Assembly (NCBI GenBank): GCA_003151155.1
Contig: PLWX01000105.1
Span: 365-64,364 of the forward strand
DNA length: 64,000 bases
Direction of reading: 5' to 3'
Origin: Acidobacteriaceae bacterium
Lineage (GTDB): Bacteria > Acidobacteriota > Terriglobia > Terriglobales > Acidobacteriaceae
Shown here: positions 1 to 64,000 of the stretch, one piece after another
How the letters are laid out: each line of letters opens with the position of its first letter
Numbering within the stretch: the first letter of the stretch is position 1
Notes under the pieces: generated by a model
The model's input: only the letters and a program-made list of their open reading frames with translations
Database searches by the model: none
Told to the model about the DNA's origin: nothing
Translations under genes and position numbers: made by a program

Positions 1-45
1 GAGCCTCTCCGTGTGCCGCAGATCACCCGAAGTCTGGTCAGATTT
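1..45 (+). ncRNA. ffs: Probable 3' end of the SRP (4.5S-type) RNA, cut by the window edge
   Basis: The first bases contain CGTGTGCCG, the conserved element that follows the tetraloop domain in bacterial SRP RNA (E. coli 4.5S RNA has GCGTGTGCCGGG). After it comes a stretch that would pair with the missing 5' half. In many bacteria ffs lies directly upstream of dnaX, which starts at 208 here. The diagnostic GGAAGGAAGCAG part would lie to the left of the window, so the call rests on a short match plus gene order. Confidence 0.5.
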
Positions 46-54
46 GGAAAAACG

Positions 55-195
55 TCCTTTGTCCTTGGTCCTTAGTCCGTTGCGTCGTTATCAATGCGTG
101 GTTGAAGTGCTGGCTCGCTACGTTCGTTGCTCGATGATTGAGCCGGAATTTTGAGTGCTTGTTCCTGCAACGGACAACTGACCAAGGACAAAGGG
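55..195. repeat. Foldback repeat upstream of dnaX, GTCCTTG/CAAGGAC family
   Basis: The left arm (55-83) is built of degenerate GTCCTTGG/GTCCTTAG words. The right arm (167-195) is its near-perfect reverse complement: about 25 of 29 bases match, and the mismatches cluster in the middle. The spacer is 83 bp. Transcribed, it would form a long hairpin in the dnaX leader. Confidence 0.8.
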
Positions 196-207
196 CGGTT
201 TTAGTTT

Positions 208-1926
208 ATGTCTTACCAAGTCATCGCTCGCAAATATCGCCCCCAGACATTCGATGACGTGGTGGGCCAGCACCTGGTAACCGACACCCTTAAAAATGCC
301 ATTTTGACGGATCGCGTCGCCCACGGGTACATCTTCTCCGGGGCGCGGGGCGTGGGAAAGACCACCACGGCGCGCATCCTGGCCAAGGCGCTCAACTGCA
401 TTACAGGCCCCACCATCACTCCGGACGGCACATGCCCATCGTGTCTGGAGATTACGGCGGGGAATTCCATAGACGTGCAGGAAATTGACGCCGCCTCCAA
501 CCGTGGCATCGATGAAATCCGTGAGCTGCGGGAGGCTGTGCGCTACCTGCCTGCGCGCGATCGCTACAAGATATTCCTCATTGACGAAGCGCACATGCTC
601 ACGACGGAAGCCTTCAACGCGCTGCTCAAGACATTGGAGGAGCCGCCGCCGCGTTCGCTTTTCATGCTGGCCACAACTGAGCCGCACAAACTGCCCCCCA
701 CCATCCAGTCGCGCTGCCAGCATTTTGCTTTTCGCCTTCTGGATTATGGGGAAATTTATGATCGAATCCGCGCCGTCGTGGCCAATGAAAAAGTCGATGC
801 CGATGAAGGCGCCGTCTCCACGCTGGCGCAAGCTGCGGAAGGCAGCATGCGCGACGCTCTCTCCCTGCTGGACCAGGTGATTGCCGCCTGCGGGGGTCAT
901 CTGGATGAGAAGCGTGTGCGCCAGGTACTGGGCGTGGTGCCCGCGGAATTGTTGGCCGATATGCTGCGAGCCGTTGATGCCGCGGACTCGCGCAAGGTTT
1001 TGGAACAAGTTGGGCAACTGGCGGCGGAGGGCTACGAACTCGCCCACTTCTGCGGTGAGCTTACGCGATACGTCCGCGACCTGATGATTGGGCGCAGTTG
1101 CGGCGGGGATAGTCCGTTGATCCAGGTTCCCACCGAACAACGCAAGCACATCAGCGAACTCGCAACACGCTTCAGCGAAGAAGACCTCTCGCGGTTTTTT
1201 AATATCCTGTTGCGGGCGGAAAGCGAGATGCGCTATGCGTTGGTCCCGCGCTTCCATTTGGAATTGGCTTTAATGAAAATGGTGCACGCTCGTCGCCTGG
1301 CCTCGCTGGAGATGCTGCTCAGCGGACTCGGCAACGTCGCACTGCCAGGCAAGGTCGCTCCAGCCCCGCGCCCCGCTGCGCCGCCGCCCACGCGCGTCGC
1401 TCCAGAACCGTCGCGCCCGGTTCGTCCCGCGAGTTTTGAAAGACCGCCAGCGGAGCAACGGCCGGCCGCGCCTGCGATTTCAGCACCCGTACCGCCGACG
1501 CCGGCACCGCGCCCGCCTGCTCCGGTGGAGACAGCAACGGCTGCTTCGTCCGCCCCGAAGGATGCCACGCTCGCCACGATCATCTCCAAGGTCTACGGCC
1601 AATCGAATTTTCTCGGCAGTTGCCTGGAGCACGTGGCTAGTTGGACCTGCGAAAATGGTGAAGCCACGTTTGTCTATTCCCAAAAGGATTCTTTTTTTGC
1701 GGAGCTGTTGAAGAACCGCGAGCAGCAAGAGACACTTCGGGCGGTGTGCGCGGAAGTGCTGGGCCAACCGTTGAAAATTTGTGTTAGACTTGAAATGCAG
1801 GAAGTTGAAGCGCGAGTGGAGCGGCCAAGCGTACGCGAACGTGCCGAGCGCGATCAGACCGTGGAAGCCTTTCGCAAGAGGTTCGATGGCACGGTGTTGG
1901 ATGTAAAGGACCTGAGCCGGGAGTGA
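208..1926 (+). CDS. dnaX: DNA polymerase III subunit gamma/tau
   Basis: This is the clamp-loader ATPase of the replicative polymerase (cytoplasm). The 572-aa protein has Walker A GARGVGKT at residues 45-52, a zinc-binding cysteine set (C64, C76, C79), Walker B DEAH at 126-129 and the sensor/arginine-finger region with SRC. A Pro/Ala-rich linker follows at about 385-445, then a C-terminal domain for polymerase contacts. The start is the ATG at 208, with no upstream in-frame alternative of interest. Its stop (TGA 1924-1926) abuts the next gene. The order dnaX-ybaB-recR is widely conserved and indicates one transcript. Confidence 0.97.
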   Translation: MSYQVIARKYRPQTFDDVVGQHLVTDTLKNAILTDRVAHGYIFSGARGVGKTTTARILAKALNCITGPTITPDGTCPSCLEITAGNSIDVQEIDAASNRGIDEIRELREAVRYLPARDRYKIFLIDEAHMLTTEAFNALLKTLEEPPPRSLFMLATTEPHKLPPTIQSRCQHFAFRLLDYGEIYDRIRAVVANEKVDADEGAVSTLAQAAEGSMRDALSLLDQVIAACGGHLDEKRVRQVLGVVPAELLADMLRAVDAADSRKVLEQVGQLAAEGYELAHFCGELTRYVRDLMIGRSCGGDSPLIQVPTEQRKHISELATRFSEEDLSRFFNILLRAESEMRYALVPRFHLELALMKMVHARRLASLEMLLSGLGNVALPGKVAPAPRPAAPPPTRVAPEPSRPVRPASFERPPAEQRPAAPAISAPVPPTPAPRPPAPVETATAASSAPKDATLATIISKVYGQSNFLGSCLEHVASWTCENGEATFVYSQKDSFFAELLKNREQQETLRAVCAEVLGQPLKICVRLEMQEVEARVERPSVRERAERDQTVEAFRKRFDGTVLDVKDLSRE

Positions 1927-1928
1927 CA

Positions 1929-2240
1929 ATGAAAAACCCACTGCAAATGCAACAGATCCTGAAACAAGTCCAGCAATTCCAGGAACAATTGCAAAAGCAA
2001 CTGGATGAGCTGGTGGTGGAAGCCACGGCGGGCGGGGGCATGGTCACCGTCAAAATGAATGGGCAGAAGCAGCTCCACGAAGTGCGCATTGATCCTGAAG
2101 TCTTTGCTTCCCAGGATCTGGAAATGTTGCAAGACCTGATTCTGGTTGCCTGCAATGAAGCCGCGAGAAGAGTGGACGAGCAGATGTCCAACCAGATGGG
2201 CAGTCTGGCCGGCGGACTCAACATTCCCGGCCTGACCTGA
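1929..2240 (+). CDS. ybaB: YbaB/EbfC family nucleoid-associated protein
   Basis: A small protein of 103 aa, usual family size. YbaB/EbfC proteins form dimers that bind DNA and are encoded between dnaX and recR in most bacteria, as here. The sequence shows the N-terminal amphipathic coiled coil rich in Gln, Lys and Glu (residues 1-30), the glycine-rich turn followed by VTVKMNGQ, and a Gly-rich C-terminus. A GTG at 1923 overlapping the dnaX stop is also possible. I chose the ATG at 1929 because GGGAG lies just upstream. Confidence 0.93.
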   Translation: MKNPLQMQQILKQVQQFQEQLQKQLDELVVEATAGGGMVTVKMNGQKQLHEVRIDPEVFASQDLEMLQDLILVACNEAARRVDEQMSNQMGSLAGGLNIPGLT

Positions 2241-2285
2241 ACCAGTCTTTGAACACGAAATCCGACAAAGCGAACCTCCACAACA

Positions 2286-2885
2286 ATGAAAGATTACGCT
2301 GAGCCATTGGCTCGCCTGATAGACGAGTTTAAACGCCTGCCCGGGATCGGGCAGAAATCCGCCCAGCGCATCGCCTTCCACCTGGAACGCGCCTCCCGCG
2401 AAGACGCGGAGCGCCTGGCCGCGGCCATCATTGACGCCAAAGACAAAATCCATCTGTGCAGCATCTGCAATAATCTCACGGAACTCGATCCCTGCGACTA
2501 CTGCACAGACACCCGTCGCACTGGTGAAATAATTTGTGTAGTGGAGACGCCCTACAACGTGATCACCGTGGAGAAGACCCGCGAGTACCACGGACAATAC
2601 CACGTCCTGCACGGCTCCCTTTCACCGCTTCAGAACATTGGACCGGACCAGTTAAAGCTCAAGAATCTGCTGGAGCGTCTGCGAGGCGGCACAGTCAAAG
2701 AGTTGATTCTTGCCACCAGCCCCACCGTGGAGGGTGAAGCCACGGCCGTCTATATTTCCCGCCTCATCAAGCCCCTGGGCGTCAAAGTAAGCCGCATTGC
2801 CATGGGAATTCCCGTGGGCTCGGAATTGGATTACGCGGACGAAGTCACCATGCTTAAAGCCATGGAAGGCCGCCGCGAGATGTAA
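2286..2885 (+). CDS. recR: Recombination mediator protein RecR
   Basis: RecR works with RecO/RecF to load RecA at single-stranded gaps. The 199-aa length is typical. The N-terminal helix-hairpin-helix region contains [15 protein letters not shown] four-cysteine zinc finger follows at C58, C61, C70 and C73 (CSIC...CDYC), then a Toprim domain with VVETPYNV and the C-terminal Walker-like end. It lies 45 bp after ybaB on the same strand. Confidence 0.97.
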
Positions 2886-3015
2886 CACTCTGTTGCTTCT
2901 CTCCCGACAATCCACATTCCGGTATCCTCTGCCCTCCGCTATAATCTAATACTTTGGCTCCCCCGCTCCTTGGGAACAGTTCAAGTGGTTTGTGTAATTC
3001 AGGATAAGGCTTCGG

Positions 3016-4779
3016 ATGTTCGCCCGCTTCCGCCCAATTCGGCCGTACCTTGCACGCTACAATAAGCGCTTCGTTGTGGGGTTCGCCTGCCTGACCGCTG
3101 GCCAGTCCATCGGCGCAGTGGTTGGACTGGTCATCAAGGCCGGAATCGACGACTTGAATGATTTGAATCTCCGGACGCATGGCGTGCTGCTTCGGCAACT
3201 GGCGATCGTGGCCGGCCTGCTGGTGGGTATATCGCTCGTCAAATCCGTCTTCCAATTCTGGGCACGCTGGATTCTCATCGGCATTTCCCGCGACGCCGAA
3301 TACGATTTGCGCAACGACTTGTTTCGCCACCTGCTGCGCCTTTCGCCGCGCTATTACACGGAACACCGCACCGGCGATCTGATGTCAAAGCTTACCAACG
3401 ACTTGACCGCCGTCCGCAACATGATCGGTCCTGGCATCATGTATTCCGCTTCCACTGTCGTGACCTGCGTCACCTCGATTGGTCTGATGATTCACCTAGA
3501 TTGGAAGCTGACGCTGATGGCGCTTGCCCCCCTGCCGCTTGTTTCCATCACCGTCAAATATTTCGGCGACAAGATTCACGAACGCTTCGAGAAAATCCAG
3601 GCGCTTTACTCCGAGCTCACGGAACGCGTGCGTGAGAACATTTCCGGGGTCCGGGTGATTCGAGCCTTCCGCCAGGAACATGCGGAGATGGCCACGTTTG
3701 ACGTGATGAACCTTGACATGGTGAAAAAGAACCGGGGGCTGATTTGGATCAGCAGCTTCCTGTGGCCGGCGATGGGCTTGATGTATGCCATTGCCATTAT
3801 GATGGTCCTGGTGATGGGTGGCTTGCACGTCGTGAAGGGAATGATCACCGTCGGTACTTTTACCGCCTTCAATTGGTATCTTTTGAATCTGATTTGGCCC
3901 ATCATCGCGTTGGGTTACGTCACCAACTTGGTGCAGCGGGGCTTGGCATCTCAGGGACGGTTGATGTCCATTTTTGACTCCAAACCCGATATCGACGACC
4001 GCGAGGTTCCAGCAGATGCCCCTACCGCCCTGGTGGGTGGTATTGAGTTTCGCAATCTGAGCTTTAGTTATAACGGTCATGCAATCCTGAAAAATATCAA
4101 CCTGCACATTCCCGCCGGCAAGACGGTTGCCGTGGTGGGAGCAACGGGCTCGGGGAAATCCACGTTGGTGAGTCTGATTCCCCGCTTGTACGACGCTCCA
4201 CCGGGAACACTGCTGATCGATGGTGTACCCATTCGCCAGATTCCGCTCCAGACACTGCGCAAGTACATCGGATTTGTGCCCCAGGAAACATTTCTGTTCA
4301 GTGAGACGATTGGCGAAAACATAAAACTCGGCGCGCCGCAGGCGTCAGACGCACAGGTGCAGCGCGCCGCGGAAATTTCCAATATTCTTCCGGAAATCAA
4401 TAGCTTCCCCAAGAAGTTTGACACCATGGTGGGGGAGAGAGGGCTTACCCTTTCCGGAGGGCAGAAGCAGCGGACGGCCATTTCCCGCGCGGTCATCCGC
4501 GATCCCCGCATTCTGATTCTCGACGATGCTCTTTCCAGCGTGGATACCTACACCGAAGAGACCATCCTGCGGCAACTCACCGGCGTGCTGGCGGGCCGCA
4601 CGACGATTCTGATTTCGCATCGCGTTTCAACCATCCAGAACGCCGACGAAATCGTGGTGCTGTACGACGGCGAAATCGCGGAGCGCGGCACCCACGCGGA
4701 ATTGCTGGCCATGAACGGCCATTACACCGCGCTGTATAACAAACAGTTGATTGAAGAAGCATTGGAGAAGGAAGCGTGA
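3016..4779 (+). CDS. ABC exporter half-transporter, degenerate-site subunit
   Basis: A 587-aa protein with six predicted membrane spans (about residues 15-310) fused to an ATPase domain, as in MsbA/BmrCD/TM287-288 type exporters. It has Walker A GATGSGKS at 375-382 and the canonical signature LSGGQ at 479-483. The Walker B end is LILDDAL, so Asp504 replaces the catalytic glutamate. The next gene has the complementary pattern (normal Glu, altered signature), which points to a heterodimer with one consensus and one degenerate ATP site. The substrate cannot be told: lipid, peptide or drug are all possible. A Shine-Dalgarno-like AGGATAAGG lies just before the ATG. A TATAAT occurs at 2940-2945 without a clear -35. 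Confidence 0.9.
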   Translation: MFARFRPIRPYLARYNKRFVVGFACLTAGQSIGAVVGLVIKAGIDDLNDLNLRTHGVLLRQLAIVAGLLVGISLVKSVFQFWARWILIGISRDAEYDLRNDLFRHLLRLSPRYYTEHRTGDLMSKLTNDLTAVRNMIGPGIMYSASTVVTCVTSIGLMIHLDWKLTLMALAPLPLVSITVKYFGDKIHERFEKIQALYSELTERVRENISGVRVIRAFRQEHAEMATFDVMNLDMVKKNRGLIWISSFLWPAMGLMYAIAIMMVLVMGGLHVVKGMITVGTFTAFNWYLLNLIWPIIALGYVTNLVQRGLASQGRLMSIFDSKPDIDDREVPADAPTALVGGIEFRNLSFSYNGHAILKNINLHIPAGKTVAVVGATGSGKSTLVSLIPRLYDAPPGTLLIDGVPIRQIPLQTLRKYIGFVPQETFLFSETIGENIKLGAPQASDAQVQRAAEISNILPEINSFPKKFDTMVGERGLTLSGGQKQRTAISRAVIRDPRILILDDALSSVDTYTEETILRQLTGVLAGRTTILISHRVSTIQNADEIVVLYDGEIAERGTHAELLAMNGHYTALYNKQLIEEALEKEA

Positions 4780-4890
4780 AGAAGGAAGACGGGAGTGGGA
4801 AGCTAGAATCTAGAAGTTAGAAGTGAGGGGATCACAAGATGCCGAGATGTTCATTCTAACTTCTAGCTTCTAACTCCTAACTCCTTCTGC
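4780..4890. repeat. Foldback repeat between the two ABC genes, AGTTAGA/TCTAACT family
   Basis: Left arm 4780-4829 carries AGCTAGAA/AGTTAGAA words and right arm 4852-4890 the complementary TTCTAACT/TTCTAGCT words, with a spacer of about 22 bp. The arms fill almost the whole gap and begin at the stop codon of the upstream gene. Confidence 0.8.
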
Positions 4891-4895
4891 ATTTT

Positions 4896-6770
4896 ATGGC
4901 TAGTCATCAAGAAGACGAAATTATCGGCAAAGCGTACGACTCGCGGCTGATGCGGCGATTGATCAAGTACCTTCGTCCGTATTGGCGCATGACGCTGTTC
5001 GCTCTGGTCACCACACTTCTTTACGGCGTGCTTCAGGCTATTCCCGCATACCTGATGAAGGTGGAAGTGGATCGCTATCTCGATCCCGTCCGCGGTCAGC
5101 ATCTTCCGCCCGTCCTCGCCAACTTCCTGAGCCATGACCCCAGGGTGGGCATCATGCAGATTGCTTTCGCCCTCTTTCTCCCCGCAGTGATGGCCAGTTT
5201 CTTGCTGGAATTTGCCCAGTCGTTCACCATGCAATTGGTGGGGCAGAAGGTGATGTACGATCTGCGGAAGGAACTTTTCCTTCACTTGCAGCGGCTGGAA
5301 ATGGCTTTCTTCGATCGCAACCCGGTGGGTAGGCTGGTGACGCGTGTCACGACGGACGTGGATGTTCTGAATGATCTCTTTGCGTCCGGTGTCGTGGCAA
5401 TCTTTGGAGATTTCTTCACCCTGCTGAGCATTATGGCGGTGATGTTGTATTTGAACTGGAGACTGGCGCTCCTCACCTTCGCCGTATTGCCGGTGATCGG
5501 GGCTGTTACCGGCGCATTCCGGCGGGCGGTTCGCGATTCCTATCGGCGGATTCGAACCGCGATTGCGCGCATCAATGCGTATTTGCAGGAGCATTTGACC
5601 GGCGTGGCGGTGTTGCAGCTTTTCAATCGCGAAGACCGCAGCTTTGACGAATTCGAAACCGCCAATCGCGCCCACATGGAGGCATACAAGGATTCCATCC
5701 TGGCTTACGGCCTCTTCTTCCCCGCCGTAGAGTTACTGGGAGTCATCGCCGTTGCGATCATCGTCTATACGAGCGGCGGCATGACTTTGCGCGGTGCCGT
5801 CACTGTGGGCACCGCTATCGCCTTCATTCAATACTCTCAGCGCTTCTTCCGTCCCATTCAAGATTTGAGCGACAAGTACAACCTATTGCAGGCGGCCATG
5901 GCGAGTTCGGAACGGATCTTCAAGTTGCTGGATACGCCCGTGACCATCGTCGACCCGCCGCATCCCCAGCCCCTCCCGTATCCACGGGGGCAGGTGGCAT
6001 TCAATAAGGTCGGGTTCGCCTACAAGGACGGCCACAAGGTTCTGGATAACATCAGCTTCGCCATCGAGCCGGGCGAAACCGTCGCCGTCGTGGGCCACAC
6101 GGGCGCCGGAAAAACCACGCTCACCAATTTGCTATTGCGCTTTTACGACGTTCAGGAAGGCAGCATCACGTTTGACGGCATTGATATCCGCGAATTGCGG
6201 CTGGATGATTTACGCAAGAATTTCGGCATCGTGTTGCAAGACGCGTTCCTTTTCTCCGGAACCATTGCCAGCAACATTCGCCTGGGGACCGAAAGCATTA
6301 CGGATGCGCAGGTGCGCTCGGCGGCTCAGCAGGTGAACCTGCAGGAGTTTATTGAAAGCCTGCCCGCGGGGTTTGATGAGCCCGTCAAGGAGCGGGGAGC
6401 AACGCTCTCCGTGGGTCAAAAACAGTTGCTGTCGTTCGCCCGCGCCCTGGCCCACAATCCGCGCATTCTGGTTCTCGACGAGGCCACGTCCAGCGTCGAT
6501 CCTGAAACCGAACACTTGCTGCGGGAGGGGATGAGGTGCCTCATTGAAAATCGCACCTCCCTGGTCATCGCCCACCGGCTTTCCACCATTCAGAATGCCA
6601 GCAAGATTGTGGTGATGCACAAGGGACGCGTGCGCGAAGTGGGCACGCATCAGGACTTGCTCGATCAACGCGGAATATATTTCAAACTTTATCAGCTTCA
6701 ATACAAGGACCAGGATATTCCAGCAGCACGGTTTGCAGCCGAGACGGAACCATTGCCAGAACGCTCGTAA
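4896..6770 (+). CDS. ABC exporter half-transporter, catalytic-site subunit
   Basis: A 624-aa protein with six membrane spans followed by an ATPase domain. It has Walker A GHTGAGKT at 400-407, an altered signature LSVGQ at 504-508 (Gly to Val) and Walker B LVLDEAT with the catalytic Glu529 intact. Paired with the preceding protein, its Walker A/B plus the partner's LSGGQ make a working ATP site. The other site combines the partner's Asp with this LSVGQ and should be inactive. Heterodimeric exporters such as TM287/288 and BmrCD have this arrangement. The start is the ATG at 4896, just after the right arm of the foldback, without a strong Shine-Dalgarno. Confidence 0.92.
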   Translation: MASHQEDEIIGKAYDSRLMRRLIKYLRPYWRMTLFALVTTLLYGVLQAIPAYLMKVEVDRYLDPVRGQHLPPVLANFLSHDPRVGIMQIAFALFLPAVMASFLLEFAQSFTMQLVGQKVMYDLRKELFLHLQRLEMAFFDRNPVGRLVTRVTTDVDVLNDLFASGVVAIFGDFFTLLSIMAVMLYLNWRLALLTFAVLPVIGAVTGAFRRAVRDSYRRIRTAIARINAYLQEHLTGVAVLQLFNREDRSFDEFETANRAHMEAYKDSILAYGLFFPAVELLGVIAVAIIVYTSGGMTLRGAVTVGTAIAFIQYSQRFFRPIQDLSDKYNLLQAAMASSERIFKLLDTPVTIVDPPHPQPLPYPRGQVAFNKVGFAYKDGHKVLDNISFAIEPGETVAVVGHTGAGKTTLTNLLLRFYDVQEGSITFDGIDIRELRLDDLRKNFGIVLQDAFLFSGTIASNIRLGTESITDAQVRSAAQQVNLQEFIESLPAGFDEPVKERGATLSVGQKQLLSFARALAHNPRILVLDEATSSVDPETEHLLREGMRCLIENRTSLVIAHRLSTIQNASKIVVMHKGRVREVGTHQDLLDQRGIYFKLYQLQYKDQDIPAARFAAETEPLPERS

Positions 6771-6780
6771 TCGACTGCAT

Positions 6781-6940
6781 ACGGGAAACGGGACAAGGGA
6801 CAAGGGACGGGGCAAGGGACAAGAAATATGGACTGATTTTGCTCCAAGATCCATGTGACCGTTGAATTTCGGAAAACAGTGTTTCAGGCGAAACCCGTGC
6901 CGTCTAACCCGTGTCCCTTGACCCGTGATCCCTTGTCCCC
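6781..6940. repeat. Foldback repeat upstream of lpxB, GGGACAAG/CTTGTCCC family
   Basis: Left arm 6781-6827 is a run of GGGACAAG-like words. Right arm 6891-6940 is made of the complementary words CCCGTGTCCCTTG and CCCTTGTCCCC. The spacer is about 63 bp and the lpxB start lies 13 bp after the right arm. Confidence 0.8.
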
Positions 6941-6953
6941 TAGTTCGAGAACT

Positions 6954-8144
6954 ATGCCTCAACTTTCCATCATGATCGTAGCGGGAGAGCGCTCCGGGGA
7001 CGTCTACGGAGCGGGTCTGGCGCAGGCGCTTCAGGCACGGCTGCCGGGCGTGGAAGTCTTCGGAGCCGGCGGCGATGCCATGCGTCAGGCGGGTGTAGAT
7101 ACCACGGTGGACTCGCATGAGATTGCCATTGCCGGCATCACGGAAATCGTCGAAGGTTATCCGCGCGTCTTTCGAGCCTTCCACCGGCTCGTTGGTGAAG
7201 CGGATCGCCGCCACCCGCAACTTGCCATCCTCATCGATTTTCCGGATTTCAACCTACGTTTGGCTCGGCAGCTCAAGAAGCGGCGAATACCGGTGGTCTA
7301 CTTCGTCAGCCCCCAGGTTTGGGCGTGGCGCAAGGGTCGAGTGAAGACACTTAAGAAACGCATCGCGAAGATGATCGTCATCTTCGATTTCGAGGAGGAG
7401 ATATACCGGCAGGCGGGCGTACCGGTGGAGTACGTCGGTCACCCGCTGGTGGATGTGGTGCGTCCGACTCTGACGCGCGAGGAATTTTTCGCCAAAGCAG
7501 AACTGGATCCATCCGTCCAGACCATTGCCCTTTTACCCGGCAGCCGCCAGAAGGAAGTTTCGGTCAATTTGCCCATAATTTTAGACGCGGCCAAACGCCT
7601 AAGCTTGAACCGAAAGCTACAATTTGTCATCCCCGTGGCGCCTACGATTCAGCAGAAGTGGCTGGAAAGCACCATTCCCCGGTCTTCCGCGAGCCCGGTC
7701 AGGATCCGCACGGCAATGCACGCAACTTACGACGCGTTGCAATACTCCGAGGTTGCAGTGGTCACGAGTGGAACAGCCACGCTGGAGGCGGCAATGTGTG
7801 AGCGCCCCATGGTGATGGTCTACCGCGTCTCCGCCTTTACCTGGCTGGTGGGAAAGCTTCTGGTTAAGGTCCCCTATTTCAGCATTGTGAATATCCTGGC
7901 AAAGCGGGAGCTTGTGCCCGAACTGATGCAAGAAGATTTCACTGCCGCCAACGTGGCTGCACGGGTAGAATATTTGCTGGACCATCCGGAGGCGCGTGCA
8001 GAGATGGTCCGGGGATTTCAAGCCTTGAAAGCACGGCTCGGGCAGAGCGGGGCAATCGAACGTGCCGCGGATTCGATGGTGGAGGTACTCAACTCTTTTC
8101 AGGCGACCCAAAAGGCCGCTCAAGCGGCTGTGCCGGTGAAATAG
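6954..8144 (+). CDS. lpxB: Lipid-A-disaccharide synthase
   Basis: LpxB is the glycosyltransferase that joins UDP-2,3-diacylglucosamine and lipid X to lipid A disaccharide at the inner membrane, so the organism probably makes lipopolysaccharide. The 396-aa protein starts with the family N-terminus IMIVAGERSGDVYGAGL and carries FPDFN, VSPQVWAW, LLPGSR and TSGTATLE motifs in family order. A longer frame opens at 6855, but those 33 codons are only foldback sequence, so I chose the ATG at 6954. No other lipid A gene is adjacent. Confidence 0.94.
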   Translation: MPQLSIMIVAGERSGDVYGAGLAQALQARLPGVEVFGAGGDAMRQAGVDTTVDSHEIAIAGITEIVEGYPRVFRAFHRLVGEADRRHPQLAILIDFPDFNLRLARQLKKRRIPVVYFVSPQVWAWRKGRVKTLKKRIAKMIVIFDFEEEIYRQAGVPVEYVGHPLVDVVRPTLTREEFFAKAELDPSVQTIALLPGSRQKEVSVNLPIILDAAKRLSLNRKLQFVIPVAPTIQQKWLESTIPRSSASPVRIRTAMHATYDALQYSEVAVVTSGTATLEAAMCERPMVMVYRVSAFTWLVGKLLVKVPYFSIVNILAKRELVPELMQEDFTAANVAARVEYLLDHPEARAEMVRGFQALKARLGQSGAIERAADSMVEVLNSFQATQKAAQAAVPVK

Positions 8145-8403
8145 ATTTGGGCGGCAAGCAACGCGGAAGCCAGCCGATACAATCCTATCAGAGGGTTGCA
8201 TTGCCTGTTGGGCGCAGGGCGGCCATCCATCGCGCGCCCCTGAAACGGCGGGAAAAGTGAGGAGTCGAAACTCGGTAACGCGGCAGGGTCAGGCAAATCG
8301 GCTTGCCGATCCCGTGGTGTGGTCCCGACTAAGGGTGCGTTAGCGTCCGAGCGTCCATACCCACGCCAGGCGCACACCAGCACGATTGCAAGGGGAGCCA
8401 AGA

Positions 8404-10428
8404 ATGACTCGAACTAGGGCAATGAATCTGACGCAGTTTTCGCGCACCGTCTGCAGGCGCCGCCGGTGGATGCTTCAGGCGGGAGTTTTGGGCATAATCC
8501 TGGGGATTGCTCCGGCTTGGGGCCGGGCGCAGAATACGGCTCCGCGATTCGAAGTCAAGAACTACGTCATTACCGCCGAACTCCTCCCCTCCCAACACCT
8601 CCTGAGCGCTCAAGCGCGCGTCGACATCGTCCCCAGCTCGGACGTCACCACGCTCGCGTTTGAACTGCATAGCAATTTACGCGTCGAAAAGATCGTGGAT
8701 ACGACGGGCCAGGATGTTGCCTTTAAGCAGGACGGGCAGGCTCTGAACCTGTCGCTCATCAATCCTCTTCCAGCGGGAAAGGCTGCATCTGTCACCGTAA
8801 CCTACGGTGGCATGCTCAATTCCACCGACGGCAGCCCGGTGGAAGACATCAAGGTGGCTTACGTTGGGCCCGAAGGATCCTACCTTCTTTATCCGGGCCA
8901 CTGGTTCCCCGTCAGCACCAACCATGGAAATCGCTTCACGGCCACGATGAACATCACGGTCCCGTCGGACGAGACCGTCGTCGCTTCCGGGCGGGCGGCC
9001 GCGCCGGAGCGCCAACCGGGAAAGGTCACTTACACGTATGTATTCGATAATCCCTCTTTTCCGGGAACGGTGATTGCCGGCAAATATGTGGTGCAGCCCG
9101 CCACTGCCATGGGAGCCGACATCGCGCTTTACCTCAAGCCGGGCCACGAAGGTCTTGCCGCGCCTTACGGCGATACCGCCGCCAAGATCATGGCCTTTTA
9201 CAGCGATGTATTCGGGCCCCTGCCCAGCGCCCACCTTAACATCGTCGAAATCGGCGACGACACGCTGGGGGGATATACAGCCCCCGGCATCGTGGGGCTC
9301 GCGTCGCGGGCATTTACCAACCCGGTCAACTACCGGTTGTTGGCGCATGAGATTTCGCACCTGTGGTGGCGCAGCCTGGTGAGCCCCGCAACTCCGGACG
9401 ACGCTTTTCTGGATGAGGGCCTCGCCGAATACTCAAAAGCATTGTACGTGCAGGAGACCGCGGGGGACGCGGCCTTTGAAGATCTGATGCGCAACACGGC
9501 CATTGGCGCTCTGACGCATGAGGATGTGGCGCCCATCGCGCAAGCCGGACAACTGCATGAGTTCACGGCCGAGTATCAGTCGATTGTTTTTGACAAGGGC
9601 GCCATGGTCTTTCACATGCTCCGCTGGCTGATTGGTGACGACGCATTTCGCAAGACGTTGCGGGCCATGGTGCAACAGTACGCTTGGAAAACCATTGCCA
9701 CAGACCAGTTTCAGCGCCTGGCGGAGACCGACTCCAAGCAGGAACTCACTTTCTTCTTCGCCCAATGGGTCAACTCCACCGGCGTGCCTCAATTCAAACG
9801 CAATTGGGCTGTTTACAGGCTTCCCAAAGGGTATCAAGTGGTGGGAAAGATGCAGCAGGATTTGGACATATTCCGCATGCCGGTGGAAATTCGAGTCGTC
9901 TGCCAGGGCTCCAAACCTGTTACCCAGCGAATTGACATGGTCGGAACCACGGCCGACTTTACCATCAACACGCGCACCAAGCCCTTGCGCGTCTTGATAG
10001 ACCCGGCCAGCCGGATTTTGAAATTCGATGACAAGATGAAATACCAGGTGATGATGGCGCGCGCCGATCAACTGGTGCAGCAACAGGCTCTTCTGGATGC
10101 CATCAAACAGTATCAGGACGTGCTGGCACTCAACAGCAACAGTTCGCTGGCTCATTACCGGCTGGGTGAGATCCACCTCACGTTGCGCAATTACAATGCC
10201 TCAATGGAAGAATTCCGGCGCGCCCTGGATGGCGATTTGGACCCCAAGTGGATTGAGGTGTGGTCACATCTGCAACTCGGCAAGATTTTCGATGTGACGG
10301 GTCAGCGCGACCGCGCCCTCAATGAATATCAGCGCGCCTTGCAGACCAACGACAATACCCAGGGAGCGTTGGACGAGGCCAATCGCAATATCCAAAAGCC
10401 TTATAAGAACCCGCCACGCAGCAGTTAG
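8404..10428 (+). CDS. Secreted M1-family (gluzincin) peptidase with C-terminal TPR repeats
   Basis: A 674-aa protein with an Arg-rich N-terminus and a hydrophobic signal segment (about residues 20-38, cleavage near WGRAQ). The M1 zinc site is complete: HEISH at 315-319 and the third ligand Glu338, exactly 18 residues after the second histidine, in FLDEGLAEY. The usual GAMEN exopeptidase motif is replaced by GGYTAPG, so specificity is uncertain. The last ~130 residues form about three TPR-like helix pairs, suggesting a partner or substrate scaffold in the periplasm. Shine-Dalgarno AAGGGGAG lies 5 bp before the chosen ATG. The stop codon TAG lies inside the next foldback arm. Confidence 0.85.
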   Translation: MTRTRAMNLTQFSRTVCRRRRWMLQAGVLGIILGIAPAWGRAQNTAPRFEVKNYVITAELLPSQHLLSAQARVDIVPSSDVTTLAFELHSNLRVEKIVDTTGQDVAFKQDGQALNLSLINPLPAGKAASVTVTYGGMLNSTDGSPVEDIKVAYVGPEGSYLLYPGHWFPVSTNHGNRFTATMNITVPSDETVVASGRAAAPERQPGKVTYTYVFDNPSFPGTVIAGKYVVQPATAMGADIALYLKPGHEGLAAPYGDTAAKIMAFYSDVFGPLPSAHLNIVEIGDDTLGGYTAPGIVGLASRAFTNPVNYRLLAHEISHLWWRSLVSPATPDDAFLDEGLAEYSKALYVQETAGDAAFEDLMRNTAIGALTHEDVAPIAQAGQLHEFTAEYQSIVFDKGAMVFHMLRWLIGDDAFRKTLRAMVQQYAWKTIATDQFQRLAETDSKQELTFFFAQWVNSTGVPQFKRNWAVYRLPKGYQVVGKMQQDLDIFRMPVEIRVVCQGSKPVTQRIDMVGTTADFTINTRTKPLRVLIDPASRILKFDDKMKYQVMMARADQLVQQQALLDAIKQYQDVLALNSNSSLAHYRLGEIHLTLRNYNASMEEFRRALDGDLDPKWIEVWSHLQLGKIFDVTGQRDRALNEYQRALQTNDNTQGALDEANRNIQKPYKNPPRSS

Positions 10429-10537
10429 AAGTTGGTAGAGATGAGCTGGAAGTCGCGGGTTGAGCGGTGGCAAACAGACCTGCTACAGGGGGGGGCGCGG
10501 AACAAACTCCTAACTTCCAGCTTCTAACTTCTAGATA
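10423..10537. repeat. Foldback repeat between convergent genes, AGTTAGAAG/CTTCTAACT family
   Basis: Left arm 10423-10456 and right arm 10506-10537 are complementary AGTTAGAAG/AGCTGGAAG words, with a spacer of about 50 bp. The arms supply the stop codons of both convergent genes: TAG at 10426-10428 on plus, and the end of the methyltransferase at 10524 on minus. It may act as a bidirectional terminator. Confidence 0.8.
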
Positions 10538-11678
10538 CTGCTTTGTGCCTTTCAAATTTCCACCCCGTCAATTCAGGCTTGGAGATCCCACGTTGCTGAA
10601 CCAATACCTTGAAGATGTTTCCCATTCCCTCAGGAGAGATCAAACGCTTCAATTTTAATCTCGCGTTGAGCATTTCCGCTTCCGTCTGGTCCGCATCATA
10701 AACATCGGAAAACTGGGTAGCTTCGCCGAGCGCCAGCAGAAATTTCTCCTGGGTTGTGAATCCCGCGTGCTCCAACCCTTCCGCATTGCCCGCGTCAATC
10801 AAGGCAGTGAAATTCACGTGAGCCGTCAGGTCCGTTTCCCCCGGCGCAGTGAAGTAATCCTCGTCCGCAGTGTGGCCGTGATAAGCCAGCAAAGTTCCGT
10901 GTGGACGATCGGGAGTAGAAAGCCGATTCGCCATGTCGCCGTAGTCGATGGTGAGCACAAAACCCTGCCTCAGCTTTGCCGCCACGGATTGAATCCAGGT
11001 GTGGGCATGCCGGTTCACCTCCACACGGTGACCCTCATCGAGTGGATGGGCATACCGGGCCACGTATGCCGCGACGGCAGGGTCGCTGATTGGGCCGGTC
11101 TTCTCACGCAAGTCGTCGCCCTCGGCGGTTACGTAAATTTCCTTCAGCCTTCCGCCCGTGCGCGTGACCACGTTGACGGGAAACGCGTCAACGAGTTCGT
11201 TGGAGAAGAAGCACCCGGTGACAGGCGCAAGCTCCTCAAGATTGGCGAGCAGCCGCACCTTGTTCCCCACGCCTGCGTTGGCCAACCTAGCTTCTATGCG
11301 CTGGCGTTGATCGGCGCCGGGCTCAATGGCAACGTATTCAAGTGCAGCGAAAAATTCCGGCAATGCACTTGCCGACCAACCCAAGAAATCGGACGCGAAG
11401 AGACCACGCCCAGCACCCATTTCCACCCAGGTAAAGGGCCTTGGACCTCTCATCGCGTTCCACATCTCGGCGGCTTGCCGCGCCACCAGCCGGGCAAAAA
11501 CCGGATGCAGATCGGGGCTGGTAAAGTAATCGCCCTCTACTCCGGTGCGCTCACGCCCCTGAGTGTAATAGCCATGCTCTGGATGATACAAACAGAGCGC
11601 CATATAGCGCTCAAAGGTCATCGGACCGTTGCGCCGCAAAGTTCCGAGAATGAAAGTTTTGAGAGGTGTGTGGGTCAA
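10524..11678 (-). CDS. SAM-dependent methyltransferase of the MidA/NDUFAF7 family (COG1565)
   Basis: A 384-aa class I methyltransferase-like protein. The N-terminus matches the family pattern GPMTFERYMALCLYHPEHGYY, followed by the GDYFTSPD block, the SAM-binding VEMGAGRGLFASD and the later FFSNELVDAFPV motif. In mitochondria the relative NDUFAF7 methylates a complex I arginine. The bacterial role is poorly known and no nuo genes are nearby. The conserved region begins so early that the TTG at 11678 is the likely start, although no Shine-Dalgarno is visible. The last residues (AVSRS) are encoded by the foldback arm. Confidence 0.85.
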   Translation of the reverse strand: MTHTPLKTFILGTLRRNGPMTFERYMALCLYHPEHGYYTQGRERTGVEGDYFTSPDLHPVFARLVARQAAEMWNAMRGPRPFTWVEMGAGRGLFASDFLGWSASALPEFFAALEYVAIEPGADQRQRIEARLANAGVGNKVRLLANLEELAPVTGCFFSNELVDAFPVNVVTRTGGRLKEIYVTAEGDDLREKTGPISDPAVAAYVARYAHPLDEGHRVEVNRHAHTWIQSVAAKLRQGFVLTIDYGDMANRLSTPDRPHGTLLAYHGHTADEDYFTAPGETDLTAHVNFTALIDAGNAEGLEHAGFTTQEKFLLALGEATQFSDVYDADQTEAEMLNARLKLKRLISPEGMGNIFKVLVQQRGISKPELTGWKFERHKAVSRS

Positions 11679-11689
11679 GGGAAACTCAG

Positions 11690-11735
11690 GTTCCAGGTGT
11701 CAGGCATCAGGTGTCAGTGTACAGAAAGCGCAGTT
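11690..11735. repeat. Single-arm tandem word repeat, GGTGTCAGGCATCA type
   Basis: Degenerate direct words (CAGGTGTCAGG, CATCAGGTGTCAG) fill the gap between the methyltransferase start and the 3' end of the ArsC-like gene. Unlike the other loci, no clear complementary arm is seen. Confidence 0.55.
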
Positions 11736-11763
11736 GGCCATTACGCTATTCAATCTGTGGGCT

Positions 11764-12114
11764 TTATAATTTCACGAGTTTGCGCAGCCCTTCTTCGTCA
11801 TAGCCCAAAACCATTTGCCCGTCGCGAATTACAATGGGCCGGCGAATCAAGTTGGGTTCTTGCGCCATGAGCTTCAGTGCCTCATCGCGCGCTGGCGGAT
11901 TTTCTTTCATCTTACGCTGCCGGTACATTTCGTTGCGGGAGTTTAAGAAGTCAAGGTAGTTGCGTTTGCCGATCAGGGCGTCAAGTTGTTCCGCCGTCAA
12001 TCGGTTCTTCCCCAAATCGTGCTCATCCAGTTCTGCACCCATTTCAAGCAAGAGACCTCTCGCTTTGCGGCAACTCGTTCACGTAGGCTTGAGGTACATC
12101 TTGAGTTTGGGCAT
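11764..12114 (-). CDS. ArsC/Spx-family thioredoxin-fold protein, candidate selenoprotein with in-frame TGA
   Basis: Read through an in-frame TGA (12079-12081, codon 12) this is a 116-aa protein. Its start MPKLKMYLKPT-U-TSCRKARG matches the Spx/ArsC N-terminus (B. subtilis Spx: YTSPSCTSCRKAR), with the TGA exactly where the catalytic first cysteine of CxxC belongs. The C-terminal half (LIRRPIVIRDG, VLGYDEEGLRKL) matches the family's RRPI block and end. The ATG at 12114 has GGAG 6 bp upstream, so translation is set to begin before the TGA. A hairpin with a SECIS-like loop follows the TGA. A conventional call would start at the TTG at 12051, give 95 aa and lose the active site. The reductase substrate is unknown: arsenate, protein disulfide or peroxide are possible. 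Alternatives are a nonsense mutation or a base-call error. Confidence 0.75.
12046..12065 (-). promoter_or_regulatory. Candidate bacterial SECIS hairpin
   Basis: On the minus strand this is an 8-bp stem (AAGCGAGA pairing with TCTTGCTT, one G-U wobble) closed by the tetraloop GGTC, so the apex reads AGGTCT. The E. coli fdhF SECIS apex is also AGGUCU, and SelB recognises the GU of that loop. The apex begins 20 nt after the TGA, within the spacing range known for bacterial SECIS elements. All of this is visible in the sequence; SelB binding is inferred. Confidence 0.65.
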
Positions 12115-12127
12115 GGGGGACTCCGTT

Positions 12128-12240
12128 CCAAGTTATCAGTCGTCAGTTGTCAGTCCTCAATTAAAGTCCAGCTCGGAAAACGATCCTTAAATGTCGAGAC
12201 AAATTCGGATACTGAAAACTGATGACTGATGACTTTTTCA
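12128..12240. repeat. Foldback repeat, CAGTCGTCAGTTGTCAG / CTGATGACTGATGAC family
   Basis: Left arm 12128-12160 consists of TCAGTCG/TCAGTTG/TCAGTCC words and right arm 12212-12240 of ACTGAAAACTGATGACTGATGA, complementary as a set. It separates the rhodanese gene (ends 12238) from the ArsC-like gene (starts 12114). The right arm overlaps the last codons of the rhodanese frame. Confidence 0.75.
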
Positions 12241-12558
12241 GTACCTCGGCACCTTGGGATCGATCTCCTTGGACCACTGATCGATGCCGCCGCTCATGCT
12301 GAGCGCGTTGACACCCTGCCGTTTCAACCAGGACGCGGCATTGAAGCTCCGCATACCCGCGTGGCAGTGGACCACAACAGTTTGGTCTTTTGGAATCTCA
12401 TCGAGCTTTTGCGGGATCTCCCGCATCGGAATCAGTGTGGCGCCCTCGATGCGCGCGGTCTGATACTCCCACGGCTCCCGGCAGTCAAGCAGAAGAAATA
12501 TTTCGCCTGCCTGCATCCGTTTGTGTACGTCCAGTGGTTCGATAATCAGATCGTCCAT
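12238..12558 (-). CDS. Single-domain rhodanese-like sulfurtransferase
   Basis: A 106-aa protein made of one rhodanese domain. It has the LLLDCREPWEYQTARIEGA entry motif and the active-site loop VVVHCHAGMRSF, whose cysteine would carry the persulfide. The C-terminus GGIDQWSKEIDP is typical. I chose the ATG at 12558 (MDDLIIEP); a start 9 codons upstream (12585) is possible. It precedes the candidate selenoprotein on the same strand, 123 bp away. Rhodaneses handle sulfane sulfur and in some reports selenium, but a link here is only a guess from position. Confidence 0.88.
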   Translation of the reverse strand: MDDLIIEPLDVHKRMQAGEIFLLLDCREPWEYQTARIEGATLIPMREIPQKLDEIPKDQTVVVHCHAGMRSFNAASWLKRQGVNALSMSGGIDQWSKEIDPKVPRY

Positions 12559-12623
12559 CGGGTCGCTCCTTTGAGTGGCAGCCAATCGCCGGCACTTTCA
12601 AATTAAATCACAGTTCTCCAGAA

Positions 12624-13349
12624 TCACCTTCGCGCCGCGCCCTCCCGGCACTTGTCGAGGAACCGCACAAATATTTCGCGCTGTTCCGGGGAGCTGTTGA
12701 CCATCTCTTCCGGGTGCCATTGCACCGCCATCAGGAAGGGGTATTCATCGGCCGATTCCACTGCTTCCACAAACCCATCTTCTGAACGCGCCGTTACTTT
12801 CAGCCCCCGCCCCAGCCGTTTCACCGCCTGATGATGCAGGCTATTGACGCGGCACGCGCCCTGGACGATCGCCCCCAGGCTCGAATTTTCATCCGTCACC
12901 AGCACGGAATGGGAGGATTCCTGGCGCGACTTACCAAGCTCTGTCTGCCGATGCTCAAATTGCGGCTGAGCATCCTCCTTTATATCCTGGTACAGGGTGC
13001 CGCCAAAGCCCACGTTGATCATCTGCACGCCGCGGCAAATTCCCAGGATGGGAGTTCGGAGCGCCAGGGCCCGATCGAGTAGAGCAAACTCAAATTCGTC
13101 ACGAGGCCGGTAGTCATGAACATTCTCGTGTTGCTTCGCCTCGCCGTAAAAGGAAGGATCGACGTCCTCCCCACCAGTGAAGAGGATTCCATCATAATCC
13201 CGCGCGCGAACGTGGGCGGCATCGGTGGCGGATACCAGTTCCAATTCACTTTCCTCTGCCCCCGCCGCCAGGAGAGCCCTGAAATAAGGCGACTCAGCGC
13301 CTCTGGCTTTTTCCTTTTCGCCAACTGAAACGGCAATCCGCATCTCCAT
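12624..13349 (-). CDS. Class I glutamine amidotransferase, gamma-glutamyl-GABA hydrolase type (peptidase C26)
   Basis: A 241-aa protein with the class I amidotransferase nucleophile region PILGICRGVQMINV (Cys) and the catalytic QWHPE histidine near the C-terminus. GILFTGGEDVDPSFYGE and NSLHHQAV are typical of the PuuD/C26 group, which hydrolyses gamma-glutamyl bonds. A strong Shine-Dalgarno AGGGAGGA lies directly upstream of the ATG at 13349; the frame's 38 extra upstream codons are unlikely to be translated. No putrescine pathway genes are adjacent, so the substrate stays open. Confidence 0.88.
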   Translation of the reverse strand: MEMRIAVSVGEKEKARGAESPYFRALLAAGAEESELELVSATDAAHVRARDYDGILFTGGEDVDPSFYGEAKQHENVHDYRPRDEFEFALLDRALALRTPILGICRGVQMINVGFGGTLYQDIKEDAQPQFEHRQTELGKSRQESSHSVLVTDENSSLGAIVQGACRVNSLHHQAVKRLGRGLKVTARSEDGFVEAVESADEYPFLMAVQWHPEEMVNSSPEQREIFVRFLDKCREGAARR

Positions 13350-13591
13350 GTTCCTCCCTACCCCGAACCTCAAGTGCGAGGTTGGGAGTATAGCTAAATG
13401 ATAGCGGACAACCGGCAATCTGGCCCTGAAATTTCGCACGTCCACACTTGTGCGCCGCCCCATACTTCCACGATGTCACTCGCAGTGGCTACCTAGAGGA
13501 ATTCCACAGGCAGGGTGCAATCCCTACACTTCTACCTACTGACGCTGACCTATGACCAAATGCGCCGCTGCGAAGGGTGTAACGGGCAGGA

Positions 13592-14059
13592 TCAAGCCGC
13601 TGACTTCATCGACCTCTTCGCATGAAACAAGGACGCCTCACGCTCATACGCCCTTACGGTATAGAAGATCGCGTTGTCGAAAAAGTGTCCAATCAGGCGC
13701 CGGAGTTCCCTTTCCTGATGCAACTCGACGGCGGAATCCACCAGGCCGGTAGAGCGAACGTAAGAGTAAAGGTGATTCTTTGTAGAGATCAGGGCAAAAA
13801 CAATTTCCTCCAGAGGAACACCTTCGGCAAAGCGGCGGATGGCCAAGTCCGCGTAATTGGCCGCGATGGGATCCTCGGTCCGCTGGCTGATCCAATGGCC
13901 AAGATTCCGATAAACAGCGTAAGTCCGATAGTGCAATTCGTCGTACGTGAGTTGATGATAGTGCGGGGTCCGGGGATTGCTCTGGAGATCTTTAATCAGC
14001 CCCTGGGTCAATTCCTCTGCGTGGTCTTCGATCATTTGTACTAAGCGAATGGTAAGCAT
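13592..14059 (-). CDS. Small helical protein resembling the RsbRD N-terminal sensor domain
   Basis: A 155-aa all-helical protein without signal peptide or membrane span. The pattern (LVQMIEDHAEELTQGLIKDLQ, later YRNLGHWI and IRRFAEGVPLEEIVFAL) resembles the RsbRD_N domain found in front of STAS or histidine kinase domains, but here it stands alone. Shine-Dalgarno GGGAGG lies 7 bp before the ATG at 14059. The role is unknown; a sensory or scaffold part of a stress pathway would be an inference. Confidence 0.6.
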   Translation of the reverse strand: MLTIRLVQMIEDHAEELTQGLIKDLQSNPRTPHYHQLTYDELHYRTYAVYRNLGHWISQRTEDPIAANYADLAIRRFAEGVPLEEIVFALISTKNHLYSYVRSTGLVDSAVELHQERELRRLIGHFFDNAIFYTVRAYEREASLFHAKRSMKSAA

Positions 14060-14198
14060 GGCGCACCTCCCGGTTAACCTGCTTCGAGCTAGCGCGTGGG
14101 AACAACGTTGGTCATATCAGCAGCCCTCCATGAGGTTTCTGCTCGCGACGTTCGGGCGCAATCGTTAATTGCAGAGTAGCCCTGGAATAGGGCATAGT

Positions 14199-14212
14199 CA
14201 AGCGAGCTTGAA
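14199..14212. repeat. Short hairpin TCAAG-CGAG-CTTGA sharing the core of the 16.6-kb element
   Basis: A 5-bp stem with loop CGAG. The core CAAGCGAGCTTG is the same as in the inner hairpin at 16758-16777, so this may be a remnant of that repeat family. Confidence 0.4.
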
Positions 14213-14260
14213 CCCGGAGGTTTGGGGTAGCGTTGCCCTGTCAGAAACGCGGAGGATTAT

Positions 14261-14432
14261 TTGCAGGTTCCCATTCACCTGGCAATATCCTGGCTGATCG
14301 GCCGCCGCCTGCCGCAGCGACGCGACCGCCGTCTGGTGACCTGGGCCGGCGCCTGCCGATGCCGCGGTGGTAAAAGCGATGCGCGGTATATACGTGCGTT
14401 TCACGCCACACAAAACCAACTCAGCAGCATAG
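14261..14432 (+). pseudogene. N-terminal fragment resembling a DUF457-type membrane metal-dependent hydrolase
   Basis: A Shine-Dalgarno GGAGG at 14251-14255 is followed by TTG at 14261 and about 30 codons reading QVPIHLAISWLIGRR...RRDRRLVTWAG. This resembles the start of membrane-bound hydrolases of the DUF457 type (HL..SWL..R..RRDR.LV..AG.APD.D). A shift of one base after TWAG restores A-P-A-D-A, then a stop comes at 14430-14432. The rest of the gene is missing. The similarity is judged by eye. Apart from this fragment and the short hairpin at 14199, I see nothing in 14060-14481. Confidence 0.4.
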
Positions 14433-14481
14433 GGGGGAAAAGCAGAAGGCAGGGAATCTTGTGGTCGATTCTCGCGAGGAT

Positions 14482-15921
14482 TCAATCGATCGTTTCAGGC
14501 ACCAGCTCAATATTTTTCTCGCCAGCCGCTTTGCGTTCGGCGTATTTCCTGATCCAGGCTTCCCAGCTTCGCCCATCCGCCATATCACGGCCTGAAAAGG
14601 AAATCTGCGCTACATCGGCATATTTGATGGCGACCTTCTCGCCCGGCTTGGTCATGATACGCAGGGTGGAAGCGGTTGGATCAGCTTTCGACTCCCGATC
14701 GAAGATATAGCCCTCGATGCGTTCGCCGCTTGCCAGGGTCACCGTGACGTCGCCGCGGTAGTCGAACGCCTGCTCAATGCCATCGGGCAATTTTCCGCCA
14801 ACGGCAACTTCGGTGCCTTTCAGCGTGTGCCGGGGCGCGATGGCGTCAATCTGGATAAGCGATGATTTGGGCTTTTCAGCAGCCACTTGGCGCGCCGCTT
14901 CGGGATCACGATACCGCGATAACAGCATGGCGCGCGCCGCGGCAAAGACGCCTTTGAAGGAAAAAGTGTAATCGACTGCGGACGCCTCGTAGCCGGAGTG
15001 CAGCATGCAATTGGCGCACTTGGAATTGCCCGATTCGTAGCCATAATGCGACCATTCCGTGGAATCAAGCAGCTCCTGGTAAGAGTCCGCGTACCCATCC
15101 TGAAGCAGGTAGCAGGGCTTTTGCCAGCCAAAGATGCTATATGCGGGCATACCCCACGGAGTGCATTCCAGGTTGCGCTTCCCCATGAGGAATTCAAGGA
15201 ACAGCGGGGACATGTTGAATTGCCAGCGCGGGTCACGGTTGGAGAGAATCTTGCGGAACATCGATTGATTCAGCTCGCGTCCGGTAAAGTGCTGCTGATC
15301 CGGCGCCTTATCGTAGGAGTAGCCGGGCGAGATCATCATGCCTTCCACTCCCGCATCCATCATCTCGGTAAAGAAGGCGCGGACGGATTTGCTGCTGACC
15401 CCGTCGAAGACAGTGGTGTTGGTGGTGACGCGGAAGCCCCGCTTGACGGCCTCTCGAATCGCTTCAAGTGCGATCTCGTAACCGCCCTCTTTGCAGACGG
15501 AGAGATCGTGGTGCTCCTTCTCGCCGTCCATGTGAACGGAAAACGTAAGATACTTGCTGGGGGTGAAAAGGTGCAGCTTTTCTTTCAGCAGCAGAGCGTT
15601 GGTACACATGTAGACGTACTTCTTGCGAGCCACCAGGCCGGCCACGATCTCGTCGATGCGCGGGTGCATCAACGGCTCCCCTCCCGGAATGGCCACCGTG
15701 GGCACGCCGCATTCATCCACGGCGCGGAAGCATTCCTCGGGCGTCAGCTCCCGCTTGAGAATATGGCCGGGATACTGGATCTTTCCGCAGCCGGCGCACG
15801 CCAGATTGCAGCGATAGAGCGGCTCAAGCATCAGCACCAGTGGATAGCGCTTGCGCCCCTTCAGCTTCTGCCTCAGGACGTACGTGGCGACGGTCCACAT
15901 CTGTGACACGGGCACTGGCAT
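14482..15921 (-). CDS. hpnH: HpnH-type radical SAM protein (adenosyl-hopene synthesis) with extra C-terminal domain
   Basis: HpnH joins a 5'-deoxyadenosyl group to hopene, the first step to extended hopanoids. The iron-sulfur motif CNLACAGC (C38, C42, C45) follows the family start MPVPVSQMW, and GGEPLMHPRI and CMLHSGYEAS are also present. HpnH proteins are about 330-390 aa; this one is 479 aa. The extra ~110 residues (DYRGDVTVTLASGERIEGYIFD to the end) look like a small beta-barrel domain of unknown role. The ATG at 15921 has GGAG immediately upstream (TAGGAGAT). No shc or other hpn gene is nearby. The divergent TetR gene may regulate it. Confidence 0.85.
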   Translation of the reverse strand: MPVPVSQMWTVATYVLRQKLKGRKRYPLVLMLEPLYRCNLACAGCGKIQYPGHILKRELTPEECFRAVDECGVPTVAIPGGEPLMHPRIDEIVAGLVARKKYVYMCTNALLLKEKLHLFTPSKYLTFSVHMDGEKEHHDLSVCKEGGYEIALEAIREAVKRGFRVTTNTTVFDGVSSKSVRAFFTEMMDAGVEGMMISPGYSYDKAPDQQHFTGRELNQSMFRKILSNRDPRWQFNMSPLFLEFLMGKRNLECTPWGMPAYSIFGWQKPCYLLQDGYADSYQELLDSTEWSHYGYESGNSKCANCMLHSGYEASAVDYTFSFKGVFAAARAMLLSRYRDPEAARQVAAEKPKSSLIQIDAIAPRHTLKGTEVAVGGKLPDGIEQAFDYRGDVTVTLASGERIEGYIFDRESKADPTASTLRIMTKPGEKVAIKYADVAQISFSGRDMADGRSWEAWIRKYAERKAAGEKNIELVPETID

Positions 15922-15983
15922 ATCTCCTATAATACAGGAGGAAAGGACCAAAAAGCGAATAACTTTCGCGTTTGCCCCACACC

Positions 15984-16592
15984 ATGACCGTCACCGCCAA
16001 CCGCAGGACGCCGCTCCAGGCGCGCAGCAACAAGACCGTGGGAGAGATTCTCGATGCCGCCGCCTCCCTGCTCTGCACCATTCCATTCGAGGAGATCACC
16101 ACCAGCCGTCTGGCGGAGCAGGCGGGGATTTCTGTGGGCGCGCTCTATCGCTTCTATTCGGATAAGCAGGAAATCTTTGACGCCATCGCCGTACGCGAGC
16201 TGGACATCTTCCGTGGCGAAATTGAGCGGGCGTTTACGGCGCGGCAGTTGATCTTTTCCCCGCGAAAAGTGCTGGGACGTGTTCTCGACGCCTACGTGAA
16301 TTTTCTGGAGAGCCGGCCACACTTCCGCATCCTGGCATTGGGCAACCACATCAGCGAACGGACGCGAGAGAACCAGTCCGATCCGCAAACCGGACCCGGC
16401 GGAATTCTCGGCAATCTGCTGGTGGAAAAATACGGATGGAGGCCGGGGAAGAAAATGCAGTTGCGGATCCGGATTGCGGCGGAAGCGGGGGACCGGGTGA
16501 TTGCGTTCGCGTATCGGCAGGAGACGCTGGAAGCGCGCCAGGCAGTGCTCAATGAGTTGAAGGAGATGCTGACGCGCTATCTGCTGCCGTAA
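15984..16592 (+). CDS. TetR/AcrR family transcriptional regulator
   Basis: A 202-aa one-component regulator. The N-terminal helix-turn-helix (about residues 18-60) reads ILDAAASLLCTIPFEEITTSRLAEQAGISVGALYRFYSDKQEIFDAI, the classic TetR pattern when compared piecewise; the C-terminal ligand domain is unremarkable. It is transcribed divergently from hpnH with only 62 bp between the starts, so shared control of both genes is likely. The TTG at 15972 is a possible alternative start. Confidence 0.9.
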   Translation: MTVTANRRTPLQARSNKTVGEILDAAASLLCTIPFEEITTSRLAEQAGISVGALYRFYSDKQEIFDAIAVRELDIFRGEIERAFTARQLIFSPRKVLGRVLDAYVNFLESRPHFRILALGNHISERTRENQSDPQTGPGGILGNLLVEKYGWRPGKKMQLRIRIAAEAGDRVIAFAYRQETLEARQAVLNELKEMLTRYLLP

Positions 16593-16641
16593 AGCGGGGG
16601 GCGGCGAGACTCGAGTATTGGCACCCCTCAGTTTCCAAGGA

Positions 16642-16818
16642 GCGAAGCTTTGGAGTGCGTGCAGCTTGCTGCCGCTTTTGCCCCAGCCAGCTTGCTGGCC
16701 GGGACTCGTGCCTGCGCGGAAAGATCGCTAGTAATGATGATGATGCTGGCTGAAACCTCCGCAAGCGAGCTTGCGGAAATGAAAACGGCAGCAAGCTGCA
16801 CGCACTCCAAAGCTTCGC
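16642..16818. repeat. Palindromic element with 33-bp perfect terminal inverted repeats and inner hairpins
   Basis: Bases 16642-16674 are the exact reverse complement of 16786-16818 (33 of 33). The 111-bp interior holds hairpin GCCAGC-TT-GCTGGC (16686-16699), hairpin TCCGCAAG-CGAG-CTTGCGGA (16758-16777) and CAGCCAGC/GCTGGCTG pairing (16684-16691 with 16745-16752). All stems share an AGCTTGCT-like core. It lies between convergent tetR and ligA. It has no coding capacity; it could be a MITE/REP-like element and a bidirectional terminator. Confidence 0.85.
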
Positions 16819-16828
16819 CCCGTACGCT

Positions 16829-19945
<3,117 letters not shown>

Positions 19946-19949
<4 letters not shown>

Positions 19950-20980
19950 GGCTTGAGAAACTCTTCGCGGATTCTCTCCGCGGCCTCGTGCGCGCGCGGG
20001 TCGTCTTGTTGCAGCAATTCCAAATGTATGAGTAGCGGATGGGCGACCGAGACGTCATGGACACGGCTCGAAAACACAAAGGGTTCCCCAAAGCCTCTTA
20101 AGAGAGTTATCGGTCCCCGAGGATCCGCAAGGAGCCTGGCTCGCCGCTCGATGTCGGGGGTAAGCTCTTCGACAAAAATAGCCGTTTCCGGGCCACGGTA
20201 AAAGTGCTGAAGTGCAAAAGCCCCTGCTCCGCCTGTTAGTGCGTACTTCTTACCGGGCTGTGAAATGATCCGAATGAACTCGGCTGCGAACTTGTCGGCA
20301 TCTGTTTCCATGCTGCGGAATCGATTGATCACGAGCCGGGGTCGCAACAACTGGCTGTACCCAGACAGGCACCGTTCGCGAATGTCCTGGGGGGTTAAAA
20401 GTTGGTACTGTCCATCTTCCCCCTTCTTTAGAGTTCCTTCTTCCACGAGTTTCTGTCGAACTTCGGCGGCTACGGTCTTGCTGACGCCGGCAACCGAGGC
20501 GAGGTCGCGTATCGACCAATCCCAAGTCTCGGACTGCGCCGCCAGCGTGATCAGCACTTGAATTGCGGCGGGACCCGGCGATCTCTTCTCGGCGGAGCGT
20601 ATTTCCGGCTTGCCCAGGATGAGGCTGTGGTAATTGCTGCCAAGAGCCAGGTTCATATTGCCGGCTTCGTCCAGGAAATTCACCCCGGCCTCTGCCAATC
20701 GCTCCCCTGTAGGCCGGGGAACATAACGCGCCAGTAGAAGCAGATCACTTTGCCCTCGCCCTTTTAATCCTTTGGCGATTTGAATTAAATCGTTAGCCAA
20801 AGTGCGGTCGAGGTAAGAGCGGACGAGCCGGACATCGAAGTTGAAGCTTCCCGCGGCTGTGTCAACACGCACCGACGAATGTTCGCCGTGCTGGATGTGG
20901 ATCATCTTGACGAAGCTGAGGTTTGTGAGTTGGAATAACCGCTGCTTTAATCGTCTTTTAGCATCTTTCAAATTCTCCAT
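19946..20980 (-). CDS. AbiEi-like antitoxin/transcriptional regulator of a type IV TA system
   Basis: A 344-aa protein of the AbiEi type. It has an N-terminal domain with DLLLLARYVPRPTGERLAEAGVNFLDEAGN, a winged-helix part (IRDLASVAGVSKTVAAEVRQKL, about residues 155-185) and a C-terminal domain with ALTGGAGAFALQHFYRGPETAIFVEE. In studied systems AbiEi neutralises AbiEii without lasting contact and represses its own promoter at inverted repeats. The ATG at 20980 has GGAGG 7 bp upstream; a TTG two codons earlier is possible. A perfect palindrome lies 37 bp upstream of the start. Confidence 0.78.
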
Positions 20981-21016
20981 ACGCAATCCTCCGGCACCAT
21001 GTCCGGGATTATGCCA

Positions 21017-21035
21017 TGTCCGTTACTAACGGACA
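21017..21035. promoter_or_regulatory. Candidate operator: perfect palindrome upstream of the AbiE pair
   Basis: TGTCCGTTA-C-TAACGGACA, two 9-bp arms around one base, centred about 46 bp upstream of the antitoxin ATG. The half site CCATGTCCG also occurs at 20998-21006, giving a second partial copy. AbiEi proteins autoregulate through inverted repeats in this position, so this is a good operator candidate. Confidence 0.55.
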
Positions 21036-21247
21036 AGCCCAAAACCTGGACATCGATCGGGTCGTGGCGGCGTAACCTGTCCCGACCTTATCGGGGCGGG
21101 CCCGATCAGGTGTGAAAACAAAGGAACTTGGCTCAAGCCCAGCACGAGAGCCTTTCAACTTCTCAGGCCCAGCCCTTACCCGTCTTGACATGGCTCCAAT
21201 GCCGCTGCTAGTGTCATTATGGAAAAGCAGGACGAGGAGTAATGATC

Positions 21248-21652
21248 ATGAAGATCGATAAAATCATGATGACAGCCGTGCTCGCAGCCGCGTGTGTGGC
21301 GGCGCTTGTGGCGGCCCCGCAATCCGACAAACAGCCCATCGTGTCGAACCCAGGGCGTTTTGGTGACCCCACCTCCATCGCCATCAAATACAAAGATTAT
21401 CTCTTTGGGATCGTCAAAGAAGTCAACGCCAGTGAAGTCATCCTATCCAAAACCAAGTTTGGTGTTGACCAACCTTTCAAATTCACCAAGAAAACCAAGT
21501 TTTTCCTGGACGGCAAACCCAGTTCGTTCGATAAGATCAAAGTGGGCGAAGGAATTTACATCGACGTAGATACCGACAAGAAAACTGGCGCGCAGCTCGC
21601 CAAAAAGGTTGTCAGCGGAGTGGATATGCCGAAGATCCCATCGGAGCACTAG
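21248..21652 (+). CDS. Small exported protein of unknown function
   Basis: A 134-aa protein with an N-terminal signal segment (KIMMTAVLAAACVAALVAAPQ), then a lysine-rich beta-type domain (YLFGIVKEVNASEVILSKTKFGV, FTKKTKFFLDGKP, KVGEGIYIDVDTDKKTG). The pattern of short strands around a defined metal- or ligand-free core resembles the small beta-barrel (DUF5666-like) domains, but I cannot assign a family. GAGGAG lies 8 bp before the ATG at 21248; an ATG at 21242 is too close to it. Confidence 0.7.
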   Translation: MKIDKIMMTAVLAAACVAALVAAPQSDKQPIVSNPGRFGDPTSIAIKYKDYLFGIVKEVNASEVILSKTKFGVDQPFKFTKKTKFFLDGKPSSFDKIKVGEGIYIDVDTDKKTGAQLAKKVVSGVDMPKIPSEH

Positions 21653-21654
21653 CC

Positions 21655-21762
21655 GGCTTCAGGACTTTGGACTTTGGATTGAAGGCTACACTTGCCTGCC
21701 GCCCTACTGGCAGATTCTTAGTTCCAGTCCAAAATCGCAGATCAAAAATCCCAGATTGAAAA
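21655..21762. repeat. Foldback repeat, GGACTTTGG / CCAAAATCGCAGATC family
   Basis: The left arm (21658-21684) has the tandem GGACTTTGGACTTTGGATTG. The right arm (21722-21760) holds degenerate complementary words (AGTCCAAAATC, AGATCAAAAATCCCAGATTG). Pairing is weaker than at the other foldbacks. The right arm contains the likely start codon of the next gene. Confidence 0.6.
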
Positions 21763-22694
21763 AAGGCACTCTTATCTATAATCCGGTTGCGGGGCGGCGT
21801 CCTGCCAGGCGAGAGCACGAAATCCGCGCGGCCGCTGCCGCATTGCGCCAGGCGGGGTTGGAGATTGAGCTTGCGCCCACCGAGCGAGCGGATATGGCGC
21901 ACGAACTGGCTCAGACCGCGGTGGCAAACGGCGCTGACGTGATCTTCGCGTGCGGCGGCGATGGAACCATCAACGAAGTCATTAACGGCCTCGCCCCAAG
22001 CCAGGTGCCCTTGGCCATTCTGCCAGGTGGCACCGCCAACATTCTGGCGCATGAATTGCGCCTTCCCCTGAATCCCGTCCGCGCCGCCCGCGAGTTTGCG
22101 CGTTGGAAGCCTCACCGCATCGCCCTAGGGCGGGCTCGCTGGACGGAGACTCCGGCGGCCACCACGGCAGCCAGCGCCGTCGCCCAAACCTGCACACGGT
22201 ATTACATTAGTGTGGCAGGAGTCGGGTATGACGCACATATTGTGTACACGCTTTCCCCCTGGCTGAAAAAGAATTTCGGCGTGGCCGGTTACGTCGTGGA
22301 AGCACTCCGCCAGTTTGTGCTCTACTCCTATCCCAGATTTTCCTGCCGGATGGACGGCCTTGAAAAGCAGGGCACCTTCGCGGTGATTCATCGCACCCGG
22401 CTCTATGCCGGATGGCTGCACATGGCTCCTACCGCGGACCTCTTTGCGCCACACTTTGCCGTCTGCTCGTTTCCCAGCCGCAGCCGCCCCCGCTATCTGC
22501 TCTACGCGCTGGCGGTGCTGGCGCGCCAACATTTGCGCTTGCGCGACGTCTCACTTGACCATTGCAACGAAGCGGTCTGTTCGCCCATCGATTCTTCTGA
22601 GACAATCCGCTTTGAGCTCGATGGCGAATTGGGCGGCGCGCTGCCCGCAACATTCGAAATCGTGCCTGACGCACTGACATTGCTGGGGCCGTAG
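21756..22694 (+). CDS. Diacylglycerol/sphingosine kinase family (YegS/BmrU-like) lipid kinase
   Basis: A 312-aa protein with the lipid kinase catalytic domain: LIYNPVAGRR at the start, then FACGGDGTINEVINGL (nucleotide-binding GGDGT) and LAILPGGTANILAHEL. It would phosphorylate a membrane lipid at the inner face of the cytoplasmic membrane. The start is uncertain: the TTG at 21756 lies right before the conserved domain but has no Shine-Dalgarno and sits in the foldback arm. The open frame reaches back to 21609, overlapping the previous gene. Confidence 0.85.
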   Translation: MKKGTLIYNPVAGRRPARREHEIRAAAAALRQAGLEIELAPTERADMAHELAQTAVANGADVIFACGGDGTINEVINGLAPSQVPLAILPGGTANILAHELRLPLNPVRAAREFARWKPHRIALGRARWTETPAATTAASAVAQTCTRYYISVAGVGYDAHIVYTLSPWLKKNFGVAGYVVEALRQFVLYSYPRFSCRMDGLEKQGTFAVIHRTRLYAGWLHMAPTADLFAPHFAVCSFPSRSRPRYLLYALAVLARQHLRLRDVSLDHCNEAVCSPIDSSETIRFELDGELGGALPATFEIVPDALTLLGP

Positions 22695-22876
22695 AACAGG
22701 AGACAGAAGTCAGGAGACAGGAGTCAGGAGTTAGGAGTTAGGAGTCAGGAGTTAGGAGTCAAGAGTCCGAAGTCAGAATTCAGGCGATTGCTGAAGATTC
22801 AGTTCCTGTCTCGGAGGTCACACTCTACTTATGCCGTTTACAGCCGACTGACTCCTGACTTCTGACTCCTTTTCCC
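22691..22876. repeat. Foldback repeat, AGTCAGGAG/AGTTAGGAG family
   Basis: The long left arm (22696-22785) is a run of about eleven AGTCAGGAG, AGTTAGGAG and AGACAGGAG words with 8-9 bp period. The shorter right arm (22847-22873) has GACTGACTCCTGACTTCTGACTCC, the complement. Spacer about 60 bp. It starts at the stop codon of the lipid kinase and ends at the start of the next gene. Confidence 0.85.
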
Positions 22877-22879
22877 GCC

Positions 22880-23887
22880 ATGGACAATCTCACCCACACC
22901 CTCACCGCGATCGCCATCAGCCAGACGGGGCTGAATCGCAAAACTCGCTTTGCCACCGCGACGTTGATTCTGGCTGGAAACGCTCCCGACATCGACATTA
23001 TCGTCGGCCTTAAGGGGAGTATCGAATACCTGAAATACCACCGCGGCATCACGCATTCTCTTGTAGGCATCGTTGCCCTGGCTCTTATCATCTGGGGCTT
23101 GATGTGGTGGCTGGGTAAGAAGTTCAAACCCAAACTCGGCATTTCTCTCAATCCTGGTTGGCTCCTGCTTGCCGCCTTTCTGGGAACAGGCAGCCACCTG
23201 CTGCTCGACTTCACCAACGCGTACGGCGTGCGCCCCTTCCTTCCCTTTAGCGGACGATGGTACGCGTGGGACATCATGTTTATCGTCGATCCGCTATTGC
23301 TCGCCATCTTGGTCCTGGGGTTGGGAGTGCCCTGGTTATTGCGCCTCGCTTCGGAAGAAGTGGGGGGGCGTAAAACTGGTTTGGTGCCTGGAGCCATCTT
23401 TTGCCTCGGTGCGATGCTGGCGCTGTGGGGAATTCGGGATTTCGCTCACCGCCGTGCCCGGCACATCTTGGACAGCCGTGACTATTCGGGAGAAGTAGCG
23501 CAACGAGTCAGCGCGCTTCCAGGGATGGCGAATCCCTTCACTTGGATCGGCGTGGTCGAGACCGAATCGTCCTTTCACATTTTCAGCGTGAATGCACTCG
23601 AGGCGAATGGCGCGCCAGAGGAGATATCAACATTCGAAAAGCCGCAGCCGTCCCCCGCACTCACAGCCGCAATGAATTCGCAGGGTGGGAAGGTGATGCT
23701 GGATTTTGCCCGCTTCCCCTGGGCGCAAGTGGATGGAAGTGAGGACAGCTACCAGGTAAGCTTGTGCGACCTGCGATTCTTCAATCCATCGGCACATTCG
23801 CGAGGGTTTACTCTGGACGTGGAACTGGACAAAAACCTTCAGACACGCTCGGAGAACTTCTATTTCACGGTGCCACCAGGGAAATGA
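22880..23887 (+). CDS. Membrane-bound metal-dependent hydrolase, YbcI/DUF457 family
   Basis: A 335-aa membrane protein. The N-terminus MDNLTHTLTAIAI, the acidic NAPDIDII, the HRGITHS motif (about residues 55-61) and GSHLLLDFTNAYG (about 109-121) are the conserved putative metal ligands of this family. Four hydrophobic spans lie between residues 60 and 195; the C-terminal ~130 residues are soluble, probably periplasmic. The biochemical activity of the family is not established. The ATG follows the right foldback arm directly and has no strong Shine-Dalgarno. Confidence 0.82.
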   Translation: MDNLTHTLTAIAISQTGLNRKTRFATATLILAGNAPDIDIIVGLKGSIEYLKYHRGITHSLVGIVALALIIWGLMWWLGKKFKPKLGISLNPGWLLLAAFLGTGSHLLLDFTNAYGVRPFLPFSGRWYAWDIMFIVDPLLLAILVLGLGVPWLLRLASEEVGGRKTGLVPGAIFCLGAMLALWGIRDFAHRRARHILDSRDYSGEVAQRVSALPGMANPFTWIGVVETESSFHIFSVNALEANGAPEEISTFEKPQPSPALTAAMNSQGGKVMLDFARFPWAQVDGSEDSYQVSLCDLRFFNPSAHSRGFTLDVELDKNLQTRSENFYFTVPPGK

Positions 23888-23889
23888 CT

Positions 23890-24215
23890 TGAAATGAGGG
23901 ACAAGGGACAAGCGACACGAGAAGGGGTTAGCGATTCGGGCCTGGGCTTGCAGTTTCGGGATGCGGCGGCGGTACAAAGTCCAAAGGGGTAAAGTTTAAA
24001 GGATAAAGGGTAAAAGCTGGAGCACAAGCCCGGCCTTTCGTCCGCTACGTGCAAGCTCGGCACAAATGGAGTGGCCCCTTCATCCTTTGCTCTTTAAACC
24101 CTACCCCTAAACGCTACTTCCATTCCCAAATCCCGAAACTGTAACCCTAACGCCTTGTCCCTTGTCCCGTGTCGCTTGTCCCGTGTCCCGCGTCCCGAGT
24201 CCCGATCCACCGTTG
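23890..24215. repeat. Nested foldback repeat between convergent genes
   Basis: The outer arms are GGGACAAG words at 23896-23922 and complementary CTTGTCCC/CGTGTCCC words at 24152-24210. Inside are a CAGTTTCGGGAT / ATCCCGAAACTG pair (23949-23960 and 24128-24140) and an innermost TTTAAAGGATAAAGGGTAAA / ATCCTTTGCTCTTTAAACCC pair. Three different word families are thus stacked in one hairpin of about 320 bp. The outer right arm runs into the coding end of the next gene. Confidence 0.8.
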
Positions 24216-24773
24216 CAGTAGCGCCAGGCCAACAATCACTGCCACAATTACCAGTGAGGCCCAGCCCAGGTTGTGGCGCAGGTAATCCTGCGCCTGAATG
24301 CCGTAATGTGCTCCCAACCACGCGTCAGCGGCAAACCTCAGCCCCCTCCCCACCATCAGCGCCAGGCCAAAATTCAACGCATTGACCCTCAGTACGCCCG
24401 CCGAGAGGACAAACACCTTGTAGGGCGCCGGAGGTGGCAACAGGGCCGCCACCAGAATTGCCAGCAAGTCGTTGCGCTCAAGCCAGTGCTGGGCGTTGGT
24501 GATGGATTGCGGCGTCGCCTTGCGGAATAAGAACTTGCCCCCGCCGCGGGCAATTCCGTAGAGCAGGTAGGCGCCGCCAACCGAACCCAGCGTGCTCGCC
24601 AGCGCATAGAGCGGCCACAAGGCGGGCCGCTTGCTGGCCATCACAATTAGGGCCAGATCATTCACCACAGGAAAGGGAATCAGCGAGGAATCCAGGAACG
24701 ACATCGCGAATAGTCCCCACCCTCCGTACAGCACCAGGATGTGGCCAAGTTTTAGACTTATGGATTTCAGCAT
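24147..24773 (-). CDS. DedA/VTT-domain membrane protein (YqaA-like)
   Basis: A 208-aa polytopic membrane protein of the SNARE-associated/VTT group. The core reads FLDSSLIPFPVVNDLALIVMA, then STLGSVGGAYLLYGIARGGG and LLPPPAPYKVFVLSAGVLRV, with a final span near residues 172-188. DedA proteins take part in lipid-carrier recycling and membrane homeostasis; the specific role here is unknown. The last ~18 residues (WIGTRDAGHGTSDTGQ...) are encoded by the GGGACAAG-type foldback arm and look like accidental tail sequence. Confidence 0.82.
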   Translation of the reverse strand: MLKSISLKLGHILVLYGGWGLFAMSFLDSSLIPFPVVNDLALIVMASKRPALWPLYALASTLGSVGGAYLLYGIARGGGKFLFRKATPQSITNAQHWLERNDLLAILVAALLPPPAPYKVFVLSAGVLRVNALNFGLALMVGRGLRFAADAWLGAHYGIQAQDYLRHNLGWASLVIVAVIVGLALLQRWIGTRDAGHGTSDTGQGTRR

Positions 24774-24954
24774 GTTTCCCGCTCAATGAGTGAAACCGCT
24801 AATTGTAGGCGGTCTGAGGTTGCCTCGCAATACTTTGGGGTGTATCACGCTTAAACCCGGCCGGAACAGTTTGGCCAGCTCGCGAACATGTCTGGACAAT
24901 TTGCCATAATCTGAGTCGTTAAGGGCTACCGTGAACGCTTCTAACATTTTCATC

Positions 24955-24983
24955 TTGACAAAGGCTACTTGGTAGGCTAATAT
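24955..24983 (+). promoter_or_regulatory. Near-consensus sigma70 promoter in a gene-poor gap
   Basis: TTGACA (24955-24960), a 17-bp spacer, then TAATAT (24978-24983). The closest full gene downstream on this strand is uvrA at 25494, more than 500 bp away, so a separate short transcript is plausible. Confidence 0.6.
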
Positions 24984-24989
24984 GTTTGA

Positions 24990-25260
24990 GCTGGAATCGG
25001 GGCCGGTCCTGCCATCCGGCAACGCCGTTGACGCGCGCGACGCCCGGGACCGATTCCGCGGCGTCCCCCGATCACCGAGAAAAAGGGATCGATGATGCTT
25101 GATTACACGCCTCAACTCACAAGTCTCAATGCGACTTCCTGTCCCTCTCAGCCCGAAAAAAACGAAGCCCCTAGGTTTCTGAAAACAAAGAGTGAATAGC
25201 GGGAGCTTCGGAAAAACGAAGCCCTCAGATTCTTGAAAATAAAACAGTTACCAAAAAACA
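24990..25260 (+). other. Candidate small RNA or small-peptide transcript
   Basis: After the promoter there is a region closed by GGAATCGG / CCGATTCC (about 24992-25058) with G+C-rich pairing inside. A 35-codon open frame follows (ATG at 25092, AAAGGG upstream, MMLDYTPQLTSLNATSC at its start). Then come two related segments CGAAGCCC...TTCTGAAAACAAA (25163-25189) and CGAAGCCC...TTCTTGAAAATAAA, with hairpin GCTTCG-GAAAAA-CGAAGC at 25204-25221. I recognise no known RNA family. The rest of the gap 24774-25493 shows nothing else. Confidence 0.35.
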
Positions 25261-25493
25261 TAGACTTTTCAACAAATACGACAAATTGACCACAAATAGG
25301 GACAGCACATGATGGCCGGTAGTGTCCTGGTTCACGGAACCGGGCCGGCCTTTACCCGGCTTGCGCTAAGGATGGGGTTACCTTCAAAATAGGGCACCAA
25401 CACCCCGGCAATGCGCTTGACGAGCGCTCGCTGCGGACTTAGCATGAAAGATTGCCATATTCTCGAAATTTCTCACTGTAGGACACAGGGCGA

Positions 25494-28352
<2,859 letters not shown>

Positions 28353-28361
28353 ACTGCCGAA

Positions 28362-29168
28362 GTGTCTTCCACCGATCATCCGATCTCGCACGATCCGCGC
28401 AGCCCCGGCCAGCCTGCGCCTCCCGACACCATCCGCTTCTTCCCGCCCTTCCCTTCGTGGACCGGCTTCGACGTCATCGGCGTCGCCGTCATTTTCATCA
28501 TCGCCATGATCGTCTGCTGGGGCGTCACCACCATACTCGCCAGCATGCTGCCCTCTTTCCAACACGCGCGCACTGGCGAAATCGCCAAGTCGCCGCTGGT
28601 CGGACTGATCGCACAAACCGCGGCGTACATCGTGATGTTCTTTTACATCGCCCGGCTACTCCGCCAGCGCTCCGGCGAAGCCGCACTCATCGCCATCGAG
28701 TGGCAATCGCGCCTCGGCACCGTCGTCATGGGGATCGTCGGCGGCCTCGTGCTCGCCACTCTCATCCAGCTTTCCGCGCTGGTGCTGCCGATGCCGAAGA
28801 ACCTGCCCATCGACGCCATGTTCAAAAGCCCATTGCTGGCTTACGTGACGTCGATCTTCGGCGTGCTCGTCGCGCCGCTTTTTGAAGAAGTCTATTTTCG
28901 CGGGCTGATGTTTCCGTCTCTGCGCGAAGCCCTCGGCGAACTGGCCGCTATCTTCATCACCGCCGGCGCCTTCGCCATGCTGCATGCCTCGCAGTTGGCA
29001 TTTTCCTGGGCCGCGCTGCTGCCGCTCTTCGTCGTCGGTCTCGCGCTCACATGGGTCCGCGCCCAGCTCAAATCCGTCGCCGCCTCATGGACCATGCATG
29101 TCACCTACAACGCGACCATCGTCGTCGCCGTCTGGGTCAGCACCGGCCATTTCCATAACCTCGGCTGA
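28362..29168 (+). CDS. CPBP family intramembrane metalloprotease
   Basis: A 268-aa membrane protein with about seven hydrophobic spans and the Abi/CAAX-protease-like motifs: FEEVYFRGLMFPSL (EExxxR), then FAMLHASQLAF (conserved His) and YNATIVVAVW (Asn). The GTG start lies 10 bp after uvrA, so it may be co-transcribed. The substrate is unknown; relatives process peptides or membrane proteins. Confidence 0.88.
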   Translation: MSSTDHPISHDPRSPGQPAPPDTIRFFPPFPSWTGFDVIGVAVIFIIAMIVCWGVTTILASMLPSFQHARTGEIAKSPLVGLIAQTAAYIVMFFYIARLLRQRSGEAALIAIEWQSRLGTVVMGIVGGLVLATLIQLSALVLPMPKNLPIDAMFKSPLLAYVTSIFGVLVAPLFEEVYFRGLMFPSLREALGELAAIFITAGAFAMLHASQLAFSWAALLPLFVVGLALTWVRAQLKSVAASWTMHVTYNATIVVAVWVSTGHFHNLG

Positions 29169-29174
29169 GACGCT

Positions 29175-30632
29175 TTACGGCGCGAACAAGTACACTCGCA
29201 CATTCTTGAACACGTTGGTCTGGCGCAACTGATCCCCGTCCGGCATCGCCGCGATCATCGCTCGCAGACGTTCCTTCGCCCCAGGTGGAGGAGCGTCCGT
29301 CCCATACTCCACCAGCCACACCCGCCGGCAATCCTCACACGCCTTGAGCAGCGCCGCCGGATTCGCCTCCGCGACAGCATCCGCTTCCAACTCTCCCACC
29401 AGCGGCTTCGGCGCAAGAGACTTCAGATCATGAATGCCGGTACGGTCCCAGTAGTAGTCCATGGCATTGCGCGCATACGGCGGGGAAAACGCAATCGCAT
29501 CGCCGGATTGGAAGTTCTGCTGCACATAAGCGCTCAGTCCACGCCAGTCTTCAATTGGTTTCTTGTATCCCGTGAAAATCGTGGCACAACTCGCCATCGC
29601 CAACCCGGCAACTATCACCCATCGCGCGACTCGCGGCAGGGCCATCGCACCCGCGACAGCCAGGACGATCACTGGCGGCAAAGCTACCATCAGGTACTTG
29701 AATGCAAACACCGACTGCCGCAACGAGACTGCAAACGCTAAAAGGATTGGCACGACGATCCAACTCAGTAACAGTGCGACGCGCCATCTACCTTCAGCCG
29801 CTTGCCGCTCGCGGGAGATCTTCCACAGCCCCGCGGCCCACAGCGCCGCCATCAAAATGAACTTCAACCCGCTGCCGCTATAAAACTGAAAAAGCCGGAA
29901 CACCTGCTTCGCGTTCGCCGGCGCGATCCACGCGGTCGTCACCGTGTGCCCCTGCAGCGCAAAGAAAATCAGCACCGGCCCGCACAGTAGCATCACGCCC
30001 GCGGCAGCCAGCAACAGTGGCTTCCAGCGTAGCTTTTCTCGCGGTACCGCGACCAACGATACCGCCTGCGACACCAGCACCAGCGCCGCAAACACATGCG
30101 CATAAACCGCGAGCGCACTGATCAGAACGTACGCCACCCAGACCCGCCTGCCGCCCTCTTCAATCGCCTTTAACAGCAGTCCCGAGGAAATCAACCCCAG
30201 GCACATCGCCATTGTGTAAGCCCGCGCATCCTGCGAATGCTCGATGTGCGCTGGATTCACAGCCAGCAATAGCGCCGCAATCCACGCCGCCTGTAATCCG
30301 AAAACGTGCCGGGCGAAAACATAAATTGCCGGGACGGCAATGATCCCGAACACCGCCGACGGCAGCCGCAACATCCACTCGCTGTGTCCAAGATGCAGCC
30401 ACACGCGCTCCAACATGTAATAGGCCGTCGCGTTGGCCTCGCGTGACCACCACTCTCGCGCGAACGCATGCAGCGATGACGTCGAGAGCGTGAACGTCGC
30501 CGCCTCATCCAGCCAAAGACTCTTGTGTCCAAGAAACGCCAGTCGCAGAACCGCGGCCAGCAGCACGATGAGCCACAGAACGCGATCTCGCCACCAAGGC
30601 TCACGAAGATTGGGATCCATCACGCCAGCCAT
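29175..30632 (-). CDS. Membrane glycosyltransferase of the GT39/ArnT-like (PMT_2) type
   Basis: A 485-aa polytopic protein with about eleven hydrophobic spans. The N-terminal loop KSLWLDEAATFTLS has the DE pair of GT-C enzymes that use polyprenyl-phosphate sugars, followed by HVFGLQAAWIAALLLAVNPAHIEHSQDARAY read in pieces. A soluble C-terminal domain starts at about residue 380. It would transfer a sugar to a lipid or protein outside the membrane. The ATG at 30632 or 30620 can be the start. It converges with the CPBP gene, whose end is 6 bp away. Confidence 0.82.
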   Translation of the reverse strand: MAGVMDPNLREPWWRDRVLWLIVLLAAVLRLAFLGHKSLWLDEAATFTLSTSSLHAFAREWWSREANATAYYMLERVWLHLGHSEWMLRLPSAVFGIIAVPAIYVFARHVFGLQAAWIAALLLAVNPAHIEHSQDARAYTMAMCLGLISSGLLLKAIEEGGRRVWVAYVLISALAVYAHVFAALVLVSQAVSLVAVPREKLRWKPLLLAAAGVMLLCGPVLIFFALQGHTVTTAWIAPANAKQVFRLFQFYSGSGLKFILMAALWAAGLWKISRERQAAEGRWRVALLLSWIVVPILLAFAVSLRQSVFAFKYLMVALPPVIVLAVAGAMALPRVARWVIVAGLAMASCATIFTGYKKPIEDWRGLSAYVQQNFQSGDAIAFSPPYARNAMDYYWDRTGIHDLKSLAPKPLVGELEADAVAEANPAALLKACEDCRRVWLVEYGTDAPPPGAKERLRAMIAAMPDGDQLRQTNVFKNVRVYLFAP

Positions 30633-30647
30633 TCTAACGGCAAAGAG

Positions 30648-30673
30648 AAACCCCGCTGCTTTCAGCGGGGTTT
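30648..30673 (-). terminator. Rho-independent terminator
   Basis: Perfect 11-bp stem AAACCCCGCTG / CAGCGGGGTTT with loop CTTT. On the minus strand the stem ends in TTT followed by CTCTTT. It lies between the GcvH-like gene and the glycosyltransferase, both on minus, so it should separate them. Confidence 0.8.
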
Positions 30674-30718
30674 CCGGGCGGATAGCTGCAATCAGGAGGT
30701 GGTGCTGCAGCGCGCTAC

Positions 30719-31393
30719 CTAAGACAGGAAGAACTCTTTCGCTACTTTTTCCCATTCGTCATTCGGCAGTTCGGAGGTCAGGTTATCCACCGCCACGCCA
30801 CCGTCTTGCGCCATCGCGCCAGCCAGCATCGGCATGCGGCGCTGCAACCGTCCAGCGGCTTCTTCCATCCACCAGCGGGCCAGTGCGCCACCCAGCAGGT
30901 TGCGGAAGTTCGTCTTCGCATCGGGCGACTGCACGGTCAACAACCAGCCTTCTCCGTAAGGATCTTTCGCGGCTAACCCCGGGTTCGTCAGCACTGCATC
31001 GTTGATCTCGGCCACGCTGCCTTCGATCGGAGATACCATGTCGACCTTCTTGCCGTTGCGCTCGATCGACCAGATCTTCTGTCCCTGGCGGATCCACTGG
31101 CCGCGCTGCGGCAAGTTGATCTTTTCGATGGCGCCATTGATCTTGCCGGCGAAGTCGTCGATCCCCACGCGAACCAGGTTCGGGCTCTCACTCAGCGCCC
31201 AAGTGTGTCCGGGATGATAGCGAAGCGCTTCGGGGACTTTGAATCCGCCCACCAGGCTCGGCTCCAACGGACGAACCACATTATGTTTGGTCACCGCCGG
31301 CGCTACCTGCACAACCGTCTGCTTGCCGCGGCTATAGAAATAATCGATGGTCAGGAAACCGATGAAGGTAATGAGTACCAGGAGAACTGTCAT
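30719..31393 (-). CDS. Membrane-anchored GcvH-like (lipoyl-domain) protein
   Basis: A 224-aa protein with an N-terminal membrane anchor (TVLLVLITFIGFLTIDYFY) and a glycine-cleavage-H-like domain: RYHPGHTWALSE (as in GcvH Y.(E)HEW), VRVGIDDFAGKINGAIEKINLPQRG and the fold core VSPIEGSVAEIN...NPGLAAKDPYGEGWLLTVQ. At the lipoyl-lysine position of GcvH (ESVKAASDIY) this protein has ERNGKKVDMV: by alignment a glycine takes the lysine place and two lysines follow. Whether it is lipoylated is open. Strong GGAGGT 6 bp before the ATG. The upstream 374 bp (31394-31767) show no gene or signal I can support. Confidence 0.8.
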   Translation of the reverse strand: MTVLLVLITFIGFLTIDYFYSRGKQTVVQVAPAVTKHNVVRPLEPSLVGGFKVPEALRYHPGHTWALSESPNLVRVGIDDFAGKINGAIEKINLPQRGQWIRQGQKIWSIERNGKKVDMVSPIEGSVAEINDAVLTNPGLAAKDPYGEGWLLTVQSPDAKTNFRNLLGGALARWWMEEAAGRLQRRMPMLAGAMAQDGGVAVDNLTSELPNDEWEKVAKEFFLS

Positions 31394-31767
31394 AAAGCAC
31401 CTCCGCCCGTGGGCTTGATATGTATGGCTAACAACGCCCTTCTCTAATGCATTCGGTGTGCCAACTCGCGGTCACTTCACATGTAACATCGAAACCTCAT
31501 TGTTCTTGATAGTTTGCGAGCTACAGCTGAAAAGTGAACAGCGGAATTGCATACTTACGCAACAATCGACATCGATGCAGAACGCAACGCCCAAATGCGA
31601 GCAACATCGCATCAACGCGGCGTAAGTCGCTGAATCAATTTGTGTAATTGGATTTTCAGGAAAGGTGTTGCGAAATTCCATCGCTGTTGCAGAACTCTGC
31701 ATCGCTCACGATGAATTCCACAGGCGTTGCAAAAATATCCTGACAACTCACGAAAATCTTTTGGGAG

Positions 31768-33174
31768 TTAGACCTTTTCCATGGTCTTGGCGCTCAGCCG
31801 CTCCAGAATCCGCGGTCCCAACTGCGATACATTGCCGGCGCCAAGGGTAAGAATCATGTCCCCCGGCTGTGCTTCCGTGGCTGCCATGATCGCCGCCACC
31901 TGGAACGATTTCGCATAAAACGTCGATCGTCCTGAGCGTTCCGTAATCCGTCGCGCCAAGGCTTCCGTTGTGACGCCCTCGATCGGCTGTTCGCTCGCGG
32001 GATAGATATCAATCAGATAAAGCGAGTCGGCATCATCGAACGAAGCCGCGAACTCATCCATGAGGTCGCGAGTGCGGGTATAACGATGCGGCTGGAAGAC
32101 GACGTGAACATGACGGAAGCCGCACTGCTTTGCCGCCGCCAGGGTGGCGCGGATCTCTGTCGGATGATGTCCGTAATCGTCGATTACACTGACGCCGTTC
32201 GCCTTGCCCTTGAGTTGGAAGCGACGATCGACCCCACGGAACTCCGCTAGCGCAGCGCGAATTTTATCCGGAGTAATGTCGAGCCCTATGCCAATCGCAA
32301 TCGCGGCGGTAGCGTTGCGCACGTTATGGATCCCCGGCACCCGCAGCAGGAATTCACCAAGGGACTTGCCTCGATATTCCACCGAAAAATTGCTGAGAAA
32401 TCCCAGCGCCAGCTGCGCGGAATCACAGGGCGAGCAGCGGATCAGGAAATCCGATCCTTCACGCGTCCCGTAGGTCACGATCCGGCGCCGTACCCGCGGT
32501 AGTATCTCGCGCAGCGGGTCATTGTCATTGCAGGCCACCACCATGCCATAGAACGGCACACGATCCATGAACTCCACGAAGGTCTGTTCCACGTCCGCCA
32601 TATCGTGGTAACAGTCCATGTGCTCGCGATCGATGTTCGTCACCACCGCGTGAATGAACCACAGCTTCAAGAACGATCGGTCGCTCTCATCCGCTTCGGC
32701 AACCAGGTATTGCGACTTGCCGAGCCGGGCGTTGGAGCCCATGGCATCCACGCGCCCGCCAACAATCACCGTCGGATCCAGCTCTCCACCTGCCAGCACC
32801 GCGGCTACCATCGAGGTCGTAGTGGTCTTACCGTGCATCCCGCCAATCGCGATCCCGTATTTCAGCCGCATCAACTCGGCCAGCATCTCTGCCCGCTGGA
32901 TCACCGGGATATGATTCGCATGCGCTTCGGCAACTTCTACATTGCTCTTACCGATCGCCGAACTGGTCACCACGACCTCGGCCCCGGCAACATTGCCGGC
33001 GCGATGTCCTTCAAACACCTTCGCGCCGAGCGATTCCAGTCGCTCCGTCACTGCCGAGTGCTTCAGGTCCGAGCCGGAAACCTTGTAACCAAGGTTGATC
33101 AGCACCTCGGCGATGCCACTCATGCCGATGCCGCCGATTCCAACGAAATGTATGCGCTGCAGTTTCGCGAACAA
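31768..33174 (-). CDS. murC: UDP-N-acetylmuramate--L-alanine ligase
   Basis: Adds the first amino acid of the peptidoglycan stem peptide. The 468-aa protein has the N-terminal IHFVGIGGIGMSGIAE Rossmann motif, the ATP site GMHGKTTTTSMVA, then LVAEADESD, HNVRNATAAIAI and DDYGHHPTEI. It is the last gene of the dcw run on this strand. The normal followers ftsQ, ftsA and ftsZ are absent; the next gene downstream encodes the GcvH-like protein. Confidence 0.97.
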   Translation of the reverse strand: MFAKLQRIHFVGIGGIGMSGIAEVLINLGYKVSGSDLKHSAVTERLESLGAKVFEGHRAGNVAGAEVVVTSSAIGKSNVEVAEAHANHIPVIQRAEMLAELMRLKYGIAIGGMHGKTTTTSMVAAVLAGGELDPTVIVGGRVDAMGSNARLGKSQYLVAEADESDRSFLKLWFIHAVVTNIDREHMDCYHDMADVEQTFVEFMDRVPFYGMVVACNDNDPLREILPRVRRRIVTYGTREGSDFLIRCSPCDSAQLALGFLSNFSVEYRGKSLGEFLLRVPGIHNVRNATAAIAIGIGLDITPDKIRAALAEFRGVDRRFQLKGKANGVSVIDDYGHHPTEIRATLAAAKQCGFRHVHVVFQPHRYTRTRDLMDEFAASFDDADSLYLIDIYPASEQPIEGVTTEALARRITERSGRSTFYAKSFQVAAIMAATEAQPGDMILTLGAGNVSQLGPRILERLSAKTMEKV

Positions 33175-33237
33175 AACTTGCCCTCAAAGAACACATTGTT
33201 TTACCACGAAGAGGCCCATCCGCGCCGGGATGTAGGT

Positions 33238-34326
33238 TTAGACCCGCGCTGCTTTGCCGCTTTTGCCTGCCACTCGCACCGCCATGGCAGCAATTTCCGC
33301 CGCCGCATTGGGATGCGAGAGCAGCCGGGCCGCTTGCGACATCTTGGTGAGATGACTTGCGTCCGCAAATAATTCCTGGATCGTCGTCGTGAGCAGTTCG
33401 GGGGTCAGCATCGCTTGCGTCATCATGCGCGCCGCACCAACGTCCACTAGCGCTTGCGCATTCTTCGTCTGGTGATCGTCTGCCGCCGTCGGCAGGGGAA
33501 CGAAAATCGCCGGCTTGGCTGCTGCCGTCACTTCAGCAACGGTACTCGCTCCCGACCTGCAGATGATCAGGTCCGCCTCCGCAAAGGCTCGCGGCATATC
33601 GTCGATGAACGGCGAAACCTCGGCTGCATAAAGCCCATCCAGATATGCCCGCGCCACATGCTCGTATTCCTTTTCGCCCGTCTGGTGAGTGATGCGCAGC
33701 CCTGGTATCGCTTCATACAGTGGCCGAAGCGCTTCGACCACAGCGTTGTTGATCGCGCGCGCTCCCTGGCTCCCACCAAAGACCAGCACGTGCATCCGAC
33801 CGTCACTTTTTCGCTGCGGCAGGTCGAAGAACGCTTGACGCACTGGCACGCCCGTCACCGAGCACTGCCGGAAATATTTGCAGGTCTGTTTGAAATGCAC
33901 CGCCGCTGCCGATGCAAAGGGCGCGACCAGACGATTGGCAAATCCCGGATAGATATTGGGCTCGAAGATCACCGTCGGCACGCGACAGAGTTTCGCCGCG
34001 AGCATTGCCGGCCCCGACGCGTATCCGCCGACTCCGATCATCACATCCGGCTTGAATTCGCGAATGATTCTGCGGCTGGCCGCGATGGCTCTCGGCAGGT
34101 CCAGCATGGTCTTCATCCGAGTCGCGGTACTCACGCGATTCAGCGCACCTACCTGGATCAGACGCAGTTCGAAATTTGCCTTGGGCACCAGCCGCGTCTC
34201 GATGCCCCGCCCGGTCCCGATGAAAATGACTTCGGCGGAATGAACGTTCCGCAACTCCTGCGCGATCGCCAGCGCCGGAATCACGTGTCCACCGGTTCCT
34301 CCACCTGCCAGAATTGCCCGCATCAT
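33238..34326 (-). CDS. murG: UDP-GlcNAc transferase MurG (lipid II synthesis)
   Basis: Adds GlcNAc to lipid I to form lipid II at the inner face of the membrane. The 362-aa protein has the N-terminal [24 protein letters not shown] and the C-domain GGSQGAR and [10 protein letters not shown] motifs. Its first codon overlaps the end of ftsW by one base (start ATG 34326 or 34323). The gap to murC is 63 bp. Confidence 0.97.
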
Positions 34327-35417
34327 TATTCCGCTTGTTGTGTGATGTTCAAAAGCACGCCGACGCTGGCCAGGGTGATGAAAAGCGAAGACCCGCCGTA
34401 GGAGATGAATGGCAGAGGAATGCCCTTGGTAGGCAGTAGCCCCAATACCACGCTGACGTTAAAAAACGCCTGCACCACAACCATGGCAGTAATGCCAGTC
34501 GCCAGCAGCCGTCCGAACATGTCTTCCGTCAGCATGGCGGCCCGAACCCCGCGATACAGGAAGATCGTGAACAGCAGGACGATAAAAACGGATCCTACCA
34601 GCCCGAGTTCTTCCGCCATCACCGCGAAAATGAAATCCGTATGCGGTTCGGGAAGATAGAAGAGCTTCTGCTTCCCTTCCATCAATCCTTGCCCGGTGAT
34701 CCCGCCCGTCGCCACGGCGATCAGCGACTGGATCATATGAAAGCCCGTGCCCAACGGATCGGCATTTGGATCGAGAAACGCCAGCATTCGTTTACGCCGG
34801 AACTCCACCCGAAACAACAGCCAATACAGCGGCAGGATGGATGCCAGGATCGCGTAGCCGAGATAGCGCATCTCCATACCCGCAATGAACAGCATGCTGG
34901 AAGCGATCGCTATGCAGGCAATGCCCGTGCCGAGGTCCGGTTGTTTGACGATCAATCCCGTCAGCATCAACGTGACCAGTCCCGCCGGCATCAACGTGTG
35001 CTTCCAGTCGGTAATCGTCTTGATACGCGACTCCAGCCAGAAGGCGAGGAAGAGAATAATCGCCGGTTTCGCGAGTTCCGATGGCTGAAACGAGAATGCG
35101 CCAAACTTGATCCAGCGATGCGTGTTATGCGAGCGGTCGAGGAAGAACACCGCGATCAGCAACCCCAGCGTAATGCCAAGCAGCGAATACACAAGCGTCT
35201 GGTTCTTATATTTACGGTAGTCAATATTCATGCAGACGATCATCGCGCCCACACCGACCACCGCCCACGCCAACTGCCGGATCAGAAAGGTGTACGGCGA
35301 GCCAAACTTCTCTCCAGCCATCACCGCCGAAGCGCTGAACACCATGATCAGCCCGATGAACACCAGCAGCATCGTGGACCCGAAGAGCCACTTGTCCACA
35401 CTGACGCGCTTCGCCAT
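34326..35417 (-). CDS. ftsW: Lipid II polymerase FtsW (SEDS family)
   Basis: SEDS glycosyltransferase that polymerises lipid II at the division site together with FtsI. The 363-aa protein has ten hydrophobic spans and the family features [30 protein letters not shown] and [14 protein letters not shown]. It starts immediately after the murD stop (35418). Confidence 0.96.
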
Positions 35418-36776
35418 CTACTTCTGCTCCCGCGCCTGCATGCTGCGCACCAATTCTTTAAACACTCGCCCGCGATGCTCGTAGCTCTGGAACTGGTCGA
35501 AGCTCGCACACGCCGGCGCCAGCAGCACCACGTCGCCTTTCACCGCCTTTTGCGAGGCTAGCTTGACAGCGTTTTCCAGGGTCTCGGCATGAACCACTTC
35601 CACGCCGCTGACCTCAGCTTCAATTTTCGATGCCGCTGCCCCGATCGTGTAGACCGTCTTTACCCGCTCGTGCAGCAGGTCGTTCAGCACCGTGTACGGG
35701 CTGCCTTTGTCCTTGCCTCCCAGGATCAAGTGCACGCCTTTTGCAAACGATTCCAGCGCCTTGATCGTCGCATCGACATTCGTCGCTTTCGAATCATTGT
35801 AGTACTCCACGCCCTTCACCGTCGCGGTGTACTCCAGGCGATGCTCCACCGCCTTGAACTGCGAAACCGCTTTGCGAATCTGCTCCGGCGCCACCCCCGC
35901 GGCCATGCCCACGCAAACTGCGGCCAGCACGTTCTCCACGTTGTGCGCGCCTTTCAGCAGCATGTCGTTCACCGACAGGATCTCCTGGTCCTTACCGTCG
36001 CGATAAACGATCGTCTCGCCGCGCAGGAACGCGCCGCGCCTTACGTCATGTAACCGCGAGAACCACAGCACCTGCGACTTCAGCCGTTTGCCAATCTCCA
36101 CGCAAGGCTCGTTATCGGCGTTCAGAACCGCATAGTCACTCGCGCTCTGATTCTCAAACACTCGCTCCTTTGCGGACGCGTAATTCGCAAACGTGTGATG
36201 ACGGTCAAGGTGGTCCGGCGTGATATTCAAGATCGCCGCAATCTCCGGACGGAAACTTTCAATTGTCTCCAGTTGGAAACTCGAAATTTCCAGCACGCTC
36301 CAGGTATCGGCGTCGGCCTGCTCGGCGAAGCTGATCGCGGGGGTTCCAATATTTCCGCCGACCAGCGTCCTCTCTCCGCCTGCTTTAATAATGTCGCCGC
36401 ACAATGAAGTCGTTGTTGTCTTGCCGTTTGACCCGGTGATGGCGATCACGTGGCCCGCCACGAACAGCGCTGCCAGTTCAATCTCGCCAATCACGCGGAT
36501 ACCCTGCTTACGCGCTTGTTCGATTTGCGGTTGGTCGAACGGTACTCCAGGGCTGACCACGATCATGTCCTGGTCGCGAAACGTACGCTCTCCGTGGTGC
36601 CCGGTTTCGACCGTGATGCCCTTATCGAGCAGCAGGGGGATCTCCTGGCGCAACTGCGCTTCCGACTTCGAGTCCGAAACCGTAACCTTCGCGCCTCGCG
36701 CCTGCAAAAATGTAGCCGACGCAACGCCCGACTTCCCTAATCCGACAACCAGTACACGTTTTCCTCGAACGTCCAT
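35418..36776 (-). CDS. murD: UDP-N-acetylmuramoylalanine--D-glutamate ligase
   Basis: Adds D-glutamate to the stem peptide. The 452-aa protein starts MDVRGKRVLVVGLGKSGVA. ATP site GSNGKTTTTSLCG, then NITPDHLDRH, HNVENVLAA and YNDSKATNVDA. The ATG at 36776 fits the family start; 4 extra codons upstream are possible. It lies 40 bp after mraY. Confidence 0.97.
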   Translation of the reverse strand: MDVRGKRVLVVGLGKSGVASATFLQARGAKVTVSDSKSEAQLRQEIPLLLDKGITVETGHHGERTFRDQDMIVVSPGVPFDQPQIEQARKQGIRVIGEIELAALFVAGHVIAITGSNGKTTTTSLCGDIIKAGGERTLVGGNIGTPAISFAEQADADTWSVLEISSFQLETIESFRPEIAAILNITPDHLDRHHTFANYASAKERVFENQSASDYAVLNADNEPCVEIGKRLKSQVLWFSRLHDVRRGAFLRGETIVYRDGKDQEILSVNDMLLKGAHNVENVLAAVCVGMAAGVAPEQIRKAVSQFKAVEHRLEYTATVKGVEYYNDSKATNVDATIKALESFAKGVHLILGGKDKGSPYTVLNDLLHERVKTVYTIGAAASKIEAEVSGVEVVHAETLENAVKLASQKAVKGDVVLLAPACASFDQFQSYEHRGRVFKELVRSMQAREQK

Positions 36777-36816
36777 CAATCTTCTCAATTCGTCATTGTG
36801 CCACGCAGCCGCGGCC

Positions 36817-37956
36817 TCACCGCAGCTTTAATGTCGTAAGTGCAAACAGTGCAAACACCAAACTGGCAATCCAGAACCGCACGATGATTTTTGACTCCGA
36901 CCACCCCAGCAACTCGAAATGATGGTGTAGCGGCGCCATCTTGAAAATGCGCTTCTTCCTTAACTTGTACGACCCAACCTGCAGGATTACCGACAGCGCC
37001 TCGAGCACAAAAATCCCGCCGATAAAGGGCAGCAGCAGTTCCTGCTTGATGATCACTGCAACCGTCCCGATCGCCCCACCCAGTGCCAGCGATCCCACAT
37101 CGCCCATGAACACTTCGGCCGGGTGCGCGTTGTACCAGAGAAATCCGATCGCCGAGCCAACCATCGCTCCACAGAAAATCGAGAGTTCGCCAACCTCCGG
37201 CATCCTCGACAGCCCCAGATAATCGGCAAATTGCGCGTGCCCGCTGACGTAGGTCAGCACCGTAAGCGCCCCCGCCGCAATCACCGTGCAGCCAATCGCC
37301 AACCCGTCGAGTCCGTCGGTCAAGTTCACCGCGTTGCTTGACCCGACTAAGACCACGGCTACAAACGCCAGAAACGGGACATACGCCAGGATCCAGATAT
37401 GCGGATAGGTAGCGAGGTGTTCGAATTCCAGGTTTGGACGGAAGTTCTTCGCAAACGGAACGATCAGGTGCGTGTTGTAGGCGCCATGCCGCTGGATCAG
37501 CACCAGCGCCATGGCCACCAGCACGCTCACCAGGATCAGGTATCCCATCTTGCTGCGGGCCGTCAGTCCGAGGTTGCGGCGGTTCGCCACCTTCAGATAG
37601 TCATCGGCAAACCCAATCGCTCCAAAGGCGATCGTCGCCAGCATCGCGATCCATACGAACTTGTTCGTCAGGTCTGCCCACAACAGCGTAGGAATAATGA
37701 TGGCGATCGTTATAAGTACGCCGCCCATCGTCGGCGTCCCTGACTTCTTCTGGTGCGACTTCGGTCCTTCTTCACGGATGTATTGGCTGATCTGGAATTC
37801 GCGCAGCCGCCGTATCACGGCCGGCCCAATGATCAGGCCCATGAACATCGCAGTCAGGCTGGAGAACGCCGTGCGAAACGTCAGGTACCGGAAAATTCGA
37901 AAGGGCGTGAAGTTGAGGTAGTGAAAAAGCTTTTCGTAAAGAAGCCAGTAGAGCAA
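36817..37956 (-). CDS. mraY: Phospho-N-acetylmuramoyl-pentapeptide transferase
   Basis: Makes lipid I from UDP-MurNAc-pentapeptide and undecaprenyl phosphate. The 379-aa membrane protein carries GTPTMGG, GFADDYLKV (the DD pair), NLTDGLDGLA and MGDVGSLALGG, and ends with HHHFELLGWSE. I chose the TTG at 37956, which gives the family start LLYWLLYE, with AAAGGA 10 bp upstream; the upstream extension to 38001 lacks similarity. Confidence 0.96.
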   Translation of the reverse strand: MLYWLLYEKLFHYLNFTPFRIFRYLTFRTAFSSLTAMFMGLIIGPAVIRRLREFQISQYIREEGPKSHQKKSGTPTMGGVLITIAIIIPTLLWADLTNKFVWIAMLATIAFGAIGFADDYLKVANRRNLGLTARSKMGYLILVSVLVAMALVLIQRHGAYNTHLIVPFAKNFRPNLEFEHLATYPHIWILAYVPFLAFVAVVLVGSSNAVNLTDGLDGLAIGCTVIAAGALTVLTYVSGHAQFADYLGLSRMPEVGELSIFCGAMVGSAIGFLWYNAHPAEVFMGDVGSLALGGAIGTVAVIIKQELLLPFIGGIFVLEALSVILQVGSYKLRKKRIFKMAPLHHHFELLGWSESKIIVRFWIASLVFALFALTTLKLR

Positions 37957-38047
37957 TCTTGTCTTGTCCTTTGAATGCCGTGCCCTCCGGCATCTTCTCA
38001 TCTACCAAGTATCTTTGGCTGTTGGGGGAATGCCTTAGCCCTGCTCG

Positions 38048-39418
38048 CTAAGCGCCCGTCAGTTCTCTCCACTTTTCAATGGCCCGCTCCAACTTCACTC
38101 CGCGCGACGCCTTCAGCAAAACTGCGTCCCCAGAACGAACGTTCTTCGCCAACCACTCCCCAGCCTCTTCCGTTGACGCCACAAACTCCGCCCGCACGCC
38201 CAAATCGCTCGCGGCTTCCACCATTGTCTTCGCGAGACCCCGCACTCCTAAAAGGATTTCAGCTCGGCTCGCTAAATGTTGCCCGCATTCGCGATGCAAT
38301 CGCTCGCCATCGCTGCCCAGTTCCAGCATCTCTCCGGCAACCACGATATGGCGCCTCGCCGGCATTTTTGCCAGCGCATTCACCATTGCATTCAGGGCTT
38401 TCGGATTCGAATTGTAGCAATCGTTGATCACCGTCGCCCCCGCGATCTCCACCACCTGCCCACGCTTGTCCGACGCCTGCAACGTCTTCAGTGCATCGAC
38501 TGCATCGCGCAGCGGAACGCCGTGATGCAACCCCACCGCCACCGCTGCCAGCGCGTTGTAAACGTTATGCTCGCCAATCAGCGGCATCACCGAGGGAACC
38601 CGTTGGTCACGGTAATAAAGGTCGAACTTCGAACCTTCCGATCCCAGCATCTCCACGTGTTCCGCGCGCAAATCCGCGGCGTGCCGAACGCCGAACATCA
38701 ATACCGTCCCGTGGAAGTCGCGGCCGAATTGTGAAACGTATTCGTCGTCCGCGTTCAACACCGCGCAACCGCCTCGCGGTAAATGCTCGATCAACTCATA
38801 CTTAGCGCGCGCGATACCTTTGATGGAATCGAAGAACTCTAAATGCACCGGCGCCACCATCGTCACCACGCCGGTATTGGGTTGCGCCAGTTTCGCCAGT
38901 GCCGCAATCTCGCCAGTATGCGACATGCCCATCTCGATCACGGCGATCTGGTGCTCCGGCTGCAGCTTCAGCAACTGCAGTGGCATTCCAAAATGATTGT
39001 TAAGATTGCCTTCCGACTTCAGCACCTTGTACTTCGCCGAAAGCACGTGAGCGATGCATTCCTTGGTCGTCGTCTTCCCGGCCGATCCGGTCACTCCGAC
39101 CACCGCATGGCCCCACACGCAACGTACCATCGCTGCCAGTCGCTGCAGCGCCGCCAGGGTGTCATCCACAACGATAAGTTTGTTTCTCTGTGCGAAGATC
39201 TGGCGATGATCTTTGGCAACCACGGCTGCGACCGCGCCGCGTTCCAGCGCCGCTTCTACATAGTCGTGTCCGTCGAGACGTTCGCCTCGCACGGCAAAAA
39301 ACAAATCGCCCGGTTGCACTGTGCGTGAATCAATGCTGTAGCCAAGCGCCTCCGCGTCGGTGCGATAGTCGCCCGACCCGTTCATGAATTCCGCCACTCG
39401 CCACAGCGCTAACTTCAT
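38048..39418 (-). CDS. murF: UDP-N-acetylmuramoyl-tripeptide--D-alanyl-D-alanine ligase
   Basis: Completes the stem pentapeptide. The 456-aa protein has the N-terminal substrate domain (DSRTVQPGDLFFAVRGERLDGH, in pieces), ATP site GSAGKTTTKECIA, EMGMSHTGEI and NDCYNSNPKA. The ATG overlaps the murE stop as ATGA, so the two are translationally coupled. Confidence 0.97.
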   Translation of the reverse strand: MKLALWRVAEFMNGSGDYRTDAEALGYSIDSRTVQPGDLFFAVRGERLDGHDYVEAALERGAVAAVVAKDHRQIFAQRNKLIVVDDTLAALQRLAAMVRCVWGHAVVGVTGSAGKTTTKECIAHVLSAKYKVLKSEGNLNNHFGMPLQLLKLQPEHQIAVIEMGMSHTGEIAALAKLAQPNTGVVTMVAPVHLEFFDSIKGIARAKYELIEHLPRGGCAVLNADDEYVSQFGRDFHGTVLMFGVRHAADLRAEHVEMLGSEGSKFDLYYRDQRVPSVMPLIGEHNVYNALAAVAVGLHHGVPLRDAVDALKTLQASDKRGQVVEIAGATVINDCYNSNPKALNAMVNALAKMPARRHIVVAGEMLELGSDGERLHRECGQHLASRAEILLGVRGLAKTMVEAASDLGVRAEFVASTEEAGEWLAKNVRSGDAVLLKASRGVKLERAIEKWRELTGA

Positions 39419-40929
39419 CCGGTATGGCTCCCATGTAACTGCGGAGTACCATACCCGGCTTCATGCAAGGCTTGCAACGCCACTTTTACGTCGTCAAACG
39501 GATGTACGCCCTCGCGCGTGGTCTGCGTCTTCTCATGGCCCTTGCCCGCGAGAATTACGATGTCCCCCAGCCGCGCATTGGCAACCGCCATCCCAATCGC
39601 TTTTTTGCGATCCGGTTCCACCAGGAACTGCGCCCCTGTTTCGGCAAGCCCCGGCAGAACGTCATTCAGGATCGCCTTCGGCTCCTCACTCCGCGGATTG
39701 TCGGAGGTCAGGATCACCAGGTCGCTGCCTTCACCGGCAGCCTTCCCCATCAGCGGACGCTTCGTCTTATCGCGATCGCCACCGCACCCAAACAGCGTGA
39801 TCACCCGTCCGCCGCCTGCCTGCTGCACGAACTCCCGGGCCAGCGAAGTCACATTGCGCAGTGCGTCATCGGTATGCGCGTAGTCCACGATCACCGAGAA
39901 CGGCTGCCCCGCGTTCACCCGCTCGAATCTTCCCGGAGCACGCGTCACGTGCGTGATCGCTTCGCTGATGCGGTCCGCATGAATGCCACGTTCCATTGCC
40001 GCCGCCGACGCTGCCAGCAGGTTATATACATTCACTTTTCCCAGCAGTGGGCTAAACACTGCTATGCGTCGCTCCGGCGTCACCATCTCAAAGCGCGTCC
40101 CTGTCGAAGTCATTTCCAGCTTTTCGGCGTGGAAGTCCCCGCTCGCCAGTCCATAGGTAAACACCTTGTCGCAATGCTTGTGCGCCAGTTTGACCAGCTG
40201 TTCACTCCAACTGTCGTCACGATTGATGATTGCCACCCGCGGTGGCTCCGTGCCACAGCCTCGGAAGAGGCATGCTTTCGCTCGGAAGTAGTTCTCCATC
40301 GTGCCGTGGAAATCGAGATGATCGCGCGTGAGGTTGGTGAACACCGCTACGTCGTAGGGCACGCCATACACACGTTCCTGCGCCAGCGCATGTGACGACA
40401 CTTCCATCACCGCTTCCGTTACGCCGTGACTTACCGCTTCGTGAAACACACGGTTCAGCTCCAGTGACTCCGGCGTAGTATGCGGCGCCGGCATCACTCG
40501 TCCCGCGATGTGATATTCCACCGTGCCTACCATTGCCGTCTTGCGTCCCGATTGTCGCAGTAGAGACTCAATTAGGTAAGTCGTGGTCGTCTTGCCGTTG
40601 GTGCCGGTCACGCCGGTGATCGCCAGCTTTTCCGCCGGCTTCTTATAAAAATTGGCGCTCAACTTCGCCAGCGCCCGACGTCCATGCGCCGCCACCGCCC
40701 ACGCAATGTCTTTTCTCGGAGGCTCGGTCGCTGAATCCGTCACCACCGCCACCGCTCCCGCTTGGATCGCGGTGTCAATGTACTTATTGCCGTCGGTCGT
40801 CCCGCCGCGCATCGCAACAAAACAAAATCCCGGCTGTATCCGCCGCGAATCATAATCCAGCCCATGAATCCCTGCATTCCCCGCACAGGCGAGAATCTCA
40901 GCCCCGTCGATAAGTTGGAAGAAATCCAT
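39415..40929 (-). CDS. murE: UDP-MurNAc-L-Ala-D-Glu:meso-diaminopimelate ligase
   Basis: Adds the third stem residue. The 504-aa protein has ATP site GTNGKTTTTYLIE, VMEVSSHALAQERV, FTNLTRDHLDFHGTMENY in pieces, and the substrate motif DNPRSE. The DNPR form marks enzymes that use meso-diaminopimelate, so the wall is probably of the DAP type. It lies 104 bp after ftsI. Confidence 0.97.
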   Translation of the reverse strand: MDFFQLIDGAEILACAGNAGIHGLDYDSRRIQPGFCFVAMRGGTTDGNKYIDTAIQAGAVAVVTDSATEPPRKDIAWAVAAHGRRALAKLSANFYKKPAEKLAITGVTGTNGKTTTTYLIESLLRQSGRKTAMVGTVEYHIAGRVMPAPHTTPESLELNRVFHEAVSHGVTEAVMEVSSHALAQERVYGVPYDVAVFTNLTRDHLDFHGTMENYFRAKACLFRGCGTEPPRVAIINRDDSWSEQLVKLAHKHCDKVFTYGLASGDFHAEKLEMTSTGTRFEMVTPERRIAVFSPLLGKVNVYNLLAASAAAMERGIHADRISEAITHVTRAPGRFERVNAGQPFSVIVDYAHTDDALRNVTSLAREFVQQAGGGRVITLFGCGGDRDKTKRPLMGKAAGEGSDLVILTSDNPRSEEPKAILNDVLPGLAETGAQFLVEPDRKKAIGMAVANARLGDIVILAGKGHEKTQTTREGVHPFDDVKVALQALHEAGYGTPQLHGSHTG

Positions 40930-41033
40930 GGAGAATAGATTCTAACGACTTCAATAAAGGTAAGCGAAGATATTGCGAGCTGTTCCCAAAACAAGCCTTA
41001 GCCGTTAGCGCCCTCGGACCGCAGCAGGCGAAC

Positions 41034-43217
41034 CTAGCGTGCGAACCGTACCGTAATTCGCTCGCCCGGAGCGATCCTTGCTCCCGGCTCCGGCGACTGT
41101 CCGCGCGCCAATCCCGATCCCACCACGTTCACTTCCAACCCTTGATGCTGCGCCGCCTCAATCACCCCTCGCACCGACTTACCAAGGAACGACGGCACCA
41201 CCATCCCACCGCCAACTTCCACCGTCATCGGCGCTCCCCCACTGGGAGAGGGTGCAACCGGAGCGGTCGTCGACGAAGTGTCGGGTTCAGGCAACGCTCC
41301 TCCCGAAGTCACCGGCGTAGCCGCTAACGCAGTGGGAATAATCTGAGCACCGCCGCTCGCCGGGGCTGCACCCTTGGCAACTACCGGCGCACTCGCTGGC
41401 TTCGCCGGCGCTTCGGCTTCGCTGAAGTCCGGTCCCGGACCTTCCCGATCCAGCGCGCCGCTTTCTTCCAGGTCTGAATCTTTTACCTTCGCCAGCAGCA
41501 TTTGCCGCTTGGGATCGCCCTTGATCTCAGCATCGTGCGGCACATTCATATATTCCAGCGCCTGCTGCATGATGCGGTTGAACACCGGCGCGGAAACCTG
41601 GCCGCCTTGATGCAAGCCTTTCGCCGAATCCAGAATCACCGCCACCGTCAGCGCCGGCGCATTTACCGGAGCAAAGCCGACGAAGCTTCCCACGTAATCC
41701 GTCTTCGAATAGAGGTGTGTCTTCGGATCGACCTTCTGCGCCGTTCCCGTCTTACCTGCCGCCGTGTATCCATTCAGGATCGCGCGTCGCGCCGTGCCTT
41801 CCAGCACCACCTGCTGCATCATCGAGCGCATCTCCGCCGCCGTCATCGACGAAATCACCCGCCGCTGATCTTTCGGATGGAACACGATCTGCCGGTATCC
41901 CTGCGTCGGCTGCGTTACATCCGCAACGATCCTCGGTGGTGTATAGATTCCGTCATTCGCAATCGACGACACCATCGAGATCACCTGCAACGGCGTCACG
42001 CCAACTTCCTGACCGATCGACATCGATCCAATCGACGACCCCGACCAGTGCGACGGCGGCTTGATCAATCCACGCGTCTCGCCCGGCAGTTCAATCCCCG
42101 TCTGCTGCCCGAAGCCATAATCTTTAATGTGCTTGTAGAACTTGTCCGGGCCGAGCCGCAGCCCCATCTTCACTGCCGCCACGTCGCTCGACTCGGCATA
42201 AGCCTTCGCAACCGGCACCACGCCAACGTGATGCGAATCGTGAATCCGTATGCCGCCCACCACGATGAACCCTGGATCGCAGCTCACGATCTCGTCCGGC
42301 TTGGTCAAATGCTCTTCCAGCGCCGAGGAATACGTGACCGTCTTAAACACCGATCCCGGCTCGTACACATCGCTCACCGCGTGGTTCTTCAACATCGCCG
42401 AGGTAATCTCTTTCGCCAGGTTCGGATTGAACGTCGGACGATTTGCCAGCGCCAGGATCTCGCCGGTGTGCGGATTCTGCACCACCACCGTTCCCGCCAC
42501 TGCATGCGTTTCTTGGATCGCCTGGTCGAGTTCTTTCTCCGCGATGTACTGGATGTTCTGATCGATCGTCAGCACGACGTTCGCGCCTTGGTCCGGTTGC
42601 TTCTCGATGCGCCCAAACCATCGCCGGCGCGCATCCATGGTGATGATCATCCGCCCCGGATTGCCCTTGAGATCATCGTCGAACTGCAGCTCGGTTCCCG
42701 CCAGCCCGCTGCCGTCCATGCCGACATAGCCCAGTACCTGCGCCGCCAGTTCGCGCTTCGGGTAGTATCGCTTCGATTCTTTTTGGAAGTAGATCCCGCG
42801 TAGGTTCAGATCATGGACGCGCTTGCTCTTGTCCTGATCGACTTTGCGCGCCACCCACGCAAACGACTTCGAAGCCTTGAGATGGTTCAGAATGTCGTAG
42901 CTGTCCGCACCAAGAATCTTCGCCAGCAAGCGTGCGGTAGAAGACTGGTCGGGAATTTCACTGGGCACCGCGAAAATCGAATCGACGCTCACCGACATCG
43001 CCAGCTCGTGCCCGCCGCGGTCGTAAATCACCCCCCGTGGTGGATCGACGGTGATGGTTCGCTGCTGCTGCCGTGCCGCCTTTTGCACGTACTCGCCGTA
43101 CTTGAACACCTGCAGTTGTACCAGTCGCAGGCAGACCAGCAATCCCCAGAAAAAAAGCAGTCCCCCAAGGATGTAGAGCCGCTTCTTTCCATCCGTGGTG
43201 ACTGCCAATTTCGCCAA
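41034..43217 (-). CDS. ftsI: Division-specific transpeptidase FtsI/PBP2b type with C-terminal PASTA domain
   Basis: A 727-aa class B penicillin-binding protein: one N-terminal membrane span (about 15-30), a dimerisation domain, then the transpeptidase motifs EPGSVFK (SxxK), SSD at the SxN position and AAGKTGTAQK (KTG). After a Pro/Ala-rich linker (about 585-665), the last ~60 residues form a PASTA domain (VPSFLGKSVRGVIEAAQHQGL in pieces), more usual in Gram-positive SpoVD/PBP2x proteins. The TTG at 43217 has GGGAGTAGG upstream. It is separated from the ftsL-like gene by 198 bp with hairpins. Confidence 0.95.
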   Translation of the reverse strand: MAKLAVTTDGKKRLYILGGLLFFWGLLVCLRLVQLQVFKYGEYVQKAARQQQRTITVDPPRGVIYDRGGHELAMSVSVDSIFAVPSEIPDQSSTARLLAKILGADSYDILNHLKASKSFAWVARKVDQDKSKRVHDLNLRGIYFQKESKRYYPKRELAAQVLGYVGMDGSGLAGTELQFDDDLKGNPGRMIITMDARRRWFGRIEKQPDQGANVVLTIDQNIQYIAEKELDQAIQETHAVAGTVVVQNPHTGEILALANRPTFNPNLAKEITSAMLKNHAVSDVYEPGSVFKTVTYSSALEEHLTKPDEIVSCDPGFIVVGGIRIHDSHHVGVVPVAKAYAESSDVAAVKMGLRLGPDKFYKHIKDYGFGQQTGIELPGETRGLIKPPSHWSGSSIGSMSIGQEVGVTPLQVISMVSSIANDGIYTPPRIVADVTQPTQGYRQIVFHPKDQRRVISSMTAAEMRSMMQQVVLEGTARRAILNGYTAAGKTGTAQKVDPKTHLYSKTDYVGSFVGFAPVNAPALTVAVILDSAKGLHQGGQVSAPVFNRIMQQALEYMNVPHDAEIKGDPKRQMLLAKVKDSDLEESGALDREGPGPDFSEAEAPAKPASAPVVAKGAAPASGGAQIIPTALAATPVTSGGALPEPDTSSTTAPVAPSPSGGAPMTVEVGGGMVVPSFLGKSVRGVIEAAQHQGLEVNVVGSGLARGQSPEPGARIAPGERITVRFAR

Positions 43218-43237
43218 GACCTACTCCCTATGGGTGC

Positions 43238-43337
43238 CCCACCCTTGTTACGCAGTGACAGGGTGGGTCGTAACGCTCTCGCTACCACGACTGAACCGCT
43301 TCTACAAACACAGCAGGCGGCCCGGGTTATGGCCGCC
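43238..43337. repeat. Two hairpins in the ftsL-ftsI gap
   Basis: CCCACCCT (43238-43245) pairs with AGGGTGGG (43260-43267) around a 14-base loop. GGCGGCC (43316-43322) pairs with GGCCGCC (43331-43337) around 8 bases. This is the largest gap in the dcw run. The hairpins could reduce transcription of ftsI or be a repeat insertion. Confidence 0.6.
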
Positions 43338-43415
43338 TATTACTGCTTTCAACATACCCCAGGTTGTTGGGGAACCCAGCAGCTTTCACCGCTAGAACTC
43401 GAAAATTTCTGTGAA

Positions 43416-43898
43416 TTACGGCGCCGAAATCACGGACACGCTGCTCATGCGCGCCATCACTTCCGCACCCGGCGTCACTAACCCATCGGAATCCAACTTC
43501 TGCACCTGACCTGCCTGCGGCGCCTGCATTCCCATGTGTCGTGCCATCGCATCGATCCGCTCCGGATCGCGCAGCGAAGCCTGTTCCAGCTTCAGGGTGC
43601 GATTGGCTTCCGCCAACTGGTCGCAGTTGCTCTTCAACTGCTCGATCTTGTACCCGTACTCGATCGAGCTGAAGTGCTGCCATCCATACATCATGACCAA
43701 TGCAAACAGCACCGCCAGCGTCGCGCCGAAGATCGCCATTTCGCGCCGTCGGCGCGGGTCTACCACCTTCATCAAGCGTGAATTGTCGATCGCCTTGGTG
43801 AAGAAAATCTCCGGTGTACCAGGCCGCACCACTACGCGCGGTGCGCTGACATGAGGCGGCGTCCACAAGGTCGCCTGTGCTGGGGCCGCTGCTGCCAT
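43416..43898 (-). CDS. ftsL: FtsL-like division protein
   Basis: A 160-aa bitopic protein in the place of ftsL between rsmH and ftsI. The cytoplasmic N-terminus is Pro-rich and basic, a single membrane span covers about residues 53-72 (MAIFGATLAVLFALVMMYGW), then a short coiled coil (YGYKIEQLKSNCDQLAEANRTLKLEQ, in pieces) and the FtsL-type end LRDPERIDAMARHMGM. FtsL links FtsQ/FtsB to FtsWI. Its ATG overlaps the stop of the preceding small gene by one base (TAATG). Sequence identity in the family is low, so position and topology carry the call. Confidence 0.8.
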   Translation of the reverse strand: MAAAAPAQATLWTPPHVSAPRVVVRPGTPEIFFTKAIDNSRLMKVVDPRRRREMAIFGATLAVLFALVMMYGWQHFSSIEYGYKIEQLKSNCDQLAEANRTLKLEQASLRDPERIDAMARHMGMQAPQAGQVQKLDSDGLVTPGAEVMARMSSVSVISAP

Positions 43899-44071
43899 TA
43901 CGCCACTCCTTGTGCCAGGTACCGCTGATTCGAAGTCATCGGAACGTTCCAGATCAGCGTGTACACGCGCGCCTCGGCGAGTTCTTCCTGCATCATCTCG
44001 CGCGTCTCCGCTTCTCGTTCGGCTTTCGCCACCATGTTGATCAGATCGTCCACCATCGTTCCGCTATACAT
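43898..44071 (-). CDS. Small conserved-looking protein in the dcw cluster, function unknown
   Basis: A 57-aa acidic helical protein (MYSGTMVDDLINMVAKAEREAE, then TREMMQEELAEARVYTL, in pieces). It has no membrane span. The ATG at 44071 has GGGAG 7 bp upstream, and the stop overlaps the ftsL-like start, so it appears translated and coupled. The frame extends to 44143 upstream, but without a better start. I cannot assign a family. Confidence 0.65.
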   Translation of the reverse strand: MYSGTMVDDLINMVAKAEREAETREMMQEELAEARVYTLIWNVPMTSNQRYLAQGVA

Positions 44072-44206
44072 ACCGTTTCTCCCATCCGCCGCGTGCTTCC
44101 TGCACCCGACGCCCTTGTTACGCCCGAGGCCTTGTTGCTGCACTTCCGTTATTCACACTTCCCACAGGTTTATCCACAGTGTGAATATTTATTCTTCGGA
44201 AATTCC

Positions 44207-45148
44207 TTACTTCCTGGCTGCCGCCCGCAATTTCGCGCTGCGGCTGCGTGAATTGCGATCGATCTCTTCTTCCGTCGCGGTTACCGGCTTTTTCGTGAGC
44301 AACTCGTACTTCCCTTTCTGCGCTACTTCTCGCATCGAGTCCTTCACGATCCGGTCTTCCAACGAGTGGAAGCTGATGACCACCAGCCTGCCCCGGGGAG
44401 CAAGCACGGCCGGAGCTGCTGCCAGCAGTTCCTTTAAGTCATCGAGTTCATGGTTTACGAAGATTCGGAGAGCTTGAAAGGTCTTCGTCGCTGGATGAAT
44501 CCGCCGTTCTGAGGAATTCATTGGCCGGGCCACGACCGATATAACTTGTGCTAGATGAGCGGTTGTTCGTATCGGCCGTGCCCGACAAATGGCTCTGGCG
44601 ATTCTCCGCGACCTCCTTTCCTCACCGAATTCGTAAATCACATCAGCCAGCTCGCGCTCGCTTATGCGATTTACCACTTGATCGGCGGTCAGCTCGGCTT
44701 GCGGGTCCATCCGCATGTCGAGCGGTCCTTCCGCCTGAAAACTGAATCCGCGTCCGGCATCCTGTAACTGCATCGAACTGATCCCTAAATCCGCCAGCAC
44801 TCCATCGAGCGTCTTCGGTTGCGCATGTTTCGCAACCTCCGCATAGCTCGCGTGCAAGAGCGTGATCCTGGGCCAGTCGGCCTTGAGATCGTCTCCAATC
44901 TCTGTCAGTCGCCGGCGCGCCATCTCCAGCGCATTCGTGTCCTTATCGAAGCCAATCAAATGACCCTGTGCGCCGAGGCGTTTTGCGATTTCGTAACTGT
45001 GCCCGCCTAAGCCCAAGGTCGCGTCCAGATAAGTTCCACCGCGCCGTATGGCTAGAAAATCGATCGCTTCTTGTGAAAGAACTGAAACGTGACTGAATCC
45101 CTCTCCGCCACGCTCGCCCCTCGGGGCGCTCTCGTCTTGCAAATCCAC
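44207..45148 (-). CDS. rsmH: 16S rRNA (cytosine-1402-N4)-methyltransferase
   Basis: The MraW/RsmH methyltransferase acting on C1402 of 16S rRNA. The 313-aa protein starts with SHVSVLSQEAIDFLAIRRGG-type sequence (shortened), DATLGLGGHS as SAM site, GVLADLGISSMQLQDAGRGFSF in pieces, and the C-terminal ISFHSLEDRIVK. The first codon overlaps the last base of mraZ (45148). Confidence 0.96.
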   Translation of the reverse strand: MDLQDESAPRGERGGEGFSHVSVLSQEAIDFLAIRRGGTYLDATLGLGGHSYEIAKRLGAQGHLIGFDKDTNALEMARRRLTEIGDDLKADWPRITLLHASYAEVAKHAQPKTLDGVLADLGISSMQLQDAGRGFSFQAEGPLDMRMDPQAELTADQVVNRISERELADVIYEFGEERRSRRIARAICRARPIRTTAHLAQVISVVARPMNSSERRIHPATKTFQALRIFVNHELDDLKELLAAAPAVLAPRGRLVVISFHSLEDRIVKDSMREVAQKGKYELLTKKPVTATEEEIDRNSRSRSAKLRAAARK

Positions 45149-45591
45149 TAAATACCCAGGTCGCTAAGCGTCTTTTCATCCTCTGCCGTGAACGGAGCCT
45201 GCTCCATTTCAGTTTTGAGCTGCTCCATGTTCCGAACTCCGAGGTACGTCAAGAACCCCATCACAGCGACTTCACCCTTGATCTCCGCCGCGTCCCGTAA
45301 CAACCCCGGGATCGTCACGCGCCCCTGGCCATCCATCTCCACCGCCTGGCCGTAATAGTTCGACACGTTTAGCAACTTCTGCTTCGTCGGATTCAAGCTT
45401 GGTAGCGCCGCCAGCTTCTGCTCGAAACGCTCCCACTCTTCCATCGGGTACAACCGGGCCTGTTTCCCATCGAACGAAGTCACATAGAACTGCTGCGATG
45501 TGAACTTCTCTTCGATTTCACGCTTAAAGTCGGCAGGAACCTTGAGTCGGCCCTTGTCGTCAATCCGCGTTGGGTGATTGCCACGAAACAT
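45148..45591 (-). CDS. mraZ: Transcriptional regulator MraZ
   Basis: First gene of the dcw cluster. The 147-aa protein has two AbrB-like DNA-binding modules with the family DxKGR pattern: DDKGRLKVPADFKRE near residue 10 and DGQGRVTIPGLLRD near residue 83. In E. coli and Mycoplasma MraZ binds period-10 direct repeats in its own promoter. Four such repeats lie 133-166 bp upstream here. Confidence 0.97.
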   Translation of the reverse strand: MFRGNHPTRIDDKGRLKVPADFKREIEEKFTSQQFYVTSFDGKQARLYPMEEWERFEQKLAALPSLNPTKQKLLNVSNYYGQAVEMDGQGRVTIPGLLRDAAEIKGEVAVMGFLTYLGVRNMEQLKTEMEQAPFTAEDEKTLSDLGI

Positions 45592-45723
45592 TTGTCTTGA
45601 CCCTGACTTACAGGACGCTCAAACTTGCCGGTGCTGCAATTTGCAGCGAAAAAGGTGAATTTTGCCGATACCACTACTTGGAGTCCGTTTGCTGTCCCGT
45701 TTTGGCTTAGCCTACTGCTCTGT

Positions 45724-45757
45724 TCCACTCGGCTCCACCACGCTCCAAATTTGTCCA
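45724..45757 (-). promoter_or_regulatory. Putative MraZ operator: four TGGA boxes at 10-bp period
   Basis: On the minus strand TGGA occurs at 45757, 45747, 45737 and 45727 (5' ends), exactly 10 bp apart, three of them as GTGGA. E. coli MraZ binds TGGGN repeats spaced by 5 nt, also a 10-bp period. The boxes begin just downstream of a -10 element, where a repressor would block initiation. Confidence 0.7.
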
Positions 45758-45758
45758 C

Positions 45759-45786
45759 ATCTTATACTTAAGTAGTTGCGAGTCAA
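45759..45786 (-). promoter_or_regulatory. Promoter of the dcw cluster
   Basis: On the minus strand TTGACT (45786-45781), a 16-bp spacer and TAAGAT (45764-45759) resemble a sigma70 promoter. The start of transcription would fall at or inside the first TGGA box, leaving a leader of about 160 nt before mraZ. Confidence 0.55.
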
Positions 45787-46019
45787 TAGCTTTTTCCCGC
45801 CTTAACCCCTTCCCTCATATCCTGCTTCAAAAAACTCAAGGAATAGATGTTTCCCACTTTGGTAACCACAACAGGTTGTGTTTATTGCGGTGGTTCCGCT
45901 GTACCAGAAACTCCCAAGTCCATATTGACTCGGACTATCAGCCCTTCAGGAACCCTGCTTTTCTGTGGATATCCCAGATTTTGTGGGGTGGAGTGGAGTG
46001 GATCGAAATCCAGGAATTG

Positions 46020-46155
46020 TGGTCAGCGCTAGCGGGGGAGCGTCGGCCCTCATTAAGCGGACGCCTGCCTTAGCCGGGATTTCGAGCAGTCAAGGTCCGG
46101 AACTTCCGCCCCTGAGGCAAACGTGTCTTGAAAGGGCGCGGCTTTAGCCGCAGAG
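46020..46155. repeat. Intergenic repeat-like segment with hairpin
   Basis: Contains hairpin GCGGC-TTTA-GCCGC (46138-46151) and REP-like text (TTGAAAGGGCGCGG before it, CTTAGCCGGGATTTCGAG further upstream). Apart from the mraZ promoter and operator, the gap 45592-46204 holds nothing else I can support. Confidence 0.45.
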
Positions 46156-46204
46156 GGATCTCGCGTTTACTTTTCACCTGCGATAATTTCTGAACGAAAC
46201 GCCC

Positions 46205-46480
46205 ATGCCTATCGAACTCTCCGCTCAATCCCGCACCGAGGCCATCGCCTCGATAAAGCACTACTTTGAAGAAAATATGAGCGAGCCCATCGGTGACCTC
46301 CCCGTTGGTCTCTTGCTCAACTACATCCTCGAAGAAATCGGCCCTGCGATTTACAACAAAGCAATTCACGACGCCCAGGCCCGCCTAACACAACGCGTCG
46401 CCGATCTCGACGGCGAACTCTTCGCCGACGAATTCCAGTACTGGCCCCGCCAGGCTGCTAAACGCAAGTCAAAGCGTTAG
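46205..46480 (+). CDS. DUF2164 family protein
   Basis: A 91-aa soluble protein matching the DUF2164 pattern: RTEAIASIKHYFEENMSEPIG, LPVGLLLNYILEEIGPAIYNKAIHDA in pieces, with the invariant EEIGP.IYN block. The last residues are basic. Function unknown. It has no operon partner. Confidence 0.8.
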   Translation: MPIELSAQSRTEAIASIKHYFEENMSEPIGDLPVGLLLNYILEEIGPAIYNKAIHDAQARLTQRVADLDGELFADEFQYWPRQAAKRKSKR

Positions 46481-46596
46481 CTTCCCTAACTCAAGGCTCA
46501 CGCGCCTGCCGTACACCGAAGTCTCACTGTCAGGCAGCGGCATCCGTCCCACCCCGCGTTCCGTGCCGGCCCCGAACGGCTACAATCCCCACTCCT

Positions 46597-47471
46597 ATGA
46601 ACCGTGCCCTCCTGTTCCTCCTGCTCACCTTCGCCCTGGTTCTCCCGGCCCAGCAGGATGACCGCGTTGCCACCACTTTTCCATTTGAATTTCGCAGCGG
46701 AATGATCTTCCTTCCGGTGCGCCTCAACGGCTCACCGCCGCTTTCCTTCGTGCTCGACACAGGTTCAGCCCGAATGCTCGTCGATCGTGCCCTCGCTAAG
46801 ACTCTCGGCCTCAAGGCTACTGGCCACGGCTCCATGCAAGGTGCCGGATCCGGCCGCATCCCGGTTGAATCGATTGAGAATGTCGCCATCGGGCTTACTG
46901 GCTTGGACAGTAATGGATATGAAATCTCCACCGCGGACCTCCATCCCCTGCAAGCCAGTCTGGGCGAAAAGGTGGATGGCATTCTCGGTTACGAGTTCTT
47001 CCGCCGTTTCGTCGTCACCGTTGATTACGCCGCCAAAACCCTCACCATCGCTCCGCCCAACGCCTTTCATCCCGACCCATCGGCACAGCCGGTTTCCATT
47101 CAGATCCGTGAGAAATGGGCCTTTGTCCCCGGCGAACTCGTCTTCCCGGGAGCCGTTACCGTCCAGGACCACTTCCTACTCGACACCGGGTCGAGCGACG
47201 CCATAGATCACCCCATAGTCACCAAACTCCAATCGAGCACCCAAGCCAAAGCGGCGTAGGCCTCGGAGCCCCAGTCTCTGGCGCCACCGCCAAGGCGACC
47301 TCATTTCGCTTGGGCCAGTACACCGTTCCCAGCCCAACCGTCGCCTGCTGCGGGGCCACCGACACGACCAGCAAACTCATCGGAAGCGACGTCCTGAAGT
47401 TCTTCCCCCTTACGATCGACTACCCCAACGCCAAAATCTGGCTCAAGCCGAACCTCACTTTTCCGAAATGA
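46597..47471 (+). pseudogene. Exported retropepsin-like aspartyl protease, frameshifted
   Basis: The first frame (46597-47259) has a signal peptide (RALLFLLLTFALVLPAQQ), the catalytic SFVLDTGSARMLVD motif near residue 50 and a second HFLLDTGSSDAID near 200. It then runs into TAG at 47257-47259. The continuation SGVGLGAPVSGATAKATSF...IGSDVLKFFPLTIDYPN sits in the other frame, up to 47471. One base lost near the AAAGCGG at about 47245 explains the break. It is either a real lesion or an assembly error. TACAAT lies exactly 10 bp before the ATG and there is no Shine-Dalgarno, so the transcript could be leaderless. Confidence 0.75.
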
Positions 47472-47572
47472 CGCGAGCCAAATTTGTCATGGCGACCGGA
47501 GAACCCGGCGACCTTCCGGGTTCGGAGCGGAGCTACCTTTTGTTTCCGCTTTTAGAGGCTTAAAGTGAGAGC

Positions 47573-48208
47573 GTGCACCTCAATCCCGAATCCGCCCGCG
47601 TCCTCGGCTGCCTCATCGAAAAAGAAATCACCACTCCGGAGTACTACCCGCTCTCGCTCAACGCGCTCATCAACGCGTGCAACCAGAAATCGAACCGTGA
47701 CCCGGTGATGACGCTCGACGAGGATGCCGTACGTCTCGCTCTGCGCAACCTGACCGACAAGGGCCTCGCCCGCCACGCCACCAGTGAAGGCCGCGTCCCC
47801 AAGTACGAGCACGACGTCAACAACGCCCTGCAACTCAGTCGTCGTGAAGTTGCAATCCTATGCGAGCTGTTAGTGCGTGGCCCGCAAACTCCCGGCGAAC
47901 TTCGCAGCCGCGCCGAACGCATGTACAAGTTCGAAAGCCTCGATGACGTCAATGCGAGCCTTCAGCACCTGATCGAGCGCGATCCAGCATTGGCCGTGAT
48001 TCTCCCGCGCCAACCCGGCACCAAGGAAGCCCGCTACGCTCACACCCTGTTGCCCATCGACATTCAGCCTACTCACGAGGCCCCACCGCACCGCCAGCCG
48101 AGCGAAAGCACGGAAGCAAGAATTGTGAAGTTGGAATCCGAAGTCCAAGACCTGCGCCGCGAAATTGAAGAGATGAAAGCGAAACTCGCAGAACTTCAAA
48201 CCGAGTAG
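47573..48208 (+). CDS. YceH/DUF480 winged-helix protein
   Basis: A 211-aa protein of the YceH family: LNPESARVLGCLIEKEITTPEYYPLSLNAL (in pieces) with N.KSNR.PVM and a second winged-helix repeat starting at REVAILCELLVRGPQTPGELR. The C-terminus (about 175-211) is a Glu/Lys-rich coiled coil. Start GTG at 47573. Function is not established. Confidence 0.85.
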   Translation: MHLNPESARVLGCLIEKEITTPEYYPLSLNALINACNQKSNRDPVMTLDEDAVRLALRNLTDKGLARHATSEGRVPKYEHDVNNALQLSRREVAILCELLVRGPQTPGELRSRAERMYKFESLDDVNASLQHLIERDPALAVILPRQPGTKEARYAHTLLPIDIQPTHEAPPHRQPSESTEARIVKLESEVQDLRREIEEMKAKLAELQTE

Positions 48209-48237
48209 CGCGAGGTATTCGCTTTTACATCAATCGA

Positions 48238-48319
48238 GTGCCGCAGGCACGCCATGTAATAGCCCACCTCGTGAGAGGTGGGAAAATCCACGCCCGCATC
48301 AGAGTCCCCTTCAGGGGAC
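48238..48319. repeat. REP-like element of three consecutive hairpins
   Basis: GTGCC-GCA-GGCAC (48238-48250), CCCACCTC-GTGA-GAGGTGGG (48263-48282) and GTCCCC-TTCA-GGGGAC (48304-48319), separated by the conserved-looking CCATGTAATAG and AAAATCCACGCCCGCATC. It lies between yceH and the glycoside hydrolase gene. Confidence 0.75.
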
Positions 48320-48415
48320 AGCATCCACGCACCCTACGCAAACTCGTACTTTCGTCACATCGCTCTACGAGCCTCATCTGCCACAATCGTTTTTCATCCT
48401 GATCGAGGCACAGGT

Positions 48416-50179
48416 ATGCACAGGTTCCTGATTTCTCTGATTACTCCTGCACTTCTACTCGCTTTTACCAGTTGCGGCGGCTCTTCTACTCCATCGACTC
48501 CTGCTCCGGTCGCCAGCCTCACGCTTCAACTTGCATCGACAACTGTCAATCTCTTGCAAGACGGCACGCCCACAACGCTGAACGTCACCGCTACCTGCGT
48601 GAATACCGCTACACCGTCAATCATGCTGACCGGCCTGCCTGCAGGAGTGAATGCCATCATCACCCAACCGACGTGTTCGCAATCGGGCAACGTCGTACTC
48701 TCCATCACCGACGCCGTCACAGCACGCGCTGCCACATATCCCATCTTTGTACATGGCACTAGTTCCGCGGCCACCGCAAGCGCTTCGCTATCGTTGAATG
48801 CCGTGGCGCAAGCTTCGGTGAGTCTCACTCCCACTCCCGGATCCACCGCTTTCATGTCCACTTCCTTCCAACGCGCCGATTGGTCCTACTCCTGGCTGCA
48901 CGATCGTCCTGCCGCGCTCGCGCCGCTCAATAACCTCGACGATTCGCACATCCGGATTCAGCTCATCGACGGAGCCATTCCTCAGCTCAACGCCACGACT
49001 TGGGACTTCACCAAGGCCGACGAAATGATCCAGCCGATCCTCACCGTTGGTGACCATAGTCCGCAACTGCAGATCGGCACCGTGCCCACTTTTCTGGGCG
49101 ATAGCAATGGAAACTATGTCGAAGCGAATCTGCCCGCCTTCGCCGCCTATTGTGCCAACTTAGTCCGCTACTACAACACGGGTGGATTCACCGTCAACGG
49201 GGTGACTTACAAATCGCCCAGCGCAACGCCCATCGTCTGGTGGGGTATCTTCAACGAACCCAACATCAACAACGTCACTCCCGATCAATACGCGACCATG
49301 TACAACACCGTCGCCGCAGCCATGCTCGCCGTCGATCCCACCATCAAGCTCGTCGCTCTGGAACTTTCCGATTGGGGCAACGAACCGCAACGCATGCTGC
49401 CAACGCTGCTTGCCGGCGCAACCCAGCCGATCCACGCCATGGCCACGCACTATTACGGCAGCTGCAATCAGAAAGACACCGACTCACAAATTTTCGCCGC
49501 CGTCGATGGATTCACCACCCATGTTTCTTATTTCCGCTCCACCATGGATGCCAACGTTAGTACCCGCGGCGTGCCCATCTGGATCACAGAAAATAACGTG
49601 AATGCCGATTGGGCTCACGCCGACGGCACCAGCGCCTGCAACCCCGGCACAAAATGGGTCGAGGACGATCGCGGCACCAGCGCTTATTTCGCGGCCTGGC
49701 GTGCCTATGTGTATTCGCAACTAGTGAAGGCAGGTGCTGCTGGAGTGTGGCATTGGTCTTACGCAGGCGGCGGACAGTACGGCGAACTTACCGACAACAG
49801 CACGCCGTATCTGAGCTACTGGGTTGACTCGTCTCTCTCGCACATCTTTGGTCAGGAAAGAATGATTGTCTTGACCAGCAGCGTCACCGAACCCAGTCGC
49901 ATCGAAATCTTCGCCGCGCAGGCCGCTGACGGTTCACGCTGGATCATGCTCATCAATCGCGATGTCGCCGCGACTACCGACAACAACGGTCCGGGCGTTC
50001 CCAAGACGGTGGCGCTTGATCTGAGTGCTGCCGGCCCGGCTAGTCAGATCACGTTGATCGCCATCGACAAAAATACCGGCATCGGCAGCGGCCCCGTCTC
50101 GCAGACACTCACACCAGTCAACGGCGTCGTGACCCTGGCTTTCCCCGGCTACGGCGTGCAGTTCATTCAGTTGCGCTAG
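48416..50179 (+). CDS. Secreted clan GH-A glycoside hydrolase, probable lipoprotein
   Basis: A 587-aa protein with a lipoprotein-like signal (LLLAFTSC, Cys20) and a Ser/Thr/Pro linker, a small beta domain (about residues 35-135), then a TIM-barrel-like catalytic part. The GIFNEP motif gives acid/base Glu281 and WITENN gives nucleophile Glu392, as in clan A (GH39-like) enzymes. A C-terminal beta domain follows (about 475-587). The sugar substrate cannot be read from the sequence. The longer frame from 48278 is mostly the REP-like element. Confidence 0.75.
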   Translation: MHRFLISLITPALLLAFTSCGGSSTPSTPAPVASLTLQLASTTVNLLQDGTPTTLNVTATCVNTATPSIMLTGLPAGVNAIITQPTCSQSGNVVLSITDAVTARAATYPIFVHGTSSAATASASLSLNAVAQASVSLTPTPGSTAFMSTSFQRADWSYSWLHDRPAALAPLNNLDDSHIRIQLIDGAIPQLNATTWDFTKADEMIQPILTVGDHSPQLQIGTVPTFLGDSNGNYVEANLPAFAAYCANLVRYYNTGGFTVNGVTYKSPSATPIVWWGIFNEPNINNVTPDQYATMYNTVAAAMLAVDPTIKLVALELSDWGNEPQRMLPTLLAGATQPIHAMATHYYGSCNQKDTDSQIFAAVDGFTTHVSYFRSTMDANVSTRGVPIWITENNVNADWAHADGTSACNPGTKWVEDDRGTSAYFAAWRAYVYSQLVKAGAAGVWHWSYAGGGQYGELTDNSTPYLSYWVDSSLSHIFGQERMIVLTSSVTEPSRIEIFAAQAADGSRWIMLINRDVAATTDNNGPGVPKTVALDLSAAGPASQITLIAIDKNTGIGSGPVSQTLTPVNGVVTLAFPGYGVQFIQLR

Positions 50180-50187
50180 AAGGAACG

Positions 50188-52629
50188 CTACTCGCTTCGC
50201 AACGCCTCCATCGGCTCCGTCGATGCGGCTCTCCGTGCTGGAAACCAGGCTGCAAACAATCCTGTTACCACGAGTAAGATCGACATCGCCACCAGGGTCT
50301 TCGGATCACCTGCAGCCACTCCAAACAAGAGGCTGCTCATCAATCTTCCTCCGGCAATCGATGCCGCAATCCCGACCACCAACCCAACCCCTACCAGCAA
50401 TCCCGCTTCACGCAGCACCATCGCGAGAATATCGCTGCGCTGCGCTCCCAGCGCCATACGCACTCCAATCTCTTTCGTCTGTCGCGCCACCGTGTACGAC
50501 ATCACCCCGTAAAGCCCGAATGCTCCCAGCAGCAACGCGATGACTCCGAATCCCGACAGCAGCAGCATGTTGAAGCGCTGTTGTGAAACCGAAACACTCA
50601 TCACCTGATCCATGGATGTCATGCCGGCGATCGGTATCTGCGCGGTGTCAAGAAACACCTGCCGCAACGGAGCTGCGAGATTTACTTGCGACGACTTCAT
50701 CCGCACCAGCCAACTCATTCCGTAGATACGCCCTTCCAGGCGCGCCATCGAGTCGGGAAGCTGTCCCGACGGCAAGTACATCGCTGTCGGAGCCGGCGCA
50801 TCCAGCCCGAGCTGTTTCACGTTGCCCACCACGCCCACGATCTCGCGCACCGGATCCTCAAACTCCGGCCCCATTGCCTTGCCGATCACGATGTGCTGCC
50901 CGATCGGATTCCCGCCCGGGAAATAGGTCTTCGCGAACTGCTCATTGACGATCAGCACCGGCGCCGAAGCCTTGGTGTCCGAGGTTGTAAAGGCTCGACC
51001 CGCGACCACGGGAATTTTCAACGCTGAAAAATAACCCGCGGTGATCGGAATATATTTTTCGTCAAAGTCGTGATCCTGTTCACCGGTACGCCCAATGATG
51101 TCAAAGGGAAGATCGGGCACGATCTGCGTCGGCGGATTGATCACCGCCGCCGCCGACTCCACGCCCGGCAGCGCCTCCGTTCGCGCTGCGAGTTGCTTTA
51201 GTGTCTGCCCGAATACCGCGGAGTTTGCCGTCTGCGCGTCCGTGAAGCCCGTCTTGAACGTCACTACATTTGTCGCATCGAAACCCGCCGACGAATGTAC
51301 CAGCTTCCAAAAGCTCGTCAGCAATAACGCCGCCGCCACAAGCAACACCAGCGACATTGCTACTTAGCCCACCACCAGCGCGCGTTGTGCCGGAATTTTT
51401 CCGCCCGCCACCTGCGTCGGATTCATGCGCAATGAATCGTTAAGTTCTGCCCGCCGCGCTTCCAGCACTGGCACGAAGCTGAACAGCAAAGCGCAGCCAA
51501 TCGCCAGCGCGGCAACAAATACGATTCCGGTACCACCGATATTCAACACCGCGAATTGCGGCAAATGAATCGGGCTGAGATGCAACAGCACCGGCGTCGC
51601 AATCTGCGCCAGCATCGCCCCCAGAGTTCCGCCGAGTGCACACAGCAACAGGTTCTCTACCAGCATCTGTTGCAGCAACCGGCCACCGGTAGCACCGAGT
51701 GCAACCCGCAGGCTCATCTCGCGTCGTCGCGAAATCGAACGCGTCATCAGCAGGCTGAGAATATTCGCGGCGACGATCACCAGCAGCAGTCCCACTGCCC
51801 CCATCAGGATGCGCAGTGCTGGCTTCACCTGCCCGATCAGCGAAACGTGGTAGTCCCACACATGCACCGACTCCTGCGCCGACCACAGTTTCGGATACGT
51901 TTCTTTCAGCAGCAGCAGGGTATGTTTCAGATCTTCCTGCGCCATCCCCGAAGTGACCCCAGACTTTAGCCTCGCCACCACGTTGAAATCATTGTCATAA
52001 TTTTCCGGGTTCTCCGCGATCGGCAGCGGCAGCCACACATCGACTTTCGCATCCAGCCGAAACTTCGGGTTTGCAACTCCCACGACCGTGTATTTGGAAT
52101 TCCCCAGCGTAATCGCGCGCCCCACGATCTTAGGATCGCCGCCAAACTGATTGCGCCAGGTTGCATCGCTCAGCACGGCGACGCCGGCCGCACCATGCTC
52201 CATGTCGGCCGGCGTGAACCCATGGCCAAGCACCGGCTCCATCTCAAAAACGTGAAAGAAACTCGAAGTCACTCCTAATGCCTGCAATGGAACTGCGGTC
52301 TGCTGCTCCATCAGGTTGATGTTGTGCGGAAAATAGTCGTAACCGGCCATCGACTCGAAGCTTCGATTCGTCCGGTTCATGAAAAGAATCTTGGTGCCGG
52401 AATACGCTGGGCTGTCCTCGGTACTACCGGCATACCGCCGCGCGATGCGCACCAGTTGTTGGCTGTGTGGGAACGGCAATGGCCGCAGGATCACACCATA
52501 CAAAATCAGGAAGACGGTCAGGTTCGCGCCGATTCCCAGCGCGAGCGTCAGAATCGCCGAAATCGCAAATCCTGGACTGCGCAGCAGGTGTCGCACCGCA
52601 TACCGCACATCCTGCTTGATCCTCGCCAT
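50188..52629 (-). pseudogene. ADOP/MacB-type ABC permease, interrupted by an in-frame TAA
   Basis: The combined frame is 814 codons and matches acidobacterial duplicated orphan permeases: start MARIKQDVRYAVRHLLRSPGF, MacB-like periplasmic domain, RREMSLRVALGATGGRLLQQML, and the second copy KEIGVRMALGAQRSDILAMVLREAG (in pieces). Codon 422 (51364-51366) is TAA where related sequences read ...RALVVGQVAMSLVLL, a CAA-to-TAA change. The ATG at 51357, three codons later, could restart a second protein of 389 aa. No ATPase partner is nearby, typical for this family. Possibly a base error. Confidence 0.8.
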
Positions 52630-53001
52630 CCCCCATCACCTCCAACCTTATCCGAGCACTTGCATCACCGCTTCACACATCTGCAAGCATCTGGTTCCGT
52701 AGGGCTAATCTATTTTGAGGGCGGCGAAACTGGAACGGCATCGTCCGTTCGTGGGCGAAACTGTCCAAGTGTGAACAGCAAAATTGAGTTCAGGGATGAC
52801 GCTTGGATTCGCAGGCGACATCTCGCGCTTCGGATGATCCCCTCCAATCCCCGATCGCGGATGCCGCCTGCGAACTGTTTTGGCCTCGCCCAAGTGGCGT
52901 GGCTGGCCGTCCATCGCGACGGCCATCTCTGCTGCCCGGCCTTGCGCCGGACCCACCTAATGCTCTCGCAATTTTGCTGCGACGCAGCATAAATCTATGC
53001 T
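52630..53001. other. Gap without recognised gene
   Basis: 372 bp between the permease start and the end of the hemerythrin genes. Open frames here lack family similarity, Shine-Dalgarno and sensible composition. I see nothing supportable. Confidence 0.5.
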
Positions 53002-53469
53002 CTACGCCGATACCGTTATCGGAATGGAACAGTTTTCCGCCGCCCCGCCGACCTTGCCCAGGTTCTCCTCCACCGCATTTTCCTGCAGCCACAACGAAAA
53101 CTGTCCGTCCTGCTCGTCGAGATGCCGGGCAATCCATTCTCGCTCGAAATTCAACAGTTCTGCGAACTGCTCCGTACGACGGAACCGCAACTTCGTCTGC
53201 AAGCGCAAAATGCCATCGGTAAATTCCCGGTGCATCTCGCGATGTTTCCCCAGCCCTGGATACTCCGCGCCTTCCATGATCATCTCTTCGTCGGAGAAAT
53301 GAATTCTGGCGTGCAGTGTCAGCGCCGCCGCTAACCGCCGCAATTCTCTCGCTGGTTGCTTCTCGATCAGCGCTGCTTGCATCCCGACCAGCAACTCCAC
53401 CAGCCGACGGTGCTGCGCATCGAGATGCGACACTCCCACTTCCAGCTCTTCACGCCGTCGCCGAGCCAT
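53002..53469 (-). CDS. Bacteriohemerythrin-like protein, second copy
   Basis: A 155-aa four-helix hemerythrin. The diiron ligands are LDAQH (His), RIHFSDEE (His/Glu), HREMH (two His) and HLDEQDGQ (His, Asp). It could bind O2 or sense it. The start is the ATG at 53469; the open frame continues to 53922, but that part is antiparallel to nothing and only shadows the first hemerythrin in another frame. It lies 26 bp after the first copy. Confidence 0.85.
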   Translation of the reverse strand: MARRRREELEVGVSHLDAQHRRLVELLVGMQAALIEKQPARELRRLAAALTLHARIHFSDEEMIMEGAEYPGLGKHREMHREFTDGILRLQTKLRFRRTEQFAELLNFEREWIARHLDEQDGQFSLWLQENAVEENLGKVGGAAENCSIPITVSA

Positions 53470-53495
53470 CTCGTTCAACCGCCCTTCGCCGCACG

Positions 53496-53885
53496 TCAGT
53501 GTTGCTTTAACCAACTGCCATATTGCGTGTCTTGCGTCAGAATGTGCTTCGCCAGCCACGACTTGAGGAATTCCATGATGTCGATCGTCAGCACGGAAAC
53601 CCCTGCCTGCAGCTTCGTCTCGATATCCTGCACCTGCCTGGCGAAATCCACGTGCAGCACACGATGCGCTGCCAGCATCGGGTACCCCCGTGTCTTCAGC
53701 ATCAACTCCTCCTGTAGAAAGTGCGTGCGCGTGTAGGCCACTATCTCCGACAAGATCGATCGCTGCAGGTCCTGCGCCTTTCCGGCTAGCATCGCCTCGT
53801 GCAACCGGTTCAATATCCCAATCCACTTCAGATGTTGCGCATCCATCTCCGCAACGCCAACGCTGTACTTGTTTTCCCAATTCAT
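53496..53885 (-). CDS. Bacteriohemerythrin, first copy
   Basis: A 129-aa protein starting MNWENKYSVGVAEMDAQH, the standard bacteriohemerythrin N-terminus. Ligands: MDAQH, THFLQEE, HRVLH and KHILTQDTQ. ATG at 53885; a TTG at 53900 in frame is an alternative. Co-transcribed with the second copy, from which it differs clearly, so the duplication is old. Confidence 0.9.
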   Translation of the reverse strand: MNWENKYSVGVAEMDAQHLKWIGILNRLHEAMLAGKAQDLQRSILSEIVAYTRTHFLQEELMLKTRGYPMLAAHRVLHVDFARQVQDIETKLQAGVSVLTIDIMEFLKSWLAKHILTQDTQYGSWLKQH

Positions 53886-54040
53886 GAGTGCCACGATCAA
53901 TCTCCTGTTCTTCCAACTTCATCGACTCGCGTTGCGATAACTTTAGGCACCCACCGTGAAGTTTTCCCTCCCGCGTCGCACCCGCCTGCTCCTCGTCACC
54001 AATTACACTGGAACTAGTTCCTCACTCGGAGAAACCAGCC

Positions 54041-55054
54041 ATGGCCATCGAAAAAGTCCGCTTCGGGATCGCCGGATTTGGCTTACATGCGGTCAAGCGC
54101 CTCATGCCGGCCTTCGCCATCGCGGAACATAGTATCGTCACCGCGATCTCCCGCCGCGACCCAGAGCACGCCCGCGCCTCCGCGGAACAGTTCCGCATCC
54201 CGCATGCTTTTACTTCTACTGCCGATCTCGCTCGATGTCCCGATGTCGACGCTGTTTTCGTCGCTACCCCTGACGCTCTCCATCTCGCCGACGTCACCAC
54301 GGCTCTGCGTGCCGGCAAGCCGGTGCTCTGCGAGAAGCCCATGGCAATGAATGTTGCGGAAGTCGAACAGATGATTGCCGCGGCCAAGGCTGCCGCTCTG
54401 CCACTCGGCGTGGCTCACGTATTTCGCTTTGAAGACAGCACCTGCCGCCTGCGCGATCGCATCCTGCACGGCTGCATTGGACGCCCCGTGCTTGCCCGTG
54501 CCGAGTTCTGCTATCCCGCTTTCGAAAGCGCCCGCACCTGGATCACCGACGCCACCCTCGCCACCGGTGGCCCTATCGCGGATGTCGGCGTGCACTGCAT
54601 TGACGCCCTCCGCTTCATCCTCAATGACGAAGTCGTCTCCGTGAACTGCAGCGCGGTGCAAGACGAGCGCTCCGGAGAAGTGGATTGCGGAGGCTCCCTC
54701 ACTCTTGAATTCACTCGCAAGACAATTGCAACCGTCAGCGTCTCGGCCCGCGCGCAATATCGCACTCTGCTCGAGTTCACCGGAGAAAATGGCGTTCTCA
54801 CCGCCTTCGATGGTCTCAACGTCGAGCGCCCTGTCACTCTGGAATTTCGACCTTCCGCCGATCCACGGCAGGTCGAGAAGGAAGAAGTCTCGAATCTTCT
54901 CGCCTACACGCGGCAACTCGATGCCTTCGCCCTGGCCGTTAGCGGCCACGCGCCCTTTCCCGCCCCTGCGGAAGAAGGCCTCCGCAACCAGCAGGTGCTC
55001 GACGCCGCTTACCGCAGCTGGCGCACCGGCACTCGTCAGGCACTCATTTCATAG
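54041..55054 (+). CDS. Gfo/Idh/MocA family NAD(P)-dependent oxidoreductase
   Basis: A 337-aa protein with an N-terminal Rossmann fold (VRFGIAGFGLHAVKRLMPAF), the conserved AVFVATPDALHLADVTTAL and LCEKPMAMNVAEVEQMI (the EKP motif), and the C-terminal substrate domain with GGPIADVGVHCIDALRF. Substrates of the family are sugars and inositols. GGAG lies 9 bp before the ATG. It is a single gene. Confidence 0.9.
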   Translation: MAIEKVRFGIAGFGLHAVKRLMPAFAIAEHSIVTAISRRDPEHARASAEQFRIPHAFTSTADLARCPDVDAVFVATPDALHLADVTTALRAGKPVLCEKPMAMNVAEVEQMIAAAKAAALPLGVAHVFRFEDSTCRLRDRILHGCIGRPVLARAEFCYPAFESARTWITDATLATGGPIADVGVHCIDALRFILNDEVVSVNCSAVQDERSGEVDCGGSLTLEFTRKTIATVSVSARAQYRTLLEFTGENGVLTAFDGLNVERPVTLEFRPSADPRQVEKEEVSNLLAYTRQLDAFALAVSGHAPFPAPAEEGLRNQQVLDAAYRSWRTGTRQALIS

Positions 55055-55316
55055 TTGCACCTTCTCGCAACTTTTCAACTGTGTGCAACTCGGGAATTGT
55101 AAGTTGCACGATCGTGTAGTGCCTCGGCACCTTCTATCGATGACCTGTTTACGAAATTTTGCGTCTAATAGCTACTAAGGTTAAGACGTCTCCCAAGGCT
55201 CAACGAGTGGTTTCAGGATTTATTAACAGACTCGTCATCCTTCGTTCATCTCGCGGGGCATCCTCTTACCTTACTATTGTCCTGAACCGTACTGGCCGGC
55301 GGGATGGATTCGCAAG

Positions 55317-55625
55317 ATGAGGGAACCTGTCGTGTTGAGACAAGCTGGTGTCGCGGAACTCCGAACCACGTTGGAACAGAAACTGACTTCTATCGATGCA
55401 CAACGTTTGGAATTGAAATACGAAGACGCGGGAAAACTCCCCGCTGCTGCCATTGTTCGCGTCGAAGGTGTGGAACTGCGATTGGAAAAAGATTACTTTG
55501 ACGGCTGTTGGACGATCGCTACCAACGAGCGTTCTCCACGTCTTCTCGATCGCCTAGAAGAAAATCAACTCGGATCGAGAATGCTATTCATGCTCGAACA
55601 GAGCGTCGCACAACTCAGAAGCTAG
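55317..55625 (+). CDS. Hypothetical protein
   Basis: A 102-aa soluble protein rich in Leu, Glu and Arg (LRTTLEQKLTSIDAQRLELKYEDAG and RLLDRLEENQLGSRMLFMLEQ, in pieces). Composition is protein-like. No family recognised. Start at the ATG 55317; another frame from 55304 overlaps but has an implausible composition. Confidence 0.5.
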   Translation: MREPVVLRQAGVAELRTTLEQKLTSIDAQRLELKYEDAGKLPAAAIVRVEGVELRLEKDYFDGCWTIATNERSPRLLDRLEENQLGSRMLFMLEQSVAQLRS

Positions 55626-55771
55626 CGATAGCGGAGCTCCTGTTTATCGTCGCTGCTGCGTGCAAGAACCTTTTCTACCGTCTCTGATACCTGTTCCAGG
55701 AACGTTGGCAAAAATGCCCAGCGTTCGTCTTTACGTGGCGGTACTTGCAAGATCTGTTCGCTCACTAACAT
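55622..55771 (-). CDS. Possible 49-aa small protein
   Basis: ATG at 55771 has GGAG 6 bp upstream, and the product (MLVSEQILQVPPRKDERW at its start, then FLPTFLEQVSETVEKVLA) looks like a short helix-forming peptide. It is convergent with the preceding hypothetical gene and overlaps its last bases. Weak evidence. Confidence 0.25.
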   Translation of the reverse strand: MLVSEQILQVPPRKDERWAFLPTFLEQVSETVEKVLARSSDDKQELRYR

Positions 55772-55906
55772 CCGAAACTCCGTCGAGCACTTTTGGGGAG
55801 GGCTCCGAACACGATTGGGGAATCGTGTCGCTCTTAAACTTTGCAAGAGCTATGCCATTTCTCGATCCCAGTCGCCAGGGCGTAAATTCAACAACTTAGA
55901 GACTAT

Positions 55907-55933
55907 AAAAAGGGGCTCGGACGCCTCCTTTTC
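55907..55933 (-). terminator. Terminator after the aldo-keto reductase pair
   Basis: On the minus strand AAAAGGAG pairs with CCCCTTTT around a GC-rich loop, followed by a TTTTTATAG tract. It lies about 45 bp after the end of the reductase genes. Confidence 0.6.
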
Positions 55934-55975
55934 CGATTTTCATCCAGCCCGGCATCCAGAATTCAGACGCTAACC

Positions 55976-57028
55976 CTACGCCGGCAACTCCGTATCCGGT
56001 GGATATTCGTGCTGTTTCCTGCCCTCGGCGCCGTCATACATCTTGGTCGTCTTGAACCGCTCATAGCGTCCGTCCGCCGCCCAATACTTCACCTTATCCC
56101 GTAGCGCCTGCATCTCGTGCGACGACATCGGTTGGAAATTCCCCGCGATCTCCAGGTTCTGTTCCAGCACCTCCATCGATTCCATCCCGCTGATGGTTGT
56201 CGCCACCGGAAGGCTCATCGCATAGCGCAGCGCCTCTTCTGGCTTTGCCACGCCGTTACTCACAATCTCCCCGCTTCCCCCCATGCTCTTCATGCCGAGC
56301 GGCGCAATTCCGCGCTTCTGCAACTCCGGCAACACTTGTAGTTCGAAGCTGCGGAACGTTGCGTCCAGGCAGTTCAACGGCATCTGCACCGTGTCGAAAG
56401 GAAAATCGTGCGACAGCATCTTGAGATGGATTCGCGGATGTTTGTGGCCGGTGAAACCAATCGCGCGAACCTTGCCTTGTTGTTTTGCCATCAACAACGC
56501 TTCCGCCGCGCCACCAGATGCGAAGATGAGGTCTGGATCGTTTTCGTAAACCACTTCGTGAATCTGCCACACGTCCAGGTGATCGGTCTGCAGCCTGCGT
56601 AGCGATTGCTCCAGCATGCGCATGGCAACTTCTTTGCTGCGGCCGTGGGTGCAGCACTTGGTCATCAGCACTACCTGGTCGCGCTTCCCTTTCAGCGCCT
56701 GTCCCATGTACTCCTCGCTCTGGCCATCGTGATAGTCCCACGCGTTATCGAAGAACGTGATACCCGCATCGATCGCCCTCGCCACCAATTCCATCGCCTC
56801 CTTTTGTGTCTTCGCGGAGCCGAGATGGTACCCACCCAATCCGAGTGCCGAAACTTCAATGCCCGTCTTCCCCAGCAGACGCTTCGGAATCGTGCCAACG
56901 CTTTTCTTCTCCAAGTTCGACTCCTGTGCCATAGCTTTCACGCTCCCCGGTACCAGGCTTCCCGCGCCTACCTGCGCGGCGCCTTTCAAAAACGAACGTC
57001 GATTGAACTCATACTTGCTGTCCCCCAT
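55976..57028 (-). CDS. Aldo-keto reductase with Tat signal
   Basis: A 350-aa protein. The N-terminus NRRSFLKGAAQVGAGSLVPG is a twin-arginine export signal. The reductase barrel shows LGLGGYHLG, FFDNAWDY (catalytic Asp/Tyr region), MTKCCTHGR (Lys) and TDHLDVWQIHEV. It probably acts in the periplasm on an unknown carbonyl compound. Its ATG overlaps the stop of the upstream paralog (TGATG). Confidence 0.87.
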   Translation of the reverse strand: MGDSKYEFNRRSFLKGAAQVGAGSLVPGSVKAMAQESNLEKKSVGTIPKRLLGKTGIEVSALGLGGYHLGSAKTQKEAMELVARAIDAGITFFDNAWDYHDGQSEEYMGQALKGKRDQVVLMTKCCTHGRSKEVAMRMLEQSLRRLQTDHLDVWQIHEVVYENDPDLIFASGGAAEALLMAKQQGKVRAIGFTGHKHPRIHLKMLSHDFPFDTVQMPLNCLDATFRSFELQVLPELQKRGIAPLGMKSMGGSGEIVSNGVAKPEEALRYAMSLPVATTISGMESMEVLEQNLEIAGNFQPMSSHEMQALRDKVKYWAADGRYERFKTTKMYDGAEGRKQHEYPPDTELPA

Positions 57029-58022
57029 CACTTCGCCTCTGGGAACGGACGTCCGGTATTCTCAGTGGCTTTCATCATCTCCTTCACTTCTACCGACTGC
57101 ATATCGAGTGGAAAATCGTGCGCCATGCGTGCCTCAGGATTATCGAACCTCAACGAAACCTTGTAGAGTTCGTAACGCCCATCCCCTGAATATGGCTTCA
57201 CTCGTTCGCGCAGTTCATCCATCTGCTGCGCCGACCATGGCTGGAATCCGCTCGCTACTTTGATTGCCTGGTCCAGCGCTTCCTGGTTGTCGAAGCCCGT
57301 AATCATCGTCGTCACCCCGTCCAGGCTCATCGCATAGCGCAGCGCTTCTTCGCCGCTCAACACTCCGCGCTTGACGGCATCCCCGTGCCCATTGATCGGC
57401 TTCATTCCCAGCGCTGCAATCCCTCGCTTTTTCAACTCCGGCACCACGTTCATTTCAAAGCTGCGGTAGTTGTGATCGAAAGCGTTGAGCGGCATCTGCA
57501 CGGAATCGAAGGGAAACCCCGTCTTCAACATTGCCAGGTGAATGTCCGGATCTTTGTGACCCGTGAATCCGACGAAGCGGACTTTGCCCTGCTCCTTCGC
57601 CTTGCGCAGCGCCTCCGCCGCGCCATTCGGACGAATGAACAACTCGGGATCGTTGTCGAACGACACTCCGTGGATCTGCCAGAGATCGAGGTGATCGGTT
57701 TGAGTCGATTGAGCGACTGCTCCAGCATGCGCATCGCAAGATCCGCATCCCGTCCGTGCGTGCAGACCTTCGTCATCAGGAAAACTTTGTCGCGCCGGCC
57801 TTTCAGGCCTTTGCCCATCCAGTCTTCCGTTTTGCCGCGGTGGTATTCCCAGCAGTTATCGAAAAAATTGATTCCCGCGTCCACCGCCTGGTGCACTAAC
57901 TTCACCGCGGTCTTTTCGTCCTGCGCGTCGCCGATATGATGGCCGCCAAATCCGATGCACGAGATCATCGCATCGGCCTTACCAAACTTTCGTCGTGGAA
58001 TTGCCGAGGAGGAATCAGCCAT
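57028..58022 (-). pseudogene. Cytoplasmic aldo-keto reductase paralog with a frameshift
   Basis: The first frame (58022 down to about 57700) codes for MADSSSAIPRRKFGKADAM, IGFGGHHIGDAQDEKTAVK, FFDNCWEY and MTKVCTHGR. After SLNRLK it breaks. The other frame continues TDHLDLWQIHGVSFDNDPEL to 57028, exactly what the neighbouring paralog has (SLRRLQTDHLDVWQIHEV). One A missing in the AAACC at about 57698-57703 would explain it. The 570 bp upstream (58023-58592) hold no gene I can support. Confidence 0.8.
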
Positions 58023-58592
58023 TCTGCCCTTCTACCCGCCTAAAAAAATTAGCGCTGCGAAAAACTGCGCCTGTTTTGCAGAAGATGAAACCGCGAGAGC
58101 AAGAGATGCCAGTGAACGTTCGGTAAGAAGTGTGGTTCAAATGTGAGGCAAGATTTTGTCGTGGCGGTTCATCAGAGCAGTCACGCTCGAAAGCACCGCA
58201 CCTCCGCCCTTGAAGTGCGTTCGAAGGAATCGCTCAACTCCGGCCAGCCATTCTCCGAACACCGCCGTCCCGCTTTTTCTTGTCAAGTCACAAAAATCGC
58301 CGATTTCTCTCCATCCTCCTAAGCGCACGGCAAATATAAGTTTCCAGAAAGTGTCCGGTTTACCCCTCCCACTTCGATATCCTGATAATAGAGGGATACA
58401 GAGCAAAATTGCGGAACCTCCCACTTCAGCTAACCTCAATGTTTTCTATATTTTGGTATCTAACTCGTTTAGATTGAATATTTTGACGGGATTCTTTCGC
58501 TAACCCCAACAAAACAATAGATCGAGGGGAGGGGAGGGGGTACCTCGCCCCGGCCGCTAAGACTTCCCCATAGCGCTATAATTTCCGCGCTC

Positions 58593-59732
58593 ATGAAAGC
58601 CCAAATTTCGGCTGTCCTACTGCTCCTTAGCGCATTCGCCTCAGCTCAAGCTTCCAAACCCCGTGCCCGTGATCTTGGCGTTCCCTTCGACGGCAACCCA
58701 GGAAAATGGAACGCCATCACCGACGTCGCTGGCGTCACCGTCGGTCACAAGACGCTCATCTCTGGCGAAGGCAAACTCGTCGTCGGCCAAGGGCCCGTCC
58801 GTACCGGCGTCACCGCGGTCATTCCGCGCGCGGGTGAGCTGTTCGATCCCGTCTATGCCGCCTGGTTCTCACAGAATGGCAACGGCGAAATGACTGGCAC
58901 CACCTGGGTCGAAGAATCCGGTTTCCTCGACGGCCCGGTCATGATCACCAACACCCACAGCGTCGGCGTAGTACGCGACGCCGTCATTGCCTGGCGCCTG
59001 AAACATCAGCCGCCCAAAATTGTCGAAGACGCATGGTCCCTCCCCGTGGTCGCCGAAACCTGGGACGGCTGGTTGAACGACATCAACGGCTTCCATGTAA
59101 AGCCGGAAGATGCCTTCGCGGCGTTGGACAGCGCGAAGACAGGGCCGGTCACGGAGGGCAATGTTGGCGGCGGGACGGGGATGGTCTGCAACGAGTTCAA
59201 GGGCGGCATTGGGACTGCATCACGGGTGGTGGGTGGCTACACCGTTGGAGTGCTGGTGCAATGCAATTACGGGTTGCGTCCACATCTCCGCATCGCCGGC
59301 GTGCCTGTGGGCAAAGAGATTCCGCAGGAACGCGCCTATAAGCAGGAGACCGGCTCCATCATCGTCGTGGTCGCCACCGACGCGCCATTGATTCCGACGC
59401 AGCTCAAGCGTGTAGCCAAGCGGGTGACCGACGGATTAGGACGGCTCGGCAGCATCTCCGGCAACGGATCAGGCGATATTTTTATCGCGTTCTCCACCGC
59501 CAACCCTCATGCCTACTACGGCGAGAAGCCGGCAACGATCCAGACGCTGCCAAACGACAGCATGGATCCAATCTTCGAAGCCACGGTGCAAGCCACCGAG
59601 GAGGCCGTGGTGAACGCCATGGTGGCAGCGGAAACCATGGTCGGTCGCGACAATCACAAAGTCATCGCCCTTCCGCACGACCAGTTGCGCGAAGTGCTGA
59701 AAAAATACAATCGCCTTGCAAACACACCGTAA
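58593..59732 (+). CDS. P1-family (DmpA/S58) self-processing peptidase, exported
   Basis: A 379-aa protein with a signal peptide (KAQISAVLLLLSAFASAQA). The family blocks are present: WNAITDVAGVTVGHKTL, THSVGVVRDAVIAW, EGNVGGGTGMVCNEFKGGIGTASR in pieces, and the autocleavage site QETG-SIIVVVATDAPL with the N-terminal nucleophile Ser255. Relatives are beta-aminopeptidases or D-Ala/L-aminopeptidases. TATAAT lies exactly 10 bp before the ATG with no Shine-Dalgarno, so the mRNA may be leaderless. Confidence 0.9.
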   Translation: MKAQISAVLLLLSAFASAQASKPRARDLGVPFDGNPGKWNAITDVAGVTVGHKTLISGEGKLVVGQGPVRTGVTAVIPRAGELFDPVYAAWFSQNGNGEMTGTTWVEESGFLDGPVMITNTHSVGVVRDAVIAWRLKHQPPKIVEDAWSLPVVAETWDGWLNDINGFHVKPEDAFAALDSAKTGPVTEGNVGGGTGMVCNEFKGGIGTASRVVGGYTVGVLVQCNYGLRPHLRIAGVPVGKEIPQERAYKQETGSIIVVVATDAPLIPTQLKRVAKRVTDGLGRLGSISGNGSGDIFIAFSTANPHAYYGEKPATIQTLPNDSMDPIFEATVQATEEAVVNAMVAAETMVGRDNHKVIALPHDQLREVLKKYNRLANTP

Positions 59733-59778
59733 ACAAGGTTGTTTTGTCCATCCGGCTGCTCCGGACTACGATAACCGC

Positions 59779-60675
59779 ATGCGCTCCGGCCTCCGCATCG
59801 CCCTTATCCTGCTCGTTCTGTTAACGGTCGCGTTCGCGCAGGTGCACACCAAGCGGCTCATCCTGAAGGATGGCGGCTACCAGCCCGTTCTCGAGTACAA
59901 GGTCGAAGGCGACCGCGTTCACTACAAAAGCGCCGAGCGCTTTGAGTGGGAATACATTCCCGCCGACATGATCGACTGGGACGCAACCAACAAATACAAC
60001 ACCAATCCAGTGAAGAACGACACCTCGCGCCAGTCACGCGACGTCGCTGAAGAGGAAGCCGTCGAGGAGTCGAAGAGCGAAGTCGATGCGCCGACCGTTG
60101 CCCCGCGCCTCCGTCTTCCCGATTCCAATCTCGGAGGCGTCTACCTCCTCGATGAGTTCAAAGGCCGCCCGGAACTCTCCGAGATCGTGCAGAACGGCGC
60201 AGACGTCAACAAGAACACCCGTAAGAATATATTGCGCGCCACCGTGAACCCGGTGGCCACTCGCCACCAGTCGTTTGAATTGCAAGCCGCGCACGCGAGA
60301 GTGCAGTCCCACACCCCCACGCCAACCATCTACCTTTGCGTGGAAAGCGGGGAAAAAACAGTCGATCTCTCCGACCATTACCGGCTCGTACACGTCGATT
60401 CGAACGAGCCAAGGAACACCCGCTCCGTCGGTACGCTCAATGTGAAGATCTCGGGTAAAACTAGCCAGACGCAAAGATTTCTTCCGGCAACCGCGGCGAA
60501 GACGAACGGCGGACCGTGGGTGAAACTTGTACCCAATCAACCGCTGGAACCAGGCGAGTATGCCGTGGTGGAGATGCTCAGCGAAGGCGAAATGAATTTA
60601 TACGTTTGGGATTTCGGAGTGAATCCGTCGGCGCCAGAAAATCTTAACGCAATCAAGCCGCTTCCGACGCGCTAG
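59779..60675 (+). CDS. Exported protein of unknown function
   Basis: A 298-aa protein with a signal peptide (RIALILLVLLTVAFAQ). The first ~70 residues (KRLILKDGGYQPVLEYKVEGDRVHYKSAERFEWEYIP, in pieces) resemble a small beta domain repeatedly found in acidobacterial proteins. An acidic linker follows (EEEAVEESKSEVD), then a beta-rich part. I know no function. The frame from 59716 overlaps the previous gene's end; the ATG at 59779 gives the signal peptide. Confidence 0.7.
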   Translation: MRSGLRIALILLVLLTVAFAQVHTKRLILKDGGYQPVLEYKVEGDRVHYKSAERFEWEYIPADMIDWDATNKYNTNPVKNDTSRQSRDVAEEEAVEESKSEVDAPTVAPRLRLPDSNLGGVYLLDEFKGRPELSEIVQNGADVNKNTRKNILRATVNPVATRHQSFELQAAHARVQSHTPTPTIYLCVESGEKTVDLSDHYRLVHVDSNEPRNTRSVGTLNVKISGKTSQTQRFLPATAAKTNGGPWVKLVPNQPLEPGEYAVVEMLSEGEMNLYVWDFGVNPSAPENLNAIKPLPTR

Positions 60676-61728
60676 CTACGTTAGCATTCCCTGCCGTGCG
60701 ACGCTGACATTGTCGCGGGTAGAATTCTTGACCGCGTACATCATCTCGTCGGCCTGGCGGATGATCTCATGCGAACTCTTCGCATCCTCGGGGAACGTTG
60801 CAACTCCCATGCTGGCACGGATATTCAGGTTCAGGCCATCAGCCTTGAGCCAACTCTCGGTGCGGAACACGTCGCGGAGACGTCTTGCCACGACCAATGC
60901 CGATTCTTTGGAAGTCTGCGGCAGCAGTACGACGAATTCGTCTCCGCCGTAGCGGAACGCATAGTCGATTAAGCGCAGATGCGATTTGATCGCGTATCCA
61001 ATCTCCGCCAGCAGTCGGCTGCCGACGAGATGGCCGTGCGTATCGTTGACGAGTTTGAAGTGGTCGAGATCGAGAAACAGGATGCTGAACTCGTAACCGA
61101 AACGGCTGGAACGATAGACCTCGGCCTCGAGCGTCTTGTAAAGATGCCGCGCGTTGTAGAGGCCGGTACAGTCGTCGGTGATGGTTAGTTCCTGAATTTT
61201 TTCCACCGCGCGAGCATTGTCGATAGCAATGGCCGCATAGTCGGCCAGCGCCTGGAGCAGCAACATCTCGTTGCCGCCAAAGCCTTGCATATCGACATTG
61301 ATCAACTGAATTACGCCCAGGACGCGATGTTTGGATTTCAGGGGAATACAAATAATCGATCGCGTCTCCCACTTGGTCATTTCGTCGATCCGCTTGGCAA
61401 AACGTGGATCGGTATAGACATCGGGAACCAGCAGGCTTTCGCCATGCTGCGCGACCCACCCGGCAATGCCTTCGCCGAGTTTCAGCCGTACCGTTTTCAG
61501 GGCTTCGGCCGCGTCGCCTACGGCGATCGCGAAATAGAGCTCTTCTTTCTCCTCATCGACCATGAGGAGCGACCACGTGTCGGGGCGGAAGTATTCCGCC
61601 ATCTTCTCCATGATGGTCTGGAGAATTGAGTCGAGGTTCAGCGACGACGTGAGCGCCTTGGCGACGTCGTGAAAGATCTCAAGCTCTTGTAACTGACGCT
61701 TGCGATCGGCGCCGGTCGAGTCGAACAT
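60676..61728 (-). CDS. GAF-GGDEF diguanylate cyclase
   Basis: A 350-aa cytoplasmic signalling protein: a GAF domain (about residues 30-175), a coiled linker, then a GGDEF domain. The active site RYGGDEFVVLL is intact, and RLID five residues before it forms the product-inhibition I-site (RxxD). It should make cyclic di-GMP in response to a GAF ligand. ATG at 61728; the track of the frame up to 61794 lacks similarity. Confidence 0.92.
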   Translation of the reverse strand: MFDSTGADRKRQLQELEIFHDVAKALTSSLNLDSILQTIMEKMAEYFRPDTWSLLMVDEEKEELYFAIAVGDAAEALKTVRLKLGEGIAGWVAQHGESLLVPDVYTDPRFAKRIDEMTKWETRSIICIPLKSKHRVLGVIQLINVDMQGFGGNEMLLLQALADYAAIAIDNARAVEKIQELTITDDCTGLYNARHLYKTLEAEVYRSSRFGYEFSILFLDLDHFKLVNDTHGHLVGSRLLAEIGYAIKSHLRLIDYAFRYGGDEFVVLLPQTSKESALVVARRLRDVFRTESWLKADGLNLNIRASMGVATFPEDAKSSHEIIRQADEMMYAVKNSTRDNVSVARQGMLT

Positions 61729-61891
61729 CACGGAGTTTTGGCCTCGAGGTTCCGAAGTCTGGCCATTATATGTCGCCGTTTTCACGGCGGGCAATGGCGC
61801 TTATACGGAGGTCCTGATTAAGTATCTCAGGTAATCGCCCGACGCAAGTTACCTGCGGCGTACGGCGTTGGGAGCGCCGTTACCTTGGTGT

Positions 61892-61920
61892 TTGACAGTG
61901 GAAATTGCGGTTTCTATTAT
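61892..61920 (+). promoter_or_regulatory. Sigma70-type promoter of rodZ
   Basis: TTGACA (61892-61897), 17-bp spacer, TATTAT (61915-61920), 50 bp before the rodZ-like start. Confidence 0.7.
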
Positions 61921-61969
61921 AACCAGAGTACCCTAACGATAATAATGCATATTTCACAAGGCGAGGGCC

Positions 61970-62836
61970 ATGGGGGCTTTTGGCGATAAGTTGCGTCGTG
62001 AACGCGAGATGCGGAAAATCTCGCTCGACGAGATCGCGGCTGCCACTAAGATCGGGACTCGCTCCCTCAAGGCCCTGGAAGACGAAAATTTTTCCATCCT
62101 GCCCGGCGGCATCTTCAACAAGGGTTTCGTACGTTCTTACGCCCGCTTCCTTGGGCTGAACGAAGACGACGCTGTCGCCGATTACCAGGCGGCGGTGACG
62201 GAACAGCCGGTCTCGGTGGAAAAAATAGTGGCACAGAGCGCTATGGCCAAAGCCAGCCGTCTAGCGGCCCAGCAGGCGCGGGAATCGTCGGACAAATCCG
62301 GAGTCTGGCGAGCCGTTGCGTTTCTGGCTTTGGCTTGTGCGGTTGCGTTTGGCGGTTACCAGGCTTTTCGACACGGATACTTCAAGGCGCTGAAGCGGCC
62401 CAGCCTGCACCGCCAGATGAAGCAGCAGGCCCAGAATGCGGCGCACCCCCCGCCCGCGCCGCTTCAACAACCTCCACCAGCACCAACCGGCGCCACCGAC
62501 AGAAGTCCGGCACCGCAGGCCGTAACTCAGTCCGCAGTAGCCACCCCGAAACAGGCATCTCCCGCGGTTGCACCGATTGCCTCAGAGTTCACGGTTTCTA
62601 TCAAGACATCCGAAGAGAGCTGGCTCTCAGTAACAGCGGACGGCAAACGTGCCTTCCAGCGATTGTTTGCCGCCAACGAGCAGCAAAGCGTGACCGCGAA
62701 ATCGAAGATCGAAATCAAGATCGGAAACCCGAACGGGACCGAAATTTCGCTAAACGGAAAGCCGCTGGCTCTAAGTGGAAGTTTGGACCACCCACGAACT
62801 GTGACTGTGGATGCGGATGGCCTGACGAGCGAATAA
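61970..62836 (+). CDS. rodZ: RodZ-like cell shape protein
   Basis: A 288-aa bitopic protein: a cytoplasmic helix-turn-helix (GDKLRREREMRKISLDEIA, KIGTRSLKALEDENF, GFVRSYARFLGL), a membrane span at about 108-127, a Pro/Gln-rich periplasmic linker and a C-terminal beta domain (FTVSIKTSEESWLSVTADGK, in pieces) of DUF4115 type. RodZ links MreB filaments to the wall machinery. Divergent from the cyclase gene. Confidence 0.85.
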   Translation: MGAFGDKLRREREMRKISLDEIAAATKIGTRSLKALEDENFSILPGGIFNKGFVRSYARFLGLNEDDAVADYQAAVTEQPVSVEKIVAQSAMAKASRLAAQQARESSDKSGVWRAVAFLALACAVAFGGYQAFRHGYFKALKRPSLHRQMKQQAQNAAHPPPAPLQQPPPAPTGATDRSPAPQAVTQSAVATPKQASPAVAPIASEFTVSIKTSEESWLSVTADGKRAFQRLFAANEQQSVTAKSKIEIKIGNPNGTEISLNGKPLALSGSLDHPRTVTVDADGLTSE

Positions 62837-63032
62837 TGCGAAAACTTTAAGGTCTATTTTTTCTTAACTGCGATAGCTCGCAATTTAACCGTCCGGAAGC
62901 GCCATTCAGCGCCATATCCGTTGTCGCCCCGGTGCGGCTTTGATACCCTAAATAGAAGCCACTATCAGGTTTGCCATCTTCCGCGGGCCTCCTGCTCCGC
63001 GACATGCTGCAAGCTTTGTAAGGAGTTCACGT

Positions 63033-64000
63033 TTGTCAAAGCGTAATCGTTTTTTATTCACATCGGAATCAGTGACCGAAGGCCATCCCGATAAGATTGC
63101 CGACCAGATTTCCGATGCCATCCTCGATGCTTGCCTGGCGGAAGATCCCTCCAGCCGCGTCGCCTGCGAGACTCTAACTGCCACCGGACTAGTGGTAATT
63201 GCCGGCGAAATTACGACCAAGGCGTATGTCGATTTCCAAACACTTGTGCGCGGCACCATTCAGGCCATCGGCTACGACAACGCACTCTACGGCTTCGATT
63301 CCAACACCTGCGCGGTGATCTCGAGCATCAACAAACAATCAGGCGATATCGCCATGGGCGTAGATACCGGGGGCGCCGGCGACCAAGGCATGATGTTCGG
63401 CTACGCGACGAACGAAACGCCTGAGCTGATGCCGGCCCCTATCTCGTTGGCTCACAAACTCACCCTGAAACTGACCGAAGTCCGCAAGACCGGTCTCCTT
63501 CCTTACCTTCGTCCCGACGGCAAATCGCAAGTCACCGTGGAATACGACGAGCATCACAAGCCGGTACGGGTGGATGCGGTCGTCATTTCGACCCAGCATG
63601 CAGAGACCATAAGTACCGAACAGCTTCGCGCTGACATTTTGAAGCACGTTATCCAGGCTGCGGTTCCGGCGAACCTGCTCGATGCGGACACCAAGTACCA
63701 CATCAATCCGACCGGACGTTTCGTGATCGGTGGACCGATGGGAGATACCGGGCTGACCGGCCGCAAGATCATCGTCGACACCTACGGCGGCATGGGCCGC
63801 CACGGCGGCGGCGCGTTTAGCGGCAAAGATCCGACGAAGGTCGATCGCTCGGCGGCGTACATGGCGCGCTACATTGCGAAGAACATTGTGGCTGCGGGAC
63901 TCGCGGATCGTTGCGAAGTCGAATTGGCCTACGCGATTGGCGTGGCTGAGCCGGTGAGCGTTCTCGTGGAGACTTTCGGGACCGGCAAGGTTGAAGAAGG
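63033..64000 (+). CDS. metK: S-adenosylmethionine synthetase, 3' end outside the window
   Basis: Makes SAM from methionine and ATP. The start is the TTG at 63033 with AAGGAG 7 bp upstream; the protein begins [19 protein letters not shown] in its first 30 residues, then [12 protein letters not shown] and [21 protein letters not shown] in pieces, and [19 protein letters not shown]. About 322 codons are present, so roughly 65-80 are missing. I looked for a SAM riboswitch in the 196-bp gap (62837-63032) and saw none. Confidence 0.97.

Follow-up and report, generated by a model that had tools for sequence, protein, structure and literature searches.

A period-10 GTGG array at the dcw promoter of an Acidobacteriaceae bacterium, a probable MraZ operator, and a candidate overprinted gene within mraZ of its relatives

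The mraZ locus and its upstream array

The stretch of DNA considered here, which we refer to as the window, comprises 64,000 nucleotides of an Acidobacteriaceae genome and carries on its minus strand a dcw cluster that begins with mraZ and rsmH (Table 1). A DUF2164 gene (PF09932, 46205-46480) lies divergent to mraZ. The MraZ protein falls below the cut-offs of all four listed NCBIfam MraZ models, though the Pfam model PF02381 matches it, and because it passes the one and scores under the others it is, judged by its sequence, a divergent member of the family; genome pipelines may as a consequence leave the MraZ of this bacterial family without a name. As the protein cognate to the array described below it has intact DxKGR and QGR motifs, and a MraZ is encoded in all 31 genomes of the first set of relatives, the genome of the window being counted among them. 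Solved MraZ structures are present in the PDB, with recent Mollicute-like entries among them.

A promoter scan returned one match where 0.4 were expected. Behind it, 166-133 nt upstream of mraZ, is the minus-strand sequence TGGACAAATTTGGAGCGTGGTGGAGCCGAGTGGA (45757..45724), which holds four TGGA at exact 10-bp steps, as an earlier note on this DNA had described. When the boxes are read by the core GTGG, which is the conserved one (see below), that description needs correction in one respect, as the second box is TTGGA rather than GTGGA and hence degenerate; the window thus has GTGG in three of its four boxes, repeated directly with a period of 10 bp, and the bases ahead of boxes 2-4 differ from AAA.

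Table 1. Coordinates of features at the mraZ locus of the window and of the hidden ORF in relatives
Feature	Position	Strand	Basis or remark
TGGA copies	45757-45754, 45747-45744, 45737-45734, 45727-45724	-	read directly
-35 hexamer TTGACT of the predicted dcw promoter	45781..45786	-	promoter scan; relatives' logo has TTGACA here
-10 hexamer TAAGAT, 16-bp spacer	45759..45764	-	promoter scan; TAGGAT in relatives, logo -6..-1 before box 1
Putative MraZ box 1, GTGG then A	45755..45758	-	abuts -10; anchored family alignment shows at least 97% conservation of the column
Putative MraZ box 2, TTGG, degenerate	45745..45748	-	GTGG in nearly all relatives
Putative MraZ box 3, GTGG	45735..45738	-	sequence and family comparison
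Probable MraZ box 4, GTGG	45725..45728	-	in register in this genus and nearest neighbour L043
Remaining 5' leader of mraZ	45592..45724	-	start of overlapping ORF in relatives; frame broken here
mraZ, 147 aa, double AbrB-type repressor	45148..45591	-	PF02381 E=1.8e-20, 73 bits; IDDKGR and MDGQGR motifs
rsmH (mraW)	44207..45148	-	PF01795 E=1e-101; start overlaps mraZ stop
Rest of dcw cluster	31768..43898	-	ftsL, ftsI-like PBP, murE, murF, mraY, murD, ftsW, murG, murC
Hidden ORF in relatives (candidate)	L227:1868-2404 (179 aa); L226:1865-2410; L229:1865-2404; L273:1871-2407		unannotated
Hidden ORF carriers	most family loci among L007-L015, L035-L072, L224-L302

The array is rare both under shuffling and in the genome. 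When the 350-bp upstream region was dinucleotide-shuffled 20,000 times, no shuffle had four TGGA in step, and three in step came up at a frequency of 5e-5. A scan of the 5.7-Mb genome that allowed up to two mismatches returned the array itself as its only match with none, and four TGG at period 10 had one other match genome-wide. The search for further TGGA arrays that the earlier note had proposed found none, and no convincing further array of any kind emerged from the genome-wide array scans; two AAGTGG-N4-AAGTGG matches on other contigs were rejected as extra arrays, being near control level. The mraZ leader had no match to an RNA element in Rfam and none in a plasmid search.

Conservation of the array and identity of its core

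The upstream regions of 146 mraZ genes were read, and arrays were counted in the 350 bp that precede each gene. Of 103 relatives of the same family, 94 have three or more TGG at period 10, where shuffles give 0.25 genomes, and 87 have three or more GTGG at this period (shuffles 0.0). The period before orthologous mraZ genes, whose loss had been named beforehand as the outcome that would speak against an operator, is therefore kept. It extends to the sister family (at least three TGG in 11/12; shuffles 0.05) and to other members of the phylum (14/30; shuffles 0.05), whereas the control periods 7-9 and 11-13 are represented in only 0-1 genomes of the family. A scan of all 4-mers at periods 5-20, made without prior choice of a core, placed GTGG at period 10 at the top by far, with 87 of 104 genomes, against 3 of 104 for TGGA. 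Likewise 78 of 79 named GTDB genomes have three GTGG in step and none of the 79 has three TGGA, a set which partly overlaps that of the unnamed relatives, some genomes being identical.

The anchored family logo reads TTGACA-N16-TAGGAT/GTGGwC.AAAGTGGT..AAAGTGGT, where the slash marks the start of box 1. As the alignment was anchored on that box, the procedure itself favours its GTGG and, less strongly, the preceding AA; the -35 and -10 columns lie outside the anchor, and the period counts and the 4-mer scan are free of it. The conserved unit of the family is AAAGTGGTNN, with GTGG as the core and AAA before it, and the base that follows GTGG is A, T or G depending on the box and the species.

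This last point bears on the proposal of the earlier note that the array reveals a lineage-specific code, in which the MraZ of this lineage would read TGGA and not TGGG/GTGG, protein and sites having co-evolved. An A does follow all four boxes in the window, and this genus has D at position 12 of MraZ, where the five other family members aligned have E. However, three TGGA in step are found in only 2 of 103 family relatives and in none of the named genomes, a genome of the same genus has TGGT at box 1 (its boxes are GTGGT/TTGGA/GTGGA/GTGGA), the base after GTGG differs from box to box, and residues D11, K13, G14, R15 and Q89-G90-R91 of MraZ are the same in this genus as in relatives with AAAGTGGT or AAAGTGG operators. 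A TGGA code is therefore very improbable and can be regarded as largely refuted; the TGGA appearance reflects drift, at species level, of the base that follows GTGG. In three other members of the phylum (L126, L130 and L138) TGGGA-type arrays at period 10 replace GTGGT, so that families differ in the base following TGG as well as in the G that precedes it.

A repeat arisen by chance, or a site for another factor such as DnaA, is scarcely credible. Taking the DnaA box consensus to be TTATCCACA, box 1 read on the plus strand, TTGTCCACA, is one base off, and this likeness is all that speaks for such a site. Many relatives carry TTGACCACA at box 1 (the reverse complement of TGTGGTCAA), so the DnaA likeness is not conserved, the conserved feature being the series of GTGG at period 10 that goes with mraZ.

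The status of the fourth box requires separate consideration, as it is absent from most family members, where three boxes are typical. It also resembles the GGAGCC-A-GTG start region of a leader ORF in relatives, GGTGGAGCCGAGTGGA in the window being similar to their GAGGCGCCAGTGGA and GAGGAGCCGGTGGAA, and the operator might consist of boxes 1-3 only, with the fourth GTGGA representing the start region of this ORF (GAGG-GCC-A-GTG) shifted into register by a deletion. We consider this unlikely, given that GTGG stands in register at both +30 and +40 in L043, the nearest neighbour, that four boxes are common in the sister family, and that the frame from the GTG of box 4 is not conserved between two genomes of this genus. 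Box 4 is thus probably a real MraZ box, because it is common to the window and this nearest neighbour. Many family members (e.g. L008, L010 and L040) share another conserved GTGGG at a distance of 41 bp downstream of box 1; in family leaders it lies two helical turns (21 bp) past box 3 and is possibly an extra MraZ box.

The array as an operator and its known counterparts

Owing to its position at the promoter, its 10-bp period and its conservation before orthologous mraZ genes in the family, the sister family and the phylum, the array is very probably the MraZ operator of the dcw promoter, through which MraZ would control its own cluster, in agreement with the earlier reading of the site. It is an ordinary operator, a drifted version of a known kind of site, and its sequence in the window appears a weak fit to the family consensus, if anything degraded in this genus, since the G of box 2 is lost and AAA is missing ahead of boxes 2-4.

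Three known systems can be compared with it. The MraZ operator of Mollicutes is (AAAGTGKN3)3 (PMC5282649; PMC8475190), to which the family consensus AAAGTGGTNN corresponds letter for letter, and the two share the 10-bp period, the AAA and GTG core and the location upstream of mraZ in the dcw promoter, whereas the window's own copy is degenerate by comparison, with TTGG as box 2 and non-AAA flanks. The mraZ promoter of E. coli shows AGTGGGAAATTGTGGGGCAAAGTGGG at the equivalent place, i.e. GTGGG three times, again at period 10 after a TTGACA promoter and with the same mraZ-rsmH order, but with G after GTGG instead of T/A, with three boxes and with a shorter leader. Hence the likeness to the sites of E. 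coli and Mycoplasma that had been suggested for the array holds in its logic, the conserved core GTGG matching both, and does not hold for a distinct TGGA core. In Burkholderia cenocepacia, which belongs to another phylum, four GTG-containing repeats of 7+3 nt follow the -10 of the promoter PmraBc and span the transcription start, which lies 100 nt from mraZ, and in EMSA MraZ shifts the fragment on which they are located (PMC7761207). Four 10-nt repeats with GTG behind the -10 are shared with the window; promoter activity and binding were assayed in B. cenocepacia (PMC7761207).

By analogy with the species that have been studied (for repression, E. coli and M. genitalium) we infer binding, ring stoichiometry and repression by MraZ. 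The protein would form a ring in which each subunit has a DNA-reading loop, and GTGG cores one helical turn apart, on the same face of the DNA, would fit successive subunits. With box 1 abutting the -10, the array would cover the likely transcription start, and MraZ bound there would block RNA polymerase and so repress its own operon. These comparisons extend the MraZ operator (GTGG, period 10) to the Acidobacteriota with an alignment-based consensus, and suggest an operator code that is common to Mollicutes, Proteobacteria and Acidobacteriota and not split by lineage.

A hidden reading frame overlapping mraZ in relatives

Alignment of the long mraZ leaders of family members uncovered an ORF that is unannotated and overlaps mraZ. 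Most of them have a Shine-Dalgarno sequence and a GTG (GAGAGGCGCCA-GTG; ATG in some) in the leader, often 71-72 bp after box 1, from which a frame runs out of phase through about 400 nt of mraZ, its codons beginning one base before the mraZ ATG, and ends at conserved stops about 30 nt before rsmH (rsmH start +440). Several observations point to its translation. The distance from the leader GTG to the mraZ ATG is 1 mod 3, with no internal stop, in 56 of 57 distinct sequences, a test that spans about 20 different lengths (82 to 226 nt). At the protein level the leader part shows conservation (M....ADTPKNSPNEP..T.I..AFTSL..AVA......P..G.TH), and its dN/dS in the hidden frame is 0.54, the two remaining frames having values of 1.0 and 0.68.

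Within mraZ, 37 genomes with the ORF have 14 stops in the hidden frame versus 112 by synonymous shuffling, whereas the ratio in the downstream rsmH is 0.51, and seven family genomes without the ORF have 33 versus 36. The junctions T/GA, T/AA and T/AG are avoided in mraZ of carriers and T/GC and T/GG are not. A stop-making T is almost never used by carriers before mraZ codon 126 and is then used, at codon 136 in 27 of 36 genomes and at codon 138 in 33 of 34. Codon 136 is the telling one (38/60 with the ORF versus 0/11 without, both sets), because genomes lacking the ORF often have a T at codon 138 as well (6/8 over both sets). In 40 genomes outside the stop-codon-T test, sorted by their leader alone, the risky T was found in 26/779 for 'open' leaders versus 22% elsewhere, and in 37/307 for 'closed' leaders. 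In 74 of the 78 named genomes whose leader is open, the frame stays open over 290 nt or more, and in 76 of them a stop falls at 398-416; all these hidden-ORF counts come from related genomes and are not independent of one another, and the tests agree across dozens of genera.

Constraint at the protein level on the overlapping tail was considered and rejected: conservation at the fourfold sites of carriers' mraZ does not exceed that in rsmH (0.57 vs 0.63), and the amino acids of this part therefore seem unconstrained, only its openness and its end point looking selected. Searches of Pfam, PHROG and NCBIfam with the product gave no match. Its AlphaFold model has a mean pLDDT of 48, too weak for a fold search, with one helix at 17-36 and the rest predicted to be disordered; this helix of 20 residues is conserved and hydrophobic, its maximal hydropathy being near 1.9.

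On this evidence a second protein, absent from annotations, is likely to be encoded by the transcript under the operator in most of the family to which the window belongs, and the sequence evidence for the ORF as an overprinted-gene candidate is strong. The ORF may yield a small membrane protein whose tail is free, or it may act as a translational device, coupling or tuning mraZ and rsmH. A literature search found no paper on a hidden ORF in mraZ and only few described cases of bacterial overprinting. Long, conserved same-strand overlapping genes have rarely been documented in bacteria, and annotation pipelines normally suppress them; if true, an overprinted bacterial gene on a dcw regulator across dozens of genera would be new. 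Sitting on the regulator of cell division genes, it would matter more than the operator.

The window's genus has probably lost the ORF, since its hidden frame contains early stops and it adjoins a carrier in the tree. The sister family (f2; L018-L026 and L031) has short leaders with no conserved start, despite few stops in the alternative frame of mraZ, 9 against 33 expected.
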